Assembly: GCA_022843445.1 (NCBI GenBank)
Contig: JALHNS010000022.1
Span: forward strand, 1-34,228
Reading direction: 5' to 3'
DNA length: 34,228 bases
DNA from: Gemmata sp.
Lineage (GTDB): Bacteria > Planctomycetota > Planctomycetia > Gemmatales > Gemmataceae
The notes beneath the pieces are model-generated. The model saw only the letters and a program-made list of their open reading frames with translations. It did no database searches and was not told where the DNA came from. Shown here piece after piece: positions 1 to 34,228 of the stretch (positions within the stretch are counted from its first letter, which is position 1; every line of letters starts with the position of its first letter). A program made the position numbers and the translations under genes.

Positions 1-77
1 TGTACAGCGGCGTGTACCGGTTCGGCTCGGTGTTCGCGTACCTCACGATCCGCCTGCCGCACATCTACAACCTGTAA
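1..77 (+). CDS. C-terminal end of an unidentified protein (partial)
   Basis: Only the last 24 residues are inside the window, read in the third frame and ending at TAA 75-77. The visible tail reads roughly YSGVYRFGSVFAYLTIRLPHIYNL, with alternating hydrophobic and aromatic residues like the last beta strand of a membrane or surface protein. That is too little to assign a family. A strong hairpin at 97-145 follows the stop, which supports a real gene end here. The frame choice is inference from codon use and the good stop-hairpin spacing. Confidence 0.5.
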   Translation, partial: YSGVYRFGSVFAYLTIRLPHIYNL

Positions 78-96
78 GCGCGGCGCAGGTTCTCTG

Positions 97-145
97 CCTT
101 CGCGCGTGCGGGTGCCCACCCTGTGGGCACCCGCACGCGCGAAGG
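97..145. terminator. 23-bp perfect hairpin after the partial gene
   Basis: Arms 97-119 and 123-145 are perfect reverse complements (23 bp) around a 3-base loop. It lies 20 bases after the stop at 77. No T-tract follows on the plus strand, so it is either a non-canonical terminator or a palindromic repeat. The remaining gap 146-339 shows nothing I can identify apart from the ribosome binding site of the next gene. Confidence 0.55.
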
Positions 146-339
146 TGCCCCGTTCGCGGGCACTGCGGAGAACTCCGACAGGCGACCGAAAAAAAGTCGC
201 GCGATCGTGCGCGTTCCGGGAACTCTGAAACTACGATCTTGTCGCGGGCACACGCCCGCACCGCCCCCTCGGCTCTCGGGACTCGCCCCGATAGCGCCCC
301 CTCCCGTCACGTCCCAACGCACACTCTCGGAGGAGCTGA

Positions 340-2937
340 ATGTTCCGGTTCCGTGATTGGCTGCGCGCGCGCTCGCGCGCCACCGCCCCGGTGCGCCGCG
401 CGCGCCTCGCCCTCACCGCACTCGAAGCGCGCGAGGTGCCGGCGGTGGTCGGCTACGAACTGGTGAACTCGTGGTCCGGCGGGCAGCAGGCCACAATCAA
501 CGTGTTGAACGACACCGGCCCCGCGGTCACGCAGTGGACCGTGCAGTTCAACTTCACCGGAACCATTTCGCAGGTGTGGAACGCGGAGCTGGTGAGTCGC
601 AGCGGCAACACCTACACGTTCCGCAACGCGAGCTACAACGGGAACCTCGCGGTGAACGGCAGCACGTCGTTCGGGTTCGTCAGCACGAGCGCCCCGGCCG
701 CCACCAACTTCTTCTTCAACGGCGCGGCCGCGAACGGCGGCGGCACCACCAGCCCGCTCACCATTTCCGTGACCGGCGATGCGGCGCTCGAGGGCAACCC
801 CGGGGCGGCCGCCTCCGCCGGGTTCCTGAGCACCAGCGGCAACCAGATCGTGGACGCGAACGGGCGCGTGGTGAAGCTCGCGGGCGTGAACTGGTTCGGC
901 CTCGAATCGGAGACGTTCGCGCCGCACGGCCTGTGGGCCCGCGGCTACAAGGACATGATGAACCAGATGAAGGACCTCGGGTTCAACCTGATCCGCCTCC
1001 CGTTCAGCAGCCAAGCGCTGCAATCGAACAGCTTCGCCAACGGCATCGACTTCGCCAAGAACCCGGACCTGCAAGGGCTGACCGGGCTACAGGTGATGGA
1101 CAAGGTCGTGGCCTACGCGGGGCAGATCGGGCTGCGCATCATGCTGGATCACCACCGCTCCGCGGCCGGGGCCGGGGCCGACGGCGGCCTGTGGTACGAT
1201 GCCACCTACACCGACGCGAAGTGGGTGAGCGACTGGGCGATGCTCGCGAAGCGGTACGCGAACACCCCCACGGTGATCGGGGCCGACCTGCACAACGAGC
1301 CGCACGGCTCCGCCACGTGGGGCACCGGCAACACCGCAACCGACTGGCGGCTCGCCGCCGAGCGCGCCGGCAACGCGATTCTGGCCGAGAACCCGAACTG
1401 GCTCATCGTGGTGGAAGGCACCGACAACGGGCCGTCCGGCAGTTACTGGTGGGGCGGCAACCTGAGCAAGGCGGGCGACTTCCCGGTGCGGCTGAACGTC
1501 GCGAACCGGCTCGTGTACTCGCCGCACGACTACCCCGCGTCGGTGTTCGGGCAGCAGTGGTTCAACGACCCGAACTACCCGAACAACCTCGACGAGATTT
1601 GGGACAAGAACTGGGGCTACCTGTTCCGCACCGGTACCGCGCCGATTCTGCTCGGCGAGTTCGGCAGCAAGCTCGAAACGCAGTCGGACAAGCTCTGGTT
1701 CGACCAGATCACGAAGTATCTGGCGGGCGACCTCAACCTCGACGGCACGAACGACCTCGCCGCCGGGCAACAGGGCATGAGCTGGACGTTCTGGAGCTGG
1801 AACCCGAACAGCGGCGACACCGGCGGCATCCTGAACGACGACTGGACCACGGTGCGCGCCGACAAGATGGCGAAGCTCACCCCGATCCAGTTCGGCGTGC
1901 TGGACAACGGCGGATCGACCGCGCCGAACCGCGTCGCCTTCACGGTGTCGCTGTCGCGCGCCAGCACCACCGCCGTGACGGTGAACTACGCCACCGGCAA
2001 CGGCACCGCGACCGCCGGGAGCGACTACACCGCGGCGAGCGGCACGATCACCTTCGCCCCCGGTGAGACGTCCAAGACCGTGTTCGTGACGCTCACCCCG
2101 GACACCACCCCGGAAGCGAACGAGACCTTTACGCTCACGCTCAGCGCCGCGAGCGGCGGCACCATCGGCACCGGCACCGCGACCGGCACCATCACGAACG
2201 ACGACGGCACTTCGCCGCCTCCTCCCCCGCCCCCTCCTCCTCCCCCTCCGCCGCCGACTGTGTCGGTTGGGAACGTGAGCATGAACGAGGGGAACGGGGC
2301 CGGCACCGCGACCTTCACGGTGTCGCTCTCGAGCGCCAGCGCGAACCCGGTCACGGTGAACTACGCGACCGCGAACGGCACCGCCACCGCCGGCAGCGAC
2401 TACACCGCGAAGACCGGCACGCTCACCTTCGCCGCGGGCGAAACGAGCAAGACCGTGACCGTGAACATCCTCGGCGACACCGTCGTGGAGCAAAACGAAA
2501 CGTTCGACCTGCTCTTGAGCGCGCCGACGAACGCGACCATCGGCACCGGCACCGGCACCGCGACGCTGGTGAACGACGACCTGCCGCCGCCCCCGCCGCC
2601 CCCGCCCGCGAGCGGCGGCACCACCGGCAGCAGCGCGGTCACACCGGTCGTGCGCTCGTCGTGGTCCGACGGCTTCATCATGGACGTGACGCTGAAGAAC
2701 ACCACCGGCACCGCGTGGAAGGACTGGACCGTCACCTTCGAGAGCGACTTTACCATTACCAACATCTGGGGCGCGGAGATCGTGAGCCGCGTGGGGAACA
2801 AGTACACGGTGAAGGCGGCGTCGTGGAACCGCACGGTCGCGGCCAACGGCGGGACGGTCACGTTCGGGTTCCAAGCGGCACTGCCGCCGGGCGGCTCCAA
2901 CAAGATGCGCAACATCGCGCTGCTCCCGGTGGAGTAG
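340..2937 (+). CDS. Multidomain GH5 endoglucanase (CBM2-GH5-Calx-beta-Calx-beta-CBM2)
   Basis: This is an 865-residue secreted beta-1,4-glucanase. Residues 38-128 form a CBM2-like cellulose-binding domain with Trp45, Trp66 and Trp80. Residues 162-515 form a GH5 barrel with acid/base Glu320 in DLHNEPH and nucleophile Glu440 in LLGEFGS. Residues about 531-625 and 641-747 are Calx-beta repeats, each followed by a proline-rich linker (about 626-639 and 748-757), and about 768-865 is a second CBM2. A GGAGGAG site at 330-336 fixes the ATG. The N-terminus is Arg-rich and lacks a classical hydrophobic signal core. It carries LEAREVPAV at residues 29-37, resembling the motif near the start of many large planctomycetal exported proteins. 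Cellulose or a related beta-glucan is the likely substrate (inference). A second GH5 enzyme starts at 3901. Confidence 0.93.
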   Translation: MFRFRDWLRARSRATAPVRRARLALTALEAREVPAVVGYELVNSWSGGQQATINVLNDTGPAVTQWTVQFNFTGTISQVWNAELVSRSGNTYTFRNASYNGNLAVNGSTSFGFVSTSAPAATNFFFNGAAANGGGTTSPLTISVTGDAALEGNPGAAASAGFLSTSGNQIVDANGRVVKLAGVNWFGLESETFAPHGLWARGYKDMMNQMKDLGFNLIRLPFSSQALQSNSFANGIDFAKNPDLQGLTGLQVMDKVVAYAGQIGLRIMLDHHRSAAGAGADGGLWYDATYTDAKWVSDWAMLAKRYANTPTVIGADLHNEPHGSATWGTGNTATDWRLAAERAGNAILAENPNWLIVVEGTDNGPSGSYWWGGNLSKAGDFPVRLNVANRLVYSPHDYPASVFGQQWFNDPNYPNNLDEIWDKNWGYLFRTGTAPILLGEFGSKLETQSDKLWFDQITKYLAGDLNLDGTNDLAAGQQGMSWTFWSWNPNSGDTGGILNDDWTTVRADKMAKLTPIQFGVLDNGGSTAPNRVAFTVSLSRASTTAVTVNYATGNGTATAGSDYTAASGTITFAPGETSKTVFVTLTPDTTPEANETFTLTLSAASGGTIGTGTATGTITNDDGTSPPPPPPPPPPPPPPTVSVGNVSMNEGNGAGTATFTVSLSSASANPVTVNYATANGTATAGSDYTAKTGTLTFAAGETSKTVTVNILGDTVVEQNETFDLLLSAPTNATIGTGTGTATLVNDDLPPPPPPPPASGGTTGSSAVTPVVRSSWSDGFIMDVTLKNTTGTAWKDWTVTFESDFTITNIWGAEIVSRVGNKYTVKAASWNRTVAANGGTVTFGFQAALPPGGSNKMRNIALLPVE

Positions 2938-3013
2938 CGCGCTGTTGGCGCGGGTGAACCGATTCTGACGGCCCGGGGCGCGCGAAGGTGGGCGCTCTGG
3001 GCCGTTTTCGCTT

Positions 3014-3042
3014 TTGCCGCCTCGTCTCCCACGCCTTACGAT
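3014..3042 (+). promoter_or_regulatory. Possible sigma-70-type promoter for the TIGR03000 gene
   Basis: TTGCCG at 3014-3019 and TACGAT at 3037-3042 are separated by 17 bases and lie 36 bases before the ATG at 3078. Both hexamers match the consensus in four positions. Without a mapped transcript this is a sequence-only proposal. Confidence 0.35.
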
Positions 3043-3077
3043 GCGGGTACACCGAGACGCACAGTGCGAGGCTCCCC

Positions 3078-3827
3078 ATGTACAGCATCGTGATGATGAC
3101 CGCCCTAACCGGGGGTGCCCCGGACGTGGGATTCGACCCGCTGTTCCACCGCGGCAGCGGTTGCGGCGGTTACGCCGGTTACGGCACCTGTTTCGGCTGT
3201 GTCGGTCACGTTCCGGCGCTGCCCCCGCCGCCCCTGTGCCACACCGCGCCGCGGTGCGGGTGCGGCGGCGACCCGGTGCCGAACACGTGGATGGCGCAGT
3301 GGGGGCCGCGCAGCGGCGCGTTCGGCTGGACCGGGGCGAGCTGCTTGGGGGCTTTACCCCCGCAGCACGGCTGCGCCGGCGGCTGCATCGGGCTTTACAG
3401 CTATTGGGCACCGCCGAGCGGCCTCCCGCTGTACACCTATTACGGCACGCCGTGGGCGACGGTGCCCGAAGGCCCGCAACCGATGACGCCGCCCGCGAAA
3501 GCGCCGGAGCCGAAACCGAACACGCGGAACGACGCGCGGCCCGCGCCCGCCACCGCGACCGTGCGCGTCACCCTGCCCGACGCGGCGGTGCTGTACGTGA
3601 ACGGCGTGGCAACCAAGCAGACGGGTGCGGCTCGCGAGTTCGTGACGCCGCCGCTCGTGCCCGGGGCGCGCTACGCCTACGAAGCCCGCGCGGAAATCTT
3701 GGTCGCAGGGAAACTCGAAGTGGAAGAGCGGCAGATCGTGGTGACGGCCGGCGGCACGGTGAGCGAATCGTTCCCGAAACTCGCGGCGCTCGTTCGTACC
3801 GGCGGCGACCGCGTGACCGGGAAGTGA
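3078..3827 (+). CDS. TIGR03000-domain planctomycete protein
   Basis: A 249-residue protein whose C-terminal part, from about residue 155, matches the planctomycete-only TIGR03000 domain in pattern: ATVRVTLPDAAVLYVNGVAT, then TG-x-REFVTPPLVPGARYAYE, then a charged strand and GTVSESF. This looks like a PEGA-like beta-sandwich. The N-terminal half is rich in Gly, Cys, Pro and Tyr with several Cys-Gly pairs and no clear hydrophobic signal core. The function of TIGR03000 proteins is unknown; cell-envelope placement is inferred from composition. The ATG at 3078 is preferred over an upstream in-frame ATG at 2988, because the upstream extension is unlike a protein start and would overlap the proposed promoter. 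It sits between two GH5 cellulases. Confidence 0.85.
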   Translation: MYSIVMMTALTGGAPDVGFDPLFHRGSGCGGYAGYGTCFGCVGHVPALPPPPLCHTAPRCGCGGDPVPNTWMAQWGPRSGAFGWTGASCLGALPPQHGCAGGCIGLYSYWAPPSGLPLYTYYGTPWATVPEGPQPMTPPAKAPEPKPNTRNDARPAPATATVRVTLPDAAVLYVNGVATKQTGAAREFVTPPLVPGARYAYEARAEILVAGKLEVEERQIVVTAGGTVSESFPKLAALVRTGGDRVTGK

Positions 3828-3900
3828 TGCGCGTTGCGCTTCGCGCGCGGCTCGCGATCGGTTACAGTGCTTCGCCCGCCACTCACTCGCAGAGCGCGCC

Positions 3901-4929
3901 GTGACCCGTACCTTTCTTGTGGTCTGCACCCTGACCGCGACCGGGGCGGTCGCCTCGTTTTCCGCCCCCCCCGAACCGAAAGACGGCGCGCGCCGGAAAG
4001 TGTTCGCCGCGAACGCGGCGCTCGGGCGCGGCATCAACTTCGGGAACGCACTCGACGCGCCGAGCGAGGGCGATTGGGGCGTGACCCTCGAAGCCGACTA
4101 CTTTAAGCGCGCCGCCGACGCCGGGTTCAAGACGGTGCGCCTGCCGGTGCGCTGGTCGGCGCACGCGAAGGCCGACGCCCCGTACACCATCGATCCGCCG
4201 TTCTTCCGCCGCGTGGACTGGGCGCTCGACCGCGCCGCCGCCAACGGGCTGAACGTGGTGCTGAACGTTCACCACTACGACGAGATGAACAAGGAACCGA
4301 AGGCGCACCTGCCGCGGCTCGTGGGGCTGTGGGAGCAGATCGCGGCGCGGTACAAGGACCGGCCCGCGAGCGTGGCGTTCGAGTTGTTCAACGAACCCAA
4401 CGGCGCGCTGGACGCGGCGTGGAACGACGCGATCCCGGTGGTGCTGAAGGCGGTGCGCGCGACCAACCCGACGCGCCCGGTGGTCGCGGGCCCGGGCGGC
4501 TGGAACAACGTGTGGGCGCTGCCGAAGTTGAAGCTGCCGAACGACCCGAACCTGATCCTGACGGTTCACTTCTACGAGCCGTTCAAGTTCACGCACCAAG
4601 GCGCGCCGTGGGGGCCGGACGACGTGAAGACCCTGAGCGGCATCAAGTGGGACGGCACCGACGCGGAACTGAAGGCGCTCCGCAAGAGCCTCGACGACGT
4701 GGAAGCGTGGGCGAAGAAGGCGGACGTCCCGGTGTTCGTGGGCGAGTTCGGCGCGTACGAGAAGGCCGACCTGCCGAGCCGATCGAAGTGGACGGCCGCG
4801 GTGGTGACCGAGTGCGAGGCCCGCGGGTTCAGTTGGGCCTATTGGGAGTTCTGCGCGAACTTCGGGGCCTACGACCGCGAGAAGAAGGCGTGGCGCGACC
4901 CGCTGCTCAAGGCGCTACAACCGAAGTGA
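3901..4929 (+). CDS. GH5 cellulase / endoglucanase, single domain
   Basis: A 342-residue secreted glycoside hydrolase family 5 enzyme. A GTG start at 3901 gives a signal peptide (MTRTFLVVCTLTATGAVASF, then SAPPEP). GH5 signatures in order: GRGINFGNALDAP near residue 42, VRLPVRWSAH, LNVVLNVHHYDE, acid/base Glu165 in LFNEPNG, VHFYEPFKFTHQG, nucleophile Glu282 in VGEFGAYEKAD, and AYWEFCANFGAYD. The fold is complete to the C-terminus with no carbohydrate-binding module. It resembles the EglC/Cel5-like cellulases that hydrolyse beta-1,4-glucans. Only a weak ribosome binding site precedes the GTG. Together with the enzyme at 340 it suggests beta-glucan degradation in this region. Confidence 0.92.
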   Translation: MTRTFLVVCTLTATGAVASFSAPPEPKDGARRKVFAANAALGRGINFGNALDAPSEGDWGVTLEADYFKRAADAGFKTVRLPVRWSAHAKADAPYTIDPPFFRRVDWALDRAAANGLNVVLNVHHYDEMNKEPKAHLPRLVGLWEQIAARYKDRPASVAFELFNEPNGALDAAWNDAIPVVLKAVRATNPTRPVVAGPGGWNNVWALPKLKLPNDPNLILTVHFYEPFKFTHQGAPWGPDDVKTLSGIKWDGTDAELKALRKSLDDVEAWAKKADVPVFVGEFGAYEKADLPSRSKWTAAVVTECEARGFSWAYWEFCANFGAYDREKKAWRDPLLKALQPK

Positions 4930-4964
4930 GCGCACGGCCGGCGCGTCGGGTTCGATTCGTGCAG

Positions 4965-5036
4965 TGGGCCCGGTGGGAGTTGAACCCACTTCCAAGGATT
5001 TATGAGATCCCTGCTCGACCGTTGAGCTTCAGGCCC
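4965..5036 (-). tRNA. tRNA with anticodon CAU (elongator Met or Ile2)
   Basis: A 72-base cloverleaf folds on the minus strand: 7-bp acceptor stem with one G-U pair, 4-bp D stem GCUC/GAGC, 5-bp anticodon stem with loop CUCAUAA (anticodon at 5002-5004), 5-base variable loop, and T arm GTGGG-TTCAACT-CCCAC. The discriminator is A and CCA is not encoded. Position 1 pairs with 72 and the anticodon stem lacks three consecutive G-C pairs, so it is not an initiator. It is either elongator Met or the tRNA-Ile whose C34 becomes lysidine. Odd points: position 8 is A instead of the near-universal U, and position 21 is C instead of A. A good promoter lies just upstream. Confidence 0.82.
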
Positions 5037-5044
5037 GCGGGTGC

Positions 5045-5072
5045 ATTTTACACCCCGCGACCGGGCCACCAA
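5045..5072 (-). promoter_or_regulatory. Promoter of the tRNA
   Basis: Read on the minus strand, TTGGTG (5072-5067), a 16-base spacer and TAAAAT (5050-5045) precede the tRNA 5' end by 8 bases. This is ideal spacing for a sigma-70 promoter that starts at or near the mature tRNA. It lies in the 50-base gap between the phosphodiesterase stop and the tRNA. Confidence 0.65.
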
Positions 5073-5086
5073 GCCGATTACCCGCG

Positions 5087-6010
5087 TCAGCCGCGCGGGA
5101 ACTGGTCGGGGTTGTCGGTGAACACGGCGTCCACCTTCAACTCGCGCAGAAAGTGGGTCATCTCCGCTTTCACCGAGTCGAACTTCCCGGTTTGCCCGGT
5201 GCGGAACGTCCACACGGTCACGCTCATGCCGAGCGCGTGGGCGTCCGTCACGAGGCCGGGGCGCGCGAGCACCACGGCTTTGTTCGGCGCGATGCCGTCG
5301 GCGAACTCTTTGACGCCCTTCAACTTCTCGGCGCTCCAGTCGCCCGCACCGAACAGGTACACGAGCGGGAGCTTGCAGGCGTGGTCGTTGCGCAGCGCCT
5401 TCAGGCTCTCGGCGCTGAACGACTGAATCACGACCGGCGTTTTCGGGTCCGCGTTGGGCGCGTCGAGTTTGTTCGCCCTCAGCACGGCCATGAGTTCCTT
5501 TTCCATGTTGAGGCCGCGCTTGCCGTACACCTCGGGCGCTTTCGTTTCGGGGATGATGCCCGCTTTGCCCTTCACGGTGTCGATCATCTGCTGGAACGTG
5601 GGCACGCGGGCACCGGCGAACTTCGCGCCCTTCCACGAACCCGCGTCGAGCTTCGCAATCTCCGCGAGCGTGAAGTCGGCGACCGGCCACGTCTTCTTTC
5701 CCTTCACCTCGGTCGCGCGATCCGGGAACACCTTCGCCACGTCCGTCGTGCGCTCAAGCGTCGTGTCGTGCATGCAGACCAGCACGCCGTCTTTGGTCAT
5801 CTGCAAGTCCGGTTCGACGAAATCCGCGCCGTGCTTGAGCGCGAGTTCGTAGGCCGCGATGGTGTGTTCCGGTGCGTCGGCGCTCGCGCCGCGGTGCGCG
5901 ATGTTGGTGGGCCGCGTGTACGGCGCGAGTACCTTGGCGGGCGGTTCGGCGACTACCGGCAGAGCCGCAACCAGTGCGGTGAACAACGCGAGAACAACGA
6001 AAAGGCGCAT
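5087..6010 (-). CDS. Glycerophosphodiester phosphodiesterase, secreted
   Basis: A 307-residue GDPD-family enzyme that hydrolyses glycerophosphodiesters to glycerol-3-phosphate and an alcohol. A clear signal peptide (MRLFVVLALFTALVAALPVVA) directs export. Catalytic and metal-binding signatures follow: NIAHRGASADAPEHT (His-Arg plus acidic residue), GADFVEPDLQMTKDGVLVCMHD (Glu, Asp, His) and LERTTD. Later strands contain GIIPETKAPE and end with DAVFTDNP. The ATG at 6010 is preceded by GGAGG at 7 bases, which rejects the longer reading from 6040. It is a single gene transcribed towards the tRNA. Likely role: phosphate or glycerol scavenging from phospholipid debris (inference). Confidence 0.93.
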   Translation of the reverse strand: MRLFVVLALFTALVAALPVVAEPPAKVLAPYTRPTNIAHRGASADAPEHTIAAYELALKHGADFVEPDLQMTKDGVLVCMHDTTLERTTDVAKVFPDRATEVKGKKTWPVADFTLAEIAKLDAGSWKGAKFAGARVPTFQQMIDTVKGKAGIIPETKAPEVYGKRGLNMEKELMAVLRANKLDAPNADPKTPVVIQSFSAESLKALRNDHACKLPLVYLFGAGDWSAEKLKGVKEFADGIAPNKAVVLARPGLVTDAHALGMSVTVWTFRTGQTGKFDSVKAEMTHFLRELKVDAVFTDNPDQFPRG

Positions 6011-6227
6011 GGCAACCTCCGCGCGGTGGGGTAGGCACAACTACGAACCGCGCCGGGGTGCGTCGGTGAAAGTGGCGCGAAGGTGCGCGGAAAAAAATCC
6101 GCGCGCGGGCGAATCCTTTCGCCGGGCGGGTCCATCTATTGGTGCGTCACGCGGCCCGGACCGCACACGGGCAGCCGGGCCGCACCACTCACGAACCGCC
6201 GCCCGTGATTACGAGAGGAGTACGCGC

Positions 6228-6647
6228 ATGGTTCCCGCGATCCGCAACGGCCAAATCGCCCACCCGTTCGGCCGCCTGTTCAACCGGTTCTTCGACGAGG
6301 CGTTCGCGCCGCTCGACGGCGCGCAAGCCCTCGGCAACTTCCCCCACGCGCTCTGGCAAGACGAAGACGCGGTGTATGTGGAACTCGACGCGCCCGGCCT
6401 GAGCGAGAAGGAAATCGACATCACCGTTCAGGGCGACGACCTGCACGTCCGCGCGGAGCGCAAGACCGAAGAGCGGAAGAACGGCTACGAGACCCGGTCG
6501 TTCGGCCGGTTCGAGCAGTGGGTGCGGCTGCCGGTGTCCGTCGATACGGAGAAGGTGGAAGCCAAGCTCACCAACGGTGTGCTGCGGGTGAAACTGCCGA
6601 AGAGCGCCGCGGCGAAGGCCCGCAAGATCGCGGTCCGCGGGGAGTAA
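6228..6647 (+). CDS. Hsp20 / alpha-crystallin small heat-shock protein
   Basis: A 139-residue cytoplasmic holdase chaperone that binds unfolding proteins for later refolding. The N-terminal arm (LFNRFFDEAFAPLD) is typical of bacterial class A sHsps. The alpha-crystallin domain runs from about residue 42 (WQDEDAVYVELDAPGLSEKEIDITV) through RTEERKNGYETRSFGRFEQWVRLPV-type strands to AKLTNGVLRVKLPK. An A-x-KARKI tail replaces the usual terminal I-x-I. The ATG at 6228 has GAGAGGAG 8 bases upstream; in-frame codons further upstream do not look like Hsp20. No CIRCE operator is visible. A hairpin (6151-6159 with 6175-6183) lies in the leader. Confidence 0.94.
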   Translation: MVPAIRNGQIAHPFGRLFNRFFDEAFAPLDGAQALGNFPHALWQDEDAVYVELDAPGLSEKEIDITVQGDDLHVRAERKTEERKNGYETRSFGRFEQWVRLPVSVDTEKVEAKLTNGVLRVKLPKSAAAKARKIAVRGE

Positions 6648-6669
6648 GGCCGGAGGGCGAGGAATTGTC

Positions 6670-6834
6670 TTTGCCCTCTCCCCTTGCGGGAGAGGGTGCC
6701 CGCGCTTCGCGGGCGGTGAGGGGTGAGCGACACGCGCGGTTCAGCTTCGCTTGAAATCGGATCTCCGAAGCGCCCCTCACCCGGCCTTGAAGACTCGGCC
6801 ACCCTCGCCCACGCTCGCGCGGGGGGAGGGCAAA
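6670..6834. repeat. 165-bp inverted-repeat (MITE-like) element with nested hairpins
   Basis: The ends TTTGCCCTCTCCCC (6670-6683) and GGGGAGGGCAAA (6823-6834) are near-perfect inverted repeats. Inside the left part are two hairpins, CCCTCTCCCC...GGGAGAGGG (about 6675-6697) and GCCCGCG-CTT-CGCGGGC. GTGAGGGG (about 6717) is complementary to CCCCTCAC (about 6774). The unit fills nearly the whole gap between the convergent hsp20 and arfB-like genes and contains no ORF of its own. Similar CCTCTCCC/GGGAGAGG units are common intergenic elements in many bacteria. It probably also terminates transcription. Confidence 0.6.
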
Positions 6835-6845
6835 TACGCGCGCCA

Positions 6846-7271
6846 CTAATCGTCGCCGCCGCTGTAGCGGCGCTGCTGCTTTTTCGCGCTGTCGCGGCGC
6901 TTGTCCGCGACGCGCCGCTTCTTCGCGCCCTTGCTCACCTTCGTTTTCTTCCGCACGGTCGGTTCCACGAGCGCCGCCCGCACCATCTCCGCGAGCTTCG
7001 CCAAACACTCTTCCTTGTTGCGCTCTTGGTCGCGGTACTGCTGCGACGAAATGAGAACGTCGCCCTCGGTCGTGAACCGACTGGGGAAGGTGGTCCGCAT
7101 GCGGTCGAAGGCGGCCAACGGAACCGGCGCGGCGGTCGTCGCGGCCTTCCAGCGCAGTTGCGCCTTCGACGCGACCTTGTTCACGTTCTGCCCGCCCGGG
7201 CCGCCGGAGCGCGCGAACGTCCATTCCAACTCGTCGTCGGGAATCGTGATTGCGTCGGTGACGATGAGCAC
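6846..7271 (-). CDS. arfB: ArfB-like peptidyl-tRNA hydrolase (RF-1 domain, GGQ)
   Basis: A 141-residue protein with the class I release-factor catalytic motif RSGGPGGQNVNK; the GGQ is at residues 26-28. There is no codon-recognition domain. The C-terminal tail is very basic (RKKTKVSKGAKKRRVADKRR...), as in ArfB/YaeJ and mitochondrial ICT1, where the tail enters the empty mRNA channel of stalled ribosomes. The reaction is hydrolysis of peptidyl-tRNA on non-stop ribosomes. The start chosen is GTG 7271, with GAGGTGG 5 bases upstream; the longer ATG reading at 7352 would run into the divergent promoter. The gene symbol is by family resemblance. Confidence 0.86.
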   Translation of the reverse strand: MLIVTDAITIPDDELEWTFARSGGPGGQNVNKVASKAQLRWKAATTAAPVPLAAFDRMRTTFPSRFTTEGDVLISSQQYRDQERNKEECLAKLAEMVRAALVEPTVRKKTKVSKGAKKRRVADKRRDSAKKQQRRYSGGDD

Positions 7272-7298
7272 GGCCCACCTCGCTTGGGTTCGCTCGGC

Positions 7299-7327
7299 TT
7301 GACGGGCCGGCGGAGTTCGCCTATTGT
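7299..7327 (+). promoter_or_regulatory. Sigma-70-type promoter for the membrane glycosyltransferase
   Basis: TTGACG (7299-7304), a 17-base spacer and TATTGT (7322-7327) precede the ATG at 7370 and lie in the 98-base divergent gap. The -35 matches TTGACA in five of six positions. A GCGGAG ribosome-binding sequence is at 7355-7360. Confidence 0.6.
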
Positions 7328-7369
7328 CCGCCGCTCGCGGACCTTCCCTCACTCGCGGAGCCTCGCCGA

Positions 7370-9019
7370 ATGAGCGCTTCTGTCGGCGGTGTACTGGAGC
7401 AAGTGGAGCGCCCGCGCTCGCTGTTCGGCCCCGACTACCTGCGGCTCGCCGCGGTCGCGCTGGTCGCGGTCGCGGTCCACGGCTGGCTCATCGCAACTAC
7501 CGCAGTGACGGCCCGCGACAGCCTCGGGTTCGCACGCCAAGCGCTCAGTTTCGCAAGCCCCTCTAGCGTTCCGCCGCACGCCGACGGCCGCTCGAAGACC
7601 ACGATAGACCTCGTGCGCGAATCGGAACACCCGCCGGGCTACCCGCTCGCGGTGTGGGTGACGCACGCCGGGCTGCGCCGCGCGCTGCCGGACGTGGCGA
7701 TTCCCGATCGCGCGCTCGTCGCCACGCAGCTCACGAACGCACTAGCGGCGGTGCTGCTGGTGGTGCCCACATACCTTATCGGCCGGTTGCTGTTCGGCCG
7801 TAACACCGGTTTCGCGGCGGCCCTGCTGTTCCAAGTGCTACCGGTGCCGGCGCGCATCACCAGCGACGGCCTTACCGAAGGTACGTTCCTGCTGGTCGCG
7901 GTGTCGGCGCTCGCGTTGGGCGTGTGGGCGGTGAAGACGCGCCGCGTCTTCGGCTTCCTCGTGTGCGGCATGGCGTGCGGCGCGAGCTACCTCGTGCGCC
8001 CCGAAGGGCTGATACTCGCGGTCGGGCCGGGCGCGGTGGCGCTGTGGCTCGGCCTCACGCGCCGCTGGCCCCGCGACGCCGCTGCCGGGCGCGTCGCGGC
8101 GCTCTGCGTTGGCGCGCTGCTGGTTTCGGTGCCGTATATGGCGCTCATCGGGAAGCTGAGCAACAAGGCAACGAGCGGGATGCTGAACCCACTCGAAGCG
8201 CCGCCGGGGCCGATCTACCGCGGCGGCCCGGAAGGCTCGCACCGCGCGCCGGCGGCCGCGCCGCCGCTTGGCGCCTGGTGGAACCACGAACTGGACGCCG
8301 GCAAGAGCCGCGAGTTGTGGGCGTTCGGCGCGGTGTTTCAAGAAACGACGAAGGCCGCGAACTACGCGATCTGGCCGCTGGCGCTCTTCGGTGCGCTCGC
8401 ACTGCGCCGCCGGTTCCGTGAAGAGCCGGCGCTCTGGGTGCCGGTGGTGGTGTGCGTGGCGAACCTCGCGCTCTTGCTGTACCTCGCGGCGCGGGTGGGC
8501 TACGTGTCCGAACGGCACACGATGCTCATTACGCTCATCGGGTGCGTGTTCGCGGCTGCGGCGCTCCCACCGCTCGCAACCGCGGTGGGGCAGGCGCTGC
8601 CGGTCTTCGACCGCGTCGGGGTGCGCGTCACGGCCGCCGGACTGTTGGTGTGCGTGATTGCGGGTTCGCTGCCGTTCGCACTGAAGCCGCTGCACGCGAA
8701 CCGCGAGGGGCACAAACACGCGGGTCGCTGGCTCGCGGAACACGCGACGGCGCGCGACGCGGTGGTCGATCCGTTCGCGTGGGCCGAGTGGTACGCCGGG
8801 CGCACGCTGTACCGCTCGTCCGGCACCAACCCGGACCCGTCGCGCAACACCTACATCATCGTGGAACCGAACGCGAAGACCGCGCACTCGCGCCTGCCGG
8901 TTCTCGATGAAGCGAAGAAACTGGCCGCGCACCCGACGCAGCGCGTGGTGTATCAGTGGCCGGAAGGGGCGCCGAAGGACAAGGTGCAGGTGGCGATCGT
9001 GAAGATCGGCCCGGAGTGA
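7370..9019 (+). CDS. GT39/ArnT-like polytopic membrane glycosyltransferase
   Basis: A 549-residue integral membrane protein of the PMT/ArnT (GT-C fold) type, which transfers sugars from polyprenyl-phosphate donors on the outer face of the cytoplasmic membrane. The first membrane helix is at about residues 24-46. It is followed by the first periplasmic loop with TARDSLGFARQA (Asp50) and ESEHPPGYPLAVW, matching the conserved acidic and HPPGY positions of the family. About ten more hydrophobic segments follow, including TNALAAVLLVVPTYLIGRLLFG and GASYLVRPEGLILAVGPG. The C-terminal region (from about 440) is soluble and contains HAGRWLAEHATARDAVVDPF, as in related enzymes. The usual Asp-Glu pair is Asp-Ser here. 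The acceptor (protein, lipid A or polysaccharide) cannot be told from sequence. Confidence 0.82.
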   Translation: MSASVGGVLEQVERPRSLFGPDYLRLAAVALVAVAVHGWLIATTAVTARDSLGFARQALSFASPSSVPPHADGRSKTTIDLVRESEHPPGYPLAVWVTHAGLRRALPDVAIPDRALVATQLTNALAAVLLVVPTYLIGRLLFGRNTGFAAALLFQVLPVPARITSDGLTEGTFLLVAVSALALGVWAVKTRRVFGFLVCGMACGASYLVRPEGLILAVGPGAVALWLGLTRRWPRDAAAGRVAALCVGALLVSVPYMALIGKLSNKATSGMLNPLEAPPGPIYRGGPEGSHRAPAAAPPLGAWWNHELDAGKSRELWAFGAVFQETTKAANYAIWPLALFGALALRRRFREEPALWVPVVVCVANLALLLYLAARVGYVSERHTMLITLIGCVFAAAALPPLATAVGQALPVFDRVGVRVTAAGLLVCVIAGSLPFALKPLHANREGHKHAGRWLAEHATARDAVVDPFAWAEWYAGRTLYRSSGTNPDPSRNTYIIVEPNAKTAHSRLPVLDEAKKLAAHPTQRVVYQWPEGAPKDKVQVAIVKIGPE

Positions 9020-9046
9020 GGAGCGCTCCAGAAGGTAACCTGCCGT

Positions 9047-9111
9047 CGAACCGCCGGCGTAAGCCGGCTGGGTTCTTCCAAGCAACCCAGCCGGCTTCCG
9101 CCGGCGGTTCG
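9047..9111. terminator. 28-bp inverted repeat (bidirectional terminator / REP-like)
   Basis: Arms 9047-9074 and 9084-9111 are reverse complements over 28 bases with one mismatch, around a 9-base loop. Each arm contains the core GCCGGCG-NN-AGCCGGC, itself a smaller palindrome. It sits between convergent stops at 9019 and 9123, so bidirectional termination is likely. The same core occurs at 19753-19770, which suggests a dispersed REP-like repeat. Confidence 0.65.
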
Positions 9112-9122
9112 GCCGTGGTTTG

Positions 9123-10496
9123 TCAATCGAACAACCGAATTAGCTCCGTTACGCTCGTGAGGTTCTCGAGGTCCCAGCAGCGGGCGAGGATCGCGTCGGC
9201 CTTCGCCTTCCCGTAGCGCGGTTCCGCGACGCGCCGGAACTTCGCTTCCACTTCGCTATCGGTCATCGGGTTCCCGGCGTGGCCGCGGGGGAACTCCACC
9301 TCGCGCACCAGTTGCGTGCCGTCGTTCAGCGTTACCGTGATGCGGTTCGGGATGCCCTTCGGGTAGCGCGCGTCGAGTGTGGTATCGTGTCGCACCTTCA
9401 CCTTGCCGGTGAACGCGACCCGCGCGGCGTTCGTGAAGTGCGCCTCGTCGAACGTTTCGAGGTACACGTCGCCGTCGTAGAGCGCCGCGGCCGTGCAGTA
9501 CGGGAGCGAGTGGTCCGCGGTCTCGCGCGTCTTCGGTGCCCACGCCTCCGGGTACTTGCCGATGATGTTGTAACTCGCCTCGAACGTCGCGATGTCGATC
9601 TCCTTCACCTGCGAAACGTCGCCCTTCAGTTCCGCGCGCAACTGCAACGCGGCATCAATCGCGCTCTGCGAGTGGTACTCCGCGGGCCAGAACTTGATGT
9701 AGGTCTTGTTAATCATGAAGCCGTCGGTGTTGCCGAACTCGGCCCCGAACGGCGCGGGGTCGAACGCCTCGCGCGCGACCAACTTGAAGAAGCCCAAATC
9801 GCCCTCGAAGATCGGGGCCGGGCCGGTCATGCCGTCGGCCGCGAGCGTGGCCGCGAACACCCCGTTGCGGGCCGCGTTCGCGAACGCGCAGCCCTTCCAC
9901 ATGCTCAGTTCGCCGCTGCGCGTTTGCCGCAGCGCGACGTTGCACACCCCGGCCAGCCCGACGGTGTGCGTGAGCTTCGTCACGTCCAACTTCATCAGCT
10001 TCGCCGAAGCGACCGCGCTGGAAATCGCACCGTAGGTGACGTGATCGACGCCGTGCTTGCGCAGGCTCGCTGCGTCGCAGAACCGGCACTGGATTTCGTA
10101 AGCGAGCACCGCGGCGATAATCAGTTCGCGGCCCCCGGCGTTTACGGCTTCGCCCACCGCGAGGACTGCGGCGAGGTTGTCGCTCGGGTGCGCCGGTTCT
10201 TTGCTCAGGTAGGTGTCGTTGAAGTCCAAGTAGCGGATCAGCAGGCCGTTCACGAACGTCGCCCATTCGATGCTGCTGCGCCCGGACGCGAGCACCGACG
10301 CGCCCGGGTTGCTGCTCACGCGCGCCGCGCACTTCTTCGCGATGGCGTAAGCGTCTGATGGCATCGCGCCAATGGCTGTTGCGAACGAGTCGATGAACCG
10401 GCGCTTCGTTTCGTGAACCGCTTCTTTGGTGAGCTTGTCGAACGTGAGGCCGTCGGCGTAGGTGGCGAGTCGAGCTGCGAGCGTGTGCGAAGCCAT
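9123..10496 (-). CDS. MmgE/PrpD-family protein (2-methylcitrate dehydratase-like)
   Basis: A 457-residue MmgE/PrpD-fold protein; characterised members dehydrate 2-methylcitrate (propionate catabolism) or act as aconitate decarboxylases. Family signatures: FDKLTKEAVHETKRRFIDSFATAIGA, ATFVNGLLIRYLDFNDTYL, AHPSDNLAAVLAVGEA, TVGLAGVCNVALRQTRSGEL-type helices, MWKGCAFANAARNGVFAATLAADGMTGP, and KFWPAEYHSQSAIDAAL. The C-terminal domain carries ADHSLPYCTAAALYDG. The ATG at 10496 (MASHTLAARL) matches the usual family start; a longer reading to 10589 would overlap the divergent gene. No prpB, prpC or acnD lies nearby, so the actual substrate is uncertain. Confidence 0.88.
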   Translation of the reverse strand: MASHTLAARLATYADGLTFDKLTKEAVHETKRRFIDSFATAIGAMPSDAYAIAKKCAARVSSNPGASVLASGRSSIEWATFVNGLLIRYLDFNDTYLSKEPAHPSDNLAAVLAVGEAVNAGGRELIIAAVLAYEIQCRFCDAASLRKHGVDHVTYGAISSAVASAKLMKLDVTKLTHTVGLAGVCNVALRQTRSGELSMWKGCAFANAARNGVFAATLAADGMTGPAPIFEGDLGFFKLVAREAFDPAPFGAEFGNTDGFMINKTYIKFWPAEYHSQSAIDAALQLRAELKGDVSQVKEIDIATFEASYNIIGKYPEAWAPKTRETADHSLPYCTAAALYDGDVYLETFDEAHFTNAARVAFTGKVKVRHDTTLDARYPKGIPNRITVTLNDGTQLVREVEFPRGHAGNPMTDSEVEAKFRRVAEPRYGKAKADAILARCWDLENLTSVTELIRLFD

Positions 10497-10594
10497 CGCG
10501 TGTTCCCGAAGGTGTGGAAGGTGCTGCCGGTGTTGTACGAACCCGCGCGTGCGGTACATTACACGCGATCCCACATTCCCCACCGGCACCGCGC

Positions 10595-11401
10595 ATGATC
10601 CCGTGCATCTCGCAAGCGACCACGATGAGCGGCACGTTCGCCGACGACGCCACCGACTACCCCGCGGGCGGCTGCACCGCGCTCGAAGTGTGGCTCACCA
10701 AGCTCGAAAAGCACCTGCAAGACGTGAGCGCGCCGGACACCAAGAAGGCGCTCGCGGATCGCGGCATTGCGCTCGTGGCCGCGGCGTATCAGGGCGGGTT
10801 GCTGCTCTCGCAGGGCGACGCGCGCAAGGCGCACTTCGAGCACTTCAAGCGCCGGCTCGACCTGTGCCAAACGTTCGGCATTCGCACGCTGCTGCTCGCG
10901 GCCGACTTCGCCACCACCCCGGACGCGACCGCGCTCGGGCGCGCCGTTACCTCTCTCGCACAGGCGGCGCAGTGGGCGGCCGGGTTCGGCGTGCGGCTCG
11001 CGCTGGAGTTTCGCGGAACCGATGCGTTCTGTTCGTGCCTCGATACCGCGATCACGCTCGTGGAGCAGTGCCGCGAACCGAACGCCGGCGTGTGCCTCGA
11101 TGCGTTCCACTTCTACAAGGGGCCGAGTAAGCACGAAGACTTGGAGCGCCTGACGACCGCGAACGTGTTTCACGTTCAACTCTGCGACGTGGCCGGGGTG
11201 CCGCGGGAGCTGATGACCGATTCCGACCGCGTGCTGCCGGGCGAAGGCGACTTTCGTCTCGAACCGATCGTGCAGCGGTTGAAGGCGATTGGCTACACCG
11301 GCGGCGTGTCGCTGGAACTGCTGAACCCGGTGCTGTGGCAACTGAAGGCGACACAGGTGGTGGAGTTGGGGATGGAGGCGCTGCGGCGCGCTTTGAACTG
11401 A
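10595..11401 (+). CDS. Sugar phosphate isomerase/epimerase-like TIM-barrel protein
   Basis: A 268-residue AP_endonuc_2/xylose-isomerase-like barrel. Expected metal-ligand strands are visible: LALEFRGTDAF (Glu), VCLDAFHFYKGP (Asp and His), NVFHVQLCDVAG (His and Asp), RVLPGEGDFRLEPIVQRL, and GGVSLELLNP (Glu). The N-terminus MIPCISQATTMSGTFADD is typical of a planctomycete group in this superfamily. The first ATG (10595) is chosen; another at 10625 is possible but would remove the first beta strand. It is divergent from the PrpD-like gene with 98 bases between starts. Superfamily members isomerise or epimerise sugars or inositols; the substrate is unknown here. Confidence 0.85.
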   Translation: MIPCISQATTMSGTFADDATDYPAGGCTALEVWLTKLEKHLQDVSAPDTKKALADRGIALVAAAYQGGLLLSQGDARKAHFEHFKRRLDLCQTFGIRTLLLAADFATTPDATALGRAVTSLAQAAQWAAGFGVRLALEFRGTDAFCSCLDTAITLVEQCREPNAGVCLDAFHFYKGPSKHEDLERLTTANVFHVQLCDVAGVPRELMTDSDRVLPGEGDFRLEPIVQRLKAIGYTGGVSLELLNPVLWQLKATQVVELGMEALRRALN

Positions 11402-11473
11402 TCCGCACCCGAACTCGGGGCACGCGGTCCGTGTCTACTCCCGCGCCCGAAGTCTGCTTGTGCGGGAGGATGC

Positions 11474-12139
11474 ATGGAACCGGGCGTGCGCGGCGGTTAC
11501 GACCGCTGGGCCGCGGTGTACGACCGCGACGCGAACCCGTTGGTCGCGCTCGAAGAGGAACACGCGCCCGCCGCAATCGGTGACGCGCGGGGCCTCGCGG
11601 TACTCGATTTGGGCTGCGGCACCGGGCGGCACGCGGTACGACTCGCGGGTGCGGGCGCGACCGTGACCGCGGTCGATTTCTCGGAAGGGATGCTCGCCGA
11701 GGCCCGCGCGAAGCCGGGCGCGGAGGGCGTCGCATTCGTCGCGCACGACCTGCACGCGCCGCTTCCGTTCGCCGCGGGCGCGTTCGACTTCGTCGTGAGC
11801 GGCCTCGTGCTCGAACACCTGCGCGAATTGGCACCGTTCTTCGCAGAGGCGCGGCGCGTGTTGAAACCCGGCGGGCGCGCCGTCGTGTCGGCGATGCACC
11901 CCGCGATGTTCCTGCGCGGCGCGCACGCGCGGTTCACCGACCCCGCGAGCGGCGAACTCGTCGCGCCCGGTAGCTACCCGCACTCGGTGAGCGGGTTCGT
12001 TTTGGCCGCGCTTCGCGCCGGCTTCCGCATCGACGATCTGAGCGAACACGCCCCGGACGCGGCGCTCGCGGCGCGTGTGCCGCGGGCCGAAAAGTACGTC
12101 GGTTGGCCGATGCTGGTGTTGATGCGATTGCGCGCGTGA
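11474..12139 (+). CDS. Class I SAM-dependent methyltransferase
   Basis: A 221-residue methyltransferase of the UbiE/Methyltransf_11 type. Motif I is VLDLGCGTGRHAV (Asp45 to Gly51) and the acidic residue ending strand 2 is Asp68 in VTAVDFSEGMLAEAR. Motif post-II is FDFVVSGLVLEHL and motif III is EARRVLKPGGRAVVS, followed by AMHPAMFLRGAHARF. GGGAGG lies 5-6 bases before the ATG at 11474. The protein has no membrane segment. Its acceptor (small molecule, quinone or protein) cannot be inferred. It stands 72 bases after the TIM-barrel gene and could be co-transcribed. Confidence 0.88.
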   Translation: MEPGVRGGYDRWAAVYDRDANPLVALEEEHAPAAIGDARGLAVLDLGCGTGRHAVRLAGAGATVTAVDFSEGMLAEARAKPGAEGVAFVAHDLHAPLPFAAGAFDFVVSGLVLEHLRELAPFFAEARRVLKPGGRAVVSAMHPAMFLRGAHARFTDPASGELVAPGSYPHSVSGFVLAALRAGFRIDDLSEHAPDAALAARVPRAEKYVGWPMLVLMRLRA

Positions 12140-12207
12140 GCGCGGTTTCCCGGTTGCCGCGGGGCGAATTCTCTCGGTGTGTTCTGTGAGCACATCGGAG
12201 GTTCGCC

Positions 12208-12681
12208 ATGTCTCAGCGGCTCCTCGAACTGGCTCTCGTGTGGGTTCACGGTCTTTCCGCCGCGGCGTGGTTCGGTGCGATCTTCTACCGCACGCTCGTG
12301 GTGGACGGCAAGGCGCTCGGGTTCTTCCCGCGGCGCGCCGACTACGAGCACTTCAGCACCCACCTCGCGCACAACATGCGGTACTTCGTGAGCGCCGGGC
12401 TGCTCGTGTGCGGGCTGTCCGGGTTCGCGCTCGCCGGGCTGAAGTGGGAAGCGGCCGGCGACACGTGGCTCGCGCTCGTGATCGCGAAAGGCACGCTGTG
12501 GCTCGGCGCGTGCGGGCTGTTCGCGTACGTGTCGTGGGTTCACTGGAAGTGGCGCGCGTGCGCGTCACCAGAAGAGTTCGAAGGCTACCGACGGGAAGGG
12601 CAACGACTCGCGGGCGCGATGGTGCTCCTGAGCGGCACCGGGTTCGCGCTCGGGCAAGCGTGCCGCGTCCTCGCGTGGTAA
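12208..12681 (+). CDS. CopD-like four-helix membrane protein
   Basis: A 157-residue integral membrane protein with about four hydrophobic helices: residues 7-27 (LALVWVHGLSAAAWFGAIFY), 59-78 (FVSAGLLVCGLSGFALAGL), 87-110 and 132-152. The first helix carries the H-x6-W-F-G pattern of CopD/YwhB-like and other four-helix haem or copper proteins; further histidines lie in HLAHNMRYF and WVHWKW. A GGAGG site lies 8 bases before the ATG. No copC or copper regulator is adjacent, so a role in copper import is only one option. Confident as a membrane protein, less so as to function. Confidence 0.7.
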   Translation: MSQRLLELALVWVHGLSAAAWFGAIFYRTLVVDGKALGFFPRRADYEHFSTHLAHNMRYFVSAGLLVCGLSGFALAGLKWEAAGDTWLALVIAKGTLWLGACGLFAYVSWVHWKWRACASPEEFEGYRREGQRLAGAMVLLSGTGFALGQACRVLAW

Positions 12682-12793
12682 GCTGTAACGGTTGCGCCGC
12701 GCGCCCGGACGCGCGGCACATTCGCGCGAACCGTTCCCATCGGCCCACGTAACGCGCGCGGCCGATGAAGCCCTCAACCACGAGGGCGATGTG

Positions 12794-13090
12794 ATGGCGA
12801 CCTTTTACGTTCTGCCGCCGCGGGAAGCGCTCGAAGCGGCGGTCTCTTCGCTGTTCGCCAGACTGCTACCCGGTCTGCCGCTGCCCGCGGATTCGTGGGG
12901 CACGCTCTCCGAACACCTCGCGCGCGCCGCGAACTGGCCCGACGACGTGTTCCTCGTGCCGCGCGACGAACTGCCCGAAGGCGACCCGGCGGAGGCGCTC
13001 GCGGAGGGGTACGGTGCGGACGCCGCCGACCGCGTGATCGAGGTGAGTCTCGCCCGCGGACCGCGTGGCGTTTCGCTCGCCGGTCGCTAA
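12794..13090 (+). CDS. Small conserved hypothetical protein (98 aa)
   Basis: A 98-residue soluble protein beginning MATFYVLPPREALEAAVSSLFARLLPGLPLP and containing DVFLVPRDELPEGDPAEALAEGYGADAADRVIEVSL. The pattern is alpha/beta, mildly acidic, with no signal peptide, membrane helix or recognised motif. The ATG at 12794 has GAGGG 7-12 bases upstream; the longer reading to 12692 is unlike the rest. The gene is 39 bases upstream of the acidic protein at 13130, so the two may form one transcription unit. No function is proposed. Confidence 0.7.
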   Translation: MATFYVLPPREALEAAVSSLFARLLPGLPLPADSWGTLSEHLARAANWPDDVFLVPRDELPEGDPAEALAEGYGADAADRVIEVSLARGPRGVSLAGR

Positions 13091-13129
13091 GATGACCGGG
13101 AACGAACCTCACATTCGGCCGCACCCGCC

Positions 13130-13741
13130 ATGAGTTCACCCGCATCCGGCAACGACGACTGGGACGACCTCGCCCGCGAACTGGGCGTGAGCAAGTCCGA
13201 CCCGCACCCGGCACCGCCACCGGACATGGTGGAGCGCATCGTGGACGCCGAAGCGGTCGAACCGCACCACGGCGACCCGCGCGCGGAAGACGACGCGTTC
13301 GGCGCGGGCGAACCGGAACTGGTCGCGGACGAAACCCCGGACGCGCAACCCGACGACAACCCCAACGCCACCGGCGAACCGATCCCCGCGGCCGACGGCG
13401 AACCCGGCAAGCGCCAGCGCCGCCGCCGCCGTCGCCGCCGCAAGGGCGCGCCGGCGGAGGGCACCGAACCGGTCGCCACCGGGCCGGACGACGACGCGGC
13501 CGAACCGGACGAAGACGAAGTGAGCGAAACGGCCGACGGCGCGGAAGCGAGCGACGACGAGGCGTTCGCGGACGCCGCCGGTGAAGCCGCCGAAGACGCT
13601 CCCTACGAAGACGAAGACGCTCTGCAACCGGTCGGCGCGGAAGAAGAGGACGTGGCGACCGAAGCCCTGCGCGACCTGATCGCCAACTGGAACGTGCCCG
13701 CGTGGGACGAGATCATCGGCGGGCTGTACCGTCCGAATTAG
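13130..13741 (+). CDS. Acidic disordered protein with central Arg8 block
   Basis: A 203-residue protein of strongly biased composition. It has a short N-terminal helix (DDWDDLARELGV), long Asp/Glu/Ala/Pro stretches, and a block KRQ followed by eight consecutive Arg and a Lys at residues 94-105. After more acidic sequence, the C-terminus has an ordered-looking helix-rich end (TEALRDLIANWNVPAWDEIIGGLYRPN, residues 177-203). The Arg block resembles RNA-binding linkers of RNase E/G and DEAD-box tails, but no catalytic domain is present. The end may be a docking segment (inference). Its TAG stop overlaps the first base of the repeat element at 13742. The exact function is unknown. Confidence 0.78.
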   Translation: MSSPASGNDDWDDLARELGVSKSDPHPAPPPDMVERIVDAEAVEPHHGDPRAEDDAFGAGEPELVADETPDAQPDDNPNATGEPIPAADGEPGKRQRRRRRRRRKGAPAEGTEPVATGPDDDAAEPDEDEVSETADGAEASDDEAFADAAGEAAEDAPYEDEDALQPVGAEEEDVATEALRDLIANWNVPAWDEIIGGLYRPN

Positions 13742-13836
13742 TGGTCAGTGGGCAGTGGGCAGTGGACGGTCGGAAGCTGGCGCTTGTCCGCTTCTGTCCG
13801 CCCACCGCCCACTCTCCACTTCTCACTTTGGAGTTG
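13739..13836. repeat. Heptad-repeat inverted element, copy 1
   Basis: The left side (TTAGTGGTCAGTGGGCAGTG...) is made of 7-base units of the form GTGGTCA/GTGGGCA. The right side (about 13798-13836) carries the reverse complement of similar units (CCACCGCCCACT...). The ends can pair to form a long imperfect hairpin. The TAG stop of the upstream gene (13739-13741) is part of the element's first bases. It ends directly at the ribosome-binding region of the acetyltransferase gene at 13839. A related element is at 14305-14419. Confidence 0.6.
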
Positions 13837-13838
13837 CG

Positions 13839-14288
13839 ATGGCGGACGCGATCATCGACGTGGTCGGGCCGGACGAGTTGCCGCTGATTGTGGAGATGTA
13901 CAACCGCATCTTCCGACCGACGAAACCCATCGAGGCGTTCCAGCGGCGGTTCCTCGGCCGGCACAACGTGCTGCAACTGGTCGCGCGAGTGAAGGACAAG
14001 CCCGCGGGGTTCTTCCTCGGGTTCGAGTACAAGCCGAACACGTTCTACGCGTGGTTCTACGGCGTGCAGCCCGAGTTCCGCCGCTCCGGGATCGGTTCGC
14101 AACTCATGGAAGCCGCCCAAAGTTGGGCCGCCCAACAGGGCTACGGGTTCATCCGCCTCGAGTGCCACAACGCGCACCGCCCGATGCTCCACCTCGCCAT
14201 CGAACTGGGCTACAACATCGTCGGCATCCACTGGGACGCGGCCCGCAACGACAACCTCATCGCGTTCGAGAAGCCGCTGGGCCGCTAG
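13839..14288 (+). CDS. GNAT-family N-acetyltransferase
   Basis: A 149-residue acetyl-CoA-dependent transferase. GNAT motifs: strand 4 with FYAWFYGVQPEFRRSGIGSQLM, where R-R-S-G-I-G-S is the pyrophosphate-binding motif A, then helix AAQSWAAQQGYGFIRLECHN and strand 5. Motif B is HRPMLHLAIELGYNIVGIHW. The N-terminal segment DAIIDVVGPDELPLIVEMYNRIFRPTKP is a typical beta1-alpha1 lid. The ATG at 13839 follows TTGGAG; upstream codons are repeat sequence. The acceptor is unknown. The gene is bracketed by two related heptad-repeat elements. Confidence 0.88.
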   Translation: MADAIIDVVGPDELPLIVEMYNRIFRPTKPIEAFQRRFLGRHNVLQLVARVKDKPAGFFLGFEYKPNTFYAWFYGVQPEFRRSGIGSQLMEAAQSWAAQQGYGFIRLECHNAHRPMLHLAIELGYNIVGIHWDAARNDNLIAFEKPLGR

Positions 14289-14304
14289 AGCCAGTCGGTG
14301 GCGG

Positions 14305-14419
14305 TTAGTGGTCAGTGGTCGGTCGGCAGAAGAGAACGGGGGCGAAGTGTGCGCTTCACCGCTTGCATTTCACCCGCGCTCTTTGTCTACTGATCACTGA
14401 CCACCGACCACCGAACACT
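14305..14419. repeat. Heptad-repeat inverted element, copy 2
   Basis: The left end TTAGTGGTCAGTGG (14306-14319) is identical over 14 bases to the left end of the element at 13739. The right end (about 14388-14417) contains CACTGACCACCGACCACCG, the inverted complement of the same 7-base unit GTGGTCA/GTGGTCG. The middle is unrelated to copy 1. The element occupies the whole gap before glgC and ends about 10 bases before its ATG. Confidence 0.6.
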
Positions 14420-14427
14420 CGAACAAC

Positions 14428-15690
14428 ATGCGCGGCGTAATCACGGTCATTCTCGCGGGCGGGAAGGGGACGCGGCTCGAACCGCTCACCCGCGACCGCG
14501 CGAAACCGGCGGTTCCGTTCGGTGGCCTGTACCGCATCATCGACTTCACCCTCTCCAACTGCATTAACAGCGGCTTGCGCCGCGTTTTAGTCCTCACGCA
14601 GTACAAGTCGCGCAGTTTGGACCGCCACATTCGCTACGGCTGGAACTTCCTCAGCTCGGAAATGGGCGACGCGGTGGAGGTGCTGCCGCCGCAGCAGCGC
14701 ATCGACGAAACGTGGTATCAGGGCACCGCGGACGCGATCTACCAGAACATCTACTCGCTGGAGCGCGAGAACGTCGATCAGGTGATGATTCTGGCCGGCG
14801 ACCACATTTACAAGATGGACTACGGGCGCATGATCCGCGCGCACCGCGAGCGCGGCGCGGACGCCACCGTCGGGTGCATCCCCGTTCCGCTCGCCGACGT
14901 GCGGCACTTCGGCATCATGCAGACCGCGGCCGACGACCGCGTGGTGAACTTCGTCGAGAAGCCGAAGACCGCCGACCCGATGCCCGGCGACCCGCACCAC
15001 GCGCTCGGCTCGATGGGCATTTACGTGTTCAACGCGCAACTGCTGTTCGAGCAACTGTGCCGCGACGCCGCCGCCCCGGGCAGCGCGCACGACTTCGGCA
15101 AGAACATCATCCCGCACATGATCGAGGCCGGGCAGAAGGTGTTCGCGCACCGGTTCCGCGACGAGAACCGCAAGGCGATCCCGTACTGGCGCGACGTCGG
15201 CACGCTCGACGCCTACTATCAGGCGAACATGGACCTGATCTCCGTGGAACCGGTGCTGAACCTGTACGACGCGAACTGGCCGATCCGCACGCAGCAACCG
15301 CAACTGCCGCCCGCGAAGTTCGTGTTCACCGGCGAAGGCGCGCCCGGGCACGCGCGGCGCGGCGAGGCGCTGGACAGCATCGTGTGCGCCGGCAGCATCG
15401 TGTCCGGCGGGCACGTGCGGCGCAGCATCCTCTCGCCGCGCACCCGCGTGAACAGCTACGCGGTGGTCGAAGACTCGCTCCTGTTGGAGGGCGTCGACGT
15501 GGGGCGGTACTGCCGCGTGCGCCGCGCGATCATCGACAAGGAGGTCAAGTTGCCGCCGTACACGGTGCTCGGCTACGACCCCGAGTTCGACCGCCGCCGC
15601 GGGTTCGTGGTGACGGAGCAGGGCGTGGTGATCGTGGCGAAGAACGAACCGCCCGAAACGTTCCAAGCCCCGAACCCGCTGCCGAACTAA
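14428..15690 (+). CDS. glgC: Glucose-1-phosphate adenylyltransferase (ADP-glucose pyrophosphorylase)
   Basis: A 420-residue enzyme that makes ADP-glucose from ATP and glucose-1-phosphate, the committed step of bacterial glycogen synthesis. The N-terminal nucleotidyltransferase domain begins [27 protein letters not shown] (Gly-Gly-x-Gly-Thr-Arg loop with the regulatory and catalytic Lys). It continues with [46 protein letters not shown] and [18 protein letters not shown]. The C-terminal left-handed beta-helix domain starts near residue 310 ([43 protein letters not shown]). Length and motifs fit GlgC well. No other glg gene is in the window. A small GGCCCC-TTC-GGGGCC hairpin (15701-15715) follows the stop. 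Confidence 0.96.
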
Positions 15691-15700
15691 TTTGCCGCGG

Positions 15701-15715
15701 GGCCCCTTCGGGGCC
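15701..15715 (+). terminator. Short hairpin after glgC
   Basis: GGCCCC (15701-15706) and GGGGCC (15710-15715) pair around TTC, 10 bases after the glgC stop. There is no T-tract, so terminator activity is uncertain. Confidence 0.3.
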
Positions 15716-15752
15716 TCCGCTCAACGCTCCTTGTTCCCTCTGAGGCTCAACG

Positions 15753-16226
15753 ATGCTTCGCGCCGCACTGTTTGCAGGTTGTTTCGCTCTCGCCGCCGGC
15801 GCGTCCGCCGACGAGCCGAAGGGGGCGAAGGTGGAGTTCCTCGTTCACAGCGGGCACTTCGAGAAGAACAACGCGGGGCTGAAGGACAACCCGTCGTTCC
15901 TCGCGCTCACCAGCGCCGAGGCGTTCGACAAGGTGTTCGGGGTCGCGTTCACGATGGGCAAGAAGCCGAACGTGGTACCGAAGGGCGCGTTCGAGAAGTC
16001 GCTGGTAGTGGCGACCGTCAAGCGCGGCAACTTCATCACGAAGTACGAAGTGGAGGGCGCGACGCTGGCCGACGGCACGCTGACCGTGAAGTACAAAACG
16101 ACCGACGAGGCCGGCGGCACCGCGACGTTCGCCAGTCCGCTGATCGTGAGCGTGCCGAAGGCGGGCGTGAAGAAGGTGGAGTTCGTGGAGAACGGCAAGA
16201 AGGCCGGCACCGCGGAAGTGAAGTGA
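15753..16226 (+). CDS. Secreted small protein of unknown function
   Basis: A 157-residue protein with a signal peptide (MLRAALFAGCFALAAGASA, cleavage expected before DEPKG). The mature part is beta-rich: KVEFLVHSGHFEKNNAGL, FLALTSAEAFDKVFGVAF, SLVVATVKRGNFITKYEVEGATLADGTLTVKYKTTDEAGGTATFASPLIVSVPKA, and a final KVEFVENGKKAGTAEVK. The layout suggests a single immunoglobulin-like or protease-inhibitor-like beta sandwich, and no catalytic motif is seen. It is probably periplasmic or surface located (from the signal peptide). A palindromic repeat element begins 14 bases after the stop. Confidence 0.8.
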   Translation: MLRAALFAGCFALAAGASADEPKGAKVEFLVHSGHFEKNNAGLKDNPSFLALTSAEAFDKVFGVAFTMGKKPNVVPKGAFEKSLVVATVKRGNFITKYEVEGATLADGTLTVKYKTTDEAGGTATFASPLIVSVPKAGVKKVEFVENGKKAGTAEVK

Positions 16227-16240
16227 CCGAATCGTGCCTG

Positions 16241-16343
16241 ATCGTGGTGCGACGCTCCGCGTCGCACTCGTGAACTCGCCCCCATTTGGTCCGCGCAGAT
16301 TCTCTCGTGGAGGTTTTCACGACGCGGAGCGTCGTGCCACGAT
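16241..16343. repeat. 103-bp palindromic repeat, copy A (24-55-24)
   Basis: Arm 16241-16264 and arm 16320-16343 are inverted repeats of 24 bases with two mismatches. Each arm contains its own mini-palindrome GACGC-TCC-GCGTC. The spacer is exactly 55 bases. Copy B at 22251-22353 has the same dimensions. It lies between the small secreted protein gene and the kinase gene, outside the kinase's proposed -10 (TACAAT 16374-16379). Confidence 0.8.
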
Positions 16344-16416
16344 AAGGCGTCTACTTTCGCGCCCGGCCGCGGGTACAATAGCACCGTTGTGCCCCCGGGG
16401 CCGGGAGAGCGGAACC

Positions 16417-18381
16417 ATGTTGGTCGGGCAGAAGATCGGCCCGTTCGAGATCGAAAAGGAACTCGGCAGCGGGGCCATGGGCACCGTGTACCGGGCCAAG
16501 TTCCAGCGGTCCGAAGACAAGGTCATTCCGATCGCGCTCAAGGTCGTCGCCCTCGGGCTGCTCGGCAACGAGGGCGCGATGGCCCGCTTCGAGCGCGAGG
16601 CCAACATCCTCAAACAGCTCAAGCACCCGCACATCGTGCGGCTCATCGCGCACGGCAAGATCAACAAGTCGAACCCGTACATCGCGATGGAGTTCATCGA
16701 CGGCGAGGCGCTCGACCGCGTCCTCGCGCGCCGCGGCAAGCTCTCGTGGGAGGAGGTGGCCGTCTACGGCAAGCAGTTGTGCGAGGCGCTCCAGTACGCG
16801 CACGACAAGGGCATCATCCACCGCGACCTGAAGCCCTCGAACCTGATGATTACTAAGGACGGCCAGCTCAAACTCACGGACTTCGGCATCGCCAAAGACA
16901 CCGACGTGACCGCGCTCACCGGGGCGAACAGCACCATCGGGACCGCCGCGTACATGAGCCCCGAACAGTGCAAGGGCGACCGCAACCTGAGCAACAAATC
17001 GGACCTGTACTCGCTCGGCATCGTGCTGTTCGAACTGCTCAGCGGCCGCAAGCCGTTCGTCGCGGAAACCACCGTCGACATGTTCCTGAAGCACGTGAAC
17101 GAGAAGCCGCCGCGGATCGGCAAGTTCGTGCCGGACCTGCCCACCAAATTCGAAGCTCTCATCAACCAGTTGCTCGAAAAGGAGACGACCGCGCGGCCCA
17201 TCGACGCCGCGTGGGTGGCCCGGTTCCTGCACGAGATCGAGGAGGACGCCTTCGCGCGCAAGAGCGCCGGGCTGGCCGCCGCCGAGGGCCGCGGTGCGAA
17301 GAAGCTGAACGCCGACGGCGGCAGAATGGACGCCGAAGACAAAGAGGCCGCCCGCGCGCTGCGCGGCACCAAGAAGAAGGCGAAAAAGAAGAAGGCCGTC
17401 CCGCTACTCGAACAGACGTGGGTGAAGGCCGCGGGCCTCGTCGCGGTGCTGCTCGCCATCGGGTTCGGCGCGTGGCTCGCGCTCAAGCCGCCGTCCCCGG
17501 ACAAGCTGTTCGCCGAGATCGAAAGGGCCGCACCGGACGACCGGGCCGAGGCCGCGGCCAAGTTCCTCGACGCGCTCGGCGACAAGCGCGACTTCGCCGA
17601 CCCGCGCGTGGCGCAGGCCGCGCGCGCGTTCCGCGAAGCGACCGTCCGCGCGCGCGCGCGCCAACTGGCGAACCGGTTCGCCGCGAAGCGCGACAAGCCC
17701 GACGAGAACGACGACCCCGAAGCCTACACCGCGGCGTGGCTCGCGCTCAGCGCCGAAGCCGCCGGGCAGCTCGAAACGGCCGAAGCGCAGTGGGCGAAGG
17801 CGAAACTGCGCTTCCCCGAAGAGGCCAAACTGCAATACGCCGCGGGCGAGCAACTGGCGAAGGCCCGCTGGGGCTGGCTCGCCGAGAAGCGCGCCGCGGA
17901 CCTCGGCGCGGTGAAAACCGAAGTGGCCCGGCTGCGCAAGAAGATCGCCGACGCGCGGCTCTACGAAACCCCGCTGAAGGGCGACGCGGGCAACCCGGAA
18001 GCGCTCGCGGTGCGCGCGCTGCGGTTCCGGGAGTTCGGCGACCTCGGCCGCGCGAGCAGCACCTGCGAGACGCTGATCGCGCTCACCGAGAAAGACCCCG
18101 ACCGCCGCACGTTCTACCTCATCGCCACGCAACAGCGCGCCGGCACCGGGCCGCCCCCGGCGGACGCGGGCAAGGCGCGGCTGAAGCTGGTGGCGGACGC
18201 GGTGTCGGCCGCCGCGAAACGGGCCGAGGAGTTGAAGGACGACCCCGAGCGCAAGGCCGACCGCCGCGACGCGCGCAACGCGCTGCGCGAGGTGCAAGAG
18301 CTGTACGACGACGACACCGACCCCGCGGTGCAGAAGGAACTGGCCCGCGCCACGGCCGCGGCCAAACTGGTTCAGCCGTAA
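16417..18381 (+). CDS. Transmembrane Ser/Thr protein kinase (Hanks type)
   Basis: A 654-residue Pkn/Stk-type kinase. The kinase domain is at residues 10-275: Gly loop ELGSGAMGTVYRA, Lys42 in IALKVV, helix-C Glu61, catalytic loop HRDLKPSN with Asp137, DFG at 155-157, and activation segment IGTAAYMSPEQ. A Lys-rich juxtamembrane segment (KKKAKKKKA) precedes one membrane helix at about 338-356. The roughly 300-residue outer part is helical and charged with TPR-like spacing (AERAAPDDRAEAAAKFLDAL-type repeats) and no PASTA or WD units. The ATG at 16417 follows GGGAGAGCGG; TACAAT at 16374-16379 may be its -10. Cytoplasmic kinase, exposed helical sensor or scaffold: inference. Such kinases are abundant in Gemmata. 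Confidence 0.93.
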   Translation: MLVGQKIGPFEIEKELGSGAMGTVYRAKFQRSEDKVIPIALKVVALGLLGNEGAMARFEREANILKQLKHPHIVRLIAHGKINKSNPYIAMEFIDGEALDRVLARRGKLSWEEVAVYGKQLCEALQYAHDKGIIHRDLKPSNLMITKDGQLKLTDFGIAKDTDVTALTGANSTIGTAAYMSPEQCKGDRNLSNKSDLYSLGIVLFELLSGRKPFVAETTVDMFLKHVNEKPPRIGKFVPDLPTKFEALINQLLEKETTARPIDAAWVARFLHEIEEDAFARKSAGLAAAEGRGAKKLNADGGRMDAEDKEAARALRGTKKKAKKKKAVPLLEQTWVKAAGLVAVLLAIGFGAWLALKPPSPDKLFAEIERAAPDDRAEAAAKFLDALGDKRDFADPRVAQAARAFREATVRARARQLANRFAAKRDKPDENDDPEAYTAAWLALSAEAAGQLETAEAQWAKAKLRFPEEAKLQYAAGEQLAKARWGWLAEKRAADLGAVKTEVARLRKKIADARLYETPLKGDAGNPEALAVRALRFREFGDLGRASSTCETLIALTEKDPDRRTFYLIATQQRAGTGPPPADAGKARLKLVADAVSAAAKRAEELKDDPERKADRRDARNALREVQELYDDDTDPAVQKELARATAAAKLVQP

Positions 18382-18403
18382 CTCACCCCACACGTTTCCA
18401 CGA

Positions 18404-19711
18404 ATGACCCACACAGCAGTTTCGCGCGCGAAGAGCGCGGCGGCGTTCGAGCGGGCCAAGCGCGCGATCCCCGGCGGCGTGAACAGCCCGGCCCGGGCGT
18501 TCGGCGGCGTCGGCGGCAGTCCGCTCTTCATCGCGCGCGCGAGCGGCCCGTTCCTCTACGACCTCGACGGCCACGAGTACCTCGATTTCATCGGCTCGTG
18601 GGGGCCGATGATCCTCGGCCACTGCCACCCGCGCGTGGTGGGGGCCGCCGTCGCGGCGCTCCAGAACGGCTCCAGCTACGGCGCGCCGTGCGAACTCGAA
18701 ACGCAACTCGCGGAACTGGTGATCGAAGCCGTGCCGTCGGTCGAGATGGTGCGGTTCGTGTCCAGCGGCACCGAAGCGACGATGAGCGCGATCCGGCTCG
18801 CCCGCGGGTTCACCGGGCGCGACCTGATCGTGAAGTTCGCCGGCTGCTACCACGGGCACGTCGATTCGCTGCTCGTGTCCGCCGGCAGTAGCGCGCTGAC
18901 GCACGGCGTGCCGAACAGCCCCGGCGTGCCGGTCGGCTGTACGAGCGACACCGTCGTGCTGCGGTACAACGACACCGCGGCGCTCGCCGAACTGTTCGCG
19001 GCGAAGGGCGACAAGATCGCGGGCGTCATCCTCGAACCGGTCGTCGGCAACATGGGCCTCGTCCCGCCGTCGGCCGAGTTCCGGCGCGCGCTCCGGGCGC
19101 TCACGCAGGAGCACGGCGCGGTGCTCATTTACGACGAAGTGATGACCGGGTTCCGGCTCAGCTACGGCGGCGCGCAAGTGCTGCTCGGCGACGCGCCGGA
19201 CGTCTCGTGTTACGGCAAAATCATCGGCGGCGGCTACCCGGTCGGCGCGTACGGCGGGCGCGCCGACATCATGCGCAAGGTGATGCCCGCGGGGCCGGTG
19301 TTCCAAGCCGGGACGCTCAGCGGCAACCCGGTGGCGATGGCCGCCGGCATCGCGACGCTTTCGGAACTCAAAGAGAACCCGCCCTACGACCGGCTCGACG
19401 CGCAGAGCGCCCGCATCGGCGAAGGCTGGCTGAAGGCCGCGGGCGAAGCCGGCGTGCCGGTGCAGTTCAACCGCGTCGGCAGCATGTGGACGCTGTTCTT
19501 CACCGGCACACCGGTCACCGACCTCGACACCGCGAAGGCGTGCGACGTGCCGCGGTTCGGCCGGTTCTTCTGGGAACTGATGGACCGCGGCGTGTACATG
19601 CCGTGCAGCCAGTTCGAGGCCGCCTTCACCTGCGGCGCGATGACCGACGAACACATCGCGCGCGCGATTCGCGCCGGGGCCGAAGCGCTGCACGCGGTCG
19701 CCGGGCGCTGA
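18404..19711 (+). CDS. hemL: Glutamate-1-semialdehyde 2,1-aminomutase
   Basis: A 435-residue PLP enzyme that converts glutamate-1-semialdehyde to 5-aminolevulinate (C5 route of haem synthesis). Signatures: AIPGGVNSPARAFGGVGGSPLF, YLDFIGSWGPMILGH, FVSSGTEATMSAIRLARGFTGRDLIVKFAGCYHGH, ILEPVVGNMGLVPP, LIYDEVMTGFR, and the PLP-binding Lys272 in CYGKIIGGGYPVGAYGG. The end DEHIARAIRAGAEAL is also typical. Length and order match HemL throughout. It begins 22 bases after the kinase stop with no visible ribosome binding site, so it may be co-transcribed with the kinase. No hemA is in the window. Confidence 0.97.
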   Translation: MTHTAVSRAKSAAAFERAKRAIPGGVNSPARAFGGVGGSPLFIARASGPFLYDLDGHEYLDFIGSWGPMILGHCHPRVVGAAVAALQNGSSYGAPCELETQLAELVIEAVPSVEMVRFVSSGTEATMSAIRLARGFTGRDLIVKFAGCYHGHVDSLLVSAGSSALTHGVPNSPGVPVGCTSDTVVLRYNDTAALAELFAAKGDKIAGVILEPVVGNMGLVPPSAEFRRALRALTQEHGAVLIYDEVMTGFRLSYGGAQVLLGDAPDVSCYGKIIGGGYPVGAYGGRADIMRKVMPAGPVFQAGTLSGNPVAMAAGIATLSELKENPPYDRLDAQSARIGEGWLKAAGEAGVPVQFNRVGSMWTLFFTGTPVTDLDTAKACDVPRFGRFFWELMDRGVYMPCSQFEAAFTCGAMTDEHIARAIRAGAEALHAVAGR

Positions 19712-19749
19712 GGCGCTTCGCGCTCTACAGTTCAATCGCTTCTTGGGCG

Positions 19750-19798
19750 AACGGCCGGCGCGAGCCGGCCGGTGCTTGTCGGGGAAGTACCGGCCGTT
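19750..19798. repeat. REP-like palindrome with GCCGGC core
   Basis: GGCCGGC-GCGA-GCCGGCC (19753-19770) is a perfect hairpin. An outer pair AACGGCCGG (19750-19758) with CCGGCCGTT (19790-19798) offers an alternative fold. The core matches that of the inverted repeat at 9047-9111. It fills the gap between hemL and the beta-propeller gene and may act as a terminator or mRNA stabiliser. Confidence 0.5.
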
Positions 19799-19825
19799 TG
19801 CCAGAATCACCTCTCGGAAACTCAC

Positions 19826-21199
19826 ATGAAACCGCGTTCGGTGTTGCTCGTGGTCGGGCTGCTGCTCGTTCTGGCGATCGGCGGGTTCGTCGCGTCGCGG
19901 TCGCCGTGGGTGATGTCGCTGTTCAGCAAGGACACCGCGAGCGCCGAGGAGCAGTCGCGGGCCGCGGCCGCGGCGCTCAAGAACGACGCCCCGCCGGACG
20001 CCGCGAGCGGTTCGCCCGAATGGCGCGGGGCGGCGCGCAAGGGCGTCGCGCCCGCTCAGCCGTTCCGTACCGACTGGGACGCGAACCCGCCGAAACAGCA
20101 GTGGCGCGCCCCGGTCGGCGGCGGCTACGGCTCGTGCGCGGTGGTCGGCGGTAGGGTGTACGTGCAAGACAAACACGGCGACGGCGAGCGCGTGCTGTGC
20201 CTCGACGCCGAGAGCGGCAAACCGGTGTGGGAGTTCGCCTACGAGTCCGGCCCCGCGGGGGGGGATCGCACGTTCGCCATCGGCCCGCGGGCCACGCCGA
20301 CCGTGGTCGGGAACTGGGTCTTCACCGTGGGCGGCGCGGGTCTCGTTCACGCTCTGGAAGTGGTGGACGGCGAACCGCAACTGCGCTGGAAACACGACCT
20401 GCGACAGGAGTTCGCGGCGCCGCTGCCGACGTGGGGCTTCGCCGGTTCGCCCCTCGTTTCCAACGGCCTTGTGATCGTGATGCCGGGCGCGAAGGGCGCG
20501 GCGGTGGTCGCGTTCGACGCGCAGACGGGCGAACCGAAGTGGAAGAGCGGGTCGCACCCGCCCGGTTACAGCTCCGCGGTGGTCGCGTCGGTCGGCGGGC
20601 AAGACACGGTGTTCGCGCTCTTGGGTGACGCGCTGCTCGCGGTGCGCCCCACCGACGGCACCATTACAGACACGTTCAAGTTCGAAACGCAGTTCGGGGG
20701 GAACATCGCGACCCCGGTCGTGGTGGATAACGAGTACGTGTTCATTTCGGCTTCGTACGGTAGCGGCTGTGCGCTCGTGCGAGCGGAGAAGGTCGGCGAC
20801 GCGGTGAAGTTGAAACCGGTGTACTCGCGCCGCCGCAGCGGGTTCGAAGCGCACATCGCGACGCCGGTGTACAAGGACAAGCACCTGTTCGGCATCGACG
20901 GCTTGCGCGGCGGCAACGGCCTGAAGTGCATCGAACTCGCCACCGGCGCGCCGGTCGAAGACTGGGAGGAGCGGAAGATCGGGCAGGGGGCGCTGATCCT
21001 CGCGGGCGAGTACCTGATTGTGCAGCGCGACGCGGGCGAGCTGTGCTTGGTGCGCGCCGACCCGAAAGAGTGCAAGGTGGTGGGCCGCGTGCCCGGCGTA
21101 CTGACCGGCAAGAACAACTGGGCCACGCCCGCGCTCGTCGGCGGCCGGCTGTTCCTGCGCGACGAAGAGAAGGTGGTGTGCTTGGACGTGCGCCCGTGA
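19826..21199 (+). CDS. Membrane-anchored PQQ-like beta-propeller protein
   Basis: A 457-residue protein with an N-terminal signal anchor (residues 1-24, SVLLVVGLLLVLAIGGFVAS), an acidic linker, and then a PQQ-like/WD-like propeller of about seven blades. Blade signatures A-x-D-x-x-[ST]-G-x-x-x-W are seen in CLDAESGKPVWEFAY and VAFDAQTGEPKWKSG. GYGSCAVVGGRVYVQDK, TPTVVGNWVFTVGG, SPLVSNGLVIVMPG, ATPVVVDNEYVFIS and ATPALVGGRLFLRDEEKVVCLDV are the expected strand pairs. No PQQ-binding or dehydrogenase residues are clear, so it is likely a binding scaffold of the BamB or planctomycetal outer membrane kind rather than an enzyme (inference). ATG 19826 gives the anchor at the terminus. Confidence 0.88.
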   Translation: MKPRSVLLVVGLLLVLAIGGFVASRSPWVMSLFSKDTASAEEQSRAAAAALKNDAPPDAASGSPEWRGAARKGVAPAQPFRTDWDANPPKQQWRAPVGGGYGSCAVVGGRVYVQDKHGDGERVLCLDAESGKPVWEFAYESGPAGGDRTFAIGPRATPTVVGNWVFTVGGAGLVHALEVVDGEPQLRWKHDLRQEFAAPLPTWGFAGSPLVSNGLVIVMPGAKGAAVVAFDAQTGEPKWKSGSHPPGYSSAVVASVGGQDTVFALLGDALLAVRPTDGTITDTFKFETQFGGNIATPVVVDNEYVFISASYGSGCALVRAEKVGDAVKLKPVYSRRRSGFEAHIATPVYKDKHLFGIDGLRGGNGLKCIELATGAPVEDWEERKIGQGALILAGEYLIVQRDAGELCLVRADPKECKVVGRVPGVLTGKNNWATPALVGGRLFLRDEEKVVCLDVRP

Positions 21200-21245
21200 G
21201 CGCATAGAACGCAAGCGTCAACCTCCTCTCCACTCGGGTGCGCCG

Positions 21246-22238
21246 ATGCCGCGGTTCCGTGTCGTGATTGCCGACTTTGTGGCCGACCAACTCACCGCCG
21301 AGCGCGACATTCTGGGCGACATCGCGGACGTGGTCGCCCTGAACGCGCACAGCGAAGCCGACCTGCGCGGGAACGTGGAATCGGCCGACGCGCTCATGCT
21401 GTATCACAACATTTCCATCTCGCGCGCCACCATCTCGGCGCTCACGAACTGCAAACTGATCGTGCGGTGCGGGGTGGGCTACGACAACGTGGACTGGCGG
21501 TTCGCGCGCGAGCGCGGCATCCCGGTCGGGAACGTGCCGGACTACGGCACCGAAGAGGTCGCGGACTCCGCCATCGCGCTGATGCTGTCGCTCGCCCGCG
21601 GGGTGAACTTCTTGAACAACCGGATGCAGCGCGGCGCGGGCGACTGGAGCTACATGCAGGTGGTCCCGCTGGTGCGGCTCCGCGGCCGCGTGTTCGGGTG
21701 CGTCGGGCTCGGGCGCATCGGCACCGCCGCCGCCCTTCGCGCGAAGGCGCTCGGGATGGACGTCGCGTTTTACGACCCGTATCTGGTCGACGGCACCGAT
21801 AAGGCGCTCGGCGTTCGGCGCGTCGAGAAGCTCGACGACTTGTGCAAGCAGGCGTTCGTGCTGAGCGCCCACTGCCCACTGACCGAAGAGACGCGGAACC
21901 TGATCGACGCGCGGCGCATCGGCCTGATGCCGAACGGTTCGTACCTCGTGAACACGGCCCGCGGCGCGGTGGTGGACGCGACCGCGATTCCGGCGGCGAT
22001 CCGCAGCGGCCAACTGGCCGGCGCGGGCATCGACGTGCTGCCGGTGGAGCCGCCGCCGGCCGATCACCCGCTGGTGGCCGCGTGGCGCGACCCGAACGAC
22101 CCGTGCCACGACCGCGTGATTCTGAACCCGCACTCCGCGTTCTACGCCGAGCAGGGGCTGCACGACATGCGCGTGAAGGGCGCGGAAGCGTGCCGCCGCG
22201 CGCTGCTCGGCGAGCCGCTGCGGAACGTGGTGAACTGA
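21246..22238 (+). CDS. D-isomer specific 2-hydroxyacid dehydrogenase (CtBP/SerA-like)
   Basis: A 330-residue NAD-dependent dehydrogenase. Signatures: LIVRCGVGYDNVDWRFARERGIPVGNVPDYGTEEVADSA (substrate side), and nucleotide-binding GCVGLGRIGTAAALRAKALGMDVAFYDPY, with Gly-x-Gly-x-x-Gly and an Asp ending strand 2. Catalytic triad: Arg239 in VNTARGAVVD, Glu268 in VLPVEPPP, and His296 in LNPHSAFY. The His is followed by SAFY, a CtBP-like form, unlike most lactate dehydrogenases. Candidate substrates are phosphoglycerate, hydroxypyruvate or other 2-ketoacids. No serB or serC is nearby. A palindromic element begins 12 bases after the stop. Confidence 0.93.
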   Translation: MPRFRVVIADFVADQLTAERDILGDIADVVALNAHSEADLRGNVESADALMLYHNISISRATISALTNCKLIVRCGVGYDNVDWRFARERGIPVGNVPDYGTEEVADSAIALMLSLARGVNFLNNRMQRGAGDWSYMQVVPLVRLRGRVFGCVGLGRIGTAAALRAKALGMDVAFYDPYLVDGTDKALGVRRVEKLDDLCKQAFVLSAHCPLTEETRNLIDARRIGLMPNGSYLVNTARGAVVDATAIPAAIRSGQLAGAGIDVLPVEPPPADHPLVAAWRDPNDPCHDRVILNPHSAFYAEQGLHDMRVKGAEACRRALLGEPLRNVVN

Positions 22239-22250
22239 GGGCGCGGCGTT

Positions 22251-22353
22251 ACCGTGGTGCGACGCTCCGCGTCGCGGGCGCGCACCACTTCGCACGTTGG
22301 TATCCGCGATTCGTGTTGCTCAGGTTTCACGACGCGGAGCGCCGTGCCGCGAT
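22251..22353. repeat. 103-bp palindromic repeat, copy B (24-55-24)
   Basis: Arm 22251-22274 and arm 22330-22353 repeat the 24-base inverted pattern of copy A at 16241-16343, with the same mini-palindrome GACGC-TCC-GCGTC. The spacer is again exactly 55 bases, but its sequence is mostly different (about half the aligned bases match, chiefly near the right end). It lies between convergent genes ending at 22238 and 22376 and could act as a bidirectional terminator. Confidence 0.8.
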
Positions 22354-22375
22354 AAGACCAGAACGAGAACGGCCC

Positions 22376-23674
22376 TCACGCCCGCTTCACCACCACGAGC
22401 GTGCAGTCGTCGGCCAGCGCGGTGCCCTCGGTGAACAGCGAGTGCGACGCCAACAGCGCCTTCAGCAGCCCGTCGGCCGTGGGCAGGCACGTTTCCAGTT
22501 CTTCGTCGATACGGGCCGAACCGAACATGTCGCCGTCGGTGTTCACGGCCTCGATCACGCCGTCGGTGAAGAACACCACTTGATCGCCGGGCAGAAGCGG
22601 AACCGTTTGCTCCAAGTACGTTTCGTCCGGCTTGATGCCCAGCGGCAGTTTCTGCGCGCGGTTCAGCGCCATCTTGAAGCCGTCGGCGGCGCGCAGCAAC
22701 CGCGGCGGGTTGTGGCCGGCACTCGCGTACGTGAGCGTCGCGTTCTGCGGGTCGAACACCGCGTAGAACGCGGTCACGAAGCTGCCGGTGGGGCGCGTGT
22801 AGCGGCGCGTCAGGTGCGCGTTCAGGAAGGTGAGGAACTCGCCGGGGCGCAGGGGCGGGTCGGGCCGCGTGTGCGCGATGCTGTGAACCACCGCCATCAG
22901 CACCGCCGCCGGCGCGCCGTGCCCGCTCGCGTCGGCGATGAGCACGCCGAGTCGGTCGTTCGGAAGGGGGAAGAAGTCGTAGTAGTCGCCGCCGGCGCGC
23001 GCCGCGGTGCGGTAGTGGACCGCGAGGTCCAGCCCCGGCACCTTCGGGTACTTCGCCGGAAGCAGCGACCGCTGAATGTCCGCGATCGACCGCAGTTCGT
23101 AGTCGAGGCCGTCGTACGCTTCCTTCACCTTTTGCGACAGCACCACGGTTTGCGTGGCCCGCGCGAACAGGTTGCTCAGCAGCACGAGGTCCGCGACGCG
23201 GTCGCGGGGGAACGTTTCGGTGTCGTCGCGGGTGAGCACGAGCGCGGTTTGGGCCGCCCCGTTCTCGAAGTGCGGGATGGCGAGCAGGCACTTCTGCCCC
23301 GCGAGGTACTCCGCCGCGGGGTCGTCGGCGTCGAGCACGAGGCCGTCGATGATGCGCGGTTGGTCGGCGTAGAGCAGTTCGGCGAGCAACCCGCCGCTGT
23401 GAACCGGGAGCCGGTGCGACTCCTTCCACGGGTTCGCGGGGTCGGCCCACTGGCTGAACCGCGCGACGCGGAACTCCGGCGCGCTCAGCCCGCGGCGCGA
23501 CACCGTGAGGTGCCGCGACACCGGGAACAGTTGCGCCATGCGCCGCGCGAACACCTTGTACATCTCTTGCGGGTCGGTGGCCCGGCTCAGTTCGCGCACC
23601 ACCTCCACGCTGAGCGCCAAGCGGGCGCGCCAGTTGCGCGGTTCGGTCTCGAAGAAGTCCGGTGCCACGGTCAT
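22376..23674 (-). CDS. GAF-PP2C (RsbU/SpoIIE-type) serine phosphatase
   Basis: A 432-residue regulator. Residues about 20-185 form a GAF-like sensor (VEVVRELSRATDPQEMYKVFARRMAQLF, AEYLAGQKCLLAIPHFENG). A coiled linker (RATQTVVLSQKVKEAYDGLDYELRSIADIQRSLLP) leads to a SpoIIE/PP2C domain with GGDYYDFF, LIADASGHGAPAAVLMAVV, SAGHNPPRLLR, VVFFTDGVIEAVN and ADDCTLVVVKR, which supply the metal-binding Asp residues. Such enzymes dephosphorylate anti-sigma-factor antagonists of the RsbV/SpoIIAA type. No RsbV or RsbW partner is in the window. ATG 23674 has GGAGG at 7 bases. Convergent with the dehydrogenase gene. Confidence 0.92.
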   Translation of the reverse strand: MTVAPDFFETEPRNWRARLALSVEVVRELSRATDPQEMYKVFARRMAQLFPVSRHLTVSRRGLSAPEFRVARFSQWADPANPWKESHRLPVHSGGLLAELLYADQPRIIDGLVLDADDPAAEYLAGQKCLLAIPHFENGAAQTALVLTRDDTETFPRDRVADLVLLSNLFARATQTVVLSQKVKEAYDGLDYELRSIADIQRSLLPAKYPKVPGLDLAVHYRTAARAGGDYYDFFPLPNDRLGVLIADASGHGAPAAVLMAVVHSIAHTRPDPPLRPGEFLTFLNAHLTRRYTRPTGSFVTAFYAVFDPQNATLTYASAGHNPPRLLRAADGFKMALNRAQKLPLGIKPDETYLEQTVPLLPGDQVVFFTDGVIEAVNTDGDMFGSARIDEELETCLPTADGLLKALLASHSLFTEGTALADDCTLVVVKRA

Positions 23675-23956
23675 GTGCCGCCTCCGCGGCGATGTGGGGC
23701 CGATCCGTCGTGAGCGCCGGCGAACCGGTCGAGAGGCGAACCACAGTAGAACCGCGGGGCGCGCCGAACGCAAGCGACCGCCGCGCACTTCGCGCGAAAT
23801 TCGCGCGCCCTTCGGCGGTTCCACGTTCCGAGTTCCAGAAGTTCCACGGGCTTCAACTTGGAACACTGGAACACGGGCACTTGGAACTCCCAAGAGTTGG
23901 TCTGGTGCGAATCGGCGCGGCGCGGTAAGTGGGGCGAAGTCGAAGAGGGCTCCGCC
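23675..23956. repeat. Intergenic region with TTCCA/TGGAA word cluster
   Basis: This 282-base divergent gap holds no ORF I trust. Between 23819 and 23886 it has three TTCCA (23819, 23833, 23842) and three TGGAA (23859, 23867, 23882). The two sets lie in opposite halves, so the segment can fold as an imperfect hairpin. The rest holds the leader and GAAGAGGG ribosome site (about 23942-23949) of lpxA. No clear promoter is visible. Confidence 0.45.
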
Positions 23957-24793
23957 ATGCCGCACGTTCACTCCACGGCCGTGATTTCGCCCGAAGCCCG
24001 GCTCGCGCCGGACGTAACCGTCGGTCCCTTCGCGGTGCTCGAAGGGGCGGTGACGGTCGGCCCCGGCACCACGATCGCGGCCCGCGCGCACCTGATCGGG
24101 CCGCTCACGCTCGGCGCGAATAATCGGATTCACAGCGGCGCGGTCCTCGGCGGCGATCCGCAGCACCTCGGTTACAAGGGCGAGCCGACGACCGTCGAGA
24201 TCGGCGACGGGAACACCTTCCGCGAACACGTCACCGTGCACCGCGGCATGCCGGTCGGCGTCGGGCCGGGCACCGGCACCACGAAGATCGGCGACCGGTG
24301 CCTGTTCATGGCCGGCGCGCACATCGCCCACGATTGCGTGGTGGGCAGCGACGTGATTCTCGCCAACGGCGCGCTTCTCGGCGGGCACGTCGTGGTGGGC
24401 GACCGCGCGCTCATCAGCGGCAACTCGGCCGTTCACCAGTTCTGCCGCGTCGGGCGGCTCGCGCTGCTCAGCGGCACCTCCGCCAGCACGAAAGACATCC
24501 CGCCGTTCTGGGTGATGCAGAACGTGAACCACGTGCGCGGGTTGAACCTCGTGGGCATGAAGCGCGCCGGGATCGCTCCGGCCGAGCGCGTGGCGATCCG
24601 CGCCGCGTTCAAGATCATTTACCTGACTCGGCCGGCGCTGCTGCTCTCGGCGGCGGTGGACCGCATCGAAGCCGAGTTGGGCCACTTCCCGGCGATCCGA
24701 GAGTTGGTGGAGTTCGTCCGCACCTCGAAGCGCGGCGTCGCGGGCGCGCACCGCTACGTGGCCGGCGACGACGGCGATTCGCTCGCGGCCTAG
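23957..24793 (+). CDS. lpxA: Acyl-ACP--UDP-N-acetylglucosamine O-acyltransferase
   Basis: A 278-residue LpxA, which transfers a 3-hydroxyacyl chain to the 3-OH of UDP-GlcNAc in the first step of lipid A synthesis. The protein starts with hexapeptide-repeat left-handed beta-helix turns (STAVISPEARLAPDVTVGPFAVLEGAVTVGPGTTI...). It includes the conserved VEIGDGNTFREHVTVHRG and MAGAHIAHDCVVG, where His125 matches the catalytic His125 of E. coli LpxA in position. SAVHQFCRVGRLALLSG, and the C-terminal helical domain with NHVRGLNLVGMKRAGI and YRTS-like region EFVRTSKRGVAGAH, follow. Length fits. Planctomycetes do make lipid A. No lpxB, lpxD or fabZ adjoins it here. Confidence 0.95.
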   Translation: MPHVHSTAVISPEARLAPDVTVGPFAVLEGAVTVGPGTTIAARAHLIGPLTLGANNRIHSGAVLGGDPQHLGYKGEPTTVEIGDGNTFREHVTVHRGMPVGVGPGTGTTKIGDRCLFMAGAHIAHDCVVGSDVILANGALLGGHVVVGDRALISGNSAVHQFCRVGRLALLSGTSASTKDIPPFWVMQNVNHVRGLNLVGMKRAGIAPAERVAIRAAFKIIYLTRPALLLSAAVDRIEAELGHFPAIRELVEFVRTSKRGVAGAHRYVAGDDGDSLAA

Positions 24794-24930
24794 TGCGGCC
24801 CTCCGGTTCGTTCACGTCGCCCCGTCGGCGCGGCGAACGGGGTTCCGTCGCGCTCCCGTCTCCGGTCCGGCCGTACCGAAAAGTCCGTGAAGGTGGCGCG
24901 AATCTCGGTCCGAATGTGGCCCGCGGCCAC

Positions 24931-24960
24931 TTGCGAAGGGCAAAAACTTCGCGTTATGAT
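24931..24960 (+). promoter_or_regulatory. Promoter for the HNH gene, with long leader
   Basis: TTGCGA (24931-24936) and TATGAT (24955-24960) are 18 bases apart. A start near 24967 would leave about a 105-base untranslated leader before the ATG at 25071. The rest of the 277-base gap 24794-25070 shows no gene. Confidence 0.55.
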
Positions 24961-25070
24961 TGCGTTGTGATCGAACCTGCTGTCACTTCCGCGCCTCTCC
25001 TTTCGACGAGCGAACCGTTCGGCACCCCGCCGGACGGGCGACACTCCCCATTGAGAAAGGCCGCACCGCT

Positions 25071-25706
25071 ATGACCGCCGGCTGCCACTCGGCGCTCGAG
25101 TCGAGCGTCTTGGTTCTCAACAAGACGTTCGTCGCCGTCCACGTGATTTCCGTGCGCCGGGCGTTCTGCCTGTTGTGCAAGGACCTCGCGGAAGTTGTGA
25201 GCCAAGAGGACGGGCAGTTCGCCACCTACGACTTCGCGTCGTGGGCCGAACTGAGCGCGTTCCGGGCCGCGCACTTCCGCCAAGAGGACGACGATTGGGT
25301 GCGCACTCCCACGTCGGAAATCTTGTCGCCGCGGGTGATCCGCTTGTTGAGCTACGACAAGTTGCCGAAGCAGACCGTGAAGTTCAACCGGCGCAACATC
25401 TTCGCCCGCGACCACAACCAGTGCCAGTACTGCGGGAAGCGGTTCCCGACCACGGAACTGTCGCTGGACCACGTGATCCCACGGAGCCAAGGCGGCGGCA
25501 CCACGTGGGACAACATCGTGTGCGCGTGCGTCGATTGCAACGTGCGCAAGGGCGGGCGCACCCCGCGGCAGGCGAACATGACGCTGATCCGCAAGCCGGA
25601 GAAGCCGAAGCGCAGCCCGCTGCTGAACATGAAGCTGTCGCAGAAGAAGTACCAGTCGTGGCAGTCGTTCATCGACAACGCCTACTGGAACGTCGAACTG
25701 AAGTGA
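25071..25706 (+). CDS. Stand-alone HNH endonuclease-fold protein
   Basis: A 211-residue protein. The N-terminal half is VLVLNKTFVAVHVISVRRAFCLLCKDLAEVV, a signature of a widespread bacterial family of stand-alone HNH proteins whose role is not settled. The C-terminal HNH core has CQYCGKRF (residues 119-126, first Cys pair), LSLDHVIPRSQGGGTTWDNIVCAC (Asp-His of the HNH and Asn), and CVDCNVRKGGRTP (second Cys pair), as expected for a zinc-stabilised beta-beta-alpha-metal fold. The end contains NMTLIRKPEKPKRSPLLN. GAGAAAGG lies 11-18 bases before the ATG at 25071. It stands alone, not beside a restriction or CRISPR gene. Confidence 0.9.
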   Translation: MTAGCHSALESSVLVLNKTFVAVHVISVRRAFCLLCKDLAEVVSQEDGQFATYDFASWAELSAFRAAHFRQEDDDWVRTPTSEILSPRVIRLLSYDKLPKQTVKFNRRNIFARDHNQCQYCGKRFPTTELSLDHVIPRSQGGGTTWDNIVCACVDCNVRKGGRTPRQANMTLIRKPEKPKRSPLLNMKLSQKKYQSWQSFIDNAYWNVELK

Positions 25707-25730
25707 GCCTTGCCCTGAAGTGACATTCCC

Positions 25731-25768
25731 GCGGCCCGCCGGCTCCAACCGGCGGGCCGCTTTCGTTT
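25731..25768 (+). terminator. Rho-independent terminator after the HNH gene
   Basis: A perfect 12-bp stem GCGGCCCGCCGG/CCGGCGGGCCGC (25731-25742 and 25749-25760) with loop CTCCAA is followed by TTTCGTTT. It lies 25 bases after the stop and about 50 bases before the nusB ATG, separating the two transcription units. Confidence 0.85.
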
Positions 25769-25819
25769 CGCGCCCTAAACTGATTGTGCCCGTACTCGCC
25801 TTCTCCGACGCGAAACCCT

Positions 25820-26263
25820 ATGGCCCGTCGTTCCCGCGCCCGCGAGGTCGCGCTCCAACTGCTGTTCCAGTGGGACCAGAACCCCAACCCGGTTCCGCGC
25901 CCCGCGGCCGAGCGGTTCGCGCGTGAGCGCCTGCTCGCGGACGCCGACATGGTCGCCTACTGCCTCGCGCTGTTCGACGGCGTGGTCGCGCGCCGCGCCG
26001 AAATCGACCCGCTCCTCACCGGGGCCGCGACCAACTGGCGGCTCTCGCGGATGATGCCAGTGGACCGCAACGTGCTGCGCCTCGGGGCCTACGAACTGTC
26101 CTTCGACCCGAACCCGCAGCCGCTGGAAGTGGTCATCAACGAGGCGATCGAGTTGTCGCGCCGCTACGGGTCCGCAGAGTCGCCGGCGTTCGTGAACGGT
26201 GTACTGGACCGCATCGCCAAGTCGCGCCCGGCCGCGCCGAAAGCCGAACCCGCGCCCGCGTGA
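25820..26263 (+). CDS. nusB: Transcription antitermination factor NusB
   Basis: A 147-residue all-helical RNA-binding protein. It binds boxA with ribosomal protein S10 in the rRNA antitermination complex. Signatures: MARRSRAREVALQLLFQWDQN at the N-terminus, the Arg-rich helix 1 motif, and ADMVAYCLALFDGVVARRAEIDPLLTGAATNWRLSRMMPVDRNVLRLGAYELSF, in which W-x-x-x-R-x-x-x-x-D-R-x-x-L-R is diagnostic. PQPLEVVINEAIELSRRYGSAESPAFVNGVLDRI completes it. The ATG at 25820 has no good ribosome site. The stop overlaps the next start (GTGA), so the PHP gene is translationally coupled. Confidence 0.95.
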   Translation: MARRSRAREVALQLLFQWDQNPNPVPRPAAERFARERLLADADMVAYCLALFDGVVARRAEIDPLLTGAATNWRLSRMMPVDRNVLRLGAYELSFDPNPQPLEVVINEAIELSRRYGSAESPAFVNGVLDRIAKSRPAAPKAEPAPA

Positions 26264-27156
26264 CCTTCGTGCCGAAGCGCTCCCCGTTTACGCGGTTGTG
26301 TGGCACCCTCGCGGCGCTCGGTCCGCCGCCGCGCGCCGACCTGCACACGCACTCCACCGCGAGCGACGGCGCGTTCACCCCATCGCAAGTCGTCGCGCGG
26401 GCGCGCGCCGCGCGGCTCTGCGCGGTGGCGCTGACCGATCACGACACGCTCGCGGGCGTGCCGGAAGCGCGCGAGGCGGCGCGCGGTTCCGGCGTCGAGG
26501 TGGTGCCCGCGGTCGAAATCAGCACCGCGTTCGCCGGCCGCGAGTTCCACCTGCTCGGCTACTTCGTGCGCGACGACCACGACGAGCTGAACGCCGCGCT
26601 CGCGCGGCTGTGCGCCGCGCGCCGCGAGCGCTACTATTCGTTCGTGTCGGTCCTGCGCGCCCGCGGGTTGGTGCTCCCCGCGGATCGCGCCGAACTCGTC
26701 GAGCGCGGGACGCACAGCGCCGGGCGGCGGCACGTCGCGGCGCTGCTGGTCGCGTGCGGACACGCCGCAACCGTTCACGAAGCGTTTCGCCGGTTCGTCG
26801 GGCCGGCACGTGCGGGCGCGCAACCGAAAGAACTGCTCCCGATCGCCGAAGCGATACGACTGGTGCGGGCCGCGGGCGGGGTGGCGGCACTCGCCCACCC
26901 GCCGGACGACCTGTCCGACGCGCACCTCGGCGAACTGGTGGCGGCGGGCCTCGGCGGGCTGGAAGCCGCGTACCGGTGGCCGAAATCGTCTCTGGCTTCG
27001 CGCTGGCGCGCGACCGCGGCGCGGTTCGGCCTCGCGGTGAGCGGCGGGAGCGACTGCCACGGCCCGGTACCCGCCGCGCACGGCATCGGTTCGCACTGTG
27101 TCAGTGCCGACGAATTGGCGGCGCTCCGCGACCGTGCCGGTTGCGTGGTCCGCTGA
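26260..27156 (+). CDS. PHP-domain metal-dependent phosphoesterase
   Basis: A 298-residue PHP-superfamily protein. Metal-binding signatures: ADLHTHSTASDG (residues 26-37; His29, His31, Asp36), VALTDHDTLAGV (Asp-His-Asp), VPAVEISTAF (Glu), GREFHLLGYFV (His), ALAHPP (His), and SGGSDCHGP (Asp-x-His). It resembles the family of TrpH/RNase AM nucleotidyl and 5'-phosphate exonucleases, which act on 3',5'-bisphosphates or short RNA 5' ends. GTG start at 26260 overlaps the nusB stop by 4 bases, so expression is coupled to nusB. An RNA-processing role beside nusB is attractive but is only inference. Confidence 0.88.
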   Translation: MTFVPKRSPFTRLCGTLAALGPPPRADLHTHSTASDGAFTPSQVVARARAARLCAVALTDHDTLAGVPEAREAARGSGVEVVPAVEISTAFAGREFHLLGYFVRDDHDELNAALARLCAARRERYYSFVSVLRARGLVLPADRAELVERGTHSAGRRHVAALLVACGHAATVHEAFRRFVGPARAGAQPKELLPIAEAIRLVRAAGGVAALAHPPDDLSDAHLGELVAAGLGGLEAAYRWPKSSLASRWRATAARFGLAVSGGSDCHGPVPAAHGIGSHCVSADELAALRDRAGCVVR

Positions 27157-27324
27157 ACCGGGCGCGGTTGTGCGCGTCTTGCGTGCGAACGGCGCGCGGG
27201 CCGCGGTGCGAACGCGGCGTTTTCGCTGGCGTGCCGGCCGTTCGCGGGGCAGGCTGTGAGTGCCCGCGACACGGACGAGGACGGGCCTCGACCCTTGGCG
27301 GGCGCACCGCACGGACTCGCGCCG

Positions 27325-27906
27325 ATGATTCGCACCTCGCTCGCCGCCGCACTGGCGGTGCCAATTCTGCTCGCCGTTCCGATCAGTTCCGCCTCGGCGA
27401 ACCCGCCGGTCGCTAAGAACTTCGGGTGCGGCGGCTACTGCTTCAAGCTGTTCCCGCACTTGCACCAGCACGGGCCGCTGTTCAACTACGGCCCGTACTA
27501 CGGCTACTACCCGTTCGCGCCGTACGGCCCGTGGGACGCGTACCTGCGGTACGACCCGAACTTCTACGGCGACGCGGGCGCGCGGGCCGGCGGGAACTAC
27601 TACGGCAAGAACCCGTACCTGTTCAACGGGCACGGCCTCGGCGGGCGCGCCGGTTGTACGTCGTGCGGGTTCTGGCACGCGTCGTGGAACTTCGGCGGCT
27701 GGTTCCGCGGTCACCAGTGGCTGCACGGCGGGTTCGGGTGCAAGTCCTGCGGCGGTTCGCCCGCGGCGGGCGGTTGCAACGGCTGCGGCTCCGCGCCCGC
27801 GGCGCACGCGGACCCGATTAAGCGGTGCAACGGGATCGGCGATCCCGCGCAATCGGCGGTGTTCTACGCAACGGTTCCCGCGCTGAACCCGCTCGCGGGC
27901 AAGTGA
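27325..27906 (+). CDS. Secreted Tyr/Gly/Cys-rich protein
   Basis: A 193-residue protein with a signal peptide (MIRTSLAAALAVPILLAVPISSASA). The mature part is Tyr-, Phe- and Gly-rich (LFNYGPYYGYYPFAPYGPWDAYLRYDPNFYG) followed by Cys-Gly motifs GCTSCGF, GCKSCGGS and GCNGCGS and a final PIKRCNGIGDPAQSAVFYATVPALNP. The composition suggests a small structural envelope or spore-coat-like protein with disulfide or metal potential, typical of Gemmataceae. I recognise no named domain. A shorter upstream in-frame reading to 27256 has no signal, so ATG 27325 is preferred. Its neighbour at 28008 is of similar style. Confidence 0.85.
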   Translation: MIRTSLAAALAVPILLAVPISSASANPPVAKNFGCGGYCFKLFPHLHQHGPLFNYGPYYGYYPFAPYGPWDAYLRYDPNFYGDAGARAGGNYYGKNPYLFNGHGLGGRAGCTSCGFWHASWNFGGWFRGHQWLHGGFGCKSCGGSPAAGGCNGCGSAPAAHADPIKRCNGIGDPAQSAVFYATVPALNPLAGK

Positions 27907-28007
27907 GTGTCGTTCGGTTCGCTCGGTGCGGCTCACCCGGAGGAGCATCGAGACCCCGCGCCCGCGTTCGTTCGCGGGCGCACACCCCAAGGAAGAGGTT
28001 CACCGAG

Positions 28008-28397
28008 ATGAAGTACGTTCGCGCGCTCGCCGCGGTCGCGGCGCTGGTAGCCGGCTCCGACTTCGCGTCGGCCGGCGATAAGGGGTGCAGCTCGTGCGGC
28101 TCCAGCAAGCTGGGGCTGTTCAGCGGCATCCGCAGCCACTCGGTGCCGCCGCCGAGCACGCTGTTCAACGGCCTCGGCAACCACCACCAGAAGTTGCCCG
28201 CGTTCCAAGCGGCCCCGTGGTACATGTACTGGCCGTACGACGGCCACTTCCTCACCCCGGCCCCGATCAACGGCGCGTTCTACGGCCCGCCGCTCACGGG
28301 CAACTTCCCTGTGAACCCGTACTTCCCGCACGCGGGCGGCGCGCCCGGCTTCGGCCCCGGGCCGATGCCCCCGGTCCCGATGCCGGGCGGGCGCTAG
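28008..28397 (+). CDS. Secreted small Cys/Pro-rich protein
   Basis: A 129-residue protein with a signal peptide (MKYVRALAAVAALVAGSDFASA), a short GCSSCGSSK motif at the new N-terminus, and a Pro/Tyr/Phe-rich tail (PAFQAAPWYMYWPYDGHFLTPAPINGAFYGPPLTG...). It ends in a Gly/Pro/Met stretch (GFGPGPMPPVPMPGGR). GGAAGAGG at 27991-27998 sets the ATG. The stop TAG (28395-28397) is at the very first bases of an inverted-repeat element. It looks related in style to the protein at 27325, which it follows by 101 bases; co-expression is plausible. Function unknown. Confidence 0.82.
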   Translation: MKYVRALAAVAALVAGSDFASAGDKGCSSCGSSKLGLFSGIRSHSVPPPSTLFNGLGNHHQKLPAFQAAPWYMYWPYDGHFLTPAPINGAFYGPPLTGNFPVNPYFPHAGGAPGFGPGPMPPVPMPGGR

Positions 28398-28520
28398 AGC
28401 GGTTCTCGTTTGGGTGTAGCGACTGCGACGCGGAGCGTCGCACCACAATAGTGGCACGACGCTCGAAGTCGTTTGTGCCGACACGACACGAACCGCTCCG
28501 AACGATCGAGAACCGCTCTA
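28395..28520. repeat. 126-bp inverted-repeat element with 14-bp perfect ends
   Basis: Ends TAGAGCGGTTCTCG (28395-28408) and CGAGAACCGCTCTA (28507-28520) are perfect inverted repeats. An internal arm CGACGCGGAGCGTCGCACCAC (28426 on) is nearly the same as the arms of the 103-bp repeats at 16241 and 22251. TA at both ends is compatible with a TA target. The left TAG is also the stop codon of the gene at 28008. No ORF. Confidence 0.65.
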
Positions 28521-28576
28521 ACGGCGCGCTCACTCGAAGGCCGCGGGCGAATCTCGCGGCCTTCTTGCGTTGCTCC

Positions 28577-29740
28577 TTACGCCGCGCGCCGCACCGTCTG
28601 GCGCAGGTAGCCGGCGCACACGTCGATCACCCGAGCTTGCTGCTCTTCAGTGATTTCGGGGAACATCGGCAGCGCGAGCACGCTCAATGCGGCTTCCTCG
28701 CTGGTCGGGAAGTCGCCGGTGCGGTAGCCGAGGAACTGGAAGCACTCCTGCTGGTGCAGGCTCAGCGGGTAGTACACTTCCACGCCCACGCCGCTGTCCT
28801 TCATGTATTTCACAAGCGCGTCGCGGTGCTGGTGCGGCACCCGCACCACGTACTGGTTGAACGTGTGCCGGCGGTCCGGCTTGGCGAACGGTCGGCGCAG
28901 GAACCCGTGCAGCGCTTGCCCTTCGATGAGCGCGTCGTAGCGCTCCGCGGCCTTTTCGCGCCCGTCCAGCCACGCAGCCACGTGCGGCAGTTTCACGCGC
29001 AACACCGCGGCGTGAACCGCGTCCAACCGCATGTTGTAGCCGATGTACTTGTGGTAATACTTCACCTCCGAACCGTGGACGCGAAGCGCCCGCAGCTTTT
29101 TGTCCACGTCCGGGCTGTTGGTGGTCACGAGGCCCGCGTCGCCGAGCGCGCCGAGGTTCTTCGTGGGGTAGAAGCTGAGGCACCCCGCGACGCCGAGTGC
29201 GCCGCACCGCTTACCCTTGTATTCGCTGCCGAACGATTGCGCCGCGTCTTCGACGACGTACAGGCTGTGCTCTTCGGCGATGTCCCAGATGGCGTCCATA
29301 TCGCAGCACTGGCCGAACAGGTGAACGGGCACGATCGCGCGCGTCTTCGGCGTGATCTTGGCCTCGATCTGGTTCGGGTCGATGTTGAAGGTGAGCGGGT
29401 CGATGTCCACGAACACCGGGGTGGCCCCGATGCGGCAGACGGCGCTGGCGGTGGCGAAGAACGTGAACGGCGGGATGATCACCTCGTCGCCGGGGCCGAT
29501 CCCCAGCGCGCGCAGGGCGAGCACGAGCGCGTCGGTGCCCGAGCCGCAGCCGACGCCGAACTGCGCGCCGCAGAACTCCGCCGTTTCCTTCTCGAACGCG
29601 GCCACTTCCGGCCCCAGAATGGCCTGCCCGGAGCCGAGCACGCGCAGCACCGCGGCGTCGATTTCGGACTTCAGCGCCCGGTACTGTGCCTGAATGTCGC
29701 ACAGCGGAACGGGCGCGGGGGCCGCGGGTGTGGGTTTCAC
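28577..29740 (-). CDS. DegT/DnrJ/EryC1/StrS-family nucleotide-sugar aminotransferase
   Basis: A 387-residue PLP-dependent aminotransferase of the WecE/ArnB/WbpE group, which transfers an amino group from Glu to a nucleotide-linked keto-sugar in polysaccharide precursor pathways. Signatures: LCDIQAQYRALKSEIDAAVLRVL, CGSGTDALVLALRALGIGPGDEVIIPPFTFFATASAV, IVPVHLFGQCCDMDAIWDIAEEHSLYVVEDAAQSFGSEYKG and SFYPTKNLGALGDAG with the PLP-binding Lys194. GTG start at 29740 is preceded by GGAGG at 8 bases. It is divergent from a GT2 gene at 29857, pointing to a shared role in surface polysaccharide or glycolipid assembly (inference). Confidence 0.93.
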   Translation of the reverse strand: MKPTPAAPAPVPLCDIQAQYRALKSEIDAAVLRVLGSGQAILGPEVAAFEKETAEFCGAQFGVGCGSGTDALVLALRALGIGPGDEVIIPPFTFFATASAVCRIGATPVFVDIDPLTFNIDPNQIEAKITPKTRAIVPVHLFGQCCDMDAIWDIAEEHSLYVVEDAAQSFGSEYKGKRCGALGVAGCLSFYPTKNLGALGDAGLVTTNSPDVDKKLRALRVHGSEVKYYHKYIGYNMRLDAVHAAVLRVKLPHVAAWLDGREKAAERYDALIEGQALHGFLRRPFAKPDRRHTFNQYVVRVPHQHRDALVKYMKDSGVGVEVYYPLSLHQQECFQFLGYRTGDFPTSEEAALSVLALPMFPEITEEQQARVIDVCAGYLRQTVRRAA

Positions 29741-29774
29741 GAAAACCGCCTCCGTGCGGTCGGGTCGATCGGGG

Positions 29775-29804
29775 TTGATTGCGAACGCGTGCTATCCCTA
29801 TCGT
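29775..29804 (+). promoter_or_regulatory. Possible promoter for the GT2 gene
   Basis: TTGATT (29775-29780) and TATCGT (29799-29804) are 18 bases apart and lie 50 bases before the ATG at 29857, in the divergent gap 29741-29856. Weak match; sequence only. Confidence 0.35.
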
Positions 29805-29856
29805 TACGGGGGCGAATCTGTCAACCCGGCTTCGCCCACCTACGGAGACTCACGGC

Positions 29857-30732
29857 ATGACGCTGGCCCCGGACCAACAGCCCGCGACCCCGCCCGACGA
29901 CCTCGGGCCGCTGCTTCAGCCCGTCCTCGACCGGATCGCGGCCGACCCGAACGCCCGCGTCGACATTCTCCACAAGCTCCTCGGCCCGTCGGCGTGCCGC
30001 GAGATCGGCATCTACCCGATTCCGCCGGGCTTCAAGCTCTCGGTGGTGATCCCGGTGTTCAACGAGGAGCGCTGGGTCGCGGAGCTGGTGCGCCGCGTGC
30101 AAGCGGTCGAAATCCCCAAAGAGCTGATTCTGGTCAACGACAAATCGACCGACGGCACGCCCGCGATTCTGGACCAGCTCCAGAAGCAGTACGACAACGT
30201 CCGCGTGTTCCACCAGCCCGTGAACATGGGGAAGGGCGCGGCCCTGCGCGAGGGGTTCAAGCACTGCACCGGCGACTTGGTGATCGTGCAAGACGCCGAC
30301 TGGGAGTACGACCCGGCGGAGTACCCGAAGCTGATTCAGCCGATCCTCGACGGCCGGGCCGACGTGGTGATCGGGTCGCGGTTCATCGGCGAGAGCCACC
30401 GCGTGCTGTACTACTGGCACTCGGTCGCCAACAAGATGCTCACGATGCTGTCCAACTGGTTCACGAACCTGAACCTCACGGACATGGAGACGTGTTACAA
30501 GGTGTTCAAGCGCGAGGTGATTCAGAGCATCACCCTGAAGAGCAACCGCTTCGGGTTTGAACCGGAGGTCACGGCGAAGATCGCACGGAAGCGCAAGGGT
30601 CAGCCGCCGTGGCGCATCTTCGAGGTGCCGATCAGCTACTCGGGCCGCACTTACGAGGAGGGCAAGAAGATCCGCTTCAAAGACGCCGTGCAAGCCCTGT
30701 ACTGCATCGTGCGGTATTGGCTGAAGGACTGA
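29857..30732 (+). CDS. GT2 glycosyltransferase (polyprenyl-phosphate sugar synthase-like)
   Basis: A 291-residue family 2 glycosyltransferase. An N-terminal helical leader (about residues 1-58, absent from minimal DPM1-like enzymes) precedes the catalytic domain: LSVVIPVFNEERWVAELVRRVQ, LILVNDKSTDGTPAIL, NMGKGAALREGFKHCTGDLVIVQDADWEYDP (Asp-Ala-Asp metal motif), ADVVIGSRFIGE, and TDMETCYKVFKREVI (acceptor-side acidic motif). A basic, partly hydrophobic C-terminus lacks two transmembrane helices. Members of this group make polyprenyl-phosphate-linked mannose or glucose. A supply of lipid-linked sugar to the PMT-like enzyme at 7370 is possible but unproven. ATG 29857 follows CGGAGA. Confidence 0.92.
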   Translation: MTLAPDQQPATPPDDLGPLLQPVLDRIAADPNARVDILHKLLGPSACREIGIYPIPPGFKLSVVIPVFNEERWVAELVRRVQAVEIPKELILVNDKSTDGTPAILDQLQKQYDNVRVFHQPVNMGKGAALREGFKHCTGDLVIVQDADWEYDPAEYPKLIQPILDGRADVVIGSRFIGESHRVLYYWHSVANKMLTMLSNWFTNLNLTDMETCYKVFKREVIQSITLKSNRFGFEPEVTAKIARKRKGQPPWRIFEVPISYSGRTYEEGKKIRFKDAVQALYCIVRYWLKD

Positions 30733-30741
30733 GGCGCGGTC

Positions 30742-30792
30742 CGCCCCGCGGGGCCGGTCGCGCACGGTTGGCGCGACCGGCCCCGCGGGGCG
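30742..30792. terminator. Perfect 22-bp hairpin between convergent genes
   Basis: Arms 30742-30763 and 30771-30792 are exact reverse complements (22 bp, mostly G-C) around a 7-base loop. The hairpin lies between the GT2 stop (30732) and the M16 peptidase stop (30793), where it can terminate both. No T-tract flanks it. Confidence 0.75.
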
Positions 30793-32046
30793 CTACACCG
30801 GCGTGCCGGTCACGCCGCACACTTCCTTCAGCTTCCCGAAGGCCACCACGGTTTGCTTGTCGATCGGGTACGCGTCGAGGTACGCGCGCACGTCCGCGAG
30901 CGTGACCGCCTCGAAGTTCGCCAACTCGGTGTCCACGTCGCGGTACTCGCCGGTGTAGGTCCACGCGGCGGCGATGGCCTGCATGCGGCCCATCGGGCGC
31001 TCGCTGCCGCGCACCACGCGCGACAGAATCTTGCTCTTCGCTTGGTGCAGTTCTTCGGCCGTGATGCCTCCGGCTTGCACTTCGGCGAGCACCTGTTGCG
31101 CGCGCGCGATGTTGTCTTCGGTCGCTTCCGGCTCGCCGCTCAGCGAGACGTACACCGCGCCGTTGCCGTCGTTCTCCACGTAGCTGCAATCGGCCGAGTC
31201 CGCGTGCCCGGGGTCGACCAGCGCCCAGTACAGGCGGCTGCCGCCGTCGTCGCCGACCGCCAGCGCGAGTGCGTCGGCCGCGTACCGCAGGCGCGAGTGC
31301 GCCGGCGGCCCGCCGCACATCATCATCGCGTACTCCTGTTGCACCTTCTCGCGCGTGAGCACGTGTAGCGCCGGTTCGCCGCGCCACTCCGTGCGCTGGC
31401 TGCGGCCCACGGTGTCGGTGTTCCAGTGCGCGCACTTCGCGGCGATCAGTTCCACGAACCGCGGCCAGTCGAAGTTGCCCGCGACCGAAACGACGATGTT
31501 GTTCGCGGCGTAGCGGCGGGTGAAGTAGCCGCGCATCTGCTCGGGCGTGAGCGCCCCGACGCTCTCTTTGGTGCCGAGCACCGAGTTGCCGAGCGGGTGG
31601 TTCGCGTAGTAGAGCCGCCGCGCGCGGTCCCACGCCACGGATCCGGGCTGGTCCTCGTACATCTCGATTTCTTCGAGAATCACCTTCTTTTCCATGTCGA
31701 AGTCGTCGGCGCGCAAGCTGGGGCGCAGGATGTCCGCGAGGATGTCCACGCCCTGCGACAGGTACTCCGGCAGCAGCGCCGCGTAGTACACCGTGTTCTC
31801 TTCGCTCGTGTACGCGTTGTAGTTCGCGCCGATGCGGTCGAAGTCGAGGTTCACGTCCTCGGCGGAGCGGCGCTCGGTGCCCTTGAACATCATGTGTTCG
31901 AGGAAGTGCGACACGCCGGATTCCGCGGGCGTTTCGTCCCGCGACCCGGTGCGCACGAAGAACCCGACCGCGACCGACCGCGCCGCCGGGCTGGTTTCCC
32001 CGATCAGTTGCAGCCCGTTGGGCAGCGTGTGCGAGTGGAACGGCAT
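30793..32046 (-). CDS. M16 peptidase, catalytic subunit (HFLEH)
   Basis: A 417-residue insulinase/pitrilysin-fold zinc peptidase of the M16B (processing-peptidase) type. The zinc motif is HFLEH at residues 47-51 (GVSHFLEHMMFKGTERRS), with the third ligand among Glu125, Glu126 and Glu128 in VILEEIEMYEDQP about 75 residues later. The second half domain (from about 210) keeps only a degenerate Arg/Tyr motif (GDDGGSRLYWALVDPG). That pattern fits the catalytic half of a heterodimer, with the zinc-less M16 protein at 32305-33540 as partner. No signal peptide is visible. ATG 32046 (MPFHSHTLPNGLQL) is the family start; GAGGA and AAGG lie upstream. Confidence 0.93.
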   Translation of the reverse strand: MPFHSHTLPNGLQLIGETSPAARSVAVGFFVRTGSRDETPAESGVSHFLEHMMFKGTERRSAEDVNLDFDRIGANYNAYTSEENTVYYAALLPEYLSQGVDILADILRPSLRADDFDMEKKVILEEIEMYEDQPGSVAWDRARRLYYANHPLGNSVLGTKESVGALTPEQMRGYFTRRYAANNIVVSVAGNFDWPRFVELIAAKCAHWNTDTVGRSQRTEWRGEPALHVLTREKVQQEYAMMMCGGPPAHSRLRYAADALALAVGDDGGSRLYWALVDPGHADSADCSYVENDGNGAVYVSLSGEPEATEDNIARAQQVLAEVQAGGITAEELHQAKSKILSRVVRGSERPMGRMQAIAAAWTYTGEYRDVDTELANFEAVTLADVRAYLDAYPIDKQTVVAFGKLKEVCGVTGTPV

Positions 32047-32060
32047 CGCCTTCTGTCCTC

Positions 32061-32201
32061 TTAAGCGTACCCGCGGAACCAGAACACCCACGCCAGCGCC
32101 GCGGTCAGCGCAACGATCACGCCCGCGATGTACGCGAACACCAAATTCGCCACGGCCTCGTCCGGCTCGCGCGCTACCGATTCTGTGTGCTCTTCGGTCA
32201 T
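32061..32201 (-). CDS. 46-residue single-pass membrane protein in the M16 operon
   Basis: ATG 32201 to TAA 32061 encodes 46 residues: a charged N-terminus (MTEEHTESVAREPDEAVANL) followed by one hydrophobic helix (VFAYIAGVIVALTAALAWVFWF) and a short basic end RGYA. It lies 14 bases before the catalytic M16 gene on the same strand, inside the operon. The hydrophobic segment with N-terminal acidic residues and a terminal Arg fits a tail-anchored or N-in type II small protein. A role as membrane tether for the M16 complex is inference. It may have been missed by gene finders because of size. Confidence 0.72.
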   Translation of the reverse strand: MTEEHTESVAREPDEAVANLVFAYIAGVIVALTAALAWVFWFRGYA

Positions 32202-32215
32202 GATGGACTCAAGTG

Positions 32216-32307
32216 TAGGTCGCTCGCTCCGCGAGCGACCATTCGCGGTGCGAGTGAGTTAAGAGTGATTGCACGCGCCAGTGGTCGCTCTCTCCGCGAG
32301 CGACCTA
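32216..32307. repeat. 92-bp inverted-repeat element with TAGGTCGCTCGC ends
   Basis: Left arm 32216-32241 and right arm 32282-32307 are inverted repeats matching over 12 and 8 bases, with a different 6-base core. The left arm is itself a perfect hairpin GGTCGCTCGC-TCC-GCGAGCGACC. The TAG stop of the upstream M16 gene (read on the minus strand, 32307-32305) is the outer end of the right arm. It separates the two M16 genes from the small membrane gene and may affect relative expression. Confidence 0.65.
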
Positions 32308-33540
32308 CTCTTTCACTTCCAGCGGTTTCGGGCCGAGCGTGACCAGTGTTACGTTCTTCACCGGGTGGCGCTCCAAGTGCGCGAGAATCTTCGCCGGCGT
32401 CAGCCCGTCGATGATCGCCTGAATCTCGTCGAACGAGCGCACGCGGTTCAGGTAGTACCAGTCGGTGGCGATGGCCCCGGCTCGCGCGGAAGTCGATTCT
32501 TCCTGCATGATGAGCGATGACTTCAGCCCGGCTTTCACGCGGTCCAGTTCGTCGTCGCTGATGCCGTCCTTGAGGCGGCGCAGTTCGTTCAGCGTCACGT
32601 CCAGCGTTTCCTGCGCGCGCTCGGCCCGCGTGCCGGCGTAGGCGAGCACGCTGCCCTGAGTCTTCAGCGATTCGTGCGTCGCGTACACGCTGTAGCACAG
32701 GCCCCGCTTCTCGCGCACTTCGGTGAACAGACGCGAACTCATGCCCCCGCTCAGCACGCTCACCGCGGCGCGCGCGTGGTAGAAGTCCGGGTCCGTGATC
32801 GTCACGCTCGGGTACGCGAGCGCGATCTGCGTTTGCGACGTGTCTTTGTGGATGTGTGCCGACTGCGGCACGTGCGGTTGCGGGGTCGCGTCGTCGGTCG
32901 CGCCGGGCTTCCAGTCGCCGAACAACCGGCCCACTTGCTCCTTCAGCGGTTCCCACTCGACGTTCCCGGCGACGGAGAGGATCGTTCCGTTCGGCCGGAA
33001 CCGCGAAGCGTGGACCGCGCGCACCGCGCCGATGGTGAGCGCCTCGAGTTCGGCCACGGTGCCGCGCCGGTCCTTGTTCATCGGCGGCGGGTAGTACCGC
33101 TTGCGCAGTTCCACCATCACCTTCGATTGCGGCGCGTCTTCGAGGCTCTGAATGTCTTGAATCGCCAGCGCGACAACCGGTTCGAGTTCCTCTTCCGGCA
33201 GGTGCGGGCGCAGCAGAATGTCGGCGTAAATGTCGAGCGCCGCGGGCACGTTGCGGGCGAGGGTGGACCCCCAGAATCGCATGTTCACCGCGCCGACGCT
33301 CTCGTCCGAATCGACGCCGAGGTTGTCGAGCGCCAGCGACAGTTCCCGGCTGCCGCGCGCGCCGGCCCCGCGGGTGATGAGGCCCGCGAGCACGCTCGCG
33401 GCGCCGCCGTGCCCGGCGGGGTCGAACGCGCAGCCGGCCGGAACGAGAAAGTTGAACGCGGCCGAGCGGACGTGGTCCATGCGCTCCGCGAGCAGCACAA
33501 GCCCGTTGGCGAACGTGTGCTGGTAAACCTGCTGTCCCAC
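32305..33540 (-). CDS. M16 peptidase-like subunit lacking the zinc motif (RY subunit)
   Basis: A 411-residue M16-fold protein. At the place of HxxEH it reads AGHGGAASVLAGLITRGAG, so it has no zinc site and should not cleave alone. The second half keeps the Arg/Tyr motif SSRLFTEVREKRGLCYSVYA, which in the MPP-like and Sphingomonas M16B heterodimers is supplied by the non-catalytic partner. The protein therefore most likely pairs with the HFLEH subunit at 30793-32046 (inference from established M16B pairs). Start: GTG 33540 with AAAGG at 8 bases. An ATG at 33576, 1 base past the stop of the upstream gene, is an alternative coupled start that would add 12 residues. Confidence 0.88.
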   Translation of the reverse strand: MGQQVYQHTFANGLVLLAERMDHVRSAAFNFLVPAGCAFDPAGHGGAASVLAGLITRGAGARGSRELSLALDNLGVDSDESVGAVNMRFWGSTLARNVPAALDIYADILLRPHLPEEELEPVVALAIQDIQSLEDAPQSKVMVELRKRYYPPPMNKDRRGTVAELEALTIGAVRAVHASRFRPNGTILSVAGNVEWEPLKEQVGRLFGDWKPGATDDATPQPHVPQSAHIHKDTSQTQIALAYPSVTITDPDFYHARAAVSVLSGGMSSRLFTEVREKRGLCYSVYATHESLKTQGSVLAYAGTRAERAQETLDVTLNELRRLKDGISDDELDRVKAGLKSSLIMQEESTSARAGAIATDWYYLNRVRSFDEIQAIIDGLTPAKILAHLERHPVKNVTLVTLGPKPLEVKE

Positions 33541-33577
33541 GCGAGGCACCTTTCGTGATGAGCGCTTTGCGGCCATT

Positions 33578-34159
33578 CTACGGAGGTGAGTGCCACAACC
33601 CAACGGCGAGCGCGGCCCGGTCGGGCAGTTCCACCGCGCGGTACAGCACCTTCGCCGCGCGGAACCCCAGCGACCGGTACAACCGAACCGCGGGGTCGTT
33701 CGTCGCGGTCACTTCGAGGAACGCCCGCGGGAGCCGCGCCTCCGCGAACCCGTGCAGGGCCATTAGCAGCAGCGCGCGGCCGAGGCCGAGGCCGCGGCAC
33801 TCCGGCACCACGCCGAGGTTTTGGATGCCGCCGTGGCCCGCGTCGTCGCGCAAGCCCTGTACGGTGCCGGCGCAGCCGTCCGGCCCGACCACGAGCCACG
33901 TGGCCTGCGGCACGAACCCGACGCGAAAGCGGATCGCGCCCATCAGGTTGTGACAGCCGGCGCGCGTGCCGAGGCTGGGGAACACGAGCGCGTCCTCGTG
34001 CCCGCGGAAGCTGTTGAACTTGGTTTCGGCGTGCAGGTCGAGCAGCGAATCGTCCCACGGGAGCCACTCGAAGCCCGCGGGCAGCGCGGGCACCGGCGGC
34101 AGCGGGTGCCGGAGCGACAGTTCCATGCGGTGCCGCTTGAAGTACTTCACGGTGCGCAT
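33578..34159 (-). CDS. GNAT acetyltransferase, planctomycete RimI-like
   Basis: A 193-residue GNAT-family protein. Motif A is GGIQNLGVVPECRGLGLGRALLLMALHGF, with R-G-L-G-L-G-R binding acetyl-CoA. Motif B is TNDPAVRLYRSLGFRAAKVLYRAVELP. The N-terminal part begins MRTVKYFKRHRMELSLRHPLPP and contains HAETKFNSFRGHEDALVFPSLG, a segment seen in a planctomycete group of these enzymes. ATG 34159 is chosen: it follows the preceding gene's stop by 9 bases, and the basic N-terminus is conserved in character. Acceptor unknown. It heads the M16 operon with the truncated gene upstream. Confidence 0.87.
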   Translation of the reverse strand: MRTVKYFKRHRMELSLRHPLPPVPALPAGFEWLPWDDSLLDLHAETKFNSFRGHEDALVFPSLGTRAGCHNLMGAIRFRVGFVPQATWLVVGPDGCAGTVQGLRDDAGHGGIQNLGVVPECRGLGLGRALLLMALHGFAEARLPRAFLEVTATNDPAVRLYRSLGFRAAKVLYRAVELPDRAALAVGLWHSPP

Positions 34160-34168
34160 GGCCGCATC

Positions 34169-34228
34169 CTACAGCCGCCGGGCCACGAGTACCAGCACCA
34201 ACAGTAGCAGCGCCAGCGCCGCGAGCGC
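34169..34228 (-). CDS. C-terminal end of a membrane protein (partial)
   Basis: The last 19 residues (ALAALALLLLVLVLVARRL) and stop TAG (34171-34169) are read at the window edge. They form a membrane helix with a positive C-terminal end. The stop is 9 bases before the acetyltransferase ATG, so the gene belongs to the same operon. The rest is outside the window, so no function is given. Confidence 0.55.
   Translation of the reverse strand, partial: ALAALALLLLVLVLVARRL

Follow-up and report, generated by a model that had tools for sequence, protein, structure and literature searches.

Proteases of the M16B type that work as heterodimers carry a signature combining an HxxEH and an R/Y motif (excerpts of PMC12731061 and PMC8960859). 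Two pairs described in these excerpts, TTHA1264/TTHA1265 and SPH2681/SPH2682, resemble the one analyzed here in consisting of two chains, each of some 44-48 kDa; the genes of the TTHA pair are neighbours, and the SPH pair splits HxxEH and R/Y between its chains in the same manner. A small membrane protein goes unmentioned for either pair in the excerpts of the two papers, whereas one is conserved in the clade described below. Mitochondrial processing peptidase (MPP) and the core proteins of the bc1 complex are likewise M16B pairs, with yeast MPP carrying HFLEH (excerpt of PMC12731061). The biological role of bacterial M16B proteases has been called unclear, or difficult to categorize (excerpts of PMC8960859 and PMC12731061).

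Among NCBIfam models, those of Bacillus subtilis YmfF and YmfH come nearest to the two subunits studied here, which we call INA (YfmF_fam, 2.9e-22) and ACT (YfmH_fam, 3.7e-31). The likeness does not extend to membership, however, since scores fall far below the cut-offs of the corresponding equivalogs (NF047422, 79.1 against 285 for INA; NF047421, 108.8 against 250 for ACT). We take YmfF and YmfH to be of the M16B type and know of no protein beside them that is similar to SM, the small protein of this study. A membrane complex with small single-pass subunits carries the bc1 core proteins; the parallel with SM is one of analogy only, no PDB chain matching the SM profile better than at E 0.72.

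The DNA analyzed, referred to as the window, is a stretch of 34,228 nucleotides forming one contig of a 7.39-Mb assembly from the Gemmata group. We found no report of an M16B pair accompanied by a small membrane protein in the open-access literature searched, which leaves the unpublished status of this pairing unproven. A clade in which the protease has an extra, selected membrane partner would offer a way into the question of where an M16B enzyme acts and what it acts upon.

An M16B pair with a small ORF between its genes

The genes are transcribed from the minus strand in the order GNAT, INA, SM and ACT (Table 1; for the flanking genes, only long ORFs were listed). As listed, the ORF of ACT has 432 aa and an earlier start, GTG 32091, in place of which the ATG start was taken; alternative starts for INA are GTG 33540 and TTG 33603.

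Table 1. Features of the INA-SM-ACT locus (window coordinates)
Feature	Position	Strand	Remarks
ACT, M16B subunit bearing the zinc motif HFLEH, 417 aa	30793..32046	-	ATG start
SM, 46 aa, a single helix predicted at residues 13-43	32061..32201	-	ATG start; 14 nt before ACT
INA, second M16B subunit, having the R/Y motif (SRLFTEVREKRGLCY) and no HxxEH	32305..33576	-	ATG start
REPIN-like REP doublet with GTAG tags, separating INA from SM	32215..32308	.	tag holds the INA stop
GNAT-family acetyltransferase, next gene upstream of INA	33578..34159	-	

Both Pfam M16 domains score above their cut-offs (22.3 for PF00675, 23 for PF05193) in both subunits, as is typical of M16B heterodimers. Matches in ACT are to PF00675 (4.6e-37, 127.6 bits) and PF05193 (1.5e-20, 74.3 bits); those in INA are to PF05193 (2.5e-35, 122.4 bits) and PF00675 (5.9e-7, 29.9 bits). 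The HFLEH of ACT is at residue 47, with a candidate third-ligand Glu at 119-131, and no R/Y motif is found in this chain; INA has an R/Y motif at residue 281 and no HxxEH. The same division holds in the loci examined. HxxEH is present in 123 of 123 ACT sequences, 122 of which have a Glu 68-80 positions after it, and in only one of 106 INA sequences. The latter, from a locus with an INA-ACT gap of about 20 nt (L072), is an artefact of an alignment that ran beyond the INA stop (2577) into ACT in the same frame. Conversely, a fixed R/Y pattern occurs in 97 of the 106 INA and in none of the 123 ACT sequences; five of the nine INA that lack it show a variant and four do not. These data bear out the first-pass annotation, which had read the locus as a split M16 pair, with HFLEH and a degenerate Arg/Tyr motif in one chain, the reverse in the other, and a 46-residue ORF in between: all three ORFs lie there, on the minus strand. 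ACT and INA have the usual M16B heterodimer signature, and the pair itself is ordinary. The same genome encodes another M16 protein, whose two halves share a single open frame of 945 codons (C415:2010-3791).

By the hydropathy measure, neither M16 subunit has a segment of transmembrane strength. The best 19-residue mean is at most 1.84 in the 106 INA and 1.74 in the 123 ACT sequences, against 1.99-2.62 in 23 SM sequences; no built-in anchor is seen on this measure in the M16 proteins of lineages devoid of SM.

Conservation and coding potential of SM

Genomes of 95 Gemmataceae were searched with the single SM sequence and then with a profile of 24 members. Strong matches (E<=2e-20) were obtained in 24 of them: 18 of the 19 genomes of the window's genus (g1), both genomes of g32 and four of the six of g37. 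The remaining matches are weak, with E values from 0.004 to 0.5. When 297 genomes of the class were searched, strong matches were again confined to g1, g32 and g37, with five weak ones (E 0.004-0.009) in four further genomes; weak matches outside the three genera (E 0.004-0.5) were treated as chance. Scanning 84,980 named species for the peptide pattern WV[FY][WYF][FY]RGY gave 15 loci, all within the g1 and g37 set already found; two of these records carry the names Singulisphaera and Isosphaera, yet are the same g1/g37 loci.

In a comparison of 18 genus members (35 aligned codons, 153 pairs), in-frame pN/pS is 0.40; of the five alternative frames, one gives 0.67 and the remaining four 1.5-1.8. 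Residues E12, D14, V28, W38, R43 and G44 are identical in all 24 members, and the C-terminal residues form the most constant part of the protein. An AlphaFold2 model built from 15 sequences consists of one helix (13-43; mean pLDDT 84). On the grounds of codon statistics and position, SM is a genuine conserved protein-coding gene, and a noncoding or chance ORF is ruled out. The first-pass annotation had called the product a single-pass protein and made its case depend on conservation and purifying selection in relatives; a conserved protein with one predicted helix, encoded in 24 genomes and showing a pN/pS of 0.40 among 18 genus members, agrees with both points.

When the window SM was used as query, nothing scored above cut-off in Pfam (best EssA, E 0.01, 16.1 of 24.1 bits) or in NCBIfam (MmpA, E 0.61, 10.3 of 32 bits). 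Running all 24 members against Pfam gave a best E of 0.0057 (DUF5654), with no family recurring in more than two of the 24. As far as these profile and sequence comparisons go, SM adds a family of small proteins for which Pfam, NCBIfam and the PDB sequences searched offer no match above cut-off.

Charge is unevenly distributed along the protein. The N-terminal tail has a mean net charge of -2.1 (range -5 to +1) and the C-terminal tail one of +1 in 24 of 24 members. According to the positive-inside rule, the positively charged tail is on the cytosolic side; the charge distribution therefore suggests that SM is oriented N-out, C-in, with the RGYA tail in the cytosol beside the M16 proteins. Conservation along the helix is not significantly one-sided (p=0.064).

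The slot between INA and ACT

Of the 24 loci with a strong SM match, 23 have the order INA-SM-ACT. With start codons picked by rule, SM begins between -4 and +12 nt from the INA stop in 14 of 17 g1 loci, and the INA stop and SM start overlap in an ATGA in L010, L013 and L021. Spacing from SM to ACT ranges from 11 to 193 nt (23 loci). Three g1 loci depart from this, among them the window, its INA-SM gap reaching 103 nt because the GTAG-tagged REP doublet sits there.

All six genomes of genus g37 have a further hydrophobic ORF, SM2 (EPATSFKWVI..GVVVW.LGA), after INA and before ACT (L034, L035, L024, L025, L027 and L028), with a GTGA overlap at the INA/SM2 junction of L034. An SM2 profile gave nine matches at E<=0.01 in the 95 Gemmataceae genomes, the six from g37 being strong (E<=3e-20) and the three others weak (0.004-0.008). 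Median pN and pS are 0.18 and 0.50 in frame, against 0.24/0.28 and 0.31/0.16 in the shifted frames. SM2 could be a paralogue of SM: aligned by hhalign, the two reach a probability of 79.5, a value obtained between short hydrophobic profiles. Four of the six SM2 genomes also carry SM; the two others, G087 and G089, keep SM2 and the M16 pair. Altogether, the slot holds SM, SM2 or both in 25 of the 25 clade loci that have both M16 genes on the contig (23 with SM, two with SM2 only).

Distribution of SM and origin of the arrangement

ACT is detected (E<=1e-60) in 247 of 258 genomes of the class. Of the Gemmataceae genomes, 84 have ACT, and 83 of their loci were examined (a partial one, in G050, was left out). 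Fifty-six of the Gemmataceae loci are outside the clade, 47 with INA upstream of ACT and nine without. An SM-like ORF between INA and ACT is found in none of the 47; L057 and L075, which belong to this group, have weak hydrophobic frames (1.55 and 1.61) that differ from SM in sequence. Among the nine, L038, L064 and L084 show hydrophobic frames that are not SM-like; a 41-aa ORF preceding ACT at L038 was found, in 297 genomes, only in G005, which contains this locus. Outside the family, 40 loci were hand-picked, not drawn at random, from 186 non-Gemmataceae genomes with ACT, and scanned for frames of at least 22 codons with a 19-residue hydropathy over 1.5. No small hydrophobic ORF separates INA from ACT in any of the 34 loci with INA upstream, and one of the six without it, L160, has two hydrophobic frames. 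A general role of SM as M16 partner in planctomycetes is ruled out for the loci examined (0/47 and 0/34). Among the planctomycetes searched, SM is, judging from these matches, specific to the Gemmata clade, that is, to Gemmata and two neighbouring genera.

In an ACT tree of 92 rows, nine of them from the 40 loci of other families, a single branch, 27 rows in size, contains every carrier of SM or SM2; its support is moderate (88/85, under the 95/80 mark of the tool). This branch comprises 24 genomes with SM, G087 and G089 with SM2 only, and G018, where SM was not seen; the genome of G018 is 82% complete, with the contig ending 260 bp from ACT. If G018 represents an assembly gap, the pattern can be accounted for by a single gain and a single loss of SM. 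Within the stretches fetched, the GNAT gene is also upstream in many relatives that have no SM, and for this reason GNAT-INA-ACT looks like the older unit.

Possible roles of SM

Our first choice, which we hold tentatively, is that SM is a membrane microprotein working with the M16B heterodimer and docking the protease at the membrane, in line with the tether suggested by the first-pass annotation. We prefer it because the slot is always filled, the junction with INA is tight and the protease has no membrane segment of its own. In the simplest case, the INA-ACT operon would have acquired SM a single time, on the stem leading to the Gemmata clade; through the tight or overlapping junctions, SM would be made together with INA. 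Inserted in the membrane, as we infer, it would probably act with an otherwise soluble heterodimer by docking it on the cytoplasmic face, the contact being most likely the conserved C-terminal RGYA tail (Arg-Gly invariant, Tyr-Ala nearly so). Indirect support comes from B. subtilis, whose inner-spore-membrane proteome is reported to include YmfF, YmfH and the M16B-type protein MlpA (excerpt of PMC13393411). Counting against docking, the available surface would be small, about four cytosolic residues under the predicted topology, conservation is not significantly one-sided along the helix, and the branch uniting the carriers has moderate support only.

The filled-slot pattern speaks for docking, as does the retention of SM2 in the SM-less G087 and G089. 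Other observations count against it and favor an alternative that we consider almost as probable: SM could be an independent small membrane protein, such as a subunit or regulator of another complex, that uses the M16 operon for its expression only. This reading comes so close because M16 pairs devoid of SM are found elsewhere and because SM, for its part, can occur by itself. The 47 and 34 outside loci have an M16 pair and no SM-like ORF; G087 and G089 lack SM and retain the pair; and no matched family links SM to proteases. Furthermore, the three genes are on separate contigs in G017, with INA on C2, ACT on C350 and SM on C425, which is 4,382 bp long and has no M16 gene. SM can, it follows, persist away from the M16 pair, unless C425, in what is a fragmented assembly, is a foreign contig. 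Against independence stand the 23 of 24 strong loci that hold SM in the slot, three with its start overlapping the INA stop, and the 25 intact clade loci in which the slot is never empty.

Docking by SM could be part of a wider scheme in which the M16B protease acquired dedicated single-pass membrane microproteins that recruit it to a membrane of Gemmata cells, namely SM, joined in the same slot of one genus by SM2; we regard this broader proposal as rather doubtful. If true, it would amount to an adaptor-plus-peptidasome arrangement, which is absent from the literature searched. Gemmata is known for its elaborate internal membranes, and a membrane-docking microprotein limited to this clade would be a directly testable element of its cell biology.

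It is improbable that SM is a substrate, namely a short peptide precursor trimmed by the M16B pair, as class III lanthipeptides are by such pairs. M16B pairs do process short peptides (excerpts of PMC8960859 and PMC12731061), and the 46-residue ORF is located between the subunit genes; however, a hydrophobic helix spanning residues 13-43 is unlike a leader followed by a variable core, and it is the C-terminal end that varies least. Very little can be said for the idea that the ORF acts through its translation, coupling ribosomes from INA to ACT to set the subunit ratio while the peptide does little: the ATGA overlaps and the short distances from INA to SM fit it, but residue-level conservation (pN/pS 0.40, with W38, R43 and G44 invariant), the variable SM-ACT spacing and the survival of SM off the operon in G017 do not.

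The REP doublet and a larger gene in the slot

GTAG REPs have been reported in Planctomycetes (excerpt of PMC3733652). In the window, INA ends in a TAG stop (32305-32307) that is part of a REP tag; at this place 19 of 23 loci have TGA, including 15 of 17 in the genus. The 23-bp REP core occurs 31 times in the genome, against 0 for the pattern read backwards. Both cores of the window doublet match the same strand, with the GTAG tags inverted, and at three other sites in the genome the cores are 64-65 nt apart on opposite strands. Two matches to the Y1 transposase family (PF01797) are present, at C241:298-633 (L199) and C142:9017-9304 (L200). The 2,133-bp stretch around the better one (L199) contains no REP unit, and no link is claimed between the Y1 transposase and mobilization of the REPs.

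In two genomes from another family of the order, whose loci are among the 34 with INA upstream, the space between INA and ACT is occupied by a gene for a polytopic membrane protein of about 730-755 residues (L159, 397-2592; L161, 314-2587; coordinates in ACT orientation), presumably spermidine-synthase-like by our reading of its sequence.
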